Assembly (NCBI RefSeq): GCF_012974865.1
Contig: NZ_CP043633.1
Location: 62,001-126,000 of the forward strand
DNA: 64,000 bases
Source: Nonlabens sp. Ci31
GTDB lineage: Bacteria > Bacteroidota > Bacteroidia > Flavobacteriales > Flavobacteriaceae
Direction: 5' to 3'
In this document: positions 1 to 64,000 of the stretch, in pieces
How positions within the stretch are numbered: the first letter of the stretch is position 1
Layout of the letters: each line of letters starts with the position of its first letter
Program-made: the position numbers and the translations under genes
The notes under the pieces: generated by a model
What the model was told of the DNA's origin: nothing
The model's database searches: none
The model's input: the letters and a program-made list of their open reading frames with translations, nothing else

Positions 1-767
1 AACAGTCTTGTCTTTACTGCAATACGAGCTTCCACAGAATCGATGACAGCCTTATCGCCTGTTTCTACACTGCGCTTGATACCATTAAGGCGTATCTGAG
101 CATTTTTTAAAATCCCTTGAAACAATTCTTTTTCTTGGGCTGCTTGCCACCATTCAAAATAGACTTCGGTTGCGTCATATAAAACGGCGTTGACCAGTAG
201 ATCTCTTTCAGATTGTGTTTGCTGTCTGAATAATTTTGCTTTTCTTAAGGTGGCCATACGGTCATTGATCCACAATCCTTGACCTAATTGCACACTAATT
301 CCTGCGCTGTATAATCCCTCTTCTGGAACATTGAGAGACGGATTTAGAAAGGCTCCTTCATTGCGCTCTGCCCCGGCTTTAAATTCCACTCCATACCAAG
401 TGGGAATCTTAAAAGCACCTCGCAACTCATCGTAATATTCAGTTCCTTTAAAATCTTTACGATCGTAATCTACTTCGATTTTAGGGTCAAAACCACCACG
501 AGCTTTGAGTAATTGCGCTTGACCTTGATCTACCACGAGTCCTGCTTGCTTTACTACTGGATGGAATTTTTTTACGTAACCTAAAAATTCTCTTAGGCTC
601 ATGATCGTGGTGTCAAGTAATATGGTTTGAGGAGCTTGCTGTGTGTTTTGCTTTCCTGCCTGCCGGCAGGCATGGCCCGAAAGCGGAACCGCCTTCAAAC
701 TCATAGAAACAAATAGCACCAAGACCGCAAACCAACAAGAGAATAAGTTACTTTTTCTTCTTCTCAT
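1..767 (-). CDS. TolC-family outer membrane efflux protein (3' end outside window)
   Basis: Outer membrane channel partner of the HlyD adaptor and ABC protein just upstream in the same operon. The frame is open from 767 down to position 1, so the C-terminus lies outside the window. The chosen ATG overlaps the end of the HlyD gene by 20 bp and gives a basic start (MRRRK), then a hydrophobic stretch at residues 8-22, a plausible signal peptide. The next ATG (residue 22) would destroy that signal. After residue 45 the sequence has TolC-like features (an FLGYVKKFHP segment, then Gln/Ala-rich helices). Residues about 28-40 are encoded by a composite palindromic repeat at 650-686, so this linker is repeat-derived. 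The family call rests on operon context and N-terminal features. Confidence 0.85.
   Translation of the reverse strand, partial: MRRRKSNLFSCWFAVLVLFVSMSLKAVPLSGHACRQAGKQNTQQAPQTILLDTTIMSLREFLGYVKKFHPVVKQAGLVVDQGQAQLLKARGGFDPKIEVDYDRKDFKGTEYYDELRGAFKIPTWYGVEFKAGAERNEGAFLNPSLNVPEEGLYSAGISVQLGQGLWINDRMATLRKAKLFRQQTQSERDLLVNAVLYDATEVYFEWWQAAQEKELFQGILKNAQIRLNGIKRSVETGDKAVIDSVEARIAVKTRL
650..686. repeat. 37-bp composite palindrome (copy 1) inside the TolC-like gene
   Basis: The arms GCTTTC and CGAAAGCGG flank an inner palindrome, TGCCTGCCGGCAGGCA. It looks like the GCTTTCGCGAAAGC element split by a second palindrome. The same 37-bp architecture recurs at 10486-10522. It encodes about residues 28-40 of the TolC-like protein, just after the signal peptide. 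Confidence 0.85.
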
Positions 768-2112
768 TGGTCTCTTTTTTAGTAGTTTCTGGTATGTAAT
801 AATTTGCCGGGAAACCATTAAGTCTACGCCATAATTCATACCAGATAGGCACATCTTCCAATAACGCAATAGTGCGTGCACCAGAGCCTGGACGCAAAGC
901 ATCTGGCCAGGCATGATCTTCTTCATCTGGAGCAAGTAAAATTCTATATTTACCTTTACCTTCTGTAATAAAAGTCTCTACAGCAATCACTTTTGCACCA
1001 TACGTACCATAAGAAGCATTAGGCCATCCAGAGAAAATGATTGCTGGCCAGCCGTCAAATTGTACCCGTACTTTCTCACCCTCATGGATCAAAGGTAAAT
1101 CTATAGGTTCTACAAAGGTCTCCACAGCAAGGTCGTAATTAGTAGGCATGATATTGATCAATGGTTCACCTTCCTTAAAGGTTTCTCCTATACCACCCAA
1201 AATTGCTTTATTGATAAATCCATCTTGAGGAGCTTTTACAAAATAAAGATCGGTTCTAATTTGATAATTAGAGCGATCTGTCTCTAATTTACTCACCTCT
1301 GCCTCTACATCTAACTGGCTGGATTGTGCTGTAAACTGTTCGGCACGAGCTTTTGCAATTTTCTCTGCATATTCCTGTTTGATGCGACCTAGTTCAATTT
1401 CTGCGACTATTACCGCATTTCTAGTTTGCAATAGTTTTTGCTCTTGAGAATTTGCCTTAGCCATAGTACTTCTAGCTTTTAGGTTTTTATCTTCCACATC
1501 TACCGTAGATTTAATGCCTTCACTTTCTAGCTGCTCTGTACGTTCCAGCTGTTTTTGAGCTATTCTTTCATCATTATTTGCAGCTATAAGATCTATACTG
1601 TCTTGATCTATTTTTAATTTGGCTTGAAGCAATTTATTTTTTGCTTGATCCAATTTCAGCACTCTTTCACCTGCGAGAGCTTCTATTTGATTATCTAATT
1701 GTCCTATTTTTTCTCGATACGATTGTACACTTGCAGATTTTGCGTCTATTTGCTGCCCTGCACGAATTACCAAATCAGGGTCCATATACTCGCTTTTTAC
1801 CTCGCTTATTTCTAAAATAGTATCTCCTTTCTCAACTCGATCTCCTTCTCGCACATGCCAGTGTTCAATACGACCAGCGATGGCAGATTGTAGCGTAAGC
1901 GGTCTTTGATCTGGAGTTAATGTCGTTACAAAACCGTTTCCACTTATATTTTGTGTCCAAGGTAAAAACATCAATATGATAGCAAAAAGAGCAAAACCGC
2001 CTAAAAATCTATTGAAGTATTTGTAATGCTTGCGTTTCATCACTTTTCTACCCGCATTGAAATTATTCAAATTAGGTTGGTCCTTGAGCTCATTTTTAGA
2101 TATATTAAGCAT
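748..2112 (-). CDS. HlyD-family periplasmic adaptor (membrane fusion protein)
   Basis: Adaptor subunit linking an inner membrane transporter to a TolC-type channel. The 454-residue protein has a cytoplasmic N-terminus, one membrane segment at about residues 36-52, and a lipoyl-like half (AGRIEHWHVREGDRVEKGD). A long Gln/Glu/Lys-rich coiled coil covers roughly residues 120-270. The second lipoyl half and beta-barrel follow (VKAPQDGFINKAILGG). The gene starts 2 bp after the ABC transporter gene and overlaps the TolC-like gene downstream, so the three are probably translated as one unit. Substrate unknown. Family assignment is secure. Confidence 0.93.
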   Translation of the reverse strand: MLNISKNELKDQPNLNNFNAGRKVMKRKHYKYFNRFLGGFALFAIILMFLPWTQNISGNGFVTTLTPDQRPLTLQSAIAGRIEHWHVREGDRVEKGDTILEISEVKSEYMDPDLVIRAGQQIDAKSASVQSYREKIGQLDNQIEALAGERVLKLDQAKNKLLQAKLKIDQDSIDLIAANNDERIAQKQLERTEQLESEGIKSTVDVEDKNLKARSTMAKANSQEQKLLQTRNAVIVAEIELGRIKQEYAEKIAKARAEQFTAQSSQLDVEAEVSKLETDRSNYQIRTDLYFVKAPQDGFINKAILGGIGETFKEGEPLINIMPTNYDLAVETFVEPIDLPLIHEGEKVRVQFDGWPAIIFSGWPNASYGTYGAKVIAVETFITEGKGKYRILLAPDEEDHAWPDALRPGSGARTIALLEDVPIWYELWRRLNGFPANYYIPETTKKETNEKKKK

Positions 2113-2114
2113 AA

Positions 2115-3788
2115 TTATTGATCTAAAATTAATTTACCGTTGTGCAGTGTTACTAATCTACTACAACGTTTTCTCCATTCACTATTCTGACTAACAACAA
2201 CTAGTGACCACCCATTAGCAGGATCTGTAAGGAACTCCATGATCCTGGTCGCTTCTTCTTCATCAAACTGATCCAGCGGGTCTTTTAAAATAAGCATTTT
2301 CGGTTGTCTAACTATACTGCGGGCAAGGACAATTTTCTTTCCGACCGTATAGCTCAATTCTTTTCCTTCTGGAAAAATCATAGTGTCCAATCCCTTAGGT
2401 GATTTTTTAATATAATTAATCAGACCTACTTTCTCAAGGGACCAATAAATACGCTCATCGTCAATACTTATATCTCCAAAGGTGATGTTATCCCTTAAAG
2501 TACCTTCAAAAGGCGTTTCTTCTGTTAATGACTGCCCTAAATTTGCTCGGTAATAATTAAGATCAAGACCTCTTAAATCTGAATTATTCACATAAATACT
2601 TCCTTGAGTAGGCTCGATAATTCCAGCGATAAGTCTTAATAAAGTAGCTTTACCGCTACCGTTAGAACCATTTATAAGTATGGTACATGTTTCAGAAATT
2701 TTTAAAGAGATGTTTTCTAATATAGGTCGTGTTCTTTCTGGAACTGTGTAAGTTACTTGATCGAGTTCTACATGAAAATTTTGTTCCTTATTAAAAGGAT
2801 GCTCTCCTGATTGAGGTTCCAACTCCTTATCGACCACCTGGGCTAGTTTCTCCAAAGATGTTAGAATATCATAAAATGATTCTAGGCCAGATATAATTTT
2901 TTCAACAGCTCCTATAATGATCAAAATAATGAGTTCTGCGGCTACAAACTGTCCAATATTCATTTCTTGACTAAGGACCAGCAACCCACCAATAATAAGA
3001 AGTCCTGCCGTAATCAAGACTTTAAAACCTATCAGTTGAATTGCTTGTATAATCAGCACTTTAAAATGCTGCTCTCTATACTTCAGGTATTCCGAAACTA
3101 ATACATCGTTCTTATCAACTGCGTGATGAGTAATTCCAGAAAGTTTGAAGCTAATTAGTGATCTCGCAATCTCTTGAAGCCAGTGTGCGACTTTATACTT
3201 GCTTTTAGACTCTAACAAACTGGTTCTTAAACCTTTTTCTGCAGTGTATCTAAATAGAAAAAAGGCTAAAACTACCAGTAAAACTCCATAAATAATAAAG
3301 AATGGATGGTAAAAAGACAAGAGTAATAAACCAAATATAATTTGTAAAATAGCTGTAGGGTAATCTACTAGTAATTTAGACAGACTCTTTTGTATGGTGA
3401 GGGTGTCAAAAAATCTATTAGCCAATTCTGGCGGATAAAAACCTCGTAAGGCACTCATCTTGATTTTAGGAAACCGGTAAGCAAAGTCAAAGGAAGACCT
3501 AGTAAATATCTTCTGCTGGATATTCTCCGTAATTCGAATTTGCATAATTTGCAATACCCCACCAAAAGCAACACCTAAAGTGACTAATACCACTAATAGG
3601 ATCCAAGAAGTACTGATTTGCGCTCCTTGAATTAAGTTAATAATCGCCTGAATTCCTAAAGGCAAGGAAAGACCTACTAAACCAGCAAAAATAGCATAAT
3701 AGAAGATCTGCCTGATGTCCTTTTTGTCTAACTCGAGCATGCTGATGAGGCGCTGCCATGCGGTAAGTATGTTTTTATTTTTTTCCAT
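2115..3788 (-). CDS. ABC exporter (fused membrane and ATPase domains) with degenerate ATPase motifs
   Basis: Half-size type I exporter of the HlyB/MsbA layout. The N-terminal transmembrane domain (about residues 1-310) has six hydrophobic segments and the nucleotide-binding domain is about 335-557. No C39 peptidase domain is present. The ATPase domain is unusual. Walker A reads GSNGSGKAT (374-382), with Ala in place of the first Ser/Thr. The signature region reads LSYTVG instead of LSGGQ (478-483). Walker B reads LILKDP instead of LILDEP. The switch position has Gln (534) where His is expected. The gene overlaps tetR by 14 bp and abuts the HlyD gene. ATP hydrolysis may be weak or absent, or driven by an unseen partner. 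Confidence 0.9.
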   Translation of the reverse strand: MEKNKNILTAWQRLISMLELDKKDIRQIFYYAIFAGLVGLSLPLGIQAIINLIQGAQISTSWILLVVLVTLGVAFGGVLQIMQIRITENIQQKIFTRSSFDFAYRFPKIKMSALRGFYPPELANRFFDTLTIQKSLSKLLVDYPTAILQIIFGLLLLSFYHPFFIIYGVLLVVLAFFLFRYTAEKGLRTSLLESKSKYKVAHWLQEIARSLISFKLSGITHHAVDKNDVLVSEYLKYREQHFKVLIIQAIQLIGFKVLITAGLLIIGGLLVLSQEMNIGQFVAAELIILIIIGAVEKIISGLESFYDILTSLEKLAQVVDKELEPQSGEHPFNKEQNFHVELDQVTYTVPERTRPILENISLKISETCTILINGSNGSGKATLLRLIAGIIEPTQGSIYVNNSDLRGLDLNYYRANLGQSLTEETPFEGTLRDNITFGDISIDDERIYWSLEKVGLINYIKKSPKGLDTMIFPEGKELSYTVGKKIVLARSIVRQPKMLILKDPLDQFDEEEATRIMEFLTDPANGWSLVVVSQNSEWRKRCSRLVTLHNGKLILDQ

Positions 3789-4461
3789 TTGATATAATAA
3801 GTTGATCTATAAGATTTAAAAAATAAGACGTAGGCGTTGTGGTACTATTACAATCTGTAATGGCTGTAAAATGATCTTTTAGAAAGTGCTGATGCAACGC
3901 ACCTTGTATGACCATACTACTTAATGAGGCAGGGAATGCATAAGCAGGATCAACCTCTTTAATCATGTCCTTAAGTCTCAAGACCAGTCGTTTGTACACT
4001 GCAAAATAACCTTCTTTATTCTCTATATCAACTTCTTTAGTTAGATATGATTTAGAATACTCTGAAATAATAATTTTATTTAAAAGCACTTCATCTATAT
4101 GACTGAAGTTAGAGTCTTGTGTCACTTCTTGAGTTAAAATCTCTACAGCTCTATTCAATTTATCTTTAGGGACAGATAGGGTCAACGTTTGAAGAACTAA
4201 TTGATACTCCAGCCAGCTCCAGTACCATGAGGTAAGGTAAAGTAATAGTTTATGCTTATTTTCAAAATATCTGTAAATAGAACTTTCATTAGATTTAATG
4301 GCAAGCCCAAGCTTTTTAAAAGTGAATTGTTCAAAGCCCAATTCATAAATCATTTCTATACTACAACTCAGTATACGTTTGCCTAAGTCAGAACTTTCAG
4401 GATCTTTGACGTATAATTTATCGTTGATCTCTACTTTAAGGTTTTTGAGGAGTGTATGCAT
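3775..4461 (-). CDS. TetR-family transcriptional regulator
   Basis: First gene of the exporter operon and its likely local repressor. Of 228 residues, about 25-75 form a TetR-type DNA-binding domain, with the characteristic helix-turn-helix sequence FTFKKLGLAIKSNESSIYRY followed by FENKHKLLLYL. The C-terminal 150 residues are a helical ligand or dimer domain that I cannot assign to a ligand. The stop codon lies inside the start of the ABC exporter gene (14-bp overlap). Two inverted repeats sit immediately upstream (4487-4499 and 4507-4533), which suggests autoregulation. Confidence 0.9.
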   Translation of the reverse strand: MHTLLKNLKVEINDKLYVKDPESSDLGKRILSCSIEMIYELGFEQFTFKKLGLAIKSNESSIYRYFENKHKLLLYLTSWYWSWLEYQLVLQTLTLSVPKDKLNRAVEILTQEVTQDSNFSHIDEVLLNKIIISEYSKSYLTKEVDIENKEGYFAVYKRLVLRLKDMIKEVDPAYAFPASLSSMVIQGALHQHFLKDHFTAITDCNSTTTPTSYFLNLIDQLIISNGKK

Positions 4462-4478
4462 AGCTTTTTATTAACGCA

Positions 4479-4486
4479 CAAATATA
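4479..4486 (-). promoter_or_regulatory. Bacteroidota-type -7 box upstream of tetR
   Basis: On the minus strand this reads TATATTTG, matching the TAnnTTTG consensus of Bacteroidota promoters, 18 bp before the tetR start codon. No clear -33 TTG partner is visible at the usual spacing. Confidence 0.5.
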
Positions 4487-4499
4487 ATAGTATTACTAT
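4487..4499. promoter_or_regulatory. Inverted repeat, candidate TetR operator 1
   Basis: ATAGTA-T-TACTAT is a perfect 6-bp inverted repeat immediately upstream of the -7 box, a position where a bound repressor would block polymerase. Assignment to the adjacent TetR protein is inferred from position only. Confidence 0.5.
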
Positions 4500-4506
4500 C
4501 AATGTG

Positions 4507-4533
4507 TAATGTTAATGATATTAATTAACATTA
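4507..4533. promoter_or_regulatory. Inverted repeat, candidate TetR operator 2
   Basis: The arms TAATGTTAAT and ATTAACATTA are perfectly complementary (10 bp each) around a 7-bp spacer. The arm size and centre-to-centre geometry suit a dimeric helix-turn-helix protein. It lies 46-72 bp upstream of the tetR start codon. Confidence 0.5.
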
Positions 4534-4832
4534 ATTTTTAATTGCACGCAAACTCAAAATTAATTATTTCTAGCTCAACTCATAAAAAAAGTCTGTTAAC
4601 TAGGGTTTTGCTGACGCTTTCGCGTGATGCCTAGAACTGTTATGCTGAGCTTAACTGTGCTGCATTTACCTGAGTATTATCAAGATGAAAGAGCAACAAG
4701 TCGCTTGAAACCCTTTGTTTGTCTTGACTTGTGCACTCCTGAGATGCTAGTCCCTGCTTTTTAACACGACATGCTTTTCATATATACGCAAGAACATGCT
4801 TACAATTCCCTACTGAATACTATTTTTACTTT
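4534..4832. other. Spacer between tetR and the M24 peptidase gene
   Basis: No open frame of note, RNA gene or terminator recognised. It includes a half-match to the palindrome family (GCTTTCGCG near 4615). A promoter for the plus-strand gene at 4833 must lie here, but no convincing TAnnTTTG box was found. Confidence 0.4.
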
Positions 4833-5510
4833 ATGACTACTACCTTAATAGAACTTCAAAAAGCAGAAGAAAAAGCAGCCTTGTTATTTCAAGAAATTGA
4901 AAAGCGACAACTTATAAAAGCTGGCAGGACTGAAAAACAAATCAACACTGATATCTTCGAGCTCGCTGACGAATTATTTGGTATTCAAAAATACTGGCAC
5001 AAACGCATCGTGCGCGCTGGAGAAAATACACTACATCCCTATGATGAGAATCCGCCGGACTTAGTGGTTAAGGAAGATGATATTGTTTTTATAGACTTCG
5101 GTCCTATACTAGAAGAATGGGAAGCAGACTATGGTAGGACTTACGTTATTGGAGCTGATCCTTATAAAAAGCAACTGGCTGCAGATTCAGAAAAACTATG
5201 GTTTGTAGCTAACGAGCATTTTAAAAGTCATCCTTCCATTACGGGTGCTCAATTATATAGCTTTTGTGTTGTGCTAGCTGAACGTCATGATTGGGAATTT
5301 GGCGGTCCTATTGCTGGACACTTGATAGGTCACTTTCCGCATGAAAAATTAGAAACAGAAGTAAAAACAAATTACATACATCCAGAAAATCATACTCCTA
5401 TGAATCTAACAGGTGCTCATGGAGAGCAGCGTCACTGGATCATAGAAATTCACCTCATTGATAGATCAAAAAAGATAGGTTCCTTTTTTGAGCAACTCGC
5501 TGGCTTCTAA
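4833..5510 (+). CDS. M24-family metallopeptidase (Xaa-Pro aminopeptidase-like)
   Basis: Cytosolic pita-bread-fold protein of 225 residues, without the N-terminal creatinase-like domain of full-length prolidases. Metal-ligand candidates are in order: Asp in VFIDFGP, Asp in EADYGR, His in AGHLIGH, Glu in WIIEIHL, and a C-terminal Glu in SFFEQLAGF. All five dimetal positions therefore appear occupied. Family members are aminopeptidases or non-peptidase relatives, and the substrate cannot be told from sequence. It stands alone on the plus strand and is followed by a strong hairpin at 5540-5560. Confidence 0.82.
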   Translation: MTTTLIELQKAEEKAALLFQEIEKRQLIKAGRTEKQINTDIFELADELFGIQKYWHKRIVRAGENTLHPYDENPPDLVVKEDDIVFIDFGPILEEWEADYGRTYVIGADPYKKQLAADSEKLWFVANEHFKSHPSITGAQLYSFCVVLAERHDWEFGGPIAGHLIGHFPHEKLETEVKTNYIHPENHTPMNLTGAHGEQRHWIIEIHLIDRSKKIGSFFEQLAGF

Positions 5511-5539
5511 AAGCTAATTCAAAATTGTATATACACAAA

Positions 5540-5560
5540 ATGCCTACTTAAAGTAGGCAT
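5540..5560. terminator. Bidirectional terminator hairpin
   Basis: ATGCCTACTT and AAGTAGGCAT form a 10-bp inverted repeat with one central base, flanked by A-rich sequence on the left and T-rich on the right. It lies between the convergent M24 peptidase and clpS genes and could serve both. Confidence 0.75.
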
Positions 5561-5604
5561 TTATGTTTTATTCATAATTGAATAAAAAGGGGAAAGCAAA
5601 ATCT

Positions 5605-5886
5605 CTATTGAATCTCAGCCGTTAATCCAGCTTCTAACAAAGCGGTACATCGCGGCTCTAAATCATCGTAATCTCCTGACTTCACATTGCATTTTCCTTT
5701 ATAGTGTACTATAAGAGAACATTGCTCTGCTTGTATAGGTGTGTGATCACATGCTGCCACCAGCATATCTATGACGTGATCAAATGAATTTACTTCATCA
5801 TTAAAAAGGACAATTTTATTCTCCTTTTGCTCCAAGACTTCCAACTCCAATTCTGGAAGTACCTGTTCTTGTGTGCTCAATTTCAT
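5605..5886 (-). CDS. clpS: ClpS, ATP-dependent Clp protease adaptor
   Basis: Adaptor that delivers N-degron substrates to ClpAP/ClpCP. The core matches the family: VLFNDEVNSFDHVIDML, then the substrate-pocket helix, CSLIVHYKGKCNVKSG and a C-terminal strand. The frame extends to an upstream ATG at 5925, but those 13 extra residues (MIFIKWICFKFIH) are hydrophobic and unlike ClpS. The start at 5886 (MKLSTQEQ) gives a normal 93-residue protein. It lies 53 bp downstream of prmA on the same strand. Confidence 0.92.
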   Translation of the reverse strand: MKLSTQEQVLPELELEVLEQKENKIVLFNDEVNSFDHVIDMLVAACDHTPIQAEQCSLIVHYKGKCNVKSGDYDDLEPRCTALLEAGLTAEIQ

Positions 5887-5939
5887 GTGTATAAATTTAA
5901 AACAAATCCACTTAATAAAAATCAACTATAAAGTTAAAG

Positions 5940-6791
5940 TTATGCTTTCAACATCTTAGCAGCTATCCAGTTATCTTTCTTAATATGAGAGTCGTAAACA
6001 ATGCCACATTCATTACACTTATTTTTAATGTTTTCTAAATCCTCTTCGTAAAAACCACTGAAAAGAATGGTGCCTCCACTTTTTAAACTCTTTGCATATA
6101 CAGGTATATCTTGAAGCAAAATATTTCTATTGATATTAGCGATGATAAAATCATAAGATTTACCTGCCAGCTGCTCTGCGCCACCTAAAATGACATTTAC
6201 CTTATCCATTTTATTACGCTCTACATTCTCCAGTGCATTTTCATAACACCAAGTATCAATATCTATAGCGTCCACTGCCGCAGCACCTCGCATTTGAGCT
6301 AGAATACCTAAGACTCCAGTACCACTACCCATATCCAACACATCGAGACCTGCGACATTTTCTTCTAATAAATGCTGTATCATCATGTGCGTGGTCTGGT
6401 GATGTCCCGTACCAAAACTCATCTTTGGTTCTATCACAATATCAAATTCGACACCGCTAGCCTTATGAAATGGGGCGCGTACTTCACATCGGTTATTCAC
6501 CGTAATGGAATCAAAGTTCTTTTCCCATTCTGCGTTCCAGTTTGTTGCTGGTATTGCCGCTTTCGCGAAAGCGATATCACACAAATCATTATCCATAAGA
6601 TCCACCGTATCGAGTATATCGTCACTATCCAGAGATTGCAACACATACGCCTTGATACCATCTTCTGTCTCTATAAAACTCTCAAAACCTACCTCGCCCA
6701 GTTGTGCCATAAGCACATCATTCCAAGGTTGTTGTGGGGCTACTTTAAAACTGTATTCCACATAAATCTGATCGGTTGTATTATTTTCCAT
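5940..6791 (-). CDS. prmA: PrmA, ribosomal protein L11 methyltransferase
   Basis: SAM-dependent enzyme that methylates ribosomal protein L11 in the cytosol. The 283-residue length fits the family. Visible motifs are FGTGHHQTT before the Rossmann core, motif I VLDMGSGTGVLGILA, and the NPPF-like loop here as IANINRNILL. Residues 74-78 (AFAKA) are encoded by a perfect copy of the GCTTTCGCGAAAGC palindrome. The gene overlaps the upstream DUF1287 gene by 11 bp, giving a tpiA-DUF1287-prmA unit, and clpS follows. Confidence 0.93.
   Translation of the reverse strand: MENNTTDQIYVEYSFKVAPQQPWNDVLMAQLGEVGFESFIETEDGIKAYVLQSLDSDDILDTVDLMDNDLCDIAFAKAAIPATNWNAEWEKNFDSITVNNRCEVRAPFHKASGVEFDIVIEPKMSFGTGHHQTTHMMIQHLLEENVAGLDVLDMGSGTGVLGILAQMRGAAAVDAIDIDTWCYENALENVERNKMDKVNVILGGAEQLAGKSYDFIIANINRNILLQDIPVYAKSLKSGGTILFSGFYEEDLENIKNKCNECGIVYDSHIKKDNWIAAKMLKA
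6559..6572. repeat. GCTTTCGCGAAAGC palindrome inside prmA
   Basis: Perfect 14-bp copy, in frame and encoding A-F-A-K-A. One of six perfect copies in this window. Confidence 0.9.
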
Positions 6792-7365
6792 ATCGGTAAT
6801 GTCCTGTAATATTAAATTTAAATAGGCAGTCTTCTAGTACTTGTCCAGCGCCAATATTATGCGCCATCAAGTAGTGTTTTTGGTCTTTTGATTTTGTTTT
6901 GGAAACCACTCCTATATGTGTCAGTCCATTGCCCAACGTCCAGCTAACTACATCACCAGGTAAGTAATCAACCGCCAGCTGACTTAGATCTAGACTCTTT
7001 CCTTTTCTAGTAAAAAAAGTACGTAAATTAGGCACCCTTCTGTGATCGATATTAGTGTCTGTTTTCTTCAATCCCCATTTTTGCGGATACTTAGAAAAGT
7101 GCGCTTTCATATCTTCATGAACTTCCTTCTGCAAGTCGATTCCTAGCTTTCTGTAGGTTCTAATGATTACATCTGTACAAACACCATAAGGTTTTGGTAC
7201 GTCTCCATTAGGGTACGGAATATTAAAATAGCTGCCGTTATAAATCACCTGATCTTTAGTCAGTTCTTCAGCAGCAGCGGCTACTTTGAACCCATACTCC
7301 GTCTGGGCTACTGCTAGTGAGCTTATCGTCAGGAATACGAGTAAAAATAAATTCTTAAAATGCAT
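6781..7365 (-). CDS. Exported DUF1287 protein (YijF-like)
   Basis: A 194-residue protein with a clear signal peptide (residues 1-20, ending SLAVAQ), so periplasmic or exported. The family resembles NlpC/P60-type cysteine peptidases: GVCTDVIIRTYRKLGIDL holds the candidate nucleophile Cys, and the downstream segments LPGDVVSW and THIGVVS hold the likely His region. The reaction is not established for DUF1287. The start overlaps tpiA by 11 bp and the end overlaps prmA by 11 bp, indicating translational coupling. Confidence 0.85.
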   Translation of the reverse strand: MHFKNLFLLVFLTISSLAVAQTEYGFKVAAAAEELTKDQVIYNGSYFNIPYPNGDVPKPYGVCTDVIIRTYRKLGIDLQKEVHEDMKAHFSKYPQKWGLKKTDTNIDHRRVPNLRTFFTRKGKSLDLSQLAVDYLPGDVVSWTLGNGLTHIGVVSKTKSKDQKHYLMAHNIGAGQVLEDCLFKFNITGHYRYGK

Positions 7366-8107
7366 TAGCGATATCGAGGAAAGACTGTGCGTCTAATGAA
7401 GCGCCACCTACAAGACCTCCATCTACATCTGGTTTTGCAAAAATCTCTGCAGCATTTGCAGGTTTTACACTTCCTCCGTAAAGGATACTGGTATTGTTTG
7501 CGGTTTCTTTTCCAAATTTTGATTCTATAAAAGAACGCAAGTGTGCATGCATTTCTTGTGCTTGTTCTGGACTTGCCGTTTCTCCAGTACCTATCGCCCA
7601 TACTGGCTCATATGCCACAACTATTTTTTCCATTTGCTTTGAACTAAGGTCAAAAAGTCCTTTTTCAATTTGCTGAGTAACTGTTTCAAAGTGGTTACCG
7701 GCTTTACGTTGTTCTAAGTGTTCTCCACAACAAAAGATCACACGCATTCCTTTTTCAAGAGCCGTTTTAGTTTTGGCAGCGAGTAATTCGTCCGTTTCTC
7801 CATAAGTATCTCTGCGCTCAGAATGACCTATAAGGACTGTTTTAATTCCTATACTATCTAACATATCTACAGAAACCTCTCCTGTATAGGCTCCTTTTTG
7901 AGCTTCGCATACGTTTTGTGCCACTACTTCAATAACGGTATCTAATGTACTATTAAAAGCATTGTATAAGAAGGGATGCGATGGAGCAATCATCACTTCA
8001 CAATTGACGTCTTTTACAAGACCTTTTTTTAACTCATTGATTAGATCTGTTGTTTGCGGTAGATCACAGTTCATTTTCCAGTTTCCAGCTACTATATTTT
8101 TTCTCAT
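7355..8107 (-). CDS. tpiA: Triose-phosphate isomerase
   Basis: Glycolytic enzyme interconverting dihydroxyacetone phosphate and glyceraldehyde 3-phosphate. The 250-residue TIM barrel shows NWKMN (catalytic Lys), IGHSERR (catalytic His) and AYEPVWAIGTG (catalytic Glu and loop 6). The phosphate-gripping motifs ILYGGSVKP and GLVGGASL are also present. All active-site positions are intact. First gene of the tpiA-DUF1287-prmA-clpS set; it probably has its own promoter in the long spacer upstream. Confidence 0.97.
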   Translation of the reverse strand: MRKNIVAGNWKMNCDLPQTTDLINELKKGLVKDVNCEVMIAPSHPFLYNAFNSTLDTVIEVVAQNVCEAQKGAYTGEVSVDMLDSIGIKTVLIGHSERRDTYGETDELLAAKTKTALEKGMRVIFCCGEHLEQRKAGNHFETVTQQIEKGLFDLSSKQMEKIVVAYEPVWAIGTGETASPEQAQEMHAHLRSFIESKFGKETANNTSILYGGSVKPANAAEIFAKPDVDGGLVGGASLDAQSFLDIANAF

Positions 8108-8500
8108 GGTATTTTTTTTGGGGTCGTTATCAATTGATCGTTAATTTCAAAATTGCCGTTTTTATTGTTGTTGTGCAAATGAATGTGAAGGTATTGGGTT
8201 TAAAATAGTAAAAAACGTTTGCGTTACAAAAAGATTTAAGGATTAAGATATGTGGTATTAGGAGAGAAAAGGGCCGTTTGAGTCTTCGATCTTGTTTCAT
8301 AATTTGTGAACAGCATCTCTATTTTACATTCTCTTGATCTTTTAAAACTCCAACTTAAATTGAAACGTGCTTACTCGTCTATATTCCATTAATCAGTTGT
8401 GTTTATTTCAAACCTATAAGGTTACCTAGCATACTTTAATTTAAGTACCGACTTTATTCTAATACAAAATTTTTAGATTAGTTAGATTTTTGTCGTAAAA
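8108..8500. other. AT-rich spacer upstream of tpiA
   Basis: No open frame or RNA gene recognised. It should contain the tpiA promoter, but I found no clean TAnnTTTG box. Confidence 0.4.
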
Positions 8501-8521
8501 TTCGAGTTCGAGTTCGAGTTC
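8501..8521. repeat. Hexanucleotide repeat (GAGTTC)n
   Basis: Three perfect GAGTTC copies plus a half copy. A related TTCAAG array is at 8734-8766, 0.2 kb away. Confidence 0.8.
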
Positions 8522-8530
8522 AGAATCATA

Positions 8531-8547
8531 TGAGGTTTAAAACCTCA
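8531..8547. terminator. Inverted repeat TGAGGTTT-A-AAACCTCA, possible terminator
   Basis: Perfect 8-bp arms with one central base. It is about 220 bp beyond the permease stop codon (minus strand ends at 8767) and has no clean T-run, so a termination role is only a suggestion. Confidence 0.3.
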
Positions 8548-8733
8548 GAATTTACCATACTAACTTCTGATTTTACTTTCCTACTTCTTTCCATGGCAAA
8601 ACCTCCGAGCTTAAACGGTTGCTTGGGATTATCATTATTGTTGGATTCTTGATTAAAATTTGTTGAATCTTTTCTTTTCTTCTTTCCTCCTAATTTATTT
8701 CAACTTTCGTTATACCGTAGTCGATCTTTGTTA

Positions 8734-8766
8734 TTCAAGTTCAAATTCGAGTTCAAGTTCAAGTTC
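8734..8766. repeat. Hexanucleotide repeat (TTCAAG)n abutting the permease stop codon
   Basis: Five and a half 6-bp units with two variants (TTCAAA, TTCGAG) directly next to the stop codon at 8767-8769. The motif matches the GAGTTC array at 8501-8521 and the low-complexity part of the insertion in the gene at 20497. Confidence 0.85.
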
Positions 8767-9840
8767 TTACTCCAACTTCACTCGAGGATCCAGCCATACA
8801 TAGATCAAGTCCACCAGAATATTAATAAGGATAAACAAGGTTGCAATTACAAGAACCGCTCCTGTAATGACCGGTAAATCTTGCGTATTTAAAGCCTCTA
8901 CAATTTCTTTTCCTATTCCGTTCCAATTAAAAATATATTCTACAAACACAGCGCCCGCAAGCAAACTAGCAAACCAACCACTTACAGCAGTGATTACTGG
9001 GTTCAGTGCATTTTTAAACGCATGCCTTTTGATCACTTGCAATGTGGTGAGTCCTTTGGCATAAGCTGTAGTGATGTATTCTTGTCCCATGACTTCGAGC
9101 AGGCTGTTTCTCATCAATTGAGAAATAACGGCTAGCGGTCGTATGCCAAGTACTACTGCTGGCAAAATCAAATTGCGCCATTGCAATCGCATTGCTTCTC
9201 CATAATCATCCATTTCATATAAACTACCACTCATCTTCAGCCCCGTATATTCATGTAACACATACCCAAAAATAAAAGCAAAAATAATGGCACTAAAAAA
9301 ACTAGGAATACTCATTCCCATCGTACTGACCAGTTGAATGATTTGGTCGATCCAGCTGTTTTTATACAAAGCTGATGTCACTCCTAAAACCAATCCCAAA
9401 ACCAATGCAATACTTATAGCTGCCAGTGCTAGAATCATGGTGTTGGGCAAGGTTTCTCCTATGATATAGCTTACTTTTTTACCCGTTTTTTGAAAGGATT
9501 CTCTGAGGTAAGGCCATTTGACGTATGTAGATGTTGACCCTATAGTAAGGAGATCTATACCGGTGTACTGACCCTCGTCGTAAGTAAAATCAGATGCCTC
9601 TGTGCTGTGAAAAGACACCGGTGATAAATCATTGAGAAAATACAAATACTGAGTTCCTACAGATTGATCCAAACCGTATTTAGCTCTCACATTTGCCAGT
9701 TGCTCTTCCGACTCATTTTGCCCCAGCATCATTTGTGCTGGGTCTCCTGGTAAAAGATAGAATAGAAGGAAAATTACTGTAACGACACCATATAATGTCA
9801 GTATCGCATAACCCATTTTTTTAAGCGCATAGCTTATCAT
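8767..9840 (-). CDS. Dpp/Opp-type ABC transporter permease
   Basis: Inner membrane permease of 357 residues, DppB/OppB family. The N-terminus MGYAILTLYGVVTVIFLLFYLLPGDP is typical, and the EAA-like segment (RNSLLEVMGQEYITTAYAKGL) is present near residue 240. About six membrane segments are visible. Residues about 60-130 form a periplasmic insertion, longer than in simple DppB proteins. No DppC, ATPase or binding protein gene adjoins it, so partners must be elsewhere. The start overlaps the upstream gene by 4 bp (ATGA). Confidence 0.88.
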   Translation of the reverse strand: MISYALKKMGYAILTLYGVVTVIFLLFYLLPGDPAQMMLGQNESEEQLANVRAKYGLDQSVGTQYLYFLNDLSPVSFHSTEASDFTYDEGQYTGIDLLTIGSTSTYVKWPYLRESFQKTGKKVSYIIGETLPNTMILALAAISIALVLGLVLGVTSALYKNSWIDQIIQLVSTMGMSIPSFFSAIIFAFIFGYVLHEYTGLKMSGSLYEMDDYGEAMRLQWRNLILPAVVLGIRPLAVISQLMRNSLLEVMGQEYITTAYAKGLTTLQVIKRHAFKNALNPVITAVSGWFASLLAGAVFVEYIFNWNGIGKEIVEALNTQDLPVITGAVLVIATLFILINILVDLIYVWLDPRVKLE

Positions 9841-10949
9841 AAAGACAGTTGCTCAAAATCATTCCAATGCGACTTAGCAGTAATCACACCTTTTTTAATC
9901 GTCATTATAGATGGTGTTGACCTTACTGCAGTTTTAATTTGAGTCCCGTCTGTGGTATAAAATGGCAGCTCCACATTATTTGCATCCAGTAAAGGTTGCA
10001 ATTGGTCTATAGGATTTGCACTCAGCCCTATCACCTCATAACCTGCTTTTTGCGCTCGTTCTATAAAAGCAGCTAACTTTTGCATACCGCCTTCTTCCGC
10101 TTTGGTCATGTCGTAAATCATGACAAAGACTACTTTTTCTTTATCTAAGATTTCTTGAGTGTAGTCTTCCCCGTCTTTTTCTATAGAAAAATCATGAATT
10201 TTAGGAAGTGCTGCTTCTTGAATAATACGTGTTTCTACTTTATCATAAGCTGGTCGACCTTCTGGTGGCAATCCTTCTGTAGTAATTATTTCTTCTTTTC
10301 CATCGACCGTATAATACCAGTCGTACCCATAAATAGCTGGATGACTAGGGTCTTCCTTCATCGCATCTTCTATATCGGTTCCTATTTTATAGGCTCTAAA
10401 ATCAAGAATAGGTAAATGCATCAACACGTAATATGCGATGATAAAACAAATGATAGTGGCTACGAGAATGATGATGGAGGATTTTGCTTTCCTGCCTGCC
10501 GGCGGGCATGCCGCGAAAGCGGAACTTATTTTATCCATATTAAAAAACAAAACCAATATCATCACTAAGAGCACCACGTCTTTGTAAAAAGATTGCCATG
10601 GTGTTAAGGGAATAGCGTCACCAAAGCAACCACAATCCGTCACTTTATCAAAATATGCAGAATAGAAAGTTAAAAATGTAAAGAAAACAATCATGAGCAA
10701 TATGGACCAGATCGTAAACTTTTTCTGAAATCCTAGGAGAAGCATGATCCCTAAAACCACTTCAAAAATGACTACAAAAATAGCCATAGGAAGTGCAAAC
10801 GGCTGCAAAAACTCCAGTCCTAACACTGCGGCACTGAAATATTCATCTAATTTATAAGAGAATCCTAGAGGGTCATTTAATTTAATTAAACCACTAAATA
10901 TGAATAATATACCGACAAACCATCGACAAAAAGCAACTAATCCTTTCAT
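9837..10949 (-). CDS. BT_3928-like membrane protein: DoxX/MauE domain plus thioredoxin-like domain
   Basis: A two-part protein of 370 residues. The N-terminal half has four hydrophobic segments of DoxX/MauE type (RWFVGILFIFSGLIKLNDPLGF) and a CGCFGD motif typical of MauE-like redox proteins. After another membrane segment (about 160-180) comes a soluble domain with a thioredoxin-like core but no CxxC (VFVMIYDMTKAEEGGM; STPSIMTIKKG). The role is probably extracytoplasmic redox or respiratory, but it is not proven. Residues about 143-155 (AFAACPPAGRKA region) are encoded by a composite palindromic repeat and fall in the loop between membrane segments. Confidence 0.82.
   Translation of the reverse strand: MKGLVAFCRWFVGILFIFSGLIKLNDPLGFSYKLDEYFSAAVLGLEFLQPFALPMAIFVVIFEVVLGIMLLLGFQKKFTIWSILLMIVFFTFLTFYSAYFDKVTDCGCFGDAIPLTPWQSFYKDVVLLVMILVLFFNMDKISSAFAACPPAGRKAKSSIIILVATIICFIIAYYVLMHLPILDFRAYKIGTDIEDAMKEDPSHPAIYGYDWYYTVDGKEEIITTEGLPPEGRPAYDKVETRIIQEAALPKIHDFSIEKDGEDYTQEILDKEKVVFVMIYDMTKAEEGGMQKLAAFIERAQKAGYEVIGLSANPIDQLQPLLDANNVELPFYTTDGTQIKTAVRSTPSIMTIKKGVITAKSHWNDFEQLSL
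10486..10522. repeat. 37-bp composite palindrome (copy 2)
   Basis: Same architecture as 650-686: GCTTTC, an inner CCTGCCTGCCGGCGGGCATG palindrome, then CGAAAGCGG. It lies in frame inside the DoxX/MauE-like gene. Confidence 0.85.
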
Positions 10950-10985
10950 GTTTTTTTATTTAAAGGGTAAATATAATGAATAGGC

Positions 10986-11083
10986 ATGTGGTATGTGGTA
11001 TGTGGTATGTGGTATGTGGTATGTGGTATGTGGTATGTGGTATGTGGTATGTGGTATGTGGTATGTGGTATGTGGTATGTGGT
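10986..11083. repeat. Perfect tandem heptamer ATGTGGT x 14
   Basis: Ninety-eight bases, exactly fourteen uninterrupted copies of a 7-bp unit, between the DoxX/MauE-like gene start and the dead four-helix-bundle gene. Perfect identity suggests recent slippage and a variable locus. Confidence 0.95.
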
Positions 11084-11087
11084 AAAA

Positions 11088-11462
11088 TTATTTTTTATCT
11101 ATTCTTACCTTAATTTTACTTCGTAAACTTGTCAACATCTTTTGTATTGTGGTAATTTGACTTCTTACTTCCTCGCTTTGCTCAAAGTGTACATAGTTTC
11201 TACGCAATGCTTTTTCATTAGCAAAAACACATTCATTTGAACTGTGTAATCCATGATTAATATGCTTGACAAACTGCGCGTCACTGCCAGGATAACCTTC
11301 GGTAATATTAAGTCCTATAGCATTTGATGCTCTCCGATATTGTGAACCTAAAGCATATAATTCTCTTTGAAGAAACCCCTTAGTTGTAGAGTCAACAAGC
11401 GCTGCAAAGTCTATAGCTTTTTGAAAGACTCATAAATCTTCAAACTTAAAATGATATTTACT
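11088..11462 (-). pseudogene. Remnant of a four-helix-bundle protein (23S rRNA IVS type)
   Basis: Minus-strand reading gives a family-like protein: KYHFKFEDL, then a stop, then VFQKAIDFAALVDSTTKGF, RRASNAIGLNITEGY and SNECVFANEKALRRNY. It ends at a normal stop (11088-11090). An in-frame TGA at 11430-11432 interrupts the FEDL-VF motif, and the codon where the family start is expected is AGT (11460-11462). No alternative ATG or GTG follows before the conserved part. The function of intact relatives is not settled. I call it a pseudogene. Confidence 0.75.
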
Positions 11463-11588
11463 TTTTATACAGCCTAAGGGAATTATTATAATTAAAGAAA
11501 ACCTAACAAGGAAATCCCTATTAAAAAAGTTCATTACTACACCTAACTACTAATGCCTCATGCCCAACGCTACATACCTGCAAAACAA

Positions 11589-11620
11589 AAAAGCTCTATT
11601 CCATGAAGAACAGAGCTTTT
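11589..11620 (-). terminator. Terminator hairpin of the cyclophilin-FKBP gene
   Basis: AAAAGCTCT and AGAGCTTTT form a 9-bp stem with a 14-base loop, 20 bp beyond the stop codon of the minus-strand gene. It would end in a U-run in the transcript. Confidence 0.75.
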
Positions 11621-11640
11621 AAATATATTTTTAAAATAAG

Positions 11641-12573
11641 TTACTTTACTGCAACTAGTTCTACATCAAACACTAATGTTGCATCTGGCGGAATAACGCC
11701 ACCTGCACCAGCACTTCCGTAAGCGATGTGAGATGGTATCACTAGACGAGCTTTGTCCCCTACTTTTAAAAGTTGGATTCCTTCATCCCATCCGGCGATG
11801 ACCTGTCCCATTCCTAGAGCAAAATCTATAGGCTGCTTGCGATCGTAACTAGAGTCAAATACTTTACCGTTAGGCAGCATTCCTTTGTAATGTACACTAA
11901 CCGTTTTACCTTTTTCAGCCTGCACACCATCACCATGATTGATAATTTTATAACGCAAACCGCTTTCTGTTTTATCAAAACCCATAGCGATCTCATCGAT
12001 CTCTTGGTCTGCTTGTTTTCTTCCCTGCTCTTCACGTTTTTTTACAGCTCCTTCAAACTGACGGAATTCTTCGACAGCATTGAATTCTTTTGCAGTATCG
12101 CCTTCTCTTAAGATAGTAAGTTTTTTAATTTCGTCACCTTGAGCGATGGCATCTATTACATCTTGTCCTTCTATTACTTTACCAAAGACAGTGTGTTTAT
12201 CATCTAACCATGGCGTTGCTATATGAGTAATAAAAAACTGAGAACCATTTGTTCCAGGTCCCGCATTTGCCATACTCAATACTCCAGGTCCGTCATGACG
12301 TAATTCTGGATGAAACTCATCATCAAAATTATAACCAGGCCCACCGGCACCAGTTCCTTGTGGATCTCCACCTTGAACCATAAAATCTGGAATCACTCTG
12401 TGAAATTTTAATCCATCATAATAAGGAGTACCTTGATCTTTGGCTTTGTTCTCTAAATTCCCCTCAGCGAGTGCTATAAAATTACCTACTGTTCCAGGTG
12501 TTTTGTCATGATGTAGTTGTACCAGGATTTCTCCTTTAGTAGTATCAAATTTTGCGTAAATTCCTTCTTGCAT
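11641..12573 (-). CDS. Dual-family immunophilin: cyclophilin fused to FKBP
   Basis: Peptidyl-prolyl isomerase with two unrelated catalytic domains in one 310-residue chain. Residues about 1-160 are cyclophilin: [19 protein letters not shown], then [16 protein letters not shown], then [11 protein letters not shown]. Residues about 170-205 are a charged linker. Residues 205-310 are [63 protein letters not shown]. No signal peptide, so cytosolic. The order matches the CFBP class reported from Flavobacterium. It is a single-gene unit with a hairpin terminator. Confidence 0.93.
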
Positions 12574-12594
12574 TGTTATTGTTTTTTAAGACCA

Positions 12595-12602
12595 CAAAGG
12601 TA
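12595..12602 (-). promoter_or_regulatory. -7 box TACCTTTG upstream of the cyclophilin-FKBP gene
   Basis: The minus strand matches TAnnTTTG, 21 bp before the start codon. No obvious TTG at the -33 spacing. Confidence 0.4.
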
Positions 12603-12687
12603 ATTCTTTAGAATTCAGTCTTCAGAATGCTGGTATAGTTTTTTTTACTTCTTATATTGGTTCTTTTTATTTCAAAACCAACCAACA

Positions 12688-13350
12688 ATGACTAGAGCAG
12701 AACACCTTACATTTTGTGAAAGATGCACCCACAGAAACATGAATCTTCAACAAGGAATGCTGTGCGGACTTACCAACCGCAAGGCTGATTTTGATATCGA
12801 ATGCGCAGATTTCAAAACAGATGAAACTCTGGTAAGAAAAGAAGTCGCATGGGACACAGACCAAGAGGTTCAACTCCACGGGTTATCAGAAGGTCATAGT
12901 GAAAAATTAAAAGCTCAACAAAACTTTCCAGTAGGAATTATGGCCGGAATAGCTGCAGGTCTTGTAGGCGCGATAATTTGGGCAATAGTTACCGTAGCAA
13001 CTGGTTACCAAATAGGCTATATGGCAATAGGTATAGGTTTTATAGTAGGATATGCGATACGATTTATGGGTAAAGGAATCGATATGATTTTTGGAATATC
13101 TGGGGCTGTAATTGCTATTCTCAGTTGTTTCCTAGGGAATTTCTTAAGCTCCATAGGATTTATAGCAGATTATCAGAGCATGGGCTACATGGAAACTTTG
13201 ATCTCCTTTGATTATTCTTTTTTTATGGACTTGATGATAGAATCCTTTGGTTTTATGGATGTTTTATTTTATGGATTTGCAGCATTTGAAGGCTACAAGC
13301 TATCTTTTAGAAAAGTGACCGAAGTAGACTTACAAGAGTTGGGAGATTAA
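12688..13350 (+). CDS. Hypothetical membrane protein with N-terminal cysteine cluster
   Basis: I do not recognise a characterised family. Of 220 residues, about 1-45 are soluble and carry Cys10, Cys13, Cys26 and Cys39 (C-x2-C-x12-C-x12-C), consistent with a small zinc-ribbon-like or redox site. From about residue 80 come hydrophobic segments near 82-106, 109-125, 132-152 and 185-205. It is divergent from the immunophilin gene and followed by a hairpin terminator. A membrane protein with a cytosolic metal-binding head is a description, not a function. Confidence 0.7.
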   Translation: MTRAEHLTFCERCTHRNMNLQQGMLCGLTNRKADFDIECADFKTDETLVRKEVAWDTDQEVQLHGLSEGHSEKLKAQQNFPVGIMAGIAAGLVGAIIWAIVTVATGYQIGYMAIGIGFIVGYAIRFMGKGIDMIFGISGAVIAILSCFLGNFLSSIGFIADYQSMGYMETLISFDYSFFMDLMIESFGFMDVLFYGFAAFEGYKLSFRKVTEVDLQELGD

Positions 13351-13370
13351 CCTGTACCGCTATTTAACAA

Positions 13371-13410
13371 AACACCACCTCCTAAGGTTTTTGTATGAGG
13401 AGGTGATGTT
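13371..13410 (+). terminator. Terminator hairpin after the membrane protein gene
   Basis: AACACCACCTCCT pairs with AGGAGGTGATGTT (one G-T wobble or mismatch), followed by TTAG, 20 bp after the stop codon at 13350. Confidence 0.75.
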
Positions 13411-13587
13411 TTAGTGAGGTATCAAATACCAACTTCCAATTAAGGTGTTCCACTTCTTATTTTTTACCGACACTTGGGTAACTTGGATACTTTAGGAAGC
13501 TCCATAAAGGCAAGCGCGTTGCTGATCTGAAACAAGGGAGCTGCTCTAGCTCTCCAAGGCACTTTACTTTTATTTTTTTAAACTAAA

Positions 13588-13621
13588 AAAACCTCCCAAG
13601 AATTTCATCTCAAGAGGTTTT
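13588..13621 (-). terminator. Hairpin AAAACCTC/GAGGTTTT
   Basis: Eight-bp stem flanked by A-rich sequence. It lies directly beyond the open continuation of the exported-protein gene (stop at 13644), which supports 13644 as the original gene end. Confidence 0.6.
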
Positions 13622-13643
13622 CCTACTTATTCATTAAAGAACT

Positions 13644-13735
13644 TTATTGTTTAACTGGCTTGCGTTTAAAGTAAATTCCGCTATCCCAATCTTGGTGGTC
13701 CCCGTGATCATCTGTATCAAAGTGACCAAAGTTTA
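13644..13735 (-). other. Out-of-frame C-terminal continuation of the exported-protein gene
   Basis: In the frame offset by one base from the annotated gene, about 26 codons read NFGHFDTDDHGDHQDW and then SGIYFKRKPVKQ before a stop at 13644, just ahead of a terminator. Removing one A from the AAA codon near 13730 would join it smoothly to the upstream CNDH segment. This looks like the true C-terminus lost to a one-base insertion or a read error. Confidence 0.55.
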
Positions 13736-14262
13736 TGATCGTTACAATCATGTCCACGACCATAATGGTTTCTAACCAATACATGTCCTCTAGCTGCAGT
13801 AATTTGTCCACGTCTGTTATATAAAACTTGAAGTCCGCCTACACTGTTCAGAACGTTATTTCTGTATTGAACTCTTAGGTTTCCTACTTTAGCAACTTTA
13901 CCACGACTGTTGTAAAAAACACGCGTGTTTCCTATTTTAGTCACCTGACCTCTTCTGTTGTATCTCACAAAACGTCTATCAACTCTACTGCTGTTGGAAT
14001 CATGGTAGGCACTATGACTGCGTATGGAGCTGCGTCTATTCACCGTTGATCTGGAGCGATACTCCGGCAATTCAAACTCGATTTTCCCATTCGGAAAAAT
14101 AGCATAGTCTACTTGATTATAGGTAAACAATACCGGTTGCACATTTCTGTACCTGCCATTATTATTGTTGAAATCATTGGTTTGCTTCAAGCTGATTTCG
14201 TTTGCCTGAGCAGTGATCGTCATCATCAGACCAGCTGCGATAAAAAGTAACATTCTTTTCAT
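13717..14262 (-). CDS. Exported hypothetical protein with Arg/Gly/Asn-rich beta repeats, apparently frameshifted at its end
   Basis: A 181-residue protein with a signal peptide (residues 1-20, cut after TAQA). The body is basic and has a repeated motif: RYNRRGQVTKIGNTRVFYN, SRGKVAKVGNLRVQYRN, and YNRRGQITAARG. These look like short beta hairpins. The function is unknown; the composition suggests a secreted or surface protein. The C-terminal residues KLWSL result from a frame change (see 13644-13735). The intact protein would be about 205 residues. Confidence 0.75.
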   Translation of the reverse strand: MKRMLLFIAAGLMMTITAQANEISLKQTNDFNNNNGRYRNVQPVLFTYNQVDYAIFPNGKIEFELPEYRSRSTVNRRSSIRSHSAYHDSNSSRVDRRFVRYNRRGQVTKIGNTRVFYNSRGKVAKVGNLRVQYRNNVLNSVGGLQVLYNRRGQITAARGHVLVRNHYGRGHDCNDHKLWSL

Positions 14263-14586
14263 GATTTCTGTATTTGTATCCCGCCTACTCTATCAGGTTT
14301 TCGGCTTGCCCTTGTTCAACTACTTTCAAGAGGCGTGCCACGAGCTAGATGCTTTGAGTTCCATAAATTAACTCCTATGTCACCTGTTGACATACTTTGT
14401 TTTACTCTCGATTTCCCAATTGCCAGCTGGTACGATGCAAAAGCAGAATTCTCACACCAACCTTAAAGCAAAAGAGATAATTCCTGATTTTATAAAGCTT
14501 AGAACTTTAATTTGAGAAATAAGTAACCGCTTTAAACAAGTAAAAACAGTGGTGCCGACAGAAAATAATCGGTGGTGATGAGATAA
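14263..14586. other. Spacer upstream of the exported-protein gene
   Basis: No gene recognised. It must carry the promoter for the minus-strand gene at 14262, but no clear box was found. Confidence 0.4.
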
Positions 14587-14622
14587 AAAAATCCCAACAG
14601 GGATCTTCCTATTGGGATTTTT
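14587..14622 (-). terminator. Terminator hairpin after recQ
   Basis: AAAAATCCCAA pairs with TTGGGATTTTT (11 bp) around a 14-base loop, about 34 bp beyond the recQ stop codon. Confidence 0.8.
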
Positions 14623-14655
14623 ACGCTCTACTATATGGCGATCAGCTCAAAAAAA

Positions 14656-16848
14656 TTAATTAGCTACTTCACTAATAAACTTCAATCTATAGAGACGCAA
14701 TTCTTCTTCTTCATAGTCCCCGTCAAATTCTTCTACTGCGGCTTCTATTTTATCAGATTCGGATACTATAAAATACTCGTGGAGTTCTTCTTGCTGTTCT
14801 TCATCCAGTATTTCATCAATCCAATACCCTACATTTAATTTGGTACCGCTATAAACGATACTTTCTAATTCACTGATCAATTTATTCATATCCATACCTT
14901 TTGCACTTGCCATGTCGTCAAAGTTCAGCTTGCGGTCTATACTGGTAATGAAGTACAATTTATTCCCAGATTTTGCTCCAGTACTCTTTATAATCAAATC
15001 GTCTGGTCTGAGGATGTCATTATCTGTCACGTATGCCGAAATCAATTCTACAAATGACTTTCCATACTTTTTTGCTTTTCCTTCTCCTACTCCATGGATA
15101 TTTGCCATTTCTTCCATTGTGATGGGATACTTGGTCGCCATATCTTCTAGGGAAGGATCTTGGAATACTACATACGGAGGCACATTCTTTTGCGACGCCA
15201 CTTTTTTACGTAAATCCTTTAAGAATTTCACCAATTGTGCATCTATTGCTCCCCCTTTAAAAGCTCCTACAATTTGGTCAGTAGATTCATGGTAGGTGTG
15301 ATCGTCACTCATCATAAAAGTCTTTCCAGACCTCACATATTCTCGACCTTCATCCAGCACTTTAAGCGTGCCGTAGGTTTCTATATCTTTTTTGATCAAA
15401 CGGGCGACCAATACCTGACGTATCAAAGCCGTCCAAAATGCTTTTTCTTTATTCTTACCACTGCCGAAATAGTCGTGTTGATCCAACTTGTGGCTAGAAA
15501 TCATGGCATTATTTTTACCCATCAGGATATTGACAATATCTTTAGATTTATAACGTTCCCCTGCCGCGCCTATTAATTGAATCAGTTTTTTCACTTCTTC
15601 TACTGCTTCTTTTTGAGGCTTTGGATTGCGCATATTATCATCCATATCACCACCAGCTCCAGTGGCTGGATCAAACTGCTCCCCAAAATAATGCAAGATG
15701 TATTGTCTGCGACTCATACTCGTTTCTGAGTAACCTACCATTTCTTGTAAGAGTGCATGACCTATTTCTTGCTCTGCGATAGGTTTTCCAGACATGAATT
15801 TTTCTAATTTTTCAATGTCCTTATAAGCGTAATAGGCAAGGCAATGCCCTTCTCCACCGTCGCGTCCTGCACGACCCGTTTCTTGATAATAAGATTCGAT
15901 ACTTTTAGGAATATCATGATGAATCACAAAACGTACATCTGGCTTATCGATCCCCATACCGAATGCTATGGTTGCTACCACCACATCAGTATCTTCCATT
16001 AAGAACATGTCTTGATGCAGTACTCTTGTCTTGGCATCCAGTCCTGCGTGATAAGGAACTGCTTTGATCCCATTTACTTGTAATACCTGAGCCAGTGCTT
16101 CCACACGCTTGCGCGACAGACAGTAAACAATTCCTGATTTTCCATCATTTTGTTTTATAAAACGAGTAATATCAGCATCTACGGTTTCTTTTTTAGGACG
16201 CACCTCATAAAAGAGGTTAGGCCTGTTAAAGGAAGCTTGAAACGTAGTTGCACCAGTGATCTGTAAGTTTTTAAGAATATCTTCTTGCACCTTAGGAGTT
16301 GCTGTAGCAGTGAGTCCTATAATAGGAATATCTGCTCCTATACGATCTATGATCCTGCGTAAGTTTCTATATTCTGGACGGAAATCGTGTCCCCATTCAC
16401 TAATACAGTGCGCCTCATCTACCGCTAGAAATGATATTTTTTGTCGCTTTAAAAAGTCGACATATTCTTCTTTGGTCAATGACTCCGGAGCTACATAAAG
16501 CAACTTAGTAATACCGCTAGTAATGTCGTCTTTTACTTTTTGCACATCTCCTTTAGAAAGAGATGAATTGAGCACGTGCGCTACGCCATCATGGTCAGAG
16601 ACGCCACGTATGGCATCGACCTGATTCTTCATCAATGCAATTAATGGAGAAACCACAATAGCTGTTCCTTCCTGCATCAATGCCGGTAACTGATAACACA
16701 GTGACTTCCCACCGCCCGTAGGCATGATGACAAAACAATCTTCCTTATTAAGTAGTGCGGTTATAACCTGTTTTTGCAATCCTCTAAACTGCCCAAATCC
16801 AAAAAATTTCTTTAGATTTTCTTCTAATCCTATTTGCGTATCTGCCAT
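14656..16848 (-). CDS. recQ: RecQ, ATP-dependent DNA helicase
   Basis: 3'-5' superfamily 2 helicase for recombination and fork repair. The 730-residue length is somewhat long for bacterial RecQ. Motif I is MPTGGGKSLCYQLPAL, motif II is VDEAHCISEWGHDFRPEY, and motif VI is YYQETGRAGRDG. The RQC region covers about 340-510. An HRDC domain follows (FKGGAIDAQLVKFLKDLRKK to GVGEGKAKKYGKSFVELI). The acidic tail after about 640 is an extension. The zinc-binding Cys set usual in RecQ is not obvious after motif VI, as in some family members. It is divergent from kdsD. Confidence 0.95.
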   Translation of the reverse strand: MADTQIGLEENLKKFFGFGQFRGLQKQVITALLNKEDCFVIMPTGGGKSLCYQLPALMQEGTAIVVSPLIALMKNQVDAIRGVSDHDGVAHVLNSSLSKGDVQKVKDDITSGITKLLYVAPESLTKEEYVDFLKRQKISFLAVDEAHCISEWGHDFRPEYRNLRRIIDRIGADIPIIGLTATATPKVQEDILKNLQITGATTFQASFNRPNLFYEVRPKKETVDADITRFIKQNDGKSGIVYCLSRKRVEALAQVLQVNGIKAVPYHAGLDAKTRVLHQDMFLMEDTDVVVATIAFGMGIDKPDVRFVIHHDIPKSIESYYQETGRAGRDGGEGHCLAYYAYKDIEKLEKFMSGKPIAEQEIGHALLQEMVGYSETSMSRRQYILHYFGEQFDPATGAGGDMDDNMRNPKPQKEAVEEVKKLIQLIGAAGERYKSKDIVNILMGKNNAMISSHKLDQHDYFGSGKNKEKAFWTALIRQVLVARLIKKDIETYGTLKVLDEGREYVRSGKTFMMSDDHTYHESTDQIVGAFKGGAIDAQLVKFLKDLRKKVASQKNVPPYVVFQDPSLEDMATKYPITMEEMANIHGVGEGKAKKYGKSFVELISAYVTDNDILRPDDLIIKSTGAKSGNKLYFITSIDRKLNFDDMASAKGMDMNKLISELESIVYSGTKLNVGYWIDEILDEEQQEELHEYFIVSESDKIEAAVEEFDGDYEEEELRLYRLKFISEVAN

Positions 16849-16868
16849 GCGGCTGCTGCGTTTTGTTT

Positions 16869-16876
16869 ATCTTTGT
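16869..16876 (+). promoter_or_regulatory. -7 box TATCTTTG upstream of kdsD
   Basis: Matches TAnnTTTG, 58 bp ahead of the kdsD start. No clear -33 element. Confidence 0.4.
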
Positions 16877-16933
16877 AAGCTAAATTTACGATATAATTTG
16901 CTTATCACAAATTATAGATAAAACTAATCATTT

Positions 16934-17899
16934 TTGGACGAAGAAAATAAAGTTTTAGAAGTTGCGAGAAGAACTATTCGCATTGAAGCACAGGCTATTA
17001 CAGATCTTGTGGATGGTATTGATTTCGCTTTCGCGAAAGCGGTACTGCACATACACCACTCCAAAGGCAGAGTTATCATCACTGGAATAGGAAAAAGTGC
17101 GATTATAGCCCAGAAAATAGTAGCTACCATGAACTCCACAGGAACACCTGCGATTTTCATGCATGCAGCCGATGCTATTCATGGCGACTTGGGAATCGTA
17201 CAAACCAATGATGTGGTGATCTGTATTTCAAAAAGTGGAAATACTCCAGAGATCAAAGTACTCGTGCCATTGATCAAGAATTTCAATAATAAATTGATTG
17301 GGATAACAAGCGATAGAGATTCCTTTTTAGGGAAAGAAGCAGACTATGTTCTACATGCACATATCAAAGAAGAGGCCTGCCCTAATGGCCTAGCTCCTAC
17401 CACCAGCACTACTGTTCAACTCGTTATAGGCGATGCGCTTGCGGTAAGTTTACTGGAATTAAAAGGCTTTACCGATAAAGATTTTGCGAGGTACCACCCA
17501 GGTGGCGCCTTAGGTAAAAAATTATACTTGCGTGTTCATGACATCAGTGAGAAAAATAACAAACCAGAAGTACAAGCCACTACCTCTTTAAGAGATGTGA
17601 TTGTGAATATTTCAGAAAATATGCTGGGAATGACGGTAGTGACTGAAGATCGTCAAGCTATAGGAATAATTACTGATGGTGATTTAAGACGCATGCTTTC
17701 TAGCGGTAAAAATATCGATGACTTAGTGGCAAGTGATATTATGAGCAGTCCTCCTAAAACCATCACAGCCGATTCTATGGCGGTACAAGCTCGCGAATTG
17801 ATGGAAGAAAAAAACATCTCTCAATTGATTGCCGTGGATGAAAACGGTTATGCTGGTGTGGTGCATATTCATGATTTAATAAGAGAGGGAATCGTATAA
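16934..17899 (+). CDS. kdsD: D-arabinose 5-phosphate isomerase (KdsD/KpsF)
   Basis: Converts ribulose 5-phosphate to arabinose 5-phosphate, the first step toward Kdo for lipopolysaccharide. The SIS domain (about 30-170) shows VIITGIGKSAIIAQKI and CISKSGNTPEI. Two CBS domains follow (about 205-321). The start is TTG: the in-frame TAA at 16925-16927 leaves no ATG upstream, and MDEENKVLEVARRTI is the expected N-terminus. Residues about 32-36 (AFAKA) come from a perfect palindrome copy. It is one base from tatC, so it probably heads a kdsD-tatC-AhpD-like operon. Confidence 0.92.
   Translation: MDEENKVLEVARRTIRIEAQAITDLVDGIDFAFAKAVLHIHHSKGRVIITGIGKSAIIAQKIVATMNSTGTPAIFMHAADAIHGDLGIVQTNDVVICISKSGNTPEIKVLVPLIKNFNNKLIGITSDRDSFLGKEADYVLHAHIKEEACPNGLAPTTSTTVQLVIGDALAVSLLELKGFTDKDFARYHPGGALGKKLYLRVHDISEKNNKPEVQATTSLRDVIVNISENMLGMTVVTEDRQAIGIITDGDLRRMLSSGKNIDDLVASDIMSSPPKTITADSMAVQARELMEEKNISQLIAVDENGYAGVVHIHDLIREGIV
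17027..17040. repeat. GCTTTCGCGAAAGC palindrome inside kdsD
   Basis: Perfect copy, in frame, encoding A-F-A-K-A as in prmA. Confidence 0.9.
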
Positions 17900-17900
17900 C

Positions 17901-18737
17901 ATGGCTCGTAAAAAAGTAGATCCCAATAACATGTCATTCCTGGACCATGTAGAAGAACTGCGCTGGTCGTTGATACGTTCTATAGTTGGAATTTTAATAG
18001 GTGCTGTAATTGCAGGAATTTTTACAGACTTTATTTTTGACGTCATCATCTTTGGGCCTAAGAGAGGTACTTTTATCACCTATGAGTTCTTTTGTGACTT
18101 TGGGAAGTATTTCGGAATTGTAAGTGATTTTTGTAATCCAGATTTCAATTTCAAAGTCCAATCCAGAGAAATGTCTGATGAGTTTTCTACTCATATCTGG
18201 ACGTCTATTTTAGTAGGTTTTGTAGTTGCTTTTCCATGGGTATTGTACCAAGTATGGAGGTTTATATCCCCAGGTTTAAAATCGTCAGAAAAAAAATACA
18301 GCAGTGGTTTTATCATCGTTTGTTCCCTATTATTTTTTATAGGGGTCACCTTTGGTTATTTTGTCATTGCTCCTTTATCGGTTCACTTTATGATGACTTA
18401 TAATTTAAGCCCCGAGATATCGACAGAACCTAGTTTATCCAGTTATATAGGTTATATCAGAGCTTCTATTTTAGCCTCTGGATTGCTATTTGAACTGCCT
18501 GTCATTATCTATTTCTTAACTAAAGTAGGCCTCGCTACACCCGAAGGACTGAGAAAGAATAGAAAGTTTGCCTTAGTTATTGTGCTGATCGTAGCGGCCG
18601 TTATCACACCGCCAGATGTTGCCAGTCAAATAATAGTTGCTATACCTGTGTTAATTTTGTACGAAGTGAGTATTTTCATATCTAAATTTGTGCTTTACCG
18701 ACAGAAGAGAAGAAAAAGAAAATTAGCTACCCCTTAA
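17901..18737 (+). CDS. tatC: TatC, twin-arginine translocase core subunit
   Basis: Inner membrane receptor for folded proteins with twin-arginine signals. The 278 residues contain six membrane segments and the family landmarks MSFLDHVEELRW at the N-terminus, FPWVLYQVWRFISPGLKSSEKK in the first cytoplasmic loop, and LLFELPVIIYFLTKVG. Residues 50-95 form a longer periplasmic loop than in E. coli. No TatA/B is adjacent. It starts one base after kdsD and ends 3 bp before the AhpD-like gene. Confidence 0.95.
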   Translation: MARKKVDPNNMSFLDHVEELRWSLIRSIVGILIGAVIAGIFTDFIFDVIIFGPKRGTFITYEFFCDFGKYFGIVSDFCNPDFNFKVQSREMSDEFSTHIWTSILVGFVVAFPWVLYQVWRFISPGLKSSEKKYSSGFIIVCSLLFFIGVTFGYFVIAPLSVHFMMTYNLSPEISTEPSLSSYIGYIRASILASGLLFELPVIIYFLTKVGLATPEGLRKNRKFALVIVLIVAAVITPPDVASQIIVAIPVLILYEVSIFISKFVLYRQKRRKRKLATP

Positions 18738-18740
18738 CTT

Positions 18741-19097
18741 ATGAGTAATCAAGTAGAAGAATTCAATGCGTATCGTGCAAAAATGAACGATGCTATCATA
18801 GAAGACAACAATAAAATCATCAAACGCATCTTTAATCTAGATACCAATGCTTTTGCAGCAGGTACGTTAGATAAAAAAACCAAAGAACTCTTAGGTCTTG
18901 TTGCCAGTGCCGTATTGAGATGTGACGACTGTGTAAAGTACCACCTAGAAGCCAGTCATAAAGAAGGTATTTCTAAGGAAGAAGTGGTAGAAGCACTTTC
19001 CATTGCAACATTAGTAGGTGGAACGATTGTGATACCTCATCTACGTCGTGCTTACGAATATTGGGATGCTATAGAGCAGCATGCTGCTGAAAAATAG
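18741..19097 (+). CDS. Carboxymuconolactone decarboxylase / AhpD-like protein
   Basis: Small helical protein of 118 residues. The AhpD-type active-site segment is VLRCDDCVKYHLEASHKEG, with CxxC and a downstream His (C-x2-C-x3-H), the layout of thiol-active alkylhydroperoxidase-like proteins. The rest (ELLGLVASA; EVVEALSIATLVGG) fits the same fold. Probably a cytosolic thiol peroxidase or reductase rather than a decarboxylase. Last gene of the kdsD-tatC unit. Confidence 0.88.
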   Translation: MSNQVEEFNAYRAKMNDAIIEDNNKIIKRIFNLDTNAFAAGTLDKKTKELLGLVASAVLRCDDCVKYHLEASHKEGISKEEVVEALSIATLVGGTIVIPHLRRAYEYWDAIEQHAAEK

Positions 19098-19188
19098 ACG
19101 ACCGACTAGTTGACGAAGGCCGATCGAATTTAAGAGTGTTGATGCATTGTTCTAAACAACCAGTTGAGATATAATTCCAATATAGCAG

Positions 19189-19247
19189 CCCCATTGTCCT
19201 TACTTTGAGAAACTTTGTACCCGTCTGACATTTCCTAAAAGGGAAAA
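19189..19247. repeat. Direct repeat, copy 1 (about 59 bp)
   Basis: Starts CCCCATTGTCCTTACTTTGA and ends in a small hairpin, TTTCCTAAAAGGGAAA. The second copy is at 19281-19340, with few differences (92-bp spacing). Confidence 0.85.
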
Positions 19248-19280
19248 ATTATCCTGTCTCGCTGTGCTCCTGTTTTCATT

Positions 19281-19340
19281 CCCCATTGTCCTTACTTTGA
19301 GAAACTCCGTACCCGTCTGACATTTCCCAAAAGGGGGAAA
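19281..19340. repeat. Direct repeat, copy 2 (about 60 bp)
   Basis: Same sequence as 19189-19247 except around positions 27-28 and in the terminal hairpin, which here reads TTTCCC-AAAA-GGGGGAAA. The pair sits between the convergent AhpD-like gene and the end of the polysaccharide locus; hairpins in both copies might help stop transcription. Confidence 0.85.
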
Positions 19341-19429
19341 TCTAATCAAATCACATGTAGAGATATAAGCGATTCCGCTCTTCAGCGGGATGACTACTAG
19401 GGTTAGTTATTAACGTCTAAAAAAAACAA

Positions 19430-20500
19430 TCAAGCCTCTTTATAGATCTTAACCAGCTGCTCCACATAACGATCACTACCGTAATGCTGTTGCACCTGTT
19501 CTTGGAATTGAGTTGCATAGCGATCTCGTAATTCATGATTTGAGATAAGCTGTTCCAAAGCTGCTGCTAGAAGCTTCGCGTTTTCTGGAGGAACAACGAG
19601 CCCGCAATCTGCTACTACTTCTTTACAAGCGCCTACATCAGTAACTACCACTGGCAATGGACACAACGCATATTCTAATAAGGCTACAGGCAATCCTTCT
19701 GACTTAGAAGACAATACTCCTATATCACAGGCATTTAGAACGGCTGTTACATCAGGTCGAGATCCCAATAGGAAAACACGACTTGCTAGAGCTCGCTTTT
19801 GTATTTGATGCTGTAAGTCTTTGGAATAGGCATCCTTAAAATCCTGACCACAGAGATGTAAGGTCCATTCGTGAAATTCTGTCGGTAGCTTCTCAAAAGC
19901 CTGTAGCAAGTTAAGGTGGTCTTTTTGTTCCCTTAAGTTGGCAAGACAGACGATGCGCTTTCCCGCTGTTCCATCCAACGGACTTTGCAAGGGTAACATC
20001 GGAGCTTGCACAGCAAAGTTCTCTAAGTACAGCACCTTTTTACATTTCAGCTCCTTCTCAGCCCAAGTTTTTAATCGCTTGTTAACGCTTATTATTTGGT
20101 CAAAAAAGACCGAAATCAACTTCCATATTTTGTAGGGCCTTTGATCTAATTGGTCAGCCTTACCGTAATGATCGTGCCAAATCAGTTTAGGTTGGTTCTT
20201 CAAGAAAACTAACGCGAGCACCGCTATATAAGCAGAAGTACTGTGCGCATGAACTACTTCTATTTGATGCTGTTTTATATAACTCCTCAATTTAAAAACA
20301 GCTCGCCATCCTATCTTGCCTTTCTTGTTTAAAAAAAGATAGGCTACCTCTGAGTCAATTGCTTTTTGAAGCAAACCTTCTTTTCTAGTAACACAAAGAT
20401 GGGAGTCGTGACCTTCTTTAGCGAGGGTATTAGCAATATTTACCGCCATACGTTCTGCGCCGCCGGCTTCTAGACTGTCTATGATTTGAAGCAGTTTCAT
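19430..20500 (-). CDS. GT4-type glycosyltransferase
   Basis: GT-B enzyme of 356 residues, last gene of the polysaccharide locus. The N-terminal domain has the donor/acceptor loop DSLEAGGAERMAVNIANTL. The C-terminal domain has FLLGSRPDVTAVLNACDIGVL and the retaining E-x7-E motif (SKSEGLPVALLEYA), then a sugar-nucleotide loop ending in DVGACKEVV. No signal or membrane segments. Substrate unknown. Its start overlaps the upstream gene by 4 bp. Confidence 0.9.
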   Translation of the reverse strand: MKLLQIIDSLEAGGAERMAVNIANTLAKEGHDSHLCVTRKEGLLQKAIDSEVAYLFLNKKGKIGWRAVFKLRSYIKQHQIEVVHAHSTSAYIAVLALVFLKNQPKLIWHDHYGKADQLDQRPYKIWKLISVFFDQIISVNKRLKTWAEKELKCKKVLYLENFAVQAPMLPLQSPLDGTAGKRIVCLANLREQKDHLNLLQAFEKLPTEFHEWTLHLCGQDFKDAYSKDLQHQIQKRALASRVFLLGSRPDVTAVLNACDIGVLSSKSEGLPVALLEYALCPLPVVVTDVGACKEVVADCGLVVPPENAKLLAAALEQLISNHELRDRYATQFQEQVQQHYGSDRYVEQLVKIYKEA

Positions 20501-21864
20501 TTCTTAGAGGCTTTTGGTGGATCTGTTTCTTTTAAAAGCAAGGCAATTTCACTTTCAAAATCATCTATAGTGTATTGTTGTGACCAAGTCGCGGCGGCTT
20601 GTGACATGTGCTGTAGCAATTCTGGATGTCCTAAGTAAGTGCTTACTGCCTCAACTGCTCTTGAAAGGTCAGTTATTAGTATGCCCCTTTGTTCCTTGTT
20701 TGCCGCAAAGTTAGCTGATGGATTATTTTTTTTATTTTGTAATCGTTCTCGACCCTTCGACAGGCTCCGTGCATCGCTCCCGCTCGAACTGGCATCGAAA
20801 CCTTTCCCTAGCCCTAAAGGGTAGGTTTCTTGATCTTTTATTTCCAGATTTGAACCTAGAGCTTTGGAATTGGAAACATCATCCCTCAACTCATAACTTT
20901 GAACTCCTAACTCTGAACTTGAATAACCCAGCATCCAGGGGACGCAGCTTACTTTACTTGCCACTGGTATACAACCCCAAAACATGGCCTCAGCGACGGC
21001 TTTAGGCCAGCCTTCACTTTTTGAAAGTAACAAGGAGAAATGTGAATTTTTATAGGCTTTAGTAACAATGCTGTTCTCTACATTACCGTGCAAGCTGATG
21101 TGATCTTCTAATCCAGCTTGCTTTACTTTAATTTCAATATCTTTTTTCAAAGGACCATCGCCGTAATAATCTAAAGAAATAGCAACTCCGTTAGCCCGTA
21201 ATTCTTTTATGAGTTCAAAAACTTCTAATGGTCTTTTATTGGCTCCCATGGTTCCTACAAAAACTGCTTTATAAGGTCCTTTCCAATTCCTATTGGCAAC
21301 AGGCTGGATTTGATACCTGCTGTAAGTAGCTGTAAAGAAGGCTTGGATATTTTTAGTTTGATTGGGCCATTCTCCATAGACCAACACCTTTATATTTTTA
21401 GTGAGGAAGGTATTGGATAACAGACTCTTTTGCCATCGATAAGCCATAGGTTGGGATGCCATAGGGTCAAAGTTGCCGGCATATTTAACAGTCTTCCTTT
21501 TACTCGGAAATAAGATTTGAACTATAGCAGCCAGTAAAGCTAGATTTCCAGGGCATCGCAAGTGAATATGATCTGCTTTGCGCATGGCGTTCCACAAGAT
21601 TACCGCTTGATAGGGAATACTAAAAAAAGAAATTATGGCTGAAAATAGGGTGTGAAATTCTAGACGTTTGACACTTTTTATTTCGCAATCTTGGAAATCA
21701 AAAGCTTTTGTAAGCAAGGAACGATCGTATTTGGTCGGACAAACATATGTGGTTGAAGTCGCGTATTTCATCCACATATTCATTTCCTTAACATAGGGCG
21801 CATAGGCGACTTTCTCCTTATTTTCAAAAAGAATAGGTGCGTCAGAAATGAGGAGTAATTTCAT
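20497..21864 (-). CDS. GT4-type glycosyltransferase with a repeat-derived insertion
   Basis: GT-B enzyme of 455 residues, about 80 longer than its neighbours of the same family. The core is normal: AVFVGTMGANKRPLEVFELI, LDYYGDGPLKKDI, then SKSEGWPKAVAEAMFWGC with the E-x7-E motif. After SCVPWMLGY (residue 314) comes a 78-residue low-complexity stretch, and the fold then resumes with RGILITDL at 393. The insertion (20689-20922) is a multiple of three and consists of repeat-like DNA. It overlaps the hexapeptide acetyltransferase gene by 1 bp. Confidence 0.88.
   Translation of the reverse strand: MKLLLISDAPILFENKEKVAYAPYVKEMNMWMKYATSTTYVCPTKYDRSLLTKAFDFQDCEIKSVKRLEFHTLFSAIISFFSIPYQAVILWNAMRKADHIHLRCPGNLALLAAIVQILFPSKRKTVKYAGNFDPMASQPMAYRWQKSLLSNTFLTKNIKVLVYGEWPNQTKNIQAFFTATYSRYQIQPVANRNWKGPYKAVFVGTMGANKRPLEVFELIKELRANGVAISLDYYGDGPLKKDIEIKVKQAGLEDHISLHGNVENSIVTKAYKNSHFSLLLSKSEGWPKAVAEAMFWGCIPVASKVSCVPWMLGYSSSELGVQSYELRDDVSNSKALGSNLEIKDQETYPLGLGKGFDASSSGSDARSLSKGRERLQNKKNNPSANFAANKEQRGILITDLSRAVEAVSTYLGHPELLQHMSQAAATWSQQYTIDDFESEIALLLKETDPPKASKK
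20689..20922. repeat. In-frame repeat-type insertion inside a glycosyltransferase gene
   Basis: A 234-bp segment containing CCCTTCGACAGGCTCCG, a hairpin (CCCTAGCCCTAAAGGG), and a run of AACTC/AACTT-like units similar to the hexamer arrays at 8501 and 8734. It separates two halves of a conserved GT4 C-terminal domain without breaking the frame. Confidence 0.7.
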
Positions 21865-22409
21865 TAGATATAAGCGCTTGAATCGTTCTTACTTATTTCT
21901 ACAGCAGGAACACCTAAAACGGTTACTCCGTCACTGACATCTCTTATGACTAAAGAATTAGCTCCTACCACAACTTTATTACCAATAAAGATCTTTCCAG
22001 CTAGGGTAGCATTTGCTCCTATATACACTTCGTCTCCTATGACAGGTGCTCCTCGGTATTTCCCCTTACCGCTTACTCCTATGGTAACACCTTGTGATAT
22101 ATTGCAATTTTTTCCAATGATGGCTCCTGCATTCATAATGATTCCAGAATGATGCCCTATGTACAATCCTTCTCCTATTTGAGCAGAGTAAGGTAATGTG
22201 ATTCCTGTAAGCATCTCGACTCCTTTTTGGTGACAAACTCCCACAAACAATAAAGGCAGCTTGATTATTTTAGGTGACTTTGAATTGTAAATCCAGTTGT
22301 AAAAACGGTACTGAAATAAGGCCCACAAGCCTTGCTGAGTCAACAACATCACTACAGCAGACTTACCGCTGTAGGTGGTATAACGCTTGATGTCTTTAGA
22401 AAATTTCAT
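21864..22409 (-). CDS. Serine-acetyltransferase-like left-handed beta-helix protein
   Basis: Hexapeptide-repeat acyltransferase of 181 residues. The helix repeats are visible from about residue 70: AQIGEGLYIGHHSGIIMNAG, IGKNCNISQGVTIG, VIGDEVYIGANATLAG, KVVVGANSLVIRDV. The His in YIGHHSG matches the catalytic region of SAT/CysE. In polysaccharide loci such proteins usually acetylate a sugar or a precursor. The acceptor is unknown. Genes on both sides overlap it by one base, so it is fully embedded in the operon. Confidence 0.85.
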   Translation of the reverse strand: MKFSKDIKRYTTYSGKSAVVMLLTQQGLWALFQYRFYNWIYNSKSPKIIKLPLLFVGVCHQKGVEMLTGITLPYSAQIGEGLYIGHHSGIIMNAGAIIGKNCNISQGVTIGVSGKGKYRGAPVIGDEVYIGANATLAGKIFIGNKVVVGANSLVIRDVSDGVTVLGVPAVEISKNDSSAYI

Positions 22410-23449
22410 TACCTAGGTTTAGAGAATAACAAGCTCAATATCCCCATGGTTCTACCCATAGATTCTGTAAATGCTTCTTTGCGTTCGCTAGTGGTAAAGA
22501 TATTGAGAAATCTAATAGCAGCGAGCAATAAGGTGATTTGATACCATTTCCATTTATTTTTAAAAGACGGGTGGGGATGTTTTACACGCCAGACATACCA
22601 GCCGTTGCGCACCACCATTTTTCCATAACTGTATTGATTAGGCCTTCCTGCTGCATCGTGATGGTGCTCTAGGCTTGCTGCTGTATTTACATATAAGTTC
22701 CCTATTTTAGAAAGCCTCAATGTAAAATCTGCATCTTCATAGAGCCCATATCCTTCAAAGTATTCAGAGAATTGATGCTGCTTTAAGATAGCTAATGGAA
22801 AACTAGAGACGCCACCCATCAACTGCTCTACTTGATATATCTTTCCAGATGGTGGCAAAAAACTGATGGACCTGCCATGTCCAAATGCTGGATATACGGC
22901 TGGAGGTGTTTTTTGTGCCAGACCTAATTTTCTTCTTAGCATATAGCGACTGCTTTCTTTACGCCTGTAACCGTCATAGTAGAAATAATTCAGATCGTTT
23001 TTATCTTCTATTGGTGAAGGTTCCCAAGAAACTTCATTAGTAATGTAACCGCCGACTCCTACGGCATCTGGATACGTATGGTAGGTGGCTAATAGCTCTT
23101 GAAAATAAGAAGGCTCTAAAATTGTATCATCATCAAGAAAAGCAACCACCTCCATTTCTTCACTTACTCTGTCGATTCCGTAATTGCGTTGTTTGGTCAA
23201 GCCGCGATGTGCTGCTGGTACTTGGAAATAGCGGAGCGAATCTAAGGTTGAAAATCCTGCTGTAACCTCCTTGTTTCTTTTTAGTTGAAACTGAGTGATG
23301 GCATTTTTGGTCAACTCATTGGTACTGCCATCAATAATCAAGACCTCATCAGGCACTTGAGTTTGCAGCAGGACGCTTTCCAACAACCTGGATAAAGGTT
23401 GGGGACGCATATAAGTACAAATGATAAGACTAATTTTAATTTGTTGCAT
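22409..23449 (-). CDS. GT2-type glycosyltransferase
   Basis: GT-A enzyme of 346 residues. The N-terminal nucleotide-sugar domain has LIICTYMRPQPLSRLLESVL and the metal-binding FLDDDT at about residue 109. The acceptor side contains the ED motif region (YEDADFTLRL, about 240). A basic amphipathic C-terminus may touch the membrane. It overlaps the next upstream gene by 14 bp. Confidence 0.88.
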   Translation of the reverse strand: MQQIKISLIICTYMRPQPLSRLLESVLLQTQVPDEVLIIDGSTNELTKNAITQFQLKRNKEVTAGFSTLDSLRYFQVPAAHRGLTKQRNYGIDRVSEEMEVVAFLDDDTILEPSYFQELLATYHTYPDAVGVGGYITNEVSWEPSPIEDKNDLNYFYYDGYRRKESSRYMLRRKLGLAQKTPPAVYPAFGHGRSISFLPPSGKIYQVEQLMGGVSSFPLAILKQHQFSEYFEGYGLYEDADFTLRLSKIGNLYVNTAASLEHHHDAAGRPNQYSYGKMVVRNGWYVWRVKHPHPSFKNKWKWYQITLLLAAIRFLNIFTTSERKEAFTESMGRTMGILSLLFSKPR

Positions 23450-24962
23450 CTTGAGCTAATAGGTTGGACCAATAAAGGCTTTTTTTCCAAGCCTTTTTAA
23501 AATAGTTAAAATACGTAAAAGGGTTTTTAATGGATTGATCAAAATAAAATTTGAAAAAGAGAGTGATTTTATAACCTTTAAGTTGCTCTCGTGTAAAGTT
23601 CTTTCTTCGATGATACAAAATATGAGGTGATGGTTTAGGCTGAATAGCGTCGTTCTGCCACTTAAATTCAAACGTTGACCTAAATCCACCTATAGGAGCT
23701 TTGAGATGATCCATATGTATTTGTGGAGCATAAATAACATCGTAACCTAAGTTGCGTAACTGCATCCCAAAGTCGCTATCTTCCCCATAACCATGCTCTA
23801 ATACCATATCAAATTTACAATTTCGAATAGTTTCTTTATGGACTACACTACAGCCAGAGCCAAAGTTTTCCCATTGTAAATACGCTTTTCTACTTTCTCT
23901 TTCTCCTTCTTGCAAACAAGCAAAAGTCATCGCCTTTACATCTGTTTCATTTATGCTTTTGGCTATGCTCGATATAAAATCCTTATCAATACGTACATCA
24001 TCATCAAATAGTAATACCCATGTTGCATTTACTTTTTCAAGGGCGATATTTCTAGCATTACAGGCACCTGTTTGATGTGTAAAACAATGATCAATTATAA
24101 AAGGCCAGTCGCTGTTATCTATATAATTGAGCTCTGATCTTGAGTTTTGATCGCTATTTTGTTCTACAACAACAACTTTACTTGGTAAATTATCTTGTTT
24201 GCTCAGATCTATTAATACATCTTTTAAATAATCACGCCTCCCCATGGTAGGTATTACAACATCATAGTCAAAATTCTTTATTTCAAAAAATGAAGTTTTG
24301 AGTTTTGGGATTTTAAATTCAATCTTAAATTTAGAATTGGATTGCGCTTTCGAAAAAGAATAGAAAGCAAACAAATTTTCATATCTAAAAAGAAAGAAAA
24401 ACAATAATAAGCTCCACGATCGCTTGTAATGCTGCACCACAAACTTAAAAAGTGCCCTAGTATTCTTAGGAGTTAAAGGTGTGCTTGGTTGCTCCCATGG
24501 AATATGATAACAAAACAAGCCTTGTGGTTGTCCTATTCGCGCCACAGAAGTTAAAAAATACTCTAATGATACATTTTTATAGTTGGCTACATCAAATTGG
24601 TTGATCACAGCAGCAGCTACCATCCCCGCAGTATCTTGCATCAACCAAGTAGGATAGATCACTTTTTCTGAAACTGCTATAAAAGGACCATCGGTCACAT
24701 AACCTATTTCTGGAACTAAAAACTGGTTCTTAATATCTCCAAGACTCAACATATAGTTGTTATCCTTAAATTTAGAGCGTAAGTTTTCGACATCAAAGTT
24801 ACCTGCAATCGATTCATGAACCCATATGATGTTCTCATCTGGATAGCGCGTAGCAACTTCAAATAATTGGGCAATCAACGTATCACTTTTGGGCAACAGC
24901 TGTACATCTCCATTATTAGTGAGTCTAGTAACTGATAAACCATCATGATAGAAATAAATCAT
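23436..24962 (-). CDS. Two-domain protein: unknown N-terminal domain plus GT2 glycosyltransferase
   Basis: A 508-residue protein, about 200 longer than the GT2 enzymes around it. Residues 1-190 match no family I recognise; they look like a compact alpha/beta domain with no signal peptide. A hydrophobic stretch at about 184-193 precedes a GT2 domain beginning at about 232 (YDVVIPTMGRRDYLKDVL). Its DxD-type motif is LLFDDDVRID (320-322), followed by GYGEDSDFGMQL near 395. The N-terminal domain may add a second activity or a binding function. It overlaps the upstream GT4 gene by 4 bp. Confidence 0.82.
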   Translation of the reverse strand: MIYFYHDGLSVTRLTNNGDVQLLPKSDTLIAQLFEVATRYPDENIIWVHESIAGNFDVENLRSKFKDNNYMLSLGDIKNQFLVPEIGYVTDGPFIAVSEKVIYPTWLMQDTAGMVAAAVINQFDVANYKNVSLEYFLTSVARIGQPQGLFCYHIPWEQPSTPLTPKNTRALFKFVVQHYKRSWSLLLFFFLFRYENLFAFYSFSKAQSNSKFKIEFKIPKLKTSFFEIKNFDYDVVIPTMGRRDYLKDVLIDLSKQDNLPSKVVVVEQNSDQNSRSELNYIDNSDWPFIIDHCFTHQTGACNARNIALEKVNATWVLLFDDDVRIDKDFISSIAKSINETDVKAMTFACLQEGERESRKAYLQWENFGSGCSVVHKETIRNCKFDMVLEHGYGEDSDFGMQLRNLGYDVIYAPQIHMDHLKAPIGGFRSTFEFKWQNDAIQPKPSPHILYHRRKNFTREQLKGYKITLFFKFYFDQSIKNPFTYFNYFKKAWKKSLYWSNLLAQDATN

Positions 24963-26092
24963 AATCTTAATAAATCTTTATAGTATGCGATATTTTGTTT
25001 TACTATGATAGGTATTGAAAAGTTCTCTAGTACTCTCTGACGAGCACTTTTACCTAAGTTAGATCGCATTGGCTCATTCTTTAAAAAATCTGTAAGATAT
25101 ATAGACATTTTATGATAGTCTTCAGGGTGTACCATAAATCCAGTTTCACCGTGCACCATCATTTCCTTTGCCCATCCTATATCTGAGGTTACTAATGCCT
25201 TTTCCATACTCATCGCCTCTAACCAAGTCATAGGAAAGGCTTCGGCATAACTTGGCAAGCAAACTACAGCCGCAGCATTTATATAATTACTTACTTCTTC
25301 ATAAGCTACTTGATCGATAAATTCGACGCGATGATGATAAACTGTATCTATTTCTTGTGCTATCAATACACTTGTCATTTTACCAGTAAGCACATCTTTT
25401 ACGTCTTTACCTAAATATTTCAACCGAACATCTGGCAACTGGGCAGCAAGTAAATTAAATGCCTTAGCTAGAGCAATGACTCCTTTTTTTCTAATAACAG
25501 ATCCAAAGTTGAGAATATAAGTTGATTCTGACTTGGAATGAACTGGTCTAAAATCCTCTACAGCTATAAGATTTGGAATTACTGTAATTTCATTTTCTAA
25601 GCCGAATAGCTCTTTAGTTTTTTGAGCTGTAAAAGCACTTACGCTACTTACTGCCTTTGCTTTTTGTAACGCCCATTTCTCAAAAAGATAATTCTTCTTC
25701 TTTTGAGGCCTGTTTTCTAAATGACAAAAGTAGGTATCACTTCCGTGCAATCTGATAACATGAGGCATATTGAACTTGCAAAATGCGGTCATACCTGTCC
25801 AGTCTACAGCCTCAAGCAAGTCTATTCCAGCGCTGTTTCTATTGATGTAACGCGCAATGTGTTTCCTGTAAAAATAAAAGCCTCCAAATGAATAATTCCT
25901 TTGCTTGATCAAATGAAAATGAATCCCATTCTCCGTAAATACAGCATCTTTTTTCTGACCGTAAACAAATAGGGTCACCCTGTGTCCTTCTTCACACAAT
26001 GCTTGAGCGAGGTTTTTAATACTCGTACCGATACCTGCGCTATGCTTTATGGATTTATGAGGGTATTCTGGTGTATGGAAGGCGATGTGCAT
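24959..26092 (-). CDS. GT4-type glycosyltransferase
   Basis: GT-B enzyme of 377 residues. The glycine-rich N-terminal loop is HSAGIGTSIKNLAQAL. The C-terminal domain has LNFGSVIRKKGVIALAKAF, a nucleotide-binding region ending in YINAAAVVCL, and E-x7-E in SYAEAFPMTWLEAM. The sugar is unknown. It overlaps its neighbours by 4 bp downstream and 1 bp upstream. Confidence 0.9.
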   Translation of the reverse strand: MHIAFHTPEYPHKSIKHSAGIGTSIKNLAQALCEEGHRVTLFVYGQKKDAVFTENGIHFHLIKQRNYSFGGFYFYRKHIARYINRNSAGIDLLEAVDWTGMTAFCKFNMPHVIRLHGSDTYFCHLENRPQKKKNYLFEKWALQKAKAVSSVSAFTAQKTKELFGLENEITVIPNLIAVEDFRPVHSKSESTYILNFGSVIRKKGVIALAKAFNLLAAQLPDVRLKYLGKDVKDVLTGKMTSVLIAQEIDTVYHHRVEFIDQVAYEEVSNYINAAAVVCLPSYAEAFPMTWLEAMSMEKALVTSDIGWAKEMMVHGETGFMVHPEDYHKMSIYLTDFLKNEPMRSNLGKSARQRVLENFSIPIIVKQNIAYYKDLLRL

Positions 26093-27510
26093 TAGTTCAT
26101 TATTTGATCAATCCCATCCCAGATACGCTCACTCGCCTTTTCTGGCTGTTCGGGTTTGTTGACGATTCCATACCATTTTTTAGTGACCGGAACTGGATTT
26201 AATTCCCCGTCTAAGAGGCCTTTGATCCCATCATATAGTTCTTCTTTACGCATTGCCCAAGTTACTGACGTATCATAGTCTGGCATAGAACGGAAATGAA
26301 CGTATTTGTAATTCTGACCTATGTCACGAATTCCTTTTTGAAGCTGTGGCTGTTCATAGTTAGGATAGATCGTAGGCTTGTCATGAATGACAAAATCAAA
26401 TACCATACTGGAGCAAATGTTTACTACGAGTTCGCTGTGGTAACAGGTATTTACGAGTAAGGCAAAATCTTCTTTAGTGGGCATGACTTGATTCCATTGT
26501 TCCCCCATAGGTTTCCATAAAGGATCTATGGGAGTAATGACGTCTTTGTACTTTTCTAAAACAGCATCGTATCTTCCAGAGAAATCAATAGGTACTTTTC
26601 TATAAATAATAGCTAGATCACGACCTTCTTCCCGCAGTTGGCGCACTGCGATAGCTGTATCTTCCAAATAATACTGATCTAATGGTGAAGTTGTTTTATC
26701 ATCTCCTGAAAAACAGAGGTACTTGGTTTTGGCATCTAAGCCATGAGTTTTACAAAACTGCTTTCGCGAAAGCAAGATAGAAGCATCATAATGAGGCTCA
26801 AATTGAGGAGTGCCAGTGACTATTATCTGTGCTGCTTTTGTTTTGGGATAATACTCCAGTAACTGAGATTTCATTAACTCCGACCAAACAAAATAATAAT
26901 CCGTCTCCACGGTAGTCATTCCTTTAGGCAAATTGTCCCAACTGTAGATCCAGCAAGCCGTTTTGATGCCTAAATCTTGTGCCGCAAGAAGAGGAGCTAT
27001 GGCTTGAGTTGCCCGTTGGGTCGTACAAAAAACCAAATCAGGTTGGTGTGCTACCAATTGGGCTTTCAGTTCTTGATAACGCGCTGTAGAGCGCTCTGCA
27101 GCATTCATTTGATCCATCAATTTTTGCCATCCTTTTGGGGTAGCACTAAAGGTTTCATGGAATCTTACAAAGGCACTTTTTAATATGCTTTTTAAATTAT
27201 TCCACCGCAACGGAAATCTATAGGTGGGGTATACTTGATCTTGTGTACGCTTTCGCGAAAGCGCTAACTCCACCCTTTTACGAGCATGACTTAATACTGC
27301 TGTTTTGGAATGTATTTTTGTGCTTTCTATCTTTAATTCTGGATAGCCCAATTCTTCCTTAAGAGGAAAAATAGTATTGTTCCAGTAGGTGATATCAAAG
27401 CCTTTGTGCTCCCCTATTTCTTTAAATTGGGTAAACGCAAAATTGCGCAGCCCTACTCCGTCAGGGAACAGTATAAATACTTTCTTTTTTGAATTACTTG
27501 TTTTTATCAC
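26092..27510 (-). CDS. GT-B-like polysaccharide glycosyltransferase, family uncertain
   Basis: A 472-residue cytosolic protein. It has an N-terminal Rossmann-like start (KKVFILFPDGVGLRNFAF) and a C-terminal half resembling CDP-glycerol or capsule-type transferases (IVTGTPQFEPH; LVVNICSSMVFDFVIHDKP; IYPNYEQP). No GT4 E-x7-E motif is present. Two perfect copies of the 14-bp palindrome lie inside the gene and encode ALSRKR (about 83-88) and LLSRKQ (about 246-251). It is the first gene after a 120-bp gap downstream of the NeuB-type gene, and the function is inferred from context. Confidence 0.7.
   Translation of the reverse strand: MIKTSNSKKKVFILFPDGVGLRNFAFTQFKEIGEHKGFDITYWNNTIFPLKEELGYPELKIESTKIHSKTAVLSHARKRVELALSRKRTQDQVYPTYRFPLRWNNLKSILKSAFVRFHETFSATPKGWQKLMDQMNAAERSTARYQELKAQLVAHQPDLVFCTTQRATQAIAPLLAAQDLGIKTACWIYSWDNLPKGMTTVETDYYFVWSELMKSQLLEYYPKTKAAQIIVTGTPQFEPHYDASILLSRKQFCKTHGLDAKTKYLCFSGDDKTTSPLDQYYLEDTAIAVRQLREEGRDLAIIYRKVPIDFSGRYDAVLEKYKDVITPIDPLWKPMGEQWNQVMPTKEDFALLVNTCYHSELVVNICSSMVFDFVIHDKPTIYPNYEQPQLQKGIRDIGQNYKYVHFRSMPDYDTSVTWAMRKEELYDGIKGLLDGELNPVPVTKKWYGIVNKPEQPEKASERIWDGIDQIMN
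26760..26773. repeat. GCTTTCGCGAAAGC palindrome inside the gene at 26092
   Basis: Perfect copy, in frame, encoding L-S-R-K. Second copy in the same gene at 27249. Confidence 0.9.
27249..27262. repeat. GCTTTCGCGAAAGC palindrome inside the gene at 26092
   Basis: Perfect copy, encoding L-S-R-K in the same reading phase as the 26760 copy. Confidence 0.9.
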
Positions 27511-27630
27511 TTTCTACTTTTTTGAAAAAATTAAATTCCAAAACTTAACAACACCCATCCCAAGCATTCACTTCGACAAGGTCAATGCAGCGCATCAAGA
27601 GAAGGAGTGTTATTTTGGTTTTAATTTTAT

Positions 27631-28506
27631 CTAATCCTTGCGGTACTTTAACTTATCGCGCTGTACTTGCTCAATAGGTAGGATATCAGTCGCCTTATAA
27701 TCTAAGGCTTGGTGCACTGCTTTTAAATCGCGAGCTAATTTTCTCATTCCGGCCGGCTCTAATGAGGCACTGTGGTCCGTTCCTTTCCAAGTGCGATCTA
27801 ATGTGTAATGACGTTCTACCACGTTTGCTCCAAGCGTATAAGCAGCTACATCTGCCGCTATTCCTAAATGGTGACCTGAAAAACCTATGGTCTTTACCCG
27901 ATTGCCATACTTTTTAATCATGGTTGTAATGTCCAGCAAACACACGTCTGGAAATGGTACTGGATACCCAGAAGTACAGTTGTACAATACCAAATCTTTG
28001 GCACGCTGGTGTTTTTCAAAAAACTGAACCAGTTCTTCCATCTCTTCTTTGGTAGTCATTCCTGTAGAACAGTGAATTTCACCTTTGTAATTTTCACACA
28101 ACCAGCCTAGCATCTCGTAATGATTGTTACAGGCACTTGGTATTTTGATGAATTCTGGATTCAAACTTGCAATTTCTTTAGCACTGGTCGTATCCCAAAC
28201 ACTAGTAGAATAAGTAATCCCTACTTCTTCACAATAAGCTTTTAACTCGGCATGTTGCTTTAGGTCAAATTCTAAGAACTCTCGATGTGCTCCATAAGTG
28301 TCTCCATAAGAATTCACAGGATTAGGGTGAGGTGCGTTGTACTGATCTTCTGTAAGAAATTCTTTGTTATGGCGCTTTTGAAACTTTACTGCGTCTACTT
28401 TACAGAAGATAGCAGCTACTTTAATCAATTCTTTAGCGATTTCCATATCGCCTTTATGGTTTCCACCTATTTCTGCGATGGTATAAGGTGCTTTATAATG
28501 TGTCAT
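27631..28506 (-). CDS. NeuB-family nonulosonate (sialic acid-type) synthase lacking the SAF domain
   Basis: Condenses phosphoenolpyruvate with a hexose-type acceptor to make a nine-carbon 2-keto sugar acid. The TIM-barrel core is complete: YTIAEIGGNHKGD, DAVKFQKR, FIKIPSACNNHY, HCSTGMTTKEEM, and VVERHYTLDRTWKGTDHSASLEP. The 291-residue chain stops after the barrel, so the C-terminal SAF (antifreeze-like) domain of typical sialic acid synthases is absent. The acceptor (ManNAc, mannose 6-phosphate or other) cannot be read from the sequence. It overlaps the upstream synthetase-phosphatase gene by 14 bp. Confidence 0.87.
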   Translation of the reverse strand: MTHYKAPYTIAEIGGNHKGDMEIAKELIKVAAIFCKVDAVKFQKRHNKEFLTEDQYNAPHPNPVNSYGDTYGAHREFLEFDLKQHAELKAYCEEVGITYSTSVWDTTSAKEIASLNPEFIKIPSACNNHYEMLGWLCENYKGEIHCSTGMTTKEEMEELVQFFEKHQRAKDLVLYNCTSGYPVPFPDVCLLDITTMIKKYGNRVKTIGFSGHHLGIAADVAAYTLGANVVERHYTLDRTWKGTDHSASLEPAGMRKLARDLKAVHQALDYKATDILPIEQVQRDKLKYRKD

Positions 28507-29662
28507 AACGATTGTTGTATTTTATGATAAATTCTGTCGCCTCTCGAATAGCTCCTTCGGCGCTCTTGTTTTGCAGCAGTACATCTGCGTGATTTTTTAT
28601 AGGTTGCGTAGCATTTGCTGGGGTAAATGACCAACCCGCAGCACACATATTGGCCAGGTCGTTCACATCATCACCCATATAAGCGATTTGCGAAAAGGAC
28701 AGGTTATTTTCCGTTACAATTCTTGAAAGCAAGCTGTACTTGTCTTTGACTCCTAGAAATACCTTGTCAATTTTTAATTTCTTCATTCGGCTAGCAACAA
28801 TCTGCGAGTCCTCTGAAGTCATGACCATCACTTCTACTCCATACTGACGTAGGATCTCTAAACCCATACCGTCCCGCATGTCAAATTTTTTCATCATCTC
28901 CCCATCGGCACCGTAATAAATACAGCCGTCTGTAAATACCCCATCTACATCGAGGATCAGGTGGGTAATGCGCTCACTTTGTTTCTTTGATTTCAATCGG
29001 GCAGCGAGTAATTCTTCCACAATTTTCCAATCGGTTAAGGAGTCGATCTCGGTAAGACTGTCCTCTGACATGGTGATCGTAGCTATATTACCGCTTATTC
29101 TATTTTTGCTTTCGCGTAAAGCGGAATGAGTAGTTACATAACAGGCACCGTTTTCTATAAGCAGGCCTTCAAAATCTTGCCTTCTAGGCCGATTAAAAAT
29201 ATCATAATTCTTAGGAGTACCGTCTGCGTGCCAAGTAAAACGATGCGAATTTACTACTGTCAATGCGCTGTCATAATTCTTGCCATGGGCAACAGCTTCC
29301 ATACAGGTATTGATATCCACTGCAGTCGTGAAGGGGGAAGTGGCTTGTAACAAACAGAATAAGTCGAATTTTGAGGTCAGCCCATCTATAAATTCCAGGA
29401 TACTGGTTTCGGTACTGGCGGTATCTGTGGCACTAGAAGCGCTTCTTTTTACCCCAATTACTTTATCCGTCCAGTGGTATTCTTTTTCTATAAACGAAAG
29501 AATATCTAAATCATCTGTAAATACATACACCTCATCGAGATGAGAAGCTATGGCCTCTCCTAGGACCCAACAAAAAAGAGGTCTTCCTAAAAGCTTTTTC
29601 TTGTTTTTTCCGGGTATACCTTTGGAGCCTGCACGTAATGGGATAAATCCTATGGATTTCAT
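28493..29662 (-). CDS. CMP-nonulosonate synthetase fused to a HAD (KdsC-type) phosphatase
   Basis: A two-domain enzyme of 389 residues. Residues 1-220 are an acylneuraminate cytidylyltransferase: IPLRAGSKGIPGKNKKKLLG binds CTP, and CLLQATSPF and IENGACYVT are typical. Residues 230-389 are a HAD phosphatase: ILDVDGVFTDG holds the nucleophile Asp, TSEDSQIVASR motif II, and IAYMGDDVNDLANM motif IV. Together with NeuB it could dephosphorylate a 9-phosphate product and activate the sugar with CMP. The layout matches animal CMAS. A degenerate palindrome (29108-29122) lies inside. Confidence 0.88.
   Translation of the reverse strand: MKSIGFIPLRAGSKGIPGKNKKKLLGRPLFCWVLGEAIASHLDEVYVFTDDLDILSFIEKEYHWTDKVIGVKRSASSATDTASTETSILEFIDGLTSKFDLFCLLQATSPFTTAVDINTCMEAVAHGKNYDSALTVVNSHRFTWHADGTPKNYDIFNRPRRQDFEGLLIENGACYVTTHSALRESKNRISGNIATITMSEDSLTEIDSLTDWKIVEELLAARLKSKKQSERITHLILDVDGVFTDGCIYYGADGEMMKKFDMRDGMGLEILRQYGVEVMVMTSEDSQIVASRMKKLKIDKVFLGVKDKYSLLSRIVTENNLSFSQIAYMGDDVNDLANMCAAGWSFTPANATQPIKNHADVLLQNKSAEGAIREATEFIIKYNNRYDTL
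29108..29122. repeat. Variant palindrome GCTTTCGCGTAAAGC
   Basis: One-base insertion relative to the 14-bp consensus, inside the CMP-synthetase domain. Confidence 0.6.
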
Positions 29663-29679
29663 GGTTTTAAAGTTGTGGT

Positions 29680-29687
29680 CAAATTTA
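29680..29687 (-). promoter_or_regulatory. Possible -7 box TAAATTTG before the CMP-synthetase gene
   Basis: Matches TAnnTTTG on the minus strand, 17 bp ahead of the start codon, in the 54-bp gap after the upstream glycosyltransferase. It could be an internal promoter for the nonulosonate genes. No -33 element seen. Confidence 0.3.
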
Positions 29688-29716
29688 AGTAATCAAGGGG
29701 AGAACTTTTTAAAATA

Positions 29717-30844
29717 TTAACTTTTAATCGAGCTATAAAGATTTACTACTTTTGTACGTATCACATCTCTGGAAAGTAATGGAGCCATATGAATGGTATT
29801 GTAAGCTGTCGCATTTTTTAGAAGGCCAGGATTTGTAATAGCCTTTAAAATAACTTCTTGAATATGCGACACCTCCTCACAATCTTCAATAAGCAATCCG
29901 TTCTCTCCATTTTTTATAAGCTCGGCTGAAGCCCCTCCAGGATTGGACTGTATGGGAAAAGCTCCTGCACAAATGGCTTCAAGCAAGGTATTAGGCATTC
30001 CATCGCTATTGGAATTTCCTATATAAATCAAACTACTGCAAAAAAGTTGGATCAGTTCCTTATGTTCCATAAGTCCTTTAATAGTCAAATGCGGTATGCT
30101 TCCCTTTTGAAATTGGGAGACGGCATCATTTTCGACTCCAAAAACGACTACTTCATAATTGGTGAGTTGATCAGAAAGCTGTTCCAAAGCTTTTAGTACC
30201 GAAACTGCTCTACCCGATCTATTTTCATTGCCTTTTACGGCTATAATCCTGCGATCTTTAAAAGGGATCTTATACGTATCAAAGAGTTCTAAATCAAAAC
30301 CACCACCACCAGGGAAAACACCTAAATGAGTTCCAGTAAAACCTAATTCAGAAGCAATTTCTTGATCTCTTTTACAATCTGCAAACATGTAATTGACTCG
30401 GGGCAAGACTTCTTTGATATCTTTTAGGTAGGAAGCTTTATTCCTAAAGTAAAATAAATCACTACCCCAGGAAGAATAGATCCACGGGATGTTGTTTTGT
30501 AATAGGACCGGTAAAATGGGTGTACAGCTCAAGTATAAAGCAAAAGAATGTATGGCGTCGGGTTGGATTTCTTGTACCGCTTTTGCAAAAGCGTCTTCTA
30601 TTTTATTATCATATTTACGCACGAGAATTGTGTATAATTTGGGCCACCTGTTTTTAATAAACGTACGACCGCGTTTTTTTAAAAAGCCTTTTTTCCAACC
30701 GGTAATTTGAGTCATCCAGCTTATAGAAGGCGCATATCCTTGGTCGAGTATATCAAACCAATAGACTTCGTGACCACTTTCTCGCAATTGGTCAGACCAG
30801 CGGCGGAAGTGTATGGAGTTAATAGATACAAGTAGGATTTTCAT
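29717..30844 (-). CDS. GT4-type glycosyltransferase
   Basis: GT-B enzyme of 375 residues. N-terminus MKILLVSINSIHFRRWSDQL. The C-terminal domain has RRIIAVKGNENRSGRAVSVL and the E-x7-E equivalent DGMPNTLLEAI, with Asp in place of the first Glu. Residues about 85-89 (AFAKA) come from GCTTTTGCAAAAGC, an AT-shifted but still perfect palindrome of the same family. It lies upstream of the nonulosonate genes in the operon. Confidence 0.87.
   Translation of the reverse strand: MKILLVSINSIHFRRWSDQLRESGHEVYWFDILDQGYAPSISWMTQITGWKKGFLKKRGRTFIKNRWPKLYTILVRKYDNKIEDAFAKAVQEIQPDAIHSFALYLSCTPILPVLLQNNIPWIYSSWGSDLFYFRNKASYLKDIKEVLPRVNYMFADCKRDQEIASELGFTGTHLGVFPGGGGFDLELFDTYKIPFKDRRIIAVKGNENRSGRAVSVLKALEQLSDQLTNYEVVVFGVENDAVSQFQKGSIPHLTIKGLMEHKELIQLFCSSLIYIGNSNSDGMPNTLLEAICAGAFPIQSNPGGASAELIKNGENGLLIEDCEEVSHIQEVILKAITNPGLLKNATAYNTIHMAPLLSRDVIRTKVVNLYSSIKS
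30579..30592. repeat. Variant palindrome GCTTTTGCAAAAGC
   Basis: Two compensating changes keep the inverted symmetry and the encoded AFAKA, as in prmA and kdsD. Confidence 0.6.
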
Positions 30845-30849
30845 AATTG

Positions 30850-31776
30850 CTAAAGCTGTTTCTTAAGCGAATATAGGTAATGCCTGAGCATTTTAATTGA
30901 TGGTTTTAAAGCCATTAACATTAATAAAACCAAAAATCCGCTACCCAATTTTTGCTCATTATTAAGAGCTAATAATTGTTTTAACTTTTGATGTCGCCAG
31001 CCTGAATAAAGCTCTTTAGCAATGGGTTTCATTAATTTTTCAGTTGCCAAAAAATCAAGTATGCGTGCATTATTTTTAAATACAGAAGACAAGTTTTTGC
31101 GCATTTTAAAACTCACTCCTGACTGTAGTCTATAAGCAGCTGTAACTTCTGGTAGAATACAAGCCATTGCTTCATATTTTTGAAGTGACATAAGATATAA
31201 TGGCCAATCTCCATAGGGTATGGTGTGGAACCAATGAGGTAAATTTTGTAGTTCTAAATAATTTCTAAAAACAGCAGTAGGTGCACTAATCTTATTATCC
31301 TCGATGAGCTCTTCCAAGGATATCTCTTGGAAATCCATATTGACCTTTTCAGAAATCTCACCGTTTTTCAAAACTAACTGTACTCCAGTTCCTACAAGAG
31401 CGTACTTATGATTTTCTTCTAGAAAATTCACTTGCTTCTGTAACTTTAATGAATCCAGCCAATAGTCATCTCCATCACATATGGCTATATATTTCCCTTT
31501 TAATCGTGTCGCTGTTTTTACAAAATTCCCCATCAAGCCTAAATTATTGCAATGCCTGTGGTATTCGATTTTCTCTGGAAATCTAGAAGCATATTCACTA
31601 CATATAAGTGAGGTATTATCTTCACTAGCGTCATCACCTATTATAATCTTATATGAGAAATCAGTCTCTTGAGACAGTATAGATTCTAGAGTTTGAGATA
31701 TATATTGCTCTTGATTGTAAGTAAGTAAAAAGATACTTACTGTGCAGTTTGTGATGAGTTGTTGCGTATCTGACAT
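30850..31776 (-). CDS. GT2-type glycosyltransferase
   Basis: GT-A enzyme of 308 residues. VSIFLLTYNQEQYISQTLESIL starts the nucleotide-binding fold, IIGDDASEDNT follows, and the metal-binding motif is ICDGDDYWLD near residue 99. The C-terminus is basic and hydrophobic. It ends 5 bp before the next gene and abuts its upstream neighbour directly. Confidence 0.88.
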   Translation of the reverse strand: MSDTQQLITNCTVSIFLLTYNQEQYISQTLESILSQETDFSYKIIIGDDASEDNTSLICSEYASRFPEKIEYHRHCNNLGLMGNFVKTATRLKGKYIAICDGDDYWLDSLKLQKQVNFLEENHKYALVGTGVQLVLKNGEISEKVNMDFQEISLEELIEDNKISAPTAVFRNYLELQNLPHWFHTIPYGDWPLYLMSLQKYEAMACILPEVTAAYRLQSGVSFKMRKNLSSVFKNNARILDFLATEKLMKPIAKELYSGWRHQKLKQLLALNNEQKLGSGFLVLLMLMALKPSIKMLRHYLYSLKKQL

Positions 31777-32862
31777 CTATGAACCCAATTTAATACGGAA
31801 AATTATTAGTGATGCAGTACGATCATAACTATAAGAATATGCACAACTGTGATGATTCAGTATAAGCGCTTCTAGCAGGGTTTCATTTGCTCTATCTAAG
31901 GAAATAAAACGTAGTGTTTTTTTACCTAAGCCTTCTTTTACTAATTTTTTTAAAGATTTAGATTCGGGATGTTTTTTGATTTGCACTTCTACAACATTCT
32001 CTGAATCCATTCCTATTAAAGCATTTACCAGTGCCTGCACATCGTGCTCTGTAGCATATCGTTTTAAACGAAGTGTCGGCTCACTTAATTTATCATACAC
32101 TTTATTATTACAGGTTTTTCCCCATGAGCCATTGCCATTTGCCTTTATTTTTTTTGATTCTTGAGTAAGTAATAAATAAGATTGATTGATGCGTTCTAGA
32201 TAGGGATGGAAAGGTGACGTACTTTCTTTAGTACGATAAGATTTTGCGTGCCACTGATGTTTGAAGAGAATTTCGCTTTCGCAAAAGCGAACTATATAGC
32301 CAGCATTCTTCAATCTCACATGAACATCAGTATCCTCACTGCCCCAACCATGATAAAACTCATCAAAACCGTTGATAAATTTTAAATGCGCTGAAGGGAA
32401 AACGGTGATTCCAGTTGCCTCATTATTGGTTTGGAATTTTATTGCATAATCTTCAAAGGATTTATCAAGCGTACTTTCTTCCTGAGTCATCACGCCCACT
32501 GAGAAGTAAATTGATTCTTTTTGTGAGAAGGATTCTATTTGATTTGCAAGAAACTGTGAATGCCATATCATGTCCATATCAGACACCATAAAATGGGTGG
32601 TTGCACAAGATTGTAGCACTATGTTAATGCATCTAGACTTATTCCATAGTTGCTCTTGTGTAGGGCATAGTATTAATTCTACTTGATCAAATGATTTCAC
32701 TAACAGTTCTAACTGCACTTGATAAGATAACACACTACCATAATCTACTATCACTAATCGTATTGCATCATTAAGTTGTGATACTATAGACCCCAAACTG
32801 CGCTTTACAATTTCAAGATCACGATTGCGATTAGGTATTACTATAGTAAGGCTATTAGACAT
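31777..32862 (-). CDS. GT2-like glycosyltransferase
   Basis: A 361-residue protein with a GT-A fold. It opens with LTIVIPNRNRDLEIVKRSLGSIV, has a DxD-type SDMDMIWH near 96, and GWGSEDTDVHVRLKNAGY near 174, which resembles the galactosyltransferase-type acceptor side. The C-terminal 120 residues are less typical and may be a separate small domain. A degenerate palindrome at 32275-32288 encodes FCES. First gene after a 328-bp gap in the operon. Confidence 0.8.
   Translation of the reverse strand: MSNSLTIVIPNRNRDLEIVKRSLGSIVSQLNDAIRLVIVDYGSVLSYQVQLELLVKSFDQVELILCPTQEQLWNKSRCINIVLQSCATTHFMVSDMDMIWHSQFLANQIESFSQKESIYFSVGVMTQEESTLDKSFEDYAIKFQTNNEATGITVFPSAHLKFINGFDEFYHGWGSEDTDVHVRLKNAGYIVRFCESEILFKHQWHAKSYRTKESTSPFHPYLERINQSYLLLTQESKKIKANGNGSWGKTCNNKVYDKLSEPTLRLKRYATEHDVQALVNALIGMDSENVVEVQIKKHPESKSLKKLVKEGLGKKTLRFISLDRANETLLEALILNHHSCAYSYSYDRTASLIIFRIKLGS
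32275..32288. repeat. Variant palindrome GCTTTCGCAAAAGC
   Basis: One mismatch to the consensus, inside a GT2-like gene. Confidence 0.6.
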
Positions 32863-33190
32863 AGATTAAGTTAGTTCACGTTTTCAAAATGCTGTAAGGT
32901 AATAAAGCTATTTTTATTTATAACGTAATGCTCGTTTTCTTAAAATAGATTCTGATATTTTCACTCCGCATTAAACTCAGATAGATCAAATAGTCGCTTA
33001 TAGTAAAGAAACCACTCTGTCCTATGGCTTAGAAACTGAACTTATTATTAATAAGTTCGGGAAGCCATTCTTGTTTTTCTCGTACTGCTTTAGGAGCAAA
33101 TATAGGAGTAATAACAATAAAAATCGATAACAGAAATCTTAGGAATTCAACCTTATTGTTGCGTGCAACCATCACCATATTTTAAATTAA
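32863..33190. other. Spacer inside the polysaccharide locus
   Basis: No gene, RNA or clear hairpin recognised in about 330 bp. It is one of the few non-overlapping gaps in the locus, so an internal promoter is possible, but I see no clear box. Confidence 0.35.
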
Positions 33191-34294
33191 TTAGTCAACC
33201 TTTCTCGTTCCGCGCAATACTTCCTTAGTGGTGCTAAGGTATTTATCACCCCATTTACTGCATGGCTCTAGGTGATTGCCTTCTGCCCATTCATTCCAAG
33301 CATTTATAAACAAAAAAGATTCTGGATTTTCATTCCAAGGATAATTGTCTACTATATGTGATAACCATTCTCCATACTTTTCAGGCGTACTGTTGTGAAG
33401 TAGAAAGTAATTTACTTTTCTCCTAGCTGTATTATCCCACCCTGGAGTGATGCTGGGATACGTATTTGGCATAAATGGTATTTCCTGTTGTAACTTGGCA
33501 AAGTCTCCATAATCATATATGGGTTTTGAAAAATCCTTATAAGGAAAACCTAGCTTTTTTAGATAGAGATTGTAATAGTTTTTAAAGCGAGTATAACCAT
33601 AAGGTAATGGACGTTTATCAAATCTAGGTTGAAAATCAAATGCGAAATCAAATATAGATTCACTTACATTAGGGTGGTCATCAAACCTACCAGCAAATCC
33701 TAAATACATATCAGGAAAACCATGCTCCTTAACTATTTCACGCCATAAGGCAGCTGTTGCTCTCATGTCTGGAAATAATTTAGGACGATATATTATGAAG
33801 ACAGGTTTACCGTTTACCTTTATATATCTAGAGTCTTTAAAGTAAGTAATCAATTCTTTTATATGGTTGGCATCATCTTCTAACGAATAGTCTTGATTTA
33901 ATAACACATCATTTTCACCACCATCCCATACTCTTGTCCAGTTTTCGTTTGCCCAACAAAGCATAAACGGCAAATCTTCTTTATCATTTTTTAGTTTTGC
34001 TTCTACTGGTTTTTCAAGAATCCGTTTACCGTTGAACCAATAATGGTAATAACAAAATCCATGGATGCCATTTGCTTTTGCTAATTGTTCTTGAGCTATT
34101 CTAGATTCTTCTAATCTTAAATCATAAAAACCTAGATCTGCTGGAAGATGAGGTTGGTAATGACCTTTGAATAATGGCTTTGCTTTACTTACATTGGTCC
34201 ATTCTGTAAAACCTTTTCCCCACCATTTATCATTCTCAGGTATTGGGTGAAATTGAGGCAAGTGAATTGCAATAGCTTTTATGGATTCAGACAT
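33191..34294 (-). CDS. WbsX-family protein (GH99-like fold) of polysaccharide loci
   Basis: A 367-residue protein matching the WbsX-like family of O-antigen and capsule loci. It starts AIAIHLPQFHPIPENDKWWG and has GFTEWTNVSKAKPLFKGHYQPHLP. FCYYHYWFNGKRILEKP and LPFMLCWANENWTRVWDG come next, and WNEWAEGNHLEP lies near the end. The family is annotated as glycosyltransferase but its fold resembles endo-alpha-mannosidase-type GH99, and the activity of most members is undefined. No signal peptide, so it probably acts in the cytosol during assembly. Confidence 0.88.
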   Translation of the reverse strand: MSESIKAIAIHLPQFHPIPENDKWWGKGFTEWTNVSKAKPLFKGHYQPHLPADLGFYDLRLEESRIAQEQLAKANGIHGFCYYHYWFNGKRILEKPVEAKLKNDKEDLPFMLCWANENWTRVWDGGENDVLLNQDYSLEDDANHIKELITYFKDSRYIKVNGKPVFIIYRPKLFPDMRATAALWREIVKEHGFPDMYLGFAGRFDDHPNVSESIFDFAFDFQPRFDKRPLPYGYTRFKNYYNLYLKKLGFPYKDFSKPIYDYGDFAKLQQEIPFMPNTYPSITPGWDNTARRKVNYFLLHNSTPEKYGEWLSHIVDNYPWNENPESFLFINAWNEWAEGNHLEPCSKWGDKYLSTTKEVLRGTRKVD

Positions 34295-34308
34295 TCTTTG
34301 AAATTACT

Positions 34309-35169
34309 TTAATTCTTAAAAATTAGTTTTATTCTTCGATAGAATCTTCTAGATAATTTAATAAAAGTAGAGGATTTACCTATTTTTTTTATTTGTTTAT
34401 GCTTCTTCTGCGCTAATTTGGCATATTCTACTTCATTTAAATCAAGAAAAAATGCCCTTAACTTTAATGCAGCATTCAAAAATCCAACTCTCATTTTAAG
34501 ATAATCGATCGTCATTGATTTGCTATGGATTCTATAAAACGCCAAAATATCTTTTCTATTTATCACACGATTTGAGAAGTAAAATAATTGAACCCAAAAA
34601 ACCCAGTCTTCATGATTTTCAAGTTGTTCATCAAAGGTTAAATGATGCTCTACCAATAACTTCTTGTCAAATAAAACGGTGTGACATGGTATTGATTTTC
34701 TATTTTCCCAATCTAGAATTAACTCTGATTTATAATTTGATTCATCAAGAAAAGGAGAGAGATACCGATGTGGCACAAAATCTTGGCTAGTATCATCAAA
34801 CGGAAAATAATCTGAAATACTGATAGAACTATGCTTTAAATCTTGAACTTGTAATTCAAGTTTATCGTGTCTAATCAAATCATCTGAATCTAAAAATTGA
34901 ATAAAGTCACCTTGGCTTTTTCGTAAACCATAATTACGAGCGCTACTCAAACCGCCATTCTCTTTATAAAAATATTTAAATCTAGTATCTAAAGCACACC
35001 ACTCTTGTGCTATTTTTTTACTAATATCTGTACTTCCATCATCTATAATTAAACATTCCCAACGTGTATATGTCTGACAGAAAACAGACCTTAAAGTCTG
35101 ACTCAAGAAAGGCCCCTGGTTATAACATGGAATAATAATAGAAACAATTTTTAGTTGATTATTAGTCAA
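34309..35169 (-). CDS. GT2-type glycosyltransferase
   Basis: GT-A enzyme of 286 residues. VSIIIPCYNQGPFLSQTLRSVF, LIIDDGSTD and the DxD-type FLDSDDLIRHDKLE (about 93-98) are present. ENHEDWVFWVQLFYFSN near residue 185 holds the probable catalytic base region. A basic C-terminus (FYRRIKLIFKN) suggests membrane association. It overlaps the next gene downstream by 4 bp. Confidence 0.88.
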   Translation of the reverse strand: MTNNQLKIVSIIIPCYNQGPFLSQTLRSVFCQTYTRWECLIIDDGSTDISKKIAQEWCALDTRFKYFYKENGGLSSARNYGLRKSQGDFIQFLDSDDLIRHDKLELQVQDLKHSSISISDYFPFDDTSQDFVPHRYLSPFLDESNYKSELILDWENRKSIPCHTVLFDKKLLVEHHLTFDEQLENHEDWVFWVQLFYFSNRVINRKDILAFYRIHSKSMTIDYLKMRVGFLNAALKLRAFFLDLNEVEYAKLAQKKHKQIKKIGKSSTFIKLSRRFYRRIKLIFKN

Positions 35170-35948
35170 AACTTTTGCGGTTTATTGATGATGAATTTTA
35201 GACTAACTACAAATCGTTTGAAAATATAATAAATATCCACTATTAAACTCGACCCTGTTCTCCACAAACTTCCTATAAGTCCATTAAATACGTTTCTTAT
35301 AGAAATGTCCTCATGCCATAGTTGGTAATTCCCTATAAGGTCATTTTTGAATCTAAAAAACAACTGTTTTTTATTGCGTTTTATATCATAGTTAAAAATA
35401 GAGGGCACCAACTCCATATCATAACCAGCTTCCAAAACACGTTTGGACCATTCCTTATCTTCAAAGGTAGCAACCTCTTCTTTAAACGGATGTTCTTTCC
35501 ACACCAGCCTATTAAATGCTGAACCTGAAAATATAAGACCTGCTTTATTAGGGTCTGTCTTCGGACTAACTTTATTGATGTAATTTTTATAATCGTTTGA
35601 ATTATGAAGGCACCTCACTCCTGCCAGATTTTTATTCTTCTCAAATGCTATTTTTATCAATTTGAAAAAGTCGTGACTGACTGGATAGGAATGGGCACTA
35701 AAAATTACAACTATATCATGGGTTGCTTTTTGTGCCGCAAAGTTAGCACTGCCGCCATAACTAAATTTCTCAATGGTTTCAAATTGAGCATTAAAGCTGG
35801 CTGTCACTTCTTCACTTTTATCGGTAGATAAATTATCGATAACTATAATTTCATCAACATCATCGACATATCGTTCCCTTAAGTTTTTTAGTAAAAAACC
35901 CAGCGCTTTATCTTGATTCTTATTGCGTATGACTACAGAAAGTTTCAT
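35166..35948 (-). CDS. GT2-type glycosyltransferase with FSAH in place of DxD
   Basis: GT-A enzyme of 260 residues. The N-terminus LSVVIRNKNQDKALGFLLKNL and IIVIDNLSTDKS are typical. Where the metal motif is expected the sequence reads VIFSAHSYP, a variant I know from a subset of GT2 proteins, so metal use may differ. EDKEWSKRVLEAGY near 167 is the acceptor-side ED motif. It abuts its upstream neighbour. Confidence 0.82.
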   Translation of the reverse strand: MKLSVVIRNKNQDKALGFLLKNLRERYVDDVDEIIVIDNLSTDKSEEVTASFNAQFETIEKFSYGGSANFAAQKATHDIVVIFSAHSYPVSHDFFKLIKIAFEKNKNLAGVRCLHNSNDYKNYINKVSPKTDPNKAGLIFSGSAFNRLVWKEHPFKEEVATFEDKEWSKRVLEAGYDMELVPSIFNYDIKRNKKQLFFRFKNDLIGNYQLWHEDISIRNVFNGLIGSLWRTGSSLIVDIYYIFKRFVVSLKFIINKPQKF

Positions 35949-35949
35949 G

Positions 35950-36798
35950 CTATCGTTTTAAACTATTTTTTAATATGTCAATTGGTTTTAAAAGAATTCT
36001 TGAAAATTTCAAAAATTTATTGTTTTTCAAACGCACTTCTGAGGCGCGATGAGTGCGTATGTTGTAAAACATTACAGAAACAAAATTGTCAAAATCCTCT
36101 ATATATAAACTGGCGTGCTTTTTTACAATGTACTCTTTGTTATTTTCAAAGTGATTTCCTATAGTATCTACTAACATTGATGTTTTTGCTTTGCGATAAA
36201 AAAACAAATACTTTGGTATTACTATATAATTCTTATTTAATTTAACAATGGATATCCAAAAATCCCAATCCTCAAAACCTTTTTTCATGGTTTCATCATA
36301 ACCGCCGACTTGTTTCCAAGATGCTTTTCTGAACAGTGAAGTAGCCACTAAATGGTTTTGGTATAAAAGTGATGTTACCGTACCGTTCTCTGGTTTCAAT
36401 TCACCTACTATAGTATTGGTATTTCCTTGGAAAAACTTTGTATAACAGGAAATGACTGCAGCTTCCGGTTGTTTTAGAATTTCAGGCACTATTATTTTAA
36501 GGTACTCTTTATCCAAAATATCATCAGCATCGAGAGGTAGTATATATTCTCCTTCGCAAATTTCAATCCCGGCATTACGTGCGCCAGATAAACCTTTATT
36601 TTTTTGTTCTAAATATTTAAAACGCTCGTCTTTTGCTGTCCACTTTAGGGCAACACGATCGGTCTCGTCTGGACTACCATCATTTACTATAATACATTCC
36701 CAACTATTATACGTTTGATTCATTACAGACCCTAAACTCTCCTCTAGAAAATGAGCTTGCTTATAACAAGGGACAATGATAGAAACTAACTTACTCAT
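35950..36798 (-). CDS. GT2-type glycosyltransferase
   Basis: GT-A enzyme of 282 residues. VSIIVPCYKQAHFLEESLGSVM, CIIVNDGSPDET, and the DxD-type ILPLDADDILDKEY near residue 92 are present, and GFEDWDFWISIV near 178 is the acceptor-side motif. Its N-terminal half resembles the gene at 34309, suggesting duplication within the locus. It overlaps the upstream gene by 1 bp. Confidence 0.88.
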   Translation of the reverse strand: MSKLVSIIVPCYKQAHFLEESLGSVMNQTYNSWECIIVNDGSPDETDRVALKWTAKDERFKYLEQKNKGLSGARNAGIEICEGEYILPLDADDILDKEYLKIIVPEILKQPEAAVISCYTKFFQGNTNTIVGELKPENGTVTSLLYQNHLVATSLFRKASWKQVGGYDETMKKGFEDWDFWISIVKLNKNYIVIPKYLFFYRKAKTSMLVDTIGNHFENNKEYIVKKHASLYIEDFDNFVSVMFYNIRTHRASEVRLKNNKFLKFSRILLKPIDILKNSLKR

Positions 36799-37577
36799 TA
36801 AAATTTGTTTAAAAATCCAAATTGAACTAGTTTTTCCACGATTCTAGAATTTCTAAAATCCTCTACTATTTCTTTATTTATCAAAGCATCCTCAATATCT
36901 TTAAGGTAGATCGGATAATCTTTTTGAAGTATTTCTTGTCTTTCAGCATACTTAAGGCCTCTGTTTTTTAGATCAGAACTCATACCGCCCAAGTAAAAGG
37001 TAGAAAGTAGTTGTGGAACCCTTTTATAAGACATCCCATATTTACATATGGCATCTATAAAAAACTTCCAATCTGACAAGATCTTAAAATCTTCTTTATA
37101 CACTCCTACTTTCTCAAAAGCATCCTTCCTAATAAAACTAGCAGGATGGGGCAAGGTATCTTTTATAAAATAAGAAAACGATAAGGTATCTGGATAAGAT
37201 TTTACAAAAATCATTTCCTGATCAACTACTTCTAGGTCAAAATAAATAATTGCTTCACCAGTTAAAAAAGTATGGGCTTGTTCTAAGGCTACAAGATTTT
37301 GAAAATGATCTCCTGCGTTAAGGAAAAGCAGGTACTCTCCAGATGATTGAGCAATCCCTTTGTTCATAGCGCTATAGACTCCTTGATCAGGTTCACTTAC
37401 CCAATAAGCAAAATCATTTTGATGTTCTTTTATAAATGCGACACTTCCATCTGTTGAGCCACCATCAATAATAAGGTGCTCAAATTCTTGCCAGGTCTGA
37501 TGGCTCACACTATCTACCGTCCTTTTTAGACCCGATAGGTCGTTATAGTTTACTGTTATGATCGAAATTTTAGTCAT
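36798..37577 (-). CDS. GT2-type glycosyltransferase (WcaA/PssE-like)
   Basis: GT-A enzyme of 259 residues. ISIITVNYNDLSGLKRTVDSV, HLIIDGGSTDGSV and YWVSEPDQGVYSAMNKGI are hallmarks of the WcaE/PGL-like GT2 group. The metal motif reads FLNAGDHF, as is usual there. The catalytic-side residues follow near 180 (FKILSDWKFFIDAI). It overlaps the upstream gene by 8 bp. Confidence 0.88.
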   Translation of the reverse strand: MTKISIITVNYNDLSGLKRTVDSVSHQTWQEFEHLIIDGGSTDGSVAFIKEHQNDFAYWVSEPDQGVYSAMNKGIAQSSGEYLLFLNAGDHFQNLVALEQAHTFLTGEAIIYFDLEVVDQEMIFVKSYPDTLSFSYFIKDTLPHPASFIRKDAFEKVGVYKEDFKILSDWKFFIDAICKYGMSYKRVPQLLSTFYLGGMSSDLKNRGLKYAERQEILQKDYPIYLKDIEDALINKEIVEDFRNSRIVEKLVQFGFLNKF

Positions 37578-38535
37578 TTATTTGATACCCTTTCTTAAAT
37601 ATGATAGGAAACAGTCTCTGCCGCAATCGTACAAGTGGAAAATATTTCAAAAATAAGCGTGTTACCATTAACTGAGGCCATTTTTTCTGTAATTGCATCC
37701 AATATATAACATAAGTTAAAATACTGGCTTTTTGCCGGTATCTATGGATCCATAGCGTATCCAAAAGTAACGCTATCTTTTCTTTTTGAATACCATATCG
37801 TAAAGACCAGGTTATTAGGGATTCATATAAGCGCAGGTTATAATCCTCATACAAAGCATCATTTGTAAAAATATTGGTAATGTGTACCCCTCGTTTTGAA
37901 ACCTCTTTTTGAAGATAACCAGGCACTAGTCGCATTCTAAGTGCCATTTTAAAAATAAGATCTGAATCTTCAGCAACAATTAATTCTTCATTAAAAAATC
38001 CTACTATGTCGAAGGCTCTGCGCTTTACAGTTAGCCCATTTAAATGTAAATAGCCTAATCTACTTGATACAATATTTTCGAAAAGGACTTCTGGCGGGAT
38101 GATTTGAGATAAAGTGGCTACTTTAAAATGATGATATTCTGTATCACTTATCCCTCGATATAAATGAAACCCTACTGCATTATAAACCCCATCTATATGT
38201 TGATTACGCAGAAGTAACTTATCTCTATTAAAACGTTGCTCTAAATAAAAATCATCTGCATCTAAAAAAGAAATGTAATCTGATTTTGCCTGAAGAATAC
38301 CCAAATTTCTACTTGCAGATCTTCCTCTATTAACAGCTCCTTTGTGATGGTAAATCTTTATTCTAGCGTCCTTTTCTTGCAGCTTAAGCAATAGTTCCAG
38401 ACTACTATCTGTACTCCCATCATTAATGACAACCACTTCATTAACCTCTGTAAACATAAGTGCAGAATCTATTGCTTTCTCAATAAATTGGTCCGCATTA
38501 TAGACAGGTATGATTACGGAAACAGCAAATGACAT
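37570..38535 (-). CDS. GT2-type glycosyltransferase, paralogue of the gene at 39511
   Basis: GT-A enzyme of 321 residues. VSVIIPVYNADQFIEKAIDSAL, VVINDGSTDSSLELL and FLDADDFYLEQRFNRD (about 92) are visible. It aligns along its whole length with the protein encoded at 39511-40431, including KIYHHKGAVNRGRSASRNLGI against KIYHHENKVNKGRSATRNLGI, and NAVGF. The two genes are separated only by an IS1595-type element. Confidence 0.88.
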   Translation of the reverse strand: MSFAVSVIIPVYNADQFIEKAIDSALMFTEVNEVVVINDGSTDSSLELLLKLQEKDARIKIYHHKGAVNRGRSASRNLGILQAKSDYISFLDADDFYLEQRFNRDKLLLRNQHIDGVYNAVGFHLYRGISDTEYHHFKVATLSQIIPPEVLFENIVSSRLGYLHLNGLTVKRRAFDIVGFFNEELIVAEDSDLIFKMALRMRLVPGYLQKEVSKRGVHITNIFTNDALYEDYNLRLYESLITWSLRYGIQKEKIALLLDTLWIHRYRQKASILTYVIYWMQLQKKWPQLMVTRLFLKYFPLVRLRQRLFPIIFKKGYQIND

Positions 38536-38546
38536 AAATTAATTTT

Positions 38547-39504
38547 TTGAGTTACACACTTAGCATCTGTTTTATATCTTTATGATAAATTGGTTTAGCT
38601 ATTACCATTCTTTCTATTGTTTTATGGAATATGCTCTGTTTGGATTGAGATCGATTAATTCTAAAACAGAATTCGTCAAAGTAGCTTTGCACATGCCATT
38701 TACTAACATGGGTAGGTATTGCTCTCAACCAAGATTTTAACTGCATAATTACAACATGTAATTCTTTAAAATTACTTCCGTTATTACTTAGCTTCTGCTC
38801 TATATCATAATTCTTTTTAAGTGGAGCATAACCTCTCCATTTATCGGTAACTATTTTTGCAGAGGGATCTATATGTTCTTCAAATATGGGAGTTAGTGAT
38901 TTAGCTGAGTAATCATCTATAGACTTCACATAAACTCTTTTGATTTTATGTTCGGCGCTCAGTTCTACCGCTATCACTGCTTTTTTCTTTTTTGAATCGT
39001 AACTTCTACCTTGCTTGCCTTGTTCTTTTCCCCTACGGTAAATTCATCTACAGGAACTATTTCGGTTAGAGGATATTTTTGACTGCTTTTCATTGACTTT
39101 CTAACTTTCTGCATGAAATACCAAGCGGTACCTTGACGGATATCAAATCGCTTTCCCATTTGAACACTGGAAACACTCTTGGTACTAGTACTCATTTCAA
39201 ACACAACGCAGAATGCCTTTTGCAAACCAAATTTAACCTTATGAAACAAGGTGTTTGCCGTGGCGCTTTCAACGTGATTGCAACTGTAACAATGATATCT
39301 ATAACCAGATTTTTCACAGCCCTTAGTGTGACCACATTTTGTACATGTAAAACCATCCTGCCATTTTATTTTTGCTAAATATGCTTTACAAGCATCATCA
39401 TCTGGCAGTTCTTTCACAAAACTCAGTATATTTTGACCTTTATATACTTCCATAACCCGTGTTATTAATGATAACAAGATACGGAAACTATATGACTAAC
39501 TCAA
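38547..39504 (-). mobile_element. IS1595-family insertion sequence, about 958 bp
   Basis: The transposase has the IS1595/ISXO2 zinc-ribbon and DDE regions. The outer ends show short inverted repeats: TTGAGTTA at 38547-38554 and TAACTCAA at 39497-39504. Flanking octamers TTAATTTT (38539-38546) and TTATTTTT (39505-39512) match at 7 of 8, close to the 8-bp target duplication of this family but not exact. It is inserted between two paralogous GT2 genes. Confidence 0.75.
38552..39477 (-). pseudogene. IS1595-family transposase, frameshifted
   Basis: Two open frames cover one transposase. The upstream part (38974-39477) has the zinc ribbon CTKCGHTKG and CYSCNH, then the first DDE region VPVDEFTVGEK. 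The downstream part (38552-38977) has KAVIAVEL, KRVYVKSIDDYSAKSL, TDKWRGYAPLKKNY and a C-terminal DDE region. The downstream frame stays open back to EQGKQGRSYDSKKKK. One missing base in the G-run at 39030-39033 explains the break, since GGGG there should be GGGGG. The probable start is the ATG at 39453. Programmed frameshifting is less likely for this family. Confidence 0.8.
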
Positions 39505-39510
39505 TTATTT

Positions 39511-40431
39511 TTAATAAAGAAATGAAAATACCTTTTTTCTCCTTCTGATAATTGGAAAGTACTTTATACTCAGTACAGAAAAGAAGATTCTTTTATGCAA
39601 GAAACATAAAAACCACCAATATTTAATCTCCTCAAACAAACTAACTTCATCAGTATGTTTAAGAATCCAGATACGTCGTAGGATACGATCTATTACATCT
39701 AATTCGATTTTATGCTCACATGACCATTTTAAAACTGATTCATACATATTGTATCTAAACTTCTCATAGACATCTTTGCGATAAAAAACGTTGTTATTAT
39801 GCACTACTCGCATGGCTACTGGATGATTTATAATACCAGTATAAAGATTACATAACAAACTTAATTTCCAAAAAATATCAGTATCCTCAGCAACTTCTAA
39901 ATCTGTATTAAACAAACCTACTTTTTCAAACGCTGCCTTCTTTACCGTTAAACCATCAATTTGAAAATGACCAAACTTTCCATCCAATAAACCTAAAAAA
40001 AGTTCTTCTGGTTTTACTTCTTTCGTAACGGTGTAAAGATCTTCATTCAACTCATTACTATTTATAAAATCAAACCCAACGGCATTATAGATCCCTTCAC
40101 TACGAGGATAAGTCTCTAGCAATTTTAAATCATTCTCAAATCTATACGGCAGAAAGTAATCATCGGCATCTAGAAATGCTAACAAATTAAAACTTGATCT
40201 TATAATACCCAAATTTCTCGTTGCACTTCTTCCTTTATTAACCTTATTCTCATGATGGTAGATTTTTACTCTAGAATCTTTAATTTTTTGAACTTCAAGA
40301 ATTGTATTATCTGTACTACCGTCATTTATAACAAGAACTTCACCTACTTCTTTTTGAGATAAGGCAGACTCCACAGCCTTGTTGATGAATGATTCAGAAT
40401 TAAAAGCAGGAATAATGACACTTATTTTCAT
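39511..40431 (-). CDS. GT2-type glycosyltransferase, paralogue of the gene at 37570
   Basis: GT-A enzyme of 306 residues. ISVIIPAFNSESFINKAVESAL and FLDADDYFLPYRFEND carry the core motifs. The probable acceptor-side region is EVAEDTDIFWKLSLLCNL. It is closely related to the protein at 37570 over most of its length. Its stop codon at 39511 lies 7 bp beyond the IS right end, so the element inserted very near the 3' end and may have changed the last residues. Confidence 0.88.
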   Translation of the reverse strand: MKISVIIPAFNSESFINKAVESALSQKEVGEVLVINDGSTDNTILEVQKIKDSRVKIYHHENKVNKGRSATRNLGIIRSSFNLLAFLDADDYFLPYRFENDLKLLETYPRSEGIYNAVGFDFINSNELNEDLYTVTKEVKPEELFLGLLDGKFGHFQIDGLTVKKAAFEKVGLFNTDLEVAEDTDIFWKLSLLCNLYTGIINHPVAMRVVHNNNVFYRKDVYEKFRYNMYESVLKWSCEHKIELDVIDRILRRIWILKHTDEVSLFEEIKYWWFLCFLHKRIFFSVLSIKYFPIIRRRKKVFSFLY

Positions 40432-40435
40432 ACCC

Positions 40436-41395
40436 TTATCTTATATATTTTATAAATCCTTCTCCTTTATTGAGAATAAAATAGCTAGGAATAGAAAAAA
40501 GCCATCTTAATAGTATTTCATTTTTATTGGGTTTCATTTCTTCATTATAAGGTGCTGCTTTTACTAGGAAATGGTATGAGATCAATGCTTTTTTCACCTC
40601 TTTATGAATCACAAAGTGTTTAAATAGATCAAATAATTGCTTGTATAAATATTTGTTGGTCTCATCTTGCAATTGACCAGAATAATTCTTGAGAGTTAAA
40701 TACCTCACATAAAGATTGGAACTCAATTTAGCAATACTGCTGGTAAAATTGGTTGAAATTTGGTTTTGATGCACAAAAACAGTGACAAGCGTTTGATTAA
40801 GTACATGAAATTTTGGTGAATCAGCTAGTATTCTAATGTGTAATTCATATTCCTGTGATTGATGTAAGTCTTCATTAAAACGATATTGACTAATTATCTC
40901 GTTTTTCCATAAAACTGCATGGATAGACCACCAAGCACTGCAGGTCACATAATCATCAAATGGTTTATGAGAACTAACAACCGTGGACCAGAGCTTTAAA
41001 AAATCACCGCTTTTATCATCAACCATTTGTGTTTGACAAACCGAAAATTGATAATCATTGTTAGATAATGTGTCGATTTGAAGCTTTAATTTATCTACAT
41101 GTAAAGTATCATCACTATCCAAGAAATTAATATAATCTCCTTGAGCCATTTCTAATCCAAAATTTCTACAAGCGTTAGCTCCTTTAGGTTTTTCAATAGG
41201 GCGATGATGTAGCTGGAACCTTTGATCTTTTTGTGTAAAACCTTCAACTACTTGAACGCTATTATCCGTGCTTCCGTCATCTACTAGAATACATTCCCAA
41301 TTCTCATGGGATTGATCCATTAATGATTCAAGGGTACGAGTGATGATATGACCACGATTGTATAATGGAATTATTATGGAAACTAATGGTTTCAT
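40436..41395 (-). CDS. GT2-type glycosyltransferase
   Basis: GT-A enzyme of 319 residues. VSIIIPLYNRGHIITRTLESLM, CILVDDGSTDNS, and DxD-type NFLDSDDTLHVDKLK near 93 are present, and QSQEYELHIRILADS near 182 is on the acceptor side. The HRPIEKPKGANACRNFGL segment is characteristic of GT2 enzymes in flavobacterial polysaccharide loci. It is 3 bp from the upstream gene. Confidence 0.88.
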   Translation of the reverse strand: MKPLVSIIIPLYNRGHIITRTLESLMDQSHENWECILVDDGSTDNSVQVVEGFTQKDQRFQLHHRPIEKPKGANACRNFGLEMAQGDYINFLDSDDTLHVDKLKLQIDTLSNNDYQFSVCQTQMVDDKSGDFLKLWSTVVSSHKPFDDYVTCSAWWSIHAVLWKNEIISQYRFNEDLHQSQEYELHIRILADSPKFHVLNQTLVTVFVHQNQISTNFTSSIAKLSSNLYVRYLTLKNYSGQLQDETNKYLYKQLFDLFKHFVIHKEVKKALISYHFLVKAAPYNEEMKPNKNEILLRWLFSIPSYFILNKGEGFIKYIR

Positions 41396-41398
41396 ATA

Positions 41399-42283
41399 TT
41401 AAAGATAATGTGGCCCTTTAGTTTGAGTAATTTGTTTACTTAATTGACAGGCTTTAAACCAATCTCTTTGCTTACTCCTTAACTTTAAAACTTGTAAAAC
41501 ATTATTGATTTTACCCATCGACAGTTTTTTTAAAACCGTACCGTAATAGTCTAAAATAGGTTTTTCAAACTTTAACGGATTTGCATACATGACTTTAAAT
41601 CTTCGCTCTTTTAATTTCCACCAAATGGAACTATAAATCTTAGGTTCACTAGGGATATTATTGTTTCTATCATGTATGAAATGAGACTGAGTAGCTAATA
41701 TGATTTTTTTATGGTGATAAAGAACTCGGTGACAGTAATTATCATCTTCTCCATAATGCTGAAACAAAGGATCAAAACCACCTATAACTTCTAAAGTAGA
41801 CATAGGTAACAACCAAGCTGCTGCGTTTATAAATAAGACTTCTTTAAATGGCTCATTGAACAATTGTGATGTTTCTATTCCCGCCTCTGTAACGTGGTAG
41901 ACAAATCGAGTATCTAATGTCCTATTATCATTTTGAAATTGAACAGGACTTACAATAGCTACTTCCTCATTTACTTCATAAGCTTTTACACATTCAACAA
42001 TAGTGTTTGAATTCAAATAAGCGTCTTGATTGAGCAAAAATACGCCTTGATAATCCAAAGGCCGTATATAACGTAACCCAACATTATTACCCATACCAAA
42101 ACCTAGATTATTTTTTTGAAGCAATACAGTTGCTTTGGGATAACAGTCCTCTAAGTGTTTTACTGTTTCATCTTGCGAATTGTTATCTACTATAACAACG
42201 TCATACTTATCTGAAATAGAACGCATGCAGCAATCTATCCAAGGCATAGCATTATAGGTAACTATAAGAATTACTATTTTCAT
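41399..42283 (-). CDS. GT2-type glycosyltransferase (rhamnosyltransferase-like)
   Basis: GT-A enzyme of 294 residues of the WbbL/rhamnosyltransferase-like group. IVILIVTYNAMPWIDCCMRSI, VVIVDNNSQDETV, FLLNQDAYLNSN and HYGEDDNYCHRVLY are typical. The donor is not certain: this subgroup contains rhamnosyl, galactofuranosyl and other transferases. It overlaps the upstream gene by 4 bp. Confidence 0.87.
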   Translation of the reverse strand: MKIVILIVTYNAMPWIDCCMRSISDKYDVVIVDNNSQDETVKHLEDCYPKATVLLQKNNLGFGMGNNVGLRYIRPLDYQGVFLLNQDAYLNSNTIVECVKAYEVNEEVAIVSPVQFQNDNRTLDTRFVYHVTEAGIETSQLFNEPFKEVLFINAAAWLLPMSTLEVIGGFDPLFQHYGEDDNYCHRVLYHHKKIILATQSHFIHDRNNNIPSEPKIYSSIWWKLKERRFKVMYANPLKFEKPILDYYGTVLKKLSMGKINNVLQVLKLRSKQRDWFKACQLSKQITQTKGPHYL

Positions 42284-43164
42284 TTAAAAGCAGATTTAAA
42301 ATTGCACTTTGCTCTATTCCATAATAAGGTGGGCTTATGAAACTTAAGTCTCAATTGATATTGCAATATAGGATGAAGCAAATCATAATAATCCTTATAA
42401 AGTAGTTCATCATAGATTTCATAATCTCTTATTTTCTTGGAACGATTCACATTTGTCGCTTGCGATTCATGAATTCTAAAACTTACTAAGTCTTTTTTAA
42501 TTATTAATATAGGATACTTAGCTAGCACGCGATACCAATATTCGTAATCAAGAATCTGTTTTAAACTTTCATCAAAGTAACCCAACTCATCACACAACGA
42601 CTTTTCAAACATCACACAAATAGGTTCTCCTATTTTATTGAGTGGAGATTTTTTAAACCATTCCTGTGAAAAAATACTACTGGTGATTTTTTGAAAATCA
42701 CCTTCAACATTTGGAAATTGAAGTTGTAAATTCTTATATCGATCTATCCATAAATCAATTTCAGAGTTACTCATTTCTTCCATACGCATAAAGCTCCGCT
42801 GGCAAGCTACCATTTTACAATCTGTATGTTCTTGCAAAGCAAGTACCATTTCTTCAACACATTTAGGAAGCAATTTATCATCTTGAAAAAGGAACTTAAT
42901 ATATTTCCCTTGAGCATGTTTGATGCAGTTGTTCCAGTTTGATCCTATTCCATTTGGTTTATGGTTAATTATAGCTGTTGGAAGCTTTGTCTGTCTTTTA
43001 AAAAATTCTAAAATGGTAAGAGTATCGTCCTGAGAATTATCGTCACTAATGATAACTTCTAGGTTTTTGTAGGTCTGTATGATAATAGAGTCTAAAGCTT
43101 CATTTAAAAACTTAGCTCCATTATATGTAGGAATGCATATAGAAACAAGTGGTTGCTGCATCAT
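42280..43164 (-). CDS. GT2-type glycosyltransferase
   Basis: GT-A enzyme of 294 residues. VSICIPTYNGAKFLNEALDSII, VIISDDNSQDDTL, and FLFQDDKLLPKCVE near 92 form the core. LDYEYWYRVLAKYPI near 205 is the acceptor-side segment. It overlaps both neighbours by 4 bp, indicating coupled translation. Confidence 0.88.
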   Translation of the reverse strand: MMQQPLVSICIPTYNGAKFLNEALDSIIIQTYKNLEVIISDDNSQDDTLTILEFFKRQTKLPTAIINHKPNGIGSNWNNCIKHAQGKYIKFLFQDDKLLPKCVEEMVLALQEHTDCKMVACQRSFMRMEEMSNSEIDLWIDRYKNLQLQFPNVEGDFQKITSSIFSQEWFKKSPLNKIGEPICVMFEKSLCDELGYFDESLKQILDYEYWYRVLAKYPILIIKKDLVSFRIHESQATNVNRSKKIRDYEIYDELLYKDYYDLLHPILQYQLRLKFHKPTLLWNRAKCNFKSAFK

Positions 43165-44297
43165 CGGTTCTCAATTTGAGTTATGATTTGATAATATTGA
43201 GGACAAATTAAATCAGGAGTAAATTGATTAAAAACACTTTTAATGTTGTTTGAATGTGCTTGATATAAACTATGGTTTAAGATATAGTAATTTATGGCTA
43301 ACGCAACTGCGGTTGTATCTAAGTAAGGTACAATTATGCCACAATTTTTTAAAACCTCTACCGTACCTGTTGCATCTTCAAAACAAATAATAGGAATTCC
43401 TATGCTTCCCACTTCAATTGCTACTAAAGGAAATGGATCTTCTCTTGACAATAATAAAAAAAGGTCGAAATTTTTAAAAACTTCTAGAGGTTCATTTGAG
43501 ATTCCTAAAAAATATACTCTATCCAACAATCGAGCTTTTTTTAAATCTTTCTCTATAATTAATTGTTCATTTGGATCGCAATAACCCAACCATTGAAATT
43601 CAATAGTTACCTCTGGAAACAATTTACAAAACTGCAAAGCAGTTTGGATAAATAAATCACTACCTTTTCTCCAATGGACCGTTCCAGAAGCTCCAACAAC
43701 AATTTTATCATTTAATCCTGCTGTTTTTTTAAAAGAAGAGTCTAAAGGCGTTGAGCATTCATAAACTCGAGAAACTTTATGATGTGGTAAATTATGATTT
43801 CCTATTAAGTTATCGCGCACCAAATCAGACGCGGTAATATAATGGCTAACATGCTCATCAAACTTACATAAATTAGGTAATTTTTGTTGTATAATAACCT
43901 CCAACTCATGCACATGAGCAATAAGCGTTTTAATGTCAAATGCCATTTTAATTTCAGCCCCGATAGGTATAGAAATGACTGTATTTGCATGTATGACATT
44001 AATTTTCCAATTTTTAATTATCCGAAACCATTTTTCCTTTAACGTCTTTTCGCTGAGCAATCCTGCCTTGTTTAAAAGTTGCTTTTTTAAACCTAGATTT
44101 TGAGAACTTTTTAAATCCTCCAATTCAATAAAACCATCACATAATGCTTCAAAACTACTAGAAATAGATTCTCGCTTTAAAGAAACCATATAAATTTTAT
44201 GTTGTGGATGATATTTCCTAATCCACTGAATGAAATATAATATGACGTGTGGTGCTCCTGTACGAGAAGTCTCGTGTGTTATAAAAAGAATATTCAT
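43161..44297 (-). CDS. GT4-type glycosyltransferase
   Basis: GT-B enzyme of 378 residues. The N-terminus NILFITHETSRTGAPHVILYF holds the glycine-rich donor loop. The C-terminal domain has VVGASGTVHWRKGSDLFIQTAL, and SREDPFPLVAIEVGSIGIP carries the E-x7-E type motif. It overlaps its upstream neighbour by 1 bp. Substrate unknown. Confidence 0.88.
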   Translation of the reverse strand: MNILFITHETSRTGAPHVILYFIQWIRKYHPQHKIYMVSLKRESISSSFEALCDGFIELEDLKSSQNLGLKKQLLNKAGLLSEKTLKEKWFRIIKNWKINVIHANTVISIPIGAEIKMAFDIKTLIAHVHELEVIIQQKLPNLCKFDEHVSHYITASDLVRDNLIGNHNLPHHKVSRVYECSTPLDSSFKKTAGLNDKIVVGASGTVHWRKGSDLFIQTALQFCKLFPEVTIEFQWLGYCDPNEQLIIEKDLKKARLLDRVYFLGISNEPLEVFKNFDLFLLLSREDPFPLVAIEVGSIGIPIICFEDATGTVEVLKNCGIIVPYLDTTAVALAINYYILNHSLYQAHSNNIKSVFNQFTPDLICPQYYQIITQIENR

Positions 44298-45184
44298 TAG
44301 ATGAAATCTTTAACTTTTCCATCGAATATGATGACATTTTTATTTGGATAAGCAAATAGTTGGTTTCCGGATTTATTAAGATTTTCAACGACATAACTAA
44401 ATCTATCAAAAATAGTTACACCACTATCAATAGAAGCAGAATAATGTTTTCCTGAATTAACCATAAAGGATTGTGTCCAATCATATCCCAAACCGGTTTT
44501 TTTAAATAAAATTTGTAATTCATCATCAAAAAAGTATTGTTTACTGATTAAGTCCACTCCTAACATCAGTACGTTTAATTCAGAATATTTTACGGAAACT
44601 AAATTTAGCACACTTGTTAAACTGCCTCTAAAATGATATAATTTTTGATTAAGATTACTCGCCCATTTATTATCATTATCCCAAAGATAATAAACATCTA
44701 CAACATCTATTTCACTGTTTTTTTTTAATAATAATGGCTTTTTCCTAAAAGAATTACTTAAAAAAAACACCAAGCTATTATGCCATTTTTTTCTTATTGG
44801 TTTGATTAAATTACGACTTAGTTTAATTAGAATTGATTTCATTTTTAATATTCTGAAAATAGAATAAGAATAAATATAATAAATAAGTGATTGAGTAATT
44901 AAATCTTTTGAAGTTGCAGAAACATAAAACCTACTAGCTACTTTTTTAGTTTTATTAAGAGTCTCATAAAAAAAGTATTCCGAAGTCTTATCATGAAAAT
45001 CATGAAAATAAATATCACTAGGCATAATTCCTGCCTTCTCGTAAAAAGTGCCGTATTTATTTATTCCTATACGTGCAACAGTCTTATTTGCCCATTGTTT
45101 TAAATCATCAGGCAAATCGTTAATACTAGCTCCAGAACCTAGAACCACTACCCATTCGTTTGGATTAGGATATTGATTGTTCAA
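44297..45184 (-). CDS. Candidate GT42-like (sialyltransferase-type) glycosyltransferase
   Basis: Not a family I recognise with certainty. The 295-residue protein begins WVVVLGSGASINDL (G16-S-G-A-S20), comparable to the CMP-binding GxGxS of GT42 enzymes such as Campylobacter CstI/CstII. ARIGIN around Arg38 has the place of the conserved Arg-Asn there. Near the end come RGSLTSVLNLVSVKYSELNVLMLGVDL and a conserved-looking His247 in SGKHYSASIDSG, then a last strand with LFAYPNKN. All four landmarks occur in GT42 order. The fold also resembles DUF115/MptE-like proteins. Nonulosonate genes in the same locus make a sialyl-type role plausible but unproven. Confidence 0.5.
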   Translation of the reverse strand: MNNQYPNPNEWVVVLGSGASINDLPDDLKQWANKTVARIGINKYGTFYEKAGIMPSDIYFHDFHDKTSEYFFYETLNKTKKVASRFYVSATSKDLITQSLIYYIYSYSIFRILKMKSILIKLSRNLIKPIRKKWHNSLVFFLSNSFRKKPLLLKKNSEIDVVDVYYLWDNDNKWASNLNQKLYHFRGSLTSVLNLVSVKYSELNVLMLGVDLISKQYFFDDELQILFKKTGLGYDWTQSFMVNSGKHYSASIDSGVTIFDRFSYVVENLNKSGNQLFAYPNKNVIIFDGKVKDFI

Positions 45185-46377
45185 AGGGTTTTATGTTTAA
45201 TTTCAGTAATTGAATCACTAACATTCTTAATAGAAATCTGATATAATTCCTTTTGCTTTTCATTAATAAATGTTTTAATCTCCATGGTTTTAGATAGTAC
45301 ATCTAGAGCTTTGCTCTTCAACTCATCTTTATACCAAGTAGACAATACGTCAACTGCCCATTCTGGTTTCCCTATATCATCTAAAAACCATTGTAACTTA
45401 TCATGAGAAACAATAGATAGAATAGGAGTTTTACAACCGAAAGGAATCATTTGAGCATGACCTCTCATTCCAATCACTAGTTTAGGACGCACATATGCTT
45501 CAATAATCTCTTTTGGGTGCTTTTGGTGAAGGTTAACTAATTCAAACGGTACTTCATAACTTTGTAAAAACGGTATAATAGCGTCATCAGACGGAAGGTG
45601 ACTATAAAATTTAATAGGAATTATTATGGAAAGCTCTTTTAAAACCTGAGCCGTTTTTGATAAAATATCGCCTATTTTTTCACCAAATCTAAGATGAGAT
45701 CTGTCAAAAGCTGCGTTAAATGCTATAAAATTTTGCTTATCATCATAGTTGAACTCATTCGGATATAGTTGTGCTATAAATGTTGTCATACATGGCTGGA
45801 ACCTTAATTTATTATGTAAACGCTCTGGCAGGTAGTTTTCAATAGCATTAATACTACCATAGTTTCTTAATCCTATGTAAGTTGCTTTTTCTGCAAATGC
45901 ACAGATGTTTTCAGTGAAGAATGGTTCAAACTCTTCCTGTCCCCTAAATCGATTATATCCTACCGCATATAGAATAACAGGAACTTTAATTTGATTTAAC
46001 ATCTCAATAGAGCACGGCCATTGCCAACCACTAATTTCATTAGGATTTGTGTCTCTTAAAAATAAGCCGCCACCGCCAATTACTACACCATTAGATTCGT
46101 TTATTCTATTAACTAATTCTATATCAACTTCAGAATAAACCTTTTGATTAATCCAATCTATTTTTCCAAATTCATGCTGCCAAGTGTCTTGTAAAACAAT
46201 AGGTAATAAAACATCTCCTGCATTCCCGTAGTTGAATGCAGAAACATGAACTAAAGTTAAAGGGGTTTCGTTTTTAGAATAACTGATTATTTGTTGTAAC
46301 TCTTCAGGTTTTTTAGATAATGCTATTGGCTTGACCAGCTTTTTAAACCTTCTCCATATCTTATTCATTATTTTCAT
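45181..46377 (-). CDS. Polysaccharide pyruvyl transferase-family protein
   Basis: Transfers pyruvate from phosphoenolpyruvate to a sugar as a ketal, adding negative charge. The 398-residue protein has family landmarks YGNAGDVLLPIVLQDTW near residue 49, GVVIGGGGLFLRD near 98, and KLVIGMRGHAQMIPFGCKTPIL near 312, the last holding the conserved RxHA. No signal peptide. It overlaps the candidate GT42-like gene by 4 bp. A second, unrelated-looking member of the superfamily is at 49609. Confidence 0.85.
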   Translation of the reverse strand: MKIMNKIWRRFKKLVKPIALSKKPEELQQIISYSKNETPLTLVHVSAFNYGNAGDVLLPIVLQDTWQHEFGKIDWINQKVYSEVDIELVNRINESNGVVIGGGGLFLRDTNPNEISGWQWPCSIEMLNQIKVPVILYAVGYNRFRGQEEFEPFFTENICAFAEKATYIGLRNYGSINAIENYLPERLHNKLRFQPCMTTFIAQLYPNEFNYDDKQNFIAFNAAFDRSHLRFGEKIGDILSKTAQVLKELSIIIPIKFYSHLPSDDAIIPFLQSYEVPFELVNLHQKHPKEIIEAYVRPKLVIGMRGHAQMIPFGCKTPILSIVSHDKLQWFLDDIGKPEWAVDVLSTWYKDELKSKALDVLSKTMEIKTFINEKQKELYQISIKNVSDSITEIKHKTL

Positions 46378-46474
46378 TATTTATTTTATATTTTATATTA
46401 AGACAAACGACTTTTTCAATTAAAAATTCGTGGTCAAGCCCTTTTAATTACTAAAACAAGAATACCATAAGACA

Positions 46475-47362
46475 TTATATTTTATCTAGAATTCGCTTTA
46501 GCATTCCTACTACTCTCTTTTTTAAACTTAATTTAATTTGAATTTTAGAATTTGTCTTATAAAACTCTTTAATTAAGTTTAATACCCTTTCTTTACTATC
46601 TGGAGCATATTTTAATTCAGTTCCTTTTGTAGCTATAACACCTACAAAACCTCTGTGCATGAAAAGATCATTGATTAAAAAACCTTCACTCTCTAACAAC
46701 CATGCTAAACTAACATTAGAAAATGTGTTTACATGAACATCCCAGAAAAAGGTATCTAAGCTCTTTGTATATATATCATCAATTGTGGGACACTCAATAT
46801 AAATAAGTCCATCATCCTTTAATATGCTGTACATATTTTTCACAAAAATTCGAGGATCTAAGACATGTTCAATCACATGAAAATTACAAATAAAATCCAA
46901 TGGTTCCGATTTGTAATTTTCATCAAAAAGCAAAGTGTCTACATCAATATCATATCTATCTATTGCTACATTTACAAAATTTGTGTCTGGTTCAATTCCT
47001 TTCACTAAATGCCCTCTACTTTTAAGTAACCAAAGGAAACTGCTAGCACCACTACCTATTTCTAGACATTTTTTTTTAGTTGAGAAAAAGTCGGGTAGTT
47101 TTTGTTCAAGGATGTGTAATCTTTCCAGAGCCCAAGTTTCAGTTTGTATAAACTTTGCTAAATCAGGTTTATAAGATTTCCTAGCATCCATAGAAAACTC
47201 ACCTTTTAAATACAAATTATCAATCTCATCGTTAGATATTCTAGGATAAGTATAAATGAAACCACAGTTATCACACACATAGTTCTCTAAATATTTATCT
47301 CCTCTTGAATTTGTATGAAGCAATTCATTCTGGACGGAAAGGCAAAGTGGACAAGTATTCAT
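46475..47362 (-). CDS. SAM-dependent methyltransferase with N-terminal zinc-ribbon
   Basis: A class I methyltransferase of 295 residues. Cys4-x2-Cys7 and Cys30-x2-Cys33 form a small zinc-binding head, then a Methyltransf_23 domain: motif I KCLEIGSGASSFLWLL, then FICNFHVIEHVLDP and LIYIECPT. In polysaccharide loci such enzymes methylate sugars or chain ends. Chain-terminal methylation combined with a Wzt carrying a C-terminal binding domain is a known way to control ABC-dependent export, and wzt is the adjacent gene (1-bp overlap). Confidence 0.85.
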   Translation of the reverse strand: MNTCPLCLSVQNELLHTNSRGDKYLENYVCDNCGFIYTYPRISNDEIDNLYLKGEFSMDARKSYKPDLAKFIQTETWALERLHILEQKLPDFFSTKKKCLEIGSGASSFLWLLKSRGHLVKGIEPDTNFVNVAIDRYDIDVDTLLFDENYKSEPLDFICNFHVIEHVLDPRIFVKNMYSILKDDGLIYIECPTIDDIYTKSLDTFFWDVHVNTFSNVSLAWLLESEGFLINDLFMHRGFVGVIATKGTELKYAPDSKERVLNLIKEFYKTNSKIQIKLSLKKRVVGMLKRILDKI

Positions 47363-48588
47363 CAGTCTATTTTAAAATTAGCGTTTAATAATATAGGAAC
47401 AGACGTGGTTAGAGGTGCATCTTTTACAAAAAATTTAAAACAATTCTCCTTTTTGTAAATCGTTCTACCTATATTAAAATGACCATTATTCAAATCAGTT
47501 TCAACAACAGTAATTCCTACATAAAATTTACCATTTGTAAAAAATGCCGGTATTTTACATCTAACCATAATTTTCTCACCAAAATTCTTGCTTACACCTA
47601 GATTTTCAAGTGAGGTAGTTAATGCTACGTGTACCATTTGTTCATCTGTAATGGGAAGGTGAACAGAAAAGTTTTCTATATCTATTGGACATTTCAGTTT
47701 AAAACTTAACTCAACTTCTTCTCCTCTAGATAATACTATAGATGATTCGTCATTTTCAATTTCCAAGTCATTTACTTTTAAATCGAGAACCTCTGCGCCA
47801 TAAGGATTTATCTCATTTGATTTATAATTATCTGCAAATCTTAAATAATATTCTTCAACAAGTTGACCTACACTCTTTGATATTAAAAAGGTTTTTCCTT
47901 TATCTAGTAGAATTCCACGGTTACAAATTCGCGCAATTTGAGGCATAGAATGAGAAACCAAAATGATGGCACAGTTTTTCTGAATATCAGCAATTTTGTT
48001 CATACATTTAATCCTGAACCCTACATCCCCTACAGCCAGCACCTCATCAATAATCAATATATCCGGTTCCATCTGTGCCGCTACTGCAAAGCCTAGTCGC
48101 ACTTTCATTCCAGAACTGTAATTTTGTACCGGCATGTCGATAAACTCTCGTATTTCAGAAAAATCGATGATTTCTTCTACTTTACGGTTTATCTCCTCTC
48201 TAGAAAACCCGAGTACCGCTCCATTATTATAAATGTTCTCTCTACCGGTCATGATGGGATTAAAGCCTGCACCTAACTCTATCAAAGCACTAACTCTACC
48301 TTTCATAGTCACTTTACCTTGATCTGGATTGATCAAGCCATTGAGTATTTTTAACAGAGTTGATTTCCCGGCGCCATTATGACCTATAAGTCCTAAGCAC
48401 TCGCCACGTCTTACCTCAAAATTAATGTCTTGTAATGCCCAAAACTCCTCCGGGCGCAATGCTGTACTGGGCTTGCGCCCCCTTAAATTAGCCACAAGGT
48501 CATATGCTCCATATTTAAGACTCTTTTTAAGCGTTTTAGCAAACTTTTTTGATAATCCTTCAACTTTTATCAGTACTTCTCCTTCCAT
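47362..48588 (-). CDS. wzt: Wzt-type ABC exporter ATPase with C-terminal carbohydrate-binding-type domain
   Basis: ATPase of the O-antigen/capsule exporter, 408 residues. Walker A GLIGHNGAGKST, signature YSSGMKVRLGFAVAA, Walker B ILIIDEVLAVGD, and the switch region VSHSM are intact, unlike the exporter at 2115. The N-terminal domain ends near residue 250; residues 265-408 form the Wzt C-terminal beta domain. In Wzt systems that domain binds the non-reducing terminus of the glycan. It pairs with the permease 2 bp away. Confidence 0.93.
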   Translation of the reverse strand: MEGEVLIKVEGLSKKFAKTLKKSLKYGAYDLVANLRGRKPSTALRPEEFWALQDINFEVRRGECLGLIGHNGAGKSTLLKILNGLINPDQGKVTMKGRVSALIELGAGFNPIMTGRENIYNNGAVLGFSREEINRKVEEIIDFSEIREFIDMPVQNYSSGMKVRLGFAVAAQMEPDILIIDEVLAVGDVGFRIKCMNKIADIQKNCAIILVSHSMPQIARICNRGILLDKGKTFLISKSVGQLVEEYYLRFADNYKSNEINPYGAEVLDLKVNDLEIENDESSIVLSRGEEVELSFKLKCPIDIENFSVHLPITDEQMVHVALTTSLENLGVSKNFGEKIMVRCKIPAFFTNGKFYVGITVVETDLNNGHFNIGRTIYKKENCFKFFVKDAPLTTSVPILLNANFKID

Positions 48589-48590
48589 AA

Positions 48591-49436
48591 TTATGCGCTA
48601 AAACGTTCTACAATTACTGGAATAGAAACCCTATAGATGGCCAGTGCGATTAAAAACACCGGTACCATAATAAGGAACAATGCCATAAAATAATTTAAAA
48701 AGGCTATATCCATACCTAGCAATATACTGCGATTCACTTCTAATAAAGGTGTTAATGGGTTGAGTTCCATAAATACTTTTAAAAAACCCTCTTTTGGGAT
48801 CACATATACCACAGGAGTAAGGTACATCACAAAACCCATGACCATAGATATCGCTTTGGCCACATCTGTATACAACATTCCAATAGGTGTGATAAGGAGT
48901 CCAAAACTCACTCCTACCAGTATGAGTATTAAAAAAGTAAGTGGGAAGAGCAGTAGGGACCAAGAGGGAACTACCTGATAAAAAATCAATAAAACAACCA
49001 TTAAGATAAACTTAAAAAGACTATTAAAAAGCTGTTTATACACCCCTGAGAGGATCAATGCTTCTTTAGGGAAATTAATTTTTGACATGATCCCTTTTGC
49101 TCCATTAGTTGCCGCTAATGGCATATTTATAGAATCCTTTAAGGTAGACCACAATAAGGTGCCACAAAAAACAAATAAGGCATAAGGCACACCCGTGTCG
49201 TCCAAGCCTACAGCACCAGAATTATTTAAAAAAATCCAAACCAACGCAGTAGAAAGTGGTCCTGCAAAAGACCAGAAGACCCCAAGTAACGACTGTCTGT
49301 ATTGTGATTTTATATCTCTAGTAGCCAATTGTCGCGCAAGAAATCGAGAACTGTACAGGTCCTTTAAAGAATCCTTTACAAGCTTTATAAGGCTTAGGGA
49401 GTTTCCTCGTTGGTATATCTTGGTTTCTAAAGCCAT
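48591..49436 (-). CDS. wzm: Wzm-type ABC exporter permease
   Basis: ABC-2 family membrane subunit of the polysaccharide exporter, 281 residues with about six membrane segments. The N-terminus SRFLARQLATRDIKSQYRQS is the typical cytoplasmic coupling region, and SFAGPLSTALVWIFL and LTPVVYVIPKEGF are typical of the family. It is the first gene of the wzm-wzt pair. Together they flip a completed lipid-linked polymer to the periplasm, which makes a Wzx/Wzy polymerase unnecessary; none is visible. Confidence 0.93.
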   Translation of the reverse strand: MALETKIYQRGNSLSLIKLVKDSLKDLYSSRFLARQLATRDIKSQYRQSLLGVFWSFAGPLSTALVWIFLNNSGAVGLDDTGVPYALFVFCGTLLWSTLKDSINMPLAATNGAKGIMSKINFPKEALILSGVYKQLFNSLFKFILMVVLLIFYQVVPSWSLLLFPLTFLILILVGVSFGLLITPIGMLYTDVAKAISMVMGFVMYLTPVVYVIPKEGFLKVFMELNPLTPLLEVNRSILLGMDIAFLNYFMALFLIMVPVFLIALAIYRVSIPVIVERFSA

Positions 49437-49608
49437 AATATCATTGGTTTTATCTCTAGGGAACTGTTGTCATATATTAAAAAAGCAACAGAATTGAACT
49501 TGTTTTTAAACATCTTTTATGTGGGTTACGAGCTATACGTGTCGGACTTGATCAATTGAAATAACTAGGACCATAACTTATGCGTTACCTCTAAAATAAG
49601 CATACAAC

Positions 49609-50484
49609 TCATACATCTGTGGTTTTAAAAGGACATACAGCGATTAAGCCTTGTTGTAGATTCCTAATATTCGATTCTTTTGGTAATTTGTTGGTGTGTT
49701 TTTTAACTATAGAAACACCTTCTTCTAAAGAAACTGCGCTATGCATTGGTTCTGGTAAATAGGTGTCTAATCCTACAGATAAAAAATAATCATGGTACTT
49801 CACTCCGTCGCCAAATATACGATCTGAAAAACAAACTTGTACGCCAGGAATCCCATAAGCATGTGCTACAATCACCCCATGTAAAGAAGAAGATATTATT
49901 TGTTCACAAGAAAGTATTTCTTTGGTGGTCTCTTCAATAGTATTGGTGTTAAAATCAATGATGTTGATCTGAGTTTCGTCTCGGTACCATTCTTTCACTT
50001 GTTGAAGGTCATTGATGTGAGGGATAATACCTAAAGCATAACGCTTTTCTACTACTGGATTGAAATACAAAGGCAACAACAATGCTGGATCCCCATAAAC
50101 TTCTGGACAGTCATAACCTAATTCTAGGATCCGCTTTCGCGAAAGCGGACCTCTAACTGCCAAGAAGGTAGCAGCAGCAATGGGCTCCTCTTTAAAATTG
50201 ATCCCGCTGCCCCAGACGATGCAGTAGCTATTGATATGAGCAAGCACACTTCCTATAGTCACATAAAGCGGTTGGAAATAATTGAGAAAATTAAATTTAG
50301 GAACTCGCACCCATTGCACTTTTTTACCCGATATACGCTCTACTAAATACGCACCCAACAAATCTCCGTAGTTTTCTTGAGGCTTTTTTTGGATAAAAAT
50401 CTCGCTCCACCAGTACAATCGTATCTTTTTACCCATTAAAATTACTTTTAGACTTCGTTTCATAAAGTCTTTATTTTGTATCAC
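49609..50484 (-). CDS. Polysaccharide pyruvyl transferase-family protein (ExoV/CsaB-like)
   Basis: A 291-residue member of the PS_pyruv_trans superfamily. The family pattern is visible: WWSEIFIQKKPQENYGDLLG at the N-terminus, IVWGSGINF, AVRGPLSRK, and IISSSLHGVIVAHAYGIP near residue 196 with the conserved SSxHG. A more typical start is MGKKIRLYWW at residue 17. Residues about 113-118 lie in a perfect palindrome copy (50133-50146). Its role would be pyruvylation of a second sugar. Confidence 0.8.
   Translation of the reverse strand: MIQNKDFMKRSLKVILMGKKIRLYWWSEIFIQKKPQENYGDLLGAYLVERISGKKVQWVRVPKFNFLNYFQPLYVTIGSVLAHINSYCIVWGSGINFKEEPIAAATFLAVRGPLSRKRILELGYDCPEVYGDPALLLPLYFNPVVEKRYALGIIPHINDLQQVKEWYRDETQINIIDFNTNTIEETTKEILSCEQIISSSLHGVIVAHAYGIPGVQVCFSDRIFGDGVKYHDYFLSVGLDTYLPEPMHSAVSLEEGVSIVKKHTNKLPKESNIRNLQQGLIAVCPFKTTDV
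50133..50146. repeat. GCTTTCGCGAAAGC palindrome inside the gene at 49609
   Basis: Perfect copy with extended symmetry (CCGCTTTCGCGAAAGCGG), encoding PLSRKR. Confidence 0.9.
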
Positions 50485-50821
50485 TCCTAATTCTTTATCA
50501 ACTAAAGAATAGGCACAGCATTAAGGCATTGCAACAAGCCTATTTGTGATGAGCTTGAGGAAGTACCAAAGTAGCTGGAGAACAAGTATATTCAGTTCTA
50601 TCTAATTTCCTATTTACACCTTCTTCACAGCTGGCACCTAAAACTTTAAAGCTCCATATATAACTTCTAAAAACTCCCTACTCGATTAATTCTATATAGC
50701 GAGCATTAAGGCTCTTGAAATACAGTTCTTTATAATCTAAAGTCTTATTACTAGCATCAGACTTCTTTATTCTTTATTCCATAATCGATATTCGGCATTC
50801 AAAACCTCTTGTCTAAGGAAA
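50485..50821. other. Spacer between the pyruvyltransferase and Wzc-like genes
   Basis: About 337 bp without a recognisable gene, repeat or terminator. Nothing firm seen. Confidence 0.35.
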
Positions 50822-53284
50822 TTATCTTGGCTTTATAATTCCTTTGATTATTTTTTTAATTCTTATCATAACACCAGCATTCTTCTCATCTTCATGATAC
50901 CCATTACCATAAGCGCCATAACCGTAACCATAACCATAGCCATAACCATAGCCATATTTACCACGATCGTTAAAGTAATTGAATACAAAACTTAGGTTTT
51001 TGATCTCCCCACGTTTGTATTTTTCATTGACCACATCCAGCATCCCTTTCTTGGTATAGCCTTGGCGCACCAAATACAGGGTCGCATCTGCATATTTGGC
51101 AATCTCTAACGCATCTGCTACCAGACCCAAAGGAGGTGTGTCTAAAATGATGTAATCGTAATCTTTTTTAAACTGCTCAATCATCTCTCCTGCGCGTTTG
51201 GACATGATCAATTCGCTGGGGTTGGGCGGTACCGGACCGGAAAGAACAATATCCAGATGTTCTATTCCTGTAGGACGTACGATATCCTTTAAACTACAAT
51301 CATTTACTAAAAAATTAGACACTCCTAGATCGTTATCCACCCCAAAATCGTCAAAAATCTTAGGTTTTCTTAAGTCCAGTCCGATCAATAAAGTACGTTT
51401 GCCGCTTAACGCAAAAACCGAAGCCAAATTGATACTGGCAAAGGTTTTTCCTTCTCCACTCACACTACTGGTCACCATGATGGTACGTGATCCATAGAGC
51501 GACTCTTGATTGTATATAAAATGCAAACTAGAACGTATGCCTCTAAAAGATTCGGCTATGGTAGATTTGGGTTTGTCCTTTACGATAAGATTGGTAGGAT
51601 GGTTCATTTTACCGACCACCCCTATGACGGGTATGGGAGATAATTTTTCAATATCCTTAGGAGTGTGAACAAAATTATCCAAAATGGTCAGCACAAATGC
51701 CAATGCAATAGGAATCGCTAGACCTACCAGTAAGGCAATCAAATAATTGATATTAGAATCCCGACGTGTACCCCCGCCACCGGTATCCTTTGCTTCATCA
51801 ATCACATACACATCAGACACGTTAGCCGCTTTGATCAGCTCTGCCTCCGCTTTTCTAGACATATACACATTATAGGCATTTTTATCCAGATCGAATTGTC
51901 GTTGTATTCTTAAAAATTCTTGTTGTTCTTTTGGTAATTTTTTAATTTGGGCCTCCACTTCATTGATCTGAGCATACAACCTATTCAGTTCCCTATTAAG
52001 CAAGCTGTTGGAGCTTTTGATATTTTCATAGATCACCTCTTTGATAGCGTTGATATCCCGATCAATTTCTCTAAATACCGGCGCGTCTGGTCGCATGGCA
52101 AATTCTCTTTTTTTGCGTTCTTCAGAAAGAGCGATCAATCGTGACACGGCTCCAGAAATACTACCTTCTTCTATTCCTACTACCGATGGTGCTTGAATCA
52201 CCGTATAGTCCGTTTTATTTTTAAGGTAAGATTTTAAATTATCATAATAATTCAACTTATTTTGAATCCCCCGTTCTAAGATTTCAAACTCGGACAACCG
52301 CTTATTAAAATCAGAATTTTGCGTCAACGCATCGAGCACCTGGGATTTATCTTTAAAATCCTCCAGGTCTTGTTCAGATTTTTGCAACGCTTTTTCCTGT
52401 AGGACCAAAGAGCTATCGATGTAATTGATCGTACTGACGGCAAACTTATTTTTACGCTCCAGCTCTCCTCTTTCTAGAATGACAGAGCTGGTATTGATGT
52501 AATCGATCAATCGTTGTTTGTTACCGCCGCTTAGGCTTAAAAGCAATATAGAAGAACCTTCAGGAGCTGGTCTGATAGCAATATTTTTATACCGATTCAC
52601 CGTTCCCCAATAATTTCCAAAATTAAACAACCATTCTCCTCCTGTAGCGATATTTGCTCCACGTTTTTCGATCAGCGCATTTAAGAATGGCAATTGTATG
52701 GAGTCTCCAAATTTGAATTGCTGTTTCCAATTGCCTTGAGGAACCTTTAGGCTTTGGCTTCTTTTCTCCCCATAATGATAGCCTCCAGCGGTTGCATTTG
52801 GAAAATTAGTCGAAAGTTCAAAACGTTCTTGATCCAGCACTTTGATCCTAAAATACCTGCCGTAAAGCTGGGCTTTATTGGTATCAGCATACACAAAAAA
52901 AGGTGTTTGCTTATAGGCATCTGTATTGTAGTAATCCCCTTCTTTGATATAATTGGTGTAATACTGCAATTCATCCACCACTTGCTCGGCATGGGTCCTG
53001 GACTTGAATTGTACAATAGCTGTAGTTACTTTATCGGTAGTTCCTCCCCAATTAAAAGTCAGGCTGGTATTGCTGGTAAATAGTGGGTTGGAATTGTCCT
53101 TGATACTGATTAAAGAACTGGCATTATAAATAGTCTGTATAAACTGATTCTTATAGTAGGCGTAGCCGAAGGCGATACCTATACATAAAAGGAACAACCA
53201 CCACAACTTAAGCAGGTTGAGTGCAAACTGTCGGATATCAAATATTCCAGCTAAGGAATTGACTTCTTTTTCTTCTTCTTCCAT
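50822..53284 (-). CDS. Wzc-like polysaccharide co-polymerase / tyrosine autokinase
   Basis: Inner membrane protein of 820 residues controlling chain length and export. An N-terminal membrane segment (about 24-44, LLKLWWLFLLCIGIAFGYAY) starts a long periplasmic Wzz-like domain with coiled coils. A second membrane segment is near 515-535. The BY-kinase follows: Walker A TSSVSGEGKTFASIN, Walker A' LLIGLDLRKP and Walker B YIILDTPPLG. The C-terminus has a Tyr-Gly run (about 777-796, nine tyrosines), the autophosphorylation cluster. It is two bases downstream of the wza-like gene. Confidence 0.92.
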   Translation of the reverse strand: MEEEEKEVNSLAGIFDIRQFALNLLKLWWLFLLCIGIAFGYAYYKNQFIQTIYNASSLISIKDNSNPLFTSNTSLTFNWGGTTDKVTTAIVQFKSRTHAEQVVDELQYYTNYIKEGDYYNTDAYKQTPFFVYADTNKAQLYGRYFRIKVLDQERFELSTNFPNATAGGYHYGEKRSQSLKVPQGNWKQQFKFGDSIQLPFLNALIEKRGANIATGGEWLFNFGNYWGTVNRYKNIAIRPAPEGSSILLLSLSGGNKQRLIDYINTSSVILERGELERKNKFAVSTINYIDSSLVLQEKALQKSEQDLEDFKDKSQVLDALTQNSDFNKRLSEFEILERGIQNKLNYYDNLKSYLKNKTDYTVIQAPSVVGIEEGSISGAVSRLIALSEERKKREFAMRPDAPVFREIDRDINAIKEVIYENIKSSNSLLNRELNRLYAQINEVEAQIKKLPKEQQEFLRIQRQFDLDKNAYNVYMSRKAEAELIKAANVSDVYVIDEAKDTGGGGTRRDSNINYLIALLVGLAIPIALAFVLTILDNFVHTPKDIEKLSPIPVIGVVGKMNHPTNLIVKDKPKSTIAESFRGIRSSLHFIYNQESLYGSRTIMVTSSVSGEGKTFASINLASVFALSGKRTLLIGLDLRKPKIFDDFGVDNDLGVSNFLVNDCSLKDIVRPTGIEHLDIVLSGPVPPNPSELIMSKRAGEMIEQFKKDYDYIILDTPPLGLVADALEIAKYADATLYLVRQGYTKKGMLDVVNEKYKRGEIKNLSFVFNYFNDRGKYGYGYGYGYGYGYGAYGNGYHEDEKNAGVMIRIKKIIKGIIKPR
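50897..50956. repeat. Tandem TATGGC-type codon repeat encoding (Tyr-Gly)n
   Basis: Seven consecutive Tyr-Gly codon pairs and a trailing AYGNGY in the kinase tail. A 6-bp repeat of this kind can change copy number by slippage and so change the number of phosphorylatable tyrosines. Confidence 0.8.
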
Positions 53285-53285
53285 T

Positions 53286-54083
53286 TTATAAACGTGTAAA
53301 GAATAATAATGTGGTGACTAATGTAGTAAATATCGAAATAACAGTGGTGAATGAGGCTAGGCCTGTAGTTCCTGTTCCCAAAGCTTTTTGAGGTAGGGGA
53401 CTCACCACTATCATGTCGTTAGGTTGTATGTAATAATAAGGCGAATACACCACGTCTATAGTGGTCAAATCCAGTTCATGGGTGCGCACACCGTCCGGGT
53501 ATTGACGAACGATCTTCACTGCCGTTAAATCACCAGTAATCGGCACCCCACCGCCGTCTGCGATAGCTTCTACAATACTCACTTGGTCTCTATAGATGGT
53601 TTTTTGTCCCGTACCACCTACTTCTCCTACCATGGTATATCGAAGTCCGTCGAGTTTAACAGTAACAAAAAGATTGGCATTTTCTTTAAAATATTCATTG
53701 ACCAGTCGTTTTTCAATCAATTCTCTCAACTCTTCCACCGTCATCCCTAAAGCTTTTATTTTACCCAATTGTGGTATGCGTATATCACCGTGTTGATCTA
53801 GGGAATAGCCTGTAAAGTAAAGCCCCCCGCCTTGTGCACCACCACCTGCAGCATTTGTTATGTTGAACATCTTAACTAGATCTGGATCAAGAGGTGCTTT
53901 TATTTGAATGGAAAGCACGTCATTCACCTGCAAACGATAAGGCGGTTGCATCTTTCTTATGGTGATTAAGGAGTCGTTTAAGTTAGATTTAGACTCCTGT
54001 AAGTAAGTGATTTTACGAGTAGGTACGAAGGAACTAGCGAGCAACAATAAAAAAAGAAGGATTAGGCCTAACAGCTTTCTCAT
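53286..54083 (-). CDS. Wza-like polysaccharide export protein, lipobox cysteine missing
   Basis: Outer membrane export channel subunit. The frame extends to an ATG at 54164, but MRKLLGLILLF at 54083 gives a signal-like N-terminus and is the better start (265 residues). The PES domain is clear: YRLQVNDVLSIQI, then SLDQHGDIRIPQLGKIKALG, and two SLBB-type repeats (YTMVGEVGGTGQKTIY; GGVPITGDLTAVKIV). The signal ends ASSFVPTRK, whereas relatives normally have a lipobox Cys there; Phe (TTC) replaces Cys (TGC). A C-terminal hydrophobic segment is present. It is followed at once by the Wzc-like gene. Confidence 0.88.
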   Translation of the reverse strand: MRKLLGLILLFLLLLASSFVPTRKITYLQESKSNLNDSLITIRKMQPPYRLQVNDVLSIQIKAPLDPDLVKMFNITNAAGGGAQGGGLYFTGYSLDQHGDIRIPQLGKIKALGMTVEELRELIEKRLVNEYFKENANLFVTVKLDGLRYTMVGEVGGTGQKTIYRDQVSIVEAIADGGGVPITGDLTAVKIVRQYPDGVRTHELDLTTIDVVYSPYYYIQPNDMIVVSPLPQKALGTGTTGLASFTTVISIFTTLVTTLLFFTRL

Positions 54084-54357
54084 GTATAAAAATAAATAAG
54101 ACGCTAATATAGAATTATTGCGGCAAATTACAGGCATGCTTTGAATTGAAAAGTAAAAAATCAACCCGCAAAGACATACAGATTAATTTTCCACTTCTTG
54201 TAGGTATGGAGTGACCAACAAAATGAGCGGAATTTATTGAGATACCACCTGAGCTAAGATTACCTGTACGGAGTCTATCGAAATGTAGCATTAAAGAGGA
54301 CAAGGCTAAAAATCGAATTTTAATATTCCATATTCAAAAAATCACATCCTTCAAAAC

Positions 54358-55650
54358 TCAACGATTCAAAAACTCCGTAACTAAGACCCTTACCTCAACG
54401 ATCATCCCCGCAGCTATGGTTTCATGGGTTTGCTCATCTACGAGAATCACACTTCCCGTCATTCTATTTTCTCTATACCGGTCAATCATAAGCGCCTTGC
54501 TGATTTTAAGAGTCACACGCCCTATCTCATTCATTTGAAATTCCTCTGGCGTATCCATTCGTTTGAGGCTTTGGATATCAATTTTATAGACCTTATCCTT
54601 GATAATACAAACTTGTTCGTTATTAGCATGCATGATTTTATATTTTTTCCTAGGCAAAGAAGGTTGGTCGTGGAGCCAACACATCATGATGTCAAATTCT
54701 TGTGAGAGCTCGGGTACATTATTAGAACGTACGAGCATGTCTCCTCTCGCCACATCAATATCATCTACTAAAGTGATCGCAACAGACATAGGAGCAAAAG
54801 CTTCGTCTACTTCTTGATCTCCTAAATGAATGCTGGCTACTTTTGAAGTAAACCCAGAAGGAAGTGCGGTGATCTCGTCTCCTTTTCTGACCACACCACT
54901 GCTCAATCTACCGGCATAGCCTCTGTAATCTTCAAATCCTTTTAATTGAGGCCTGATCACCGTTTGTACGGGAAAACGAAAATCCAATTTATTCAAATCA
55001 CTACTAATATGTAGGGTCTCTAATGTATACAACAAGGGCGCTCCTTGGAACCAACTCATGTGTTCAGAGCGGTGGACCACATTATCCCCATCTAAAGCAC
55101 TCATAGGAATAAAAGTAATATCCCTAGTCAACATTTTTGAAGCGAATTCTTCAAAGTCTCTTAGGATCTTGTTATACACCTGCTCATCGTAATCCACCAA
55201 ATCCATTTTATTCACACATACAATAATGTGAGGGATGTTTAATAAACTGGCAATAAAGGCATGTCTTCTGGTTTGCTCGATCACCCCATGTCGGGCATCG
55301 ATAAGAATCAAGGCTACATTTGCCGTGGAGGCTCCAGTCACCATATTCCTGGTGTATTGGATATGTCCGGGAGTGTCTGCTATGATAAACTTTCTTTTGG
55401 GCGTGGTAAAGTATCGGTACGCCACATCTATAGTAATGCCTTGTTCTCTTTCATCTCTCAGACCATCAGTAAACATGGCGAGGTCAATAGATTCTAGCCC
55501 TTTTTGCTTGCTGCTATTTTCTACTGCGTTGATCTGGTCTTGAAAAATAGATTTGGAATCGTACAACAGCCTACCGATCAAAGTGCTCTTTCCGTCATCT
55601 ACACTTCCTGCCGTCGTAAATCTTAATAATTGGTTATTATCTATATTCAT
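54358..55650 (-). CDS. cysN: CysN, sulfate adenylyltransferase large (GTPase) subunit
   Basis: With CysD it converts sulfate and ATP to adenosine phosphosulfate, using GTP hydrolysis. The 430 residues contain the elongation-factor-like G domain: GSVDDGKSTLIGRLL, DTPGHIQYTRNM, VNKMDLVDYD and MSALDGDNV. Two beta-barrel domains follow. There is no CysC fusion at the C-terminus; kinase CysC is a separate gene. It is separated from cysD by 368 bp of repeat-rich DNA, unusual for an operon pair. Confidence 0.95.
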   Translation of the reverse strand: MNIDNNQLLRFTTAGSVDDGKSTLIGRLLYDSKSIFQDQINAVENSSKQKGLESIDLAMFTDGLRDEREQGITIDVAYRYFTTPKRKFIIADTPGHIQYTRNMVTGASTANVALILIDARHGVIEQTRRHAFIASLLNIPHIIVCVNKMDLVDYDEQVYNKILRDFEEFASKMLTRDITFIPMSALDGDNVVHRSEHMSWFQGAPLLYTLETLHISSDLNKLDFRFPVQTVIRPQLKGFEDYRGYAGRLSSGVVRKGDEITALPSGFTSKVASIHLGDQEVDEAFAPMSVAITLVDDIDVARGDMLVRSNNVPELSQEFDIMMCWLHDQPSLPRKKYKIMHANNEQVCIIKDKVYKIDIQSLKRMDTPEEFQMNEIGRVTLKISKALMIDRYRENRMTGSVILVDEQTHETIAAGMIVEVRVLVTEFLNR

Positions 55651-55746
55651 TTTTTACTTCTTTTATACTGGGAAACTCTAATTTCCTTTACTCTTTTCTC
55701 TTTAGCCTTTGTTCAGAAGCTAAAGTTTTAAGTCTCTATTTCTTTT

Positions 55747-56018
55747 TCAAAACCTCCTCCCACATTCCCAATACCCAATACCTCACATCTATTTCAATCC
55801 AAGCTTTTTCCAGGTCCCAAAAGATTAAGGTATCTAATTCTTTATGTTTTCAAAACCTCCTCCCACATGCCTAAATATAGGACTCATACCTTATCCCAAA
55901 TGCCTCATGCCGCATACCTCAATATAGGACTCATGCCTATTTCCGCATGCCTCATCCCACATCCCTAAATAGAGGACTCGTACCTCATCCCACATGCCTC
56001 ATACCGCATTCCCAACAC
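55747..56018. repeat. Degenerate minisatellite between cysN and cysD
   Basis: TTCAAAACCTCCTCCCACAT occurs twice (about 55747 and 55848). After it, three units of about 46-48 bp start with (A)ATATAGGACTCATRCC-like sequence at about 55872, 55920 and 55966, each with CCTCATCCCACAT-like parts. The word CCCACAT resembles the complement of the ATGTGGT array at 10986. Confidence 0.75.
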
Positions 56019-56924
56019 CTAAAAATAACCTTGTTTCTTTCTGTCTTCCATCGCGGTCTCGGACCTTTTATCGTCACTGCGGTTCCCTCTTTCGGTTTGC
56101 TTTAAAGCAGCGACTTCTAAAATGATTTTTTCTATGGTATCTGCATCAGACTCCATACCTCCTGTGATGGTGATATCCCCCAAGGTTCTAAATCTTATTT
56201 TCTTAGTCACCACATCGCTAGGGTGTACCTGAGTTAAATGTTCTGAATTTGGAATCCAAGCATCGTTTAACCAAACCACTTCCCGTTCATGGGCCAAATA
56301 CAAACTAGGAATAGCAATCTGTTCTCTTTGAATGTAATTCCAGACATCCATTTCTGTCCAGTTGCTGATGGGGGAAGCTCTAAAATGTTCTCCTTGGTAG
56401 TGGTTCCCGTTGAGGATGTTCCAAAGTTCTGGTCGTTGATTTTTAGGATCCCACTGACCGAAATCATCTCTATGGGAAAAGAAACGTTCTTTGGCTCTGG
56501 CCTTTTCTTCATCTCTTCTCGCACCGCCTATAGCGCAATCCACCCGATGGGTTTCTATGGCATCCAGTAGTGTGGTGGTTTGCAAAGCGTTTCTGGTCGC
56601 ATTTTTTCCTTTCTCTTCTTGTACCCGTCCGGTATCAATAGATTCTTGAACGCTAGCCACAATCATCTCCACATTCTTTTCTTTGGTTATTGCATCTCTA
56701 AAAGCGATGGTTTCAGGAAAATTATGACCGGTATCTACATGCATCAACTTAAAAGGGATTCTCGCTGGGTAAAAAGCCTTTTGAGCCAAATGTGTCAGCA
56801 CAATACTGTCTTTTCCACCGCTAAATAAGATGACTGGTTTTTCAAATTGTGCCCAGACTTCTCTGATCACATAAATAGCTTCTGACTCTAATTCTTGTAA
56901 ATAATCTAAGTAAAACTTATTCAT
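56019..56924 (-). CDS. cysD: CysD, sulfate adenylyltransferase small subunit
   Basis: PP-loop ATP-pyrophosphatase-type catalytic subunit that adenylates sulfate. The 301 residues start at YLQELESEAIYVIREV, with FSGGKDSIVLTHLAQKAF as the PP-loop. GGARRDEEKARAKERFFSHRD and DVWNYIQREQIAIPSLY are family motifs. It overlaps cysC by 4 bp. It feeds PAPS synthesis for a sulfated glycan or for assimilation. Confidence 0.95.
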   Translation of the reverse strand: MNKFYLDYLQELESEAIYVIREVWAQFEKPVILFSGGKDSIVLTHLAQKAFYPARIPFKLMHVDTGHNFPETIAFRDAITKEKNVEMIVASVQESIDTGRVQEEKGKNATRNALQTTTLLDAIETHRVDCAIGGARRDEEKARAKERFFSHRDDFGQWDPKNQRPELWNILNGNHYQGEHFRASPISNWTEMDVWNYIQREQIAIPSLYLAHEREVVWLNDAWIPNSEHLTQVHPSDVVTKKIRFRTLGDITITGGMESDADTIEKIILEVAALKQTERGNRSDDKRSETAMEDRKKQGYF

Positions 56925-57535
56925 ATTTTTGTTTTTAAACGCACTTCTTTTACGATCATCTCTACGGCTTGATCTATACTTAAGTCGGCTATACGTAATA
57001 AAGGATTTTCTGGTGCTTCATAAGGAGCATTGATTCCCGTAAAGTCTTTTATAATTCCCGCTCTTGCCTTTTGGTACAAACCTTTTACATCCCGCTCTTC
57101 ACAAACAGATAATGGGGTGTCGATAAAAATCTCTACAAAATGCGCTGCTCCTACTATTTCCTTTACTTGGGCTCTTTGAGCTTTTAACGGGGATACAAAT
57201 GCTGCCAAAACAACCAGTCCTGATTCCATTAATAATTTAGCTACTTCTGCCACTCGTCTTAAATTTTCTCGACGGTCTTCCGTACTAAAACCCAAACCGC
57301 TGTTCAATCCAGTTCGCAGGTTATCACCATCTAAGGTAGTGGTGTGGAATCCGTCAGCGTTGAGTTGGATTTCCAGCGCTTTTGCAATCGTAGATTTTCC
57401 AGACCCAGAAAGTCCGGTCAACCAAACTACTAAAGGCAAATGGCCTTTTAAGCGAGTGCGCTGCTTTTGAAGCGCTTCGTAATCATAAGCAAAAATATTA
57501 TTCTCCATCTTTAACATTTCTGTCTTTGATTCCAA
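56921..57535 (-). CDS. cysC: CysC, adenylylsulfate kinase
   Basis: Phosphorylates APS to PAPS, the universal sulfate donor. The 204 residues include the P-loop WLTGLSGSGKSTIAKAL, then LDGDNLRTGLNSGLGFS and FVSPLKAQR, with the typical order of catalytic motifs. The start at 57535 overlaps the upstream gene by 38 bp; later ATGs at 57517 or 57508 (MENNIFAYDY) would reduce the overlap and are more like the family. cysD overlaps it by 4 bp. Confidence 0.94.
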   Translation of the reverse strand: MESKTEMLKMENNIFAYDYEALQKQRTRLKGHLPLVVWLTGLSGSGKSTIAKALEIQLNADGFHTTTLDGDNLRTGLNSGLGFSTEDRRENLRRVAEVAKLLMESGLVVLAAFVSPLKAQRAQVKEIVGAAHFVEIFIDTPLSVCEERDVKGLYQKARAGIIKDFTGINAPYEAPENPLLRIADLSIDQAVEMIVKEVRLKTKI

Positions 57536-57737
57536 AATTACTCTTGTACCAAAAACGTTCGTGGAAGTAATATAACAACATTTTAATAAACGACTCTGCG
57601 ATGGCTACTCCAGAGGCCTTGGTAATGGCTTCAGGATCTTCCCTAAAGAATACATAAGCCAAAATAAAAGTGGTCACACTAGCGATAACACGCCAAGTAA
57701 TGGTCTTTGCGATATGTCGTTTTTTAGATACTTCCAT
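57498..57737 (-). CDS. DUF2061 small membrane protein
   Basis: A 79-residue protein with two hydrophobic segments. KRHIAKTITWRVIASVTTFILAYVFF and then ESFIKMLLYYFHERFWYK match the DUF2061 pattern. It is one base from cysQ and overlaps cysC. This family is often found next to sulfate-activation genes, so a link to sulfate or PAPS metabolism is likely, but its molecular role is unknown. Confidence 0.88.
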   Translation of the reverse strand: MEVSKKRHIAKTITWRVIASVTTFILAYVFFREDPEAITKASGVAIAESFIKMLLYYFHERFWYKSNFGIKDRNVKDGE

Positions 57738-57738
57738 A

Positions 57739-58539
57739 TTACTTGACTATAAAAAATGGGTTGTACAAATCTTCCTTATTGTACTGTAAAGGTACCTTTG
57801 TATCGGCATCTAAGACTTGTAGTCCTACGGCCTCACATATAGCTTGTCCTGCCGCCGTATCCCACTCCATAGTAGGGCCAAAACGCGGGTACACCTCACC
57901 AACTCCTGAGGCGACCAAGCAAAATTTTAAAGAGCTGCCTATACTTTCAATGACCACTTCCCGATCGGTTTCTTTTTTAAGGTTTTCCATAAAGGCAAGC
58001 GTCGCCTCATTCATATGGGATTTACTTCCCACAATTTTGAGCACTTCCTCACTTTTATGCGGTAGCAAGGGCACTGATTTTTCCAGCAGTTCTTCCATTT
58101 CAGGCAATTCTTTTTTGTAATCGTATCTATAAGCAGCGGTCATGGCGCTATTGGTAAAGTACAGCGCGCCAGTAACCGGCACGTAAATAATTCCCAATTG
58201 CAACTTCCCGTCCGTGAGCAAGGCGATGTTGACCGTAAACTCCCCATTTCTATTGATAAATTCTTTGGTGCCGTCCAGCGGGTCAATGATCCAGCATTCC
58301 TCCCAGTTTTTACGGGAAGCATAGGCTACGTTTTTAATTTCTTCACTGATAATGGGTATTCCCGTAAACTCCAGTTGCTCCATTAAAATACGATTAGAAG
58401 CAAGATCTGCTTGAGTAAGTGGGGACTCATCGGCCTTTGCCTCCGTCTCTATGTGTTCCTGATGGTACACCTCTAAAATGGCATCTCCAGCCGCTATTGC
58501 CGCTTGTATGCTGTGATATAATAGGTCTTGATGCACCAT
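57739..58539 (-). CDS. cysQ: CysQ, 3'(2'),5'-bisphosphate nucleotidase
   Basis: Hydrolyses PAP, the by-product of sulfotransfer, relieving its toxicity. The inositol monophosphatase fold is visible: ADESPLTQADLASN, IISEEIKN, and the metal site WIIDPLDGTKEFIN, then GPTMEWDTAAGQAI. The frame is open up to 58674, but those 45 residues are not family-like and include the palindrome at 58635. The ATG at 58539 (MVHQDLLYHSIQAAI) gives a normal length of about 266. The next gene downstream (DUF2061) starts one base after it. Confidence 0.92.
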   Translation of the reverse strand: MVHQDLLYHSIQAAIAAGDAILEVYHQEHIETEAKADESPLTQADLASNRILMEQLEFTGIPIISEEIKNVAYASRKNWEECWIIDPLDGTKEFINRNGEFTVNIALLTDGKLQLGIIYVPVTGALYFTNSAMTAAYRYDYKKELPEMEELLEKSVPLLPHKSEEVLKIVGSKSHMNEATLAFMENLKKETDREVVIESIGSSLKFCLVASGVGEVYPRFGPTMEWDTAAGQAICEAVGLQVLDADTKVPLQYNKEDLYNPFFIVK

Positions 58540-58634
58540 AGTTAAAAAGTTATGGTCGTAAAAATGGCAAAGATTTAGCCGACAACTATCAACTCCTGAT
58601 TGTTTTTTGGTGGGGATGGGTTGATCTTGTTCTC

Positions 58635-58648
58635 GCTTTCGCGAAAGC
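58635..58648. repeat. GCTTTCGCGAAAGC palindrome upstream of cysQ
   Basis: Perfect copy in the spacer between cysQ and the ABC-F gene, outside any gene I accept. The only perfect copy in non-coding DNA in this window. Confidence 0.85.
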
Positions 58649-58816
58649 GGAATAAGCATACCAACAAATGACAAAAAATCAGGCGTTCCCTGATAAATTT
58701 GGAAAGGACTTTTTCAATGCCAGCATCTCAAAGAATAACCAAATTTTATGGAATTAACATACTGATCTAACAGCTTAAGGCCGTAATATTGCATTTCTTA
58801 ATTAAGACCGATTGCC

Positions 58817-60712
58817 ATGAATTACATCACCGTAGAAAACGTTACCAGAGCCTTTGCCGATAAAGTGCTTTTTAAAGACCTTTCCATTGGAATCAATCAA
58901 GGACAAAAGATAGGTTTTGTAGCAAAAAACGGCTATGGTAAATCCTCGCTGCTCAACATCATCACTCGTGCTGAAGAACCAGATAGCGGTAATGTATCTT
59001 ATCGAACCGATTTGAGAATGGCCTTCTTATCTCAAGAACCCAATCTCAATCCAGACATGACTATTGAAGAAGTGATTCTAGGTAGTGATGTACCTACCAT
59101 GAAAATCATCGCCGATTACGAGCACTCGATGGCAAATCCCGACGATGCTGACATGATGCAAAAGGCACTAGATGCTATGGATGCAGCAAATGCATGGGAT
59201 TTTGAAACCAAATACCGACAAATTCTCTCCAAACTACGACTAGACGACTTGACCCAAAAGGTAGGGAAACTAAGTGGTGGACAAAAGAAACGTATCGCTA
59301 TGGCAATGGCATTGCTCTCAGACCCGCAGCTGTTGATCATGGATGAGCCTACCAACCACCTGGATCTAGAAATGATCGAGTGGTTAGAAGCTTATTTTAA
59401 ACAAGAAGACTATACCATTCTTATGGTCACTCACGACCGTTATTTCTTAGATCGGGTATGTAATGAAATTATAGAACTGGACCAAGGACAACTGTACACC
59501 TACAAAGGAAATTATTCTTACTATGTAGAGAAAAAGCAGGAACGCCTGGAAGTAGAACAAACCAATCAAGAAAAAGCACAACAGCTTTTTAAAAAGGAGC
59601 TGACCTGGATGCGTCGCCAGCCAAAAGCGAGACGTACCAAATCCAAGTCTCGAATAGAAGATTTCAATCAAATTAAGGAAGCCGCAAGCAACAGACGTAA
59701 AGATCATCAAGTAGAATTGGAGATCAATATGCAACGCTTGGGAACTAAAGTGGTGGAATTGCACAAGATCAGTAAATCCTTTGGCGACACCCATTTGATC
59801 AATGACTTTTCCTATAACTTCCTAAGGGGAGAACGCTTGGGAATTATCGGTAAAAATGGAACTGGAAAATCGACTTTCTTAAACATGATTACCGGAGCAT
59901 TGGTACCAGATGCTGGAAAAGTAGTGATTGGAGAAACCGTAAAAATCGGTTACTACACGCAAAACGGAATGGAAACAAAACCAGGGCAAAAAGTCATCGA
60001 TGTGGTCAAACAATACGGTGAATACATACCCTTGAACAAAGGAAAGATCATCAGTGCCAGCCAACTGCTGGAACGTTTTCTTTTTGACAATAAGAAGAAA
60101 CACGATTTTGTAGAAAAACTAAGTGGTGGAGAAAAAAAGAGGCTGTACTTGTGTACGGTTCTTATTCAGAATCCCAATTTCTTGATTCTTGATGAACCTA
60201 CTAATGACCTGGATATTCCTACCTTAAACGTATTGGAGAATTTCTTGATGGATTTCCCTGGATGTATTATCGTAGTAAGTCACGACCGTTACTTTATGGA
60301 TAAGATTGTAGATCATTTGTTTGTTTTTAATCAGTCGGGGACTATTACCGATTTCCCTGGAAACTACAGCGACTTTAGAGCTTATGTAGGAAATACAGAC
60401 CTTGTTTTAGACAAAGACACCGAAGAAGAAGCAGCAGCGGCAGTAGTCCCTGTTCCAAAAGCAATCGCAGCACCAAAATCTGAACCTGCTTCTGGACCTA
60501 CTCGAGAGCAACAAAAAAGGCTTTCTAGAATGGAAAACAAGATCAAGCAACTAGAAGAGCAAAAGAAAAAACTTCAAGACAGTTTCCTAAATACAGACAT
60601 CCATGCTGATCAAATGACGGAGAACTCTATCCAATTGGAGAAAACAAAAGCTCAACAAGAAGAAGTAGAAATGGAATGGCTGGAATTGAGTGAACAGATT
60701 GCGGCCAACTAG
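58817..60712 (+). CDS. ABC-F family ATPase (Uup/EttA-like)
   Basis: Soluble tandem-ATPase protein of 631 residues, ribosome-associated in characterised relatives. The first domain has FVAKNGYGKSSLLNII, LSGGQKKRIAMAMAL and LLIMDEPTNHLDLEM; the second has IIGKNGTGKSTFLNMI, LSGGEKKRLYLC and LILDEPTNDLDI. Between them lies the P-site tRNA interaction-type linker (LTWMRRQPKARRTKSKSR). A C-terminal coiled coil (about 570-631) is present, as in Uup. No transmembrane segments. Confidence 0.93.
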   Translation: MNYITVENVTRAFADKVLFKDLSIGINQGQKIGFVAKNGYGKSSLLNIITRAEEPDSGNVSYRTDLRMAFLSQEPNLNPDMTIEEVILGSDVPTMKIIADYEHSMANPDDADMMQKALDAMDAANAWDFETKYRQILSKLRLDDLTQKVGKLSGGQKKRIAMAMALLSDPQLLIMDEPTNHLDLEMIEWLEAYFKQEDYTILMVTHDRYFLDRVCNEIIELDQGQLYTYKGNYSYYVEKKQERLEVEQTNQEKAQQLFKKELTWMRRQPKARRTKSKSRIEDFNQIKEAASNRRKDHQVELEINMQRLGTKVVELHKISKSFGDTHLINDFSYNFLRGERLGIIGKNGTGKSTFLNMITGALVPDAGKVVIGETVKIGYYTQNGMETKPGQKVIDVVKQYGEYIPLNKGKIISASQLLERFLFDNKKKHDFVEKLSGGEKKRLYLCTVLIQNPNFLILDEPTNDLDIPTLNVLENFLMDFPGCIIVVSHDRYFMDKIVDHLFVFNQSGTITDFPGNYSDFRAYVGNTDLVLDKDTEEEAAAAVVPVPKAIAAPKSEPASGPTREQQKRLSRMENKIKQLEEQKKKLQDSFLNTDIHADQMTENSIQLEKTKAQQEEVEMEWLELSEQIAAN

Positions 60713-60786
60713 TTTAGAGTTATAGTGGGCAGGTATTAGGTATGGGATAAATAGTTCTGGTTGGAAACAGCTTTTTTGAATACCAC

Positions 60787-62557
60787 TAACATCGCGTCAA
60801 ACCCTTTGCGTTTGCAGCAAAGCTGCCAAACTTTTTTCCTTCAACTGAAGGGAAAGGCTGTTGTTGCGCGATCCACATAGGTCCAGAATTAAACCTACGG
60901 CTGCTACATCTAGTAGGAATAGTCAGGCATTTAAAAAAGCTTTTGTACATCTACCAAGCCTGTACCTCCATAAAATTAAAAGCTTTCCCCTTATAAATAA
61001 AGGGGAACATTTCATTCGTGTATGAATGAAATAAGGGTTTACACGGTGCTGGAAGCTCTCTATACCTGTAGCTCTGCTCGCAATTCCAACATCACCTCAA
61101 ACCCTTTGCGTTTGCAGCAAAGCTGCCAAACTTTTTCCCTTCAACTGAAGGGAAAGGCTGTTGTTGCGCGATCCACATAGGTCCAGAATTAAACCTACGG
61201 CTGCTACATCTAGTAGGAATAGTCAGGCATTTAAAAAAGCTTTTGTACATCTACCAAGCCTGTACCTCCATAAAATTAAAAGCTTTCCCCTTATAAATAA
61301 AGGGGAACATTTCATTCGTGTATGAATGAAATAAGGGTTTACACGGTGCTGGAAGCTCTCTATACCTGTAGCTCTGCTCGCAATTCCAACATCACCTCAA
61401 ACCCTTTGCGTTTGCAGCAAAGCTGCCAAACTTTTTCCCTTCAACTGAACGGAAAGGCTGTTGTTGTGCGATTCACATAGGTCCAGAATTAAACTTACAG
61501 CTGCTGCATCTAATGGGAATATTCAGGCATTTAAAAAAGCTTTTGTACATCTACCAAGACTGTACCTCCATAAAACTAAAAGCTTTCCCCTTATAAAATA
61601 AAGGGAACATTTCATTCGTGTACGAATGAAATAAGAGGTTACACGGTGCGATAAGCTCTCTATACCTGTAGCTCTGCTCGCAATTCCAACATCACCTCAA
61701 ACCCTTTGCGTTTGCAGCAAAGCTGCCAAACTTTTTCCCTTCAACTGAACGGAAAGGCTGTTGTTGTGCGATTCACATAGGTCCAGAATTAAACCAACAG
61801 CTGCTGCATCTAATGGGAATAGTCAGGCATTTAAAAAAGCTTTTGTACATCTACCAAGACTGTACCTCCATAAAACTAAAAGCTTTCCCCTTATAAAATA
61901 AGGGGAACATTTCATTCGTGTACGAATGAAATAAGGGGTTACACGGTGCTGGAAGCTCTCTATACCTGTAGCTCTGCTCGCAATTCCAACATCACCTCAA
62001 ACCCTTTGCGTTTGCAGCAAAGCTGCCAAACTTTTTCCCTTCAACTGAACGGAAAGGCTGTTGTTGTGCGATTCACATAGGTCCAGAATTAAACCTACAG
62101 CTGCTGCATCTAATGGGAATAGTCGGGCATTTAAAAAAGCTTTTGTACATCTACCAAGACTGTACCTCCATAAAACTAAAAGCTTTCCCCTTATAAAATA
62201 AGGGGAACATTTCATTCGTGTACGAATGAAATAAGGGGTTACACGGTGCGAGAAGCTCTCTATACCTGTAGCTCTGCTCGCAATTCCAACATCACCTCAA
62301 ACCCTTTGCGTTTGCAGCAAAGCTGCCAAACTTTTTTCCTTCAACTGAACGGAAAGGCTGTTGTTGTGCGATTCACATAGGTCCAGAATTAAACCTACAG
62401 CTGCTGCATCTAATGGGAATAGTCGGGCATTTAAAAAAGCTTTTGTACATCTACCAAGACTGTACCTCCATAAAACTAAAAGCTTTCCCCTTATAAAATA
62501 AGGGGAACATTTCATTCGTGTACGAATGAAATAAGGGGTTACACGGTGCTGGAAGCT
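60787..62557. repeat. 300-bp tandem repeat array, about 5.9 copies
   Basis: The sequence recurs at exactly 300-bp spacing; CACCTCAAACCCTTTGCG lies near 61093, 61393, 61693, 61993 and 62293, and the first copy starts at about 60787. Copies 1 and 2 are identical over at least 240 bp, and copies 5 and 6 nearly so. Two sub-types exist (copies 1-2 against 3-6). Each unit holds several inverted repeats: GTTTGCAGC/GCTGCCAAAC, TTCCCCTTAT/ATAAGGGGAA, and ATTTCATTCGT/ACGAATGAAAT. No gene is recognised; short open frames of 72 residues in two copies look accidental. Confidence 0.95.
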
Positions 62558-62560
62558 ACC

Positions 62561-62935
62561 TCAAGAGCTTTTCTCCTTCACTACATCTCTTATCCATTCA
62601 AAAATATGTTCCAGATTCTCAAAGACCATTTTATTCTCAAATCTAAGAATAGTAAAACCCAACTCTACTAGCTCTTGCTCCCTCATTTCATCTCTTTGCT
62701 GCGCTTCTGGATGCTTATGAATTTCTCCATCTAGTTCAATGATTAAGCCTATAGATGCACAATAAAAATCGACAATATAATTACGAATAGAATGTTGCCT
62801 TTGAAAACGCAAACCGCCGAGTTGTTTTGATTTGAGGTGAGACCACAAATACTTTTCTGCCGGAGTGCTATTGTTACGCAGTTTTCTTCGGTAGTATTCT
62901 AAATACTTTTTGGTATGGATTTGTTTTTTATTCAA
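62561..62935 (-). CDS. DUF559 protein (Vsr-like endonuclease fold)
   Basis: A 124-residue protein of the DUF559 family. Residues 12-34 (EYYRRKLRNNSTPAEKYLW) and the core LGGLRFQRQHSIRNYIVDFYC show the family pattern. LIIELDGEIHK then gives the catalytic-type ELDG that resembles PD-(D/E)XK/Vsr nucleases. LGFTILRFENKMVF follows near the end. DNA cleavage by DUF559 proteins has not been generally shown. The gene ends 3 bp after the 300-bp repeat array, and a partial repeat unit lies just beyond its start, so it is embedded in repeat DNA. Confidence 0.85.
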   Translation of the reverse strand: MNKKQIHTKKYLEYYRRKLRNNSTPAEKYLWSHLKSKQLGGLRFQRQHSIRNYIVDFYCASIGLIIELDGEIHKHPEAQQRDEMREQELVELGFTILRFENKMVFENLEHIFEWIRDVVKEKSS

Positions 62936-62949
62936 GTTAGGAAGATAAC

Positions 62950-63015
62950 AAAAAGCATTTCTATATCTAACAACCTAGTACCTCCACAAAACTAAAAGCG
63001 TTCCCCTTATAAATC
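62950..63015. repeat. Partial, diverged copy of the 300-bp repeat
   Basis: CCACAAAACTAAAAGC and TTCCCCTTATAAA match the segment CCATAAAACTAAAAGC... of each array unit, with an alignable length of about 65 bp. The DUF559 gene therefore lies between homologous segments, in place of part of a unit. Confidence 0.75.
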
Positions 63016-63082
63016 TTGCTTCCGACGAGCGACCAAAGTAGTGAGAGGAACGCACACTGCACACCAAGACTTAGGCTAAAAC

Positions 63083-64000
63083 CTACTTATCCTCCACAGG
63101 CTCTGCAAAGAGGTCAAAATCTTCTGCTTCTGTGATCACTACATTCACAAAAGAACCTACCGATAAATAATGCTTATCTGCATCGATCAACACTTCGTTA
63201 TCTACATCTGGACTGTCAAATTCGCTACGGCCTACAAAATGATTTCCGCGTTTGCGATCGATCATTACTCTAAATTCTTTACCTATCTTCTGCTGATTCA
63301 GTTCCCACGAGATTTGAGATTGGATCTCCATGATCTCGTTAGCACGTTCTTGCTTTACATCTGCAGGAACATCATCTTCTAGCTTGTAAGCATGTGTATT
63401 TTCTTCGTGAGAGTAGGTAAAACATCCCATACGTTCAAAACGTTGGTCACTTACCCATTGCTTTAAAATCTCAAAATCTTCTTCTGTCTCTCCAGGATAA
63501 CCTACGATCAATGTGGTACGTATCGCCATTTCTGGAACCAACGTTCTGAATTTTTCTAGAAGTGCATTCGTTTTTTCAAAAGTGGTTCCACGACGCATGG
63601 ATTTCAATACAGGCGTAGAAATATGTTGTAGCGGGATATCTAGGTAATTACACACCTTAGGCTCGCTTTTCATGACGTCTAAAACATCCAGTGGAAAACC
63701 AGTTGGGAACGCATAATGCATACGTATCCATTCGATTCCTTCTACTTTTGCTAGCTCCCTTAATAATTCGGCTAGTCTTCTTTCTTTATACAAATCAAGA
63801 CCGTAATAGGTCAAATCTTGAGCAATGAGTATCAATTCTTTTACCCCTTTTGCCGCAAGCTTTTCAGCCTCGATAATAAGGTTTTCAATAGGGGTGCTTT
63901 TATGTCCACCACGCATTAATGGAATTGCACAAAAAGAACATGGTCGGTCACAACCTTCCGCTATTTTAAAATACGCGTAATTTTTTGGTGTGGTCGTTAC
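63083..64000 (-). CDS. rimO: RimO, ribosomal protein S12 methylthiotransferase (5' end outside window)
   Basis: Radical SAM enzyme that methylthiolates Asp88/89 of ribosomal protein S12. The frame stays open to the window edge, and its N-terminal part is missing. The cluster motif is EGCDRPCSFCAIP (CxxxCxxC) near 63945. RGGHKSTPIENLIIEAEKL follows, with ELILIAQDLTYYG, DIPLQHIS and VGYPGETEEDFE. A TRAM-type domain ends the protein. The stop codon is at 63083. Confidence 0.93.
   Translation of the reverse strand, partial: VTTTPKNYAYFKIAEGCDRPCSFCAIPLMRGGHKSTPIENLIIEAEKLAAKGVKELILIAQDLTYYGLDLYKERRLAELLRELAKVEGIEWIRMHYAFPTGFPLDVLDVMKSEPKVCNYLDIPLQHISTPVLKSMRRGTTFEKTNALLEKFRTLVPEMAIRTTLIVGYPGETEEDFEILKQWVSDQRFERMGCFTYSHEENTHAYKLEDDVPADVKQERANEIMEIQSQISWELNQQKIGKEFRVMIDRKRGNHFVGRSEFDSPDVDNEVLIDADKHYLSVGSFVNVVITEAEDFDLFAEPVEDK

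Follow-up and report, generated by a model that had tools for sequence, protein, structure and literature searches.

A 300-bp hairpin repeat array beside a DUF559 nuclease gene in Nonlabens sp. Ci31: probable local expansion of a mobile double-hairpin element

The repeat array and its neighborhood

The window analyzed in this study is a stretch of 64,000 nucleotides of Nonlabens sp. Ci31 (contig NZ_CP043633.1, positions 62,001 to 126,000), whose genome (G000) is a single contig of 3.74 Mb. As shown in Table 1, a tandem array of a 300-bp unit lies between an ABC-F type ATPase gene and a RimO/MiaB-type gene, the latter of which probably extends beyond the window end. Tandem Repeats Finder reported 5.9 copies with a period of 300, 97% matches, 0% indels, and a score of 3232, the top score among its eight rows for the window, in agreement with the roughly six copies noted in a preliminary description of this DNA. 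That description had sorted the copies into two subtypes arranged in blocks (copies 1-2 and 3-6) and had proposed gene conversion or unequal exchange. The two blocks were upheld by pairwise comparison. Copies 1 and 2 are 99.0% identical, copies 3-6 are mutually 96.7-98.9% identical, and identity between the two blocks is 92.1-95.2%; 13 of the 25 variable columns split exactly between the blocks. This pattern fits local duplication and homogenization. It had also been stated that there is no gene here. This is true of the inside of the array, where the longest ORF is 72 aa, but a solo DUF559 nuclease gene had been overlooked, although its stop codon lies only 4 bp from the array end.

Table 1. 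Features of the array locus in window coordinates
Feature	Position	Strand	Basis
ABC-F type ATPase gene, left neighbor of the array	58817..60712	+	ORF list, domain search, orthologous sites in relatives
Tandem array, 5.9 units of 300 bp	60788..62557	.	Tandem Repeats Finder, sequence comparison
Unit starts in the array	60788, 61080, 61380, 61680, 61980, 62280		
Element B in copy 1 (P1, P2, tail AAGGGTTT)	60981..61044	+	Core comparison, fold z -7.1, alignment
Element B, copies 2-6	+300, +600, +900, +1200, +1500 from copy 1		
Element A in copy 2 (P1 TTTCCCTT..AAGGGAAA, P2 GTTTGGCAGC..GCTGCAAAC, tail AAAGGGTTT)	61098..61161	-	R1 match, fold z -3.0, alignment
Element A, remaining copies	300-bp steps from copy 2		
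Solo DUF559 gene, 124 aa, PD-(D/E)XK / EDxHD-like nuclease, putative mobilizer	62561..62935	-	Pfam E 2e-33, conserved D, E, D, H residues, fold search
Truncated unit copy (unit positions 155-218), 64 bp, far side of DUF559 gene	62950..63013	+	84% identity, E 3e-13
RimO/MiaB-type gene, right neighbor, Radical SAM and TRAM domains, 277-aa ORF	63083..63916	-	Domain search, full-length relative in L155

Two other tandem repeats were observed elsewhere in the window. One is a perfect 14-copy ATGTGGT repeat at 10986-11084, just past the end of the ORF at 9837-10949, and the other is a 47-bp repeat at 55866-56009 (3.1 copies, 78% matches).

The same site was compared among 23 genomes of the genus. 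Of these, 22 yielded the ABC-F gene, and in six of the 22 the RimO-type gene follows it as the next conserved one. In three of the six (G000, G009, and G010), the gap holds a DUF559 gene and repeats, G010 having the simplest form. The gap of G002 is 87 bp long with a terminator-like hairpin. Those of G006 (243 bp) and G013 (734 bp) have DUF559-less palindromic repeats, which were judged by eye to be related. The DUF559 gene and its repeats have been gained or lost at this site within the genus.

Build and conservation of the element

At DUF559 loci of other genera, the general build of the element consists of a hairpin P1 (for example, GCTCCTCCCTTT..AAAGGGAGG, of the CCCCTT..AAGGGG type), a short linker, a hairpin P2, and a tail (CGGAGGGTT), which repeats the 3′ strand of P1. 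The P2 sequence varies from locus to locus, with the structure kept. It was found that each unit of the window array has four stem-loops. They form two elements of one build, with two stem-loops each, in opposite orientation and with different P2 hairpins; A is on the minus strand and B on the plus strand. Both were equated with the general build by eye, and A of copy 2 is backed by R1, a covariance model made from 19 elements of other genera (match at 61098-61158, minus strand, E 0.0059). Since R1 detects this one of the 12 window elements, element B rests on the build read by eye and on core (located at 61881) and alignment comparisons. Folded as single-stranded DNA, the B element gave a z of -7.1, and the A element gave -3.0 in copy 2 and only -1.8 in copy 5. 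The P1 stem of A is mismatched in copies 3-6, including the low-scoring copy 5.

Are these hairpins conserved as structures? In the 19 elements from other loci, 97.7% of the P1 and P2 cells are paired, and 63 cells have changes on both sides, compared with 15 in shuffles. The P2 conservation is overstated in this set because the 19 seeds were chosen by a pattern requiring a P2 stem. P2 was rechecked in segments chosen by P1 and tail sequence alone, with no P2 requirement. A stem of at least 6 bp is present in 41 of 46 distinct middle segments, and the mean best stem is 7.6, compared with 4.6 in shuffled segments. The A variants of the genus (n=18) have 24 double-change cells, compared with 9.9 in shuffles, and 82.7% of their cells are paired, where five rows out of register in the inner stem were scored as unpaired. 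The B variants (n=12) have 98.6% pairing, with one pair changed on both sides from A-T to C-G (5 cells versus 2.1). The tail could also pair with the 5′ strand of P1 in 93.7% of cells. No covariation was found for this pairing; thus, the alternative stem is not claimed here. In summary, relatives of the unit are present in other genomes, and their hairpins show compensatory changes rather than random drift, so that the view of the array as a DNA-level repeated element with conserved hairpins, which such drift would have contradicted, is borne out.

Association with DUF559 genes

I analyzed 80 DUF559 loci, a non-random sample consisting of the best 80 of 571 relatives. Direct repeats cover 25% and 31% of the two 250-bp flanks of these DUF559 genes and 0.2-7% per bin beyond 1 kb. 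Nine of the 80 loci were excluded because of their length (too great or too small) or their closeness to a contig end. Of the other 71 DUF559 genes, 30 are bracketed by a direct repeat, versus two of 197 control ORFs, and any repeat is present within 500 bp of 43 of the 71 versus 25 of the 197. Thus, 41 of the 71 loci are unbracketed and 28 have no repeat within 500 bp.

R1 gave 199 matches at the best 80 loci, from which P1-only, partial, and weaker ones were excluded. Ninety-eight of the 116 counted matches fall within 500 bp of DUF559, a zone comprising 10.7% of the bases, and 52 of the 80 loci have such a match. Among the loci held out of training, which are still kin of the training loci, 41 of 69 have a near match and 28 have none; all these association statistics are uncorrected for shared ancestry. 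Sixteen element copies begin between -3 and +4 bp from the DUF559 stop codon. The matches occur in both orientations, with 25 plus and 14 minus downstream of the gene and 19 and 11 upstream. Acinetobacter, Methylobacter, and Desulfobacterales loci have near matches with low scores of 22-24 bits. Of 24 sources from the genus of the host, window included, 15 have an R1 match at E 0.01 or better and nine have none. A scan of viral contigs gave two distant DUF559 loci. In a Rodentibacter locus (L107), a DUF559 gene precedes a stretch of tandem repeats (about 1 kb, period near 95 bp) with no R1 match, which are possibly another element family.

Does the association also hold for whole genomes? R1 was scored on up to 150 candidates per genome in the genus set and up to 37 in the family set, and solo DUF559 counts per genome were tallied by hand. 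Any DUF559 was found in 14 of the 23 genus genomes. Genomes with more intact solo DUF559 genes tend to have more R1 copies (Spearman 0.67, Mann-Whitney p 0.007, ancestry uncorrected). Genomes with a solo DUF559 gene (n=11) have 0-28 R1 copies; the host genome has 28, the window array being excluded as below threshold. Eleven of the 12 genomes lacking a solo gene have 0-3 copies, and G006, which has a DUF559 split in two with a stop, has 10. R1 matches, from one to 10, are thus present in six genus genomes with no intact solo gene. In the family, R1 matches at E 1e-6 were found in 24 of 149 genomes, and solo DUF559 is present in 20 of these 24 versus 19 of the 125 R1-negative genomes (Fisher 1e-10, or 5e-8 minus five training genomes, ancestry uncorrected).

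The dispersed copies were also compared. Among 20 copies in G121 and G164, 12 diverge from all others just past the tail, and the remaining eight form pairs sharing more sequence, as judged by eye. Thus, in these two genomes the element has a boundary past its tail, and copies of it have been dispersed. In G138, 17 of 19 copies have 70 bp or more in common on each side. DUF559 genes are duplicated in tandem together with repeats at three loci (L152, L154, and L157). Large arrays with no DUF559 match lie at 2436500-2449500 of the host genome (L326). They occupy the gaps of a conserved neighborhood including a 1139-aa SecA-like ORF and comprise at least 14 R1 elements. Another host region of about 10 kb (L153, 2216000-2227000) combines numerous diverged 117-167 bp repeats with three copies of DUF559, one of which contains a stop.

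The DUF559 protein and its in-frame insertions

D56, E67, D69, H73, and D82 are invariant among 47 aligned DUF559 sequences. The structure of the window protein was predicted with a pLDDT of 86.8. A fold search gave a solved relative, 3hrl, at the top, followed by the homing endonuclease I-Bth0305I (3r3p; E 1e-4, TM-score on target 0.78). Next came 5hmC-specific restriction enzymes and proteins of the mitoribosome, and Vsr structures ranked 11th and 15th. The predicted fold and the active-site residues agree on a homing-endonuclease-like (EDxHD / Vsr-like) protein.

It was revealed that DUF559 domains also reside in frame inside housekeeping genes, namely LeuRS (at two sites), MetH, HisD (C-terminal), HisH, and RecG. 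They also form N-terminal fusions to HemD and to a threonine-dehydratase-like protein. Ten host proteins were confirmed by Pfam or NCBIfam. Many of these domains are flanked by coded peptides resembling palindromes, as judged by eye. LeuRS site 1 is occupied in four of 22 genus genomes, the host genome among them, and 22 of the 23 genomes have one LeuRS editing domain each; thus, there are essential enzymes whose sole detected gene copy bears a nuclease domain. At this site (L118 and L126), uninterrupted LeuRS has a Cys pair in the loop (WCTQENKVVSNDDDRDC), and the four occupied alleles lack it. The MetH insert is present in five of the 10 genus genomes having the gene, and the HisD insert in five of 22. 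Occupied and empty alleles therefore coexist in the genus; for example, the host parts of MetH in G004 and G007 are 98% identical, and only G004 has the insert. The LeuRS and MetH frames read through the insert with no stops. No intron or intein was seen around DUF559 genes save in one protein of another lineage, and no Rfam match at gathering score was found in the window, which bears on an intron there. The exception is a 717-aa MuF-like protein (L237:863-3016, minus strand), which, by eye, looks like an intein with a Vsr-like nuclease; this is a separate, more ordinary homing context.

The palindromes also occur in genes alone. The right-hand palindrome of HisD, or a mutated form, is present with no DUF559 in G004, G007, G009, and G020. 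A near relative of this palindrome is inserted in frame at LeuRS site 2 in six of the 21 genus genomes shown (TTTTCCCC..GGGGAAATGCCGCAGGCAATGGGGC type), and a close relative of the LeuRS site 2 insert lies between hisD and hisC. Thus, palindrome-only alleles exist at both HisD and LeuRS site 2. A search with the palindrome of this type hit 42 places, spread over 13 of 23 genomes, and the reversed control hit none.

In a tree of 162 DUF559 domains (122 columns, with 61 of 159 inner branches unresolved and host labels assigned by script from sequence motifs), in-gene domains cluster by host gene. MetH, HisD, HemD, and RecG account for one change each and the LeuRS sites for two each, and there are at least three switches between solo and in-gene states. 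The HemD fusions fall among solo genes, including that of the window. The LeuRS insert of G014 is 41-46% identical to the others at the same site, versus 76-81% for the host protein, which suggests a separate arrival. The MetH inserts are 71-84% identical versus 84-92% for their hosts. Since inserts diverge faster than hosts, with no excess identity, recent between-species spread of in-gene inserts was not seen.

Interpretation

These results suggest that the array probably arose by local expansion of a mobile double-hairpin element, one which belongs with the adjacent DUF559 nuclease gene. The DUF559 protein may cut or nick DNA at hairpins or at hairpin targets. Repair would then carry a copy of the element to a new site, at times together with the nuclease gene. 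Once two copies are adjacent, unequal recombination or hairpin slippage might build and homogenize arrays. Growth by unequal exchange would be independent of an adjacent nuclease gene, since the large arrays at 2436500-2449500 have none.

This last point is shared with another explanation, in which intergenic palindromes of a generic kind are amplified by replication slippage and recombination, with DUF559 as a bystander in the same permissive gaps. The DUF559-less arrays in the host genome and the R1 elements in genomes lacking solo DUF559 agree with it and indicate that an adjacent gene is not required for amplification; the blocks within the array also fit plain unequal exchange. However, the association with DUF559 is strong relative to controls and recurs at the genome level, 16 elements start flush with the DUF559 stop codon, and DUF559 sits between coded palindromes even within genes. 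Thus, I consider a mere bystander unlikely.

The preliminary description had also suggested a structured RNA. Omega RNAs are the RNA partners of IscB and TnpB, and the hairpins might likewise be transcribed and act in an RNA-guided or RNA-processing system with the nuclease, whose ORF they adjoin; the free sequence and kept structure of P2 would suit such a partner. But there were 0 Rfam matches at gathering score in the 64 kb, the one match in the array region (E 0.59) being at chance level, the elements lie in both orientations on both sides of the gene, and each array unit bears two of them on opposite strands. Because both orientations occur beside the nuclease gene and a relative lies within coding frames, DNA fits better than RNA, and an RNA partner is very improbable. 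About as little credence is due to DUF559 as a repair enzyme, that is, a Vsr-like mismatch or hairpin-processing protein persisting near palindromes. The Vsr structures in the fold list are in its favor, as is Caulobacter VsrA, a DUF559-domain protein described in the available text of PMC12907096 as a predicted mismatch-repair endonuclease. Against this, DUF559 is patchy (any form in 14 of 23 genus genomes), it is duplicated in tandem with its repeats, and it resides in frame inside other genes; I regard this reading as very improbable too.

Returning to a mobile element belonging with the nuclease, the finding of DUF559 flanked by similar palindromes both between genes and in frame within essential genes points to an undescribed selfish element. 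In the open-access literature searched, I found no earlier description of DUF559 paired with hairpin repeats. It is conceivable, as a tentative extension, that DUF559 proteins are the missing mobilizers of protein-coding palindromes, which would spread among gaps, form arrays, reside unspliced in frame, and remain as palindrome-only scars after loss of the nuclease. If so, the nuclease gene rides between or within double-hairpin palindromes and settles in enzymes such as LeuRS. The spread of palindromes in bacteria, above all their in-frame entry into genes, had no known enzyme, and DUF559 is now a candidate. This would give a role to a Pfam family still named for unknown function. The question is testable, since the candidate enzyme comes with a defined DNA substrate, and alleles in all three states (occupied, empty, and palindrome-only) occur in nature.

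Comparison with known systems

Several known systems were considered for the array. A search of 72,556 plasmid records and 50,697 phage records gave no match to the unit, which argues against a plasmid or phage origin. The defense-associated array offered in the preliminary description was not supported by PADLOC on the three genes: DUF559 gave two weak nuclease-domain matches, ABC-F matched as a generic ATPase, and the RimO-type gene gave none.

REP palindromes are short, intergenic, and tied to one single-strand-acting enzyme, the RAYT (Y1) transposase, and they have a conserved tetranucleotide tag (GTAG or CGTC) at the palindrome foot. The present elements are similar in being short palindromes in intergenic gaps linked to one enzyme. 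They differ in that the enzyme is a PD-(D/E)XK nuclease, not Y1/HuH, and in their tail, two-hairpin build, and in-frame residence in genes. All PF01797 matches in the genome are more than 300 kb from the array, the nearest being at 441868-442203 versus 122788-124557 for the array in contig coordinates; thus, REP/RAYT was rejected by enzyme. A different cluster of R1 elements, at 2440246-2445683, is some 11 kb away from fragments of Y1. I-Bth0305I, the best structural match to the DUF559 protein after 3hrl, homes into an intron or similar site; in contrast, no intron or intein was noticed around the DUF559 genes other than in the intein-like L237.

The double-hairpin elements of Allomyces mitochondria and the GC clusters of yeast are repeated and apparently mobile, and some lie inside genes and are kept in transcripts, according to the available text of PMC2800124. 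Compared by description, the mitochondrial elements share the two-hairpin form, the repetition, and the apparent mobility; they are organellar, and that text names no dedicated nuclease. The Rickettsia palindromic elements occupy intergenic positions and also lie, in frame, inside conserved protein genes (PMC2229807, available text). The likeness to the LeuRS site 2 insert, an in-frame palindrome in a conserved gene, is a functional one drawn from description. Transposases were hypothesized for the Rickettsia elements without support, and no enzyme is named in the available text (PMC2229807), whereas in the present case the palindromes enclose or adjoin a nuclease gene.
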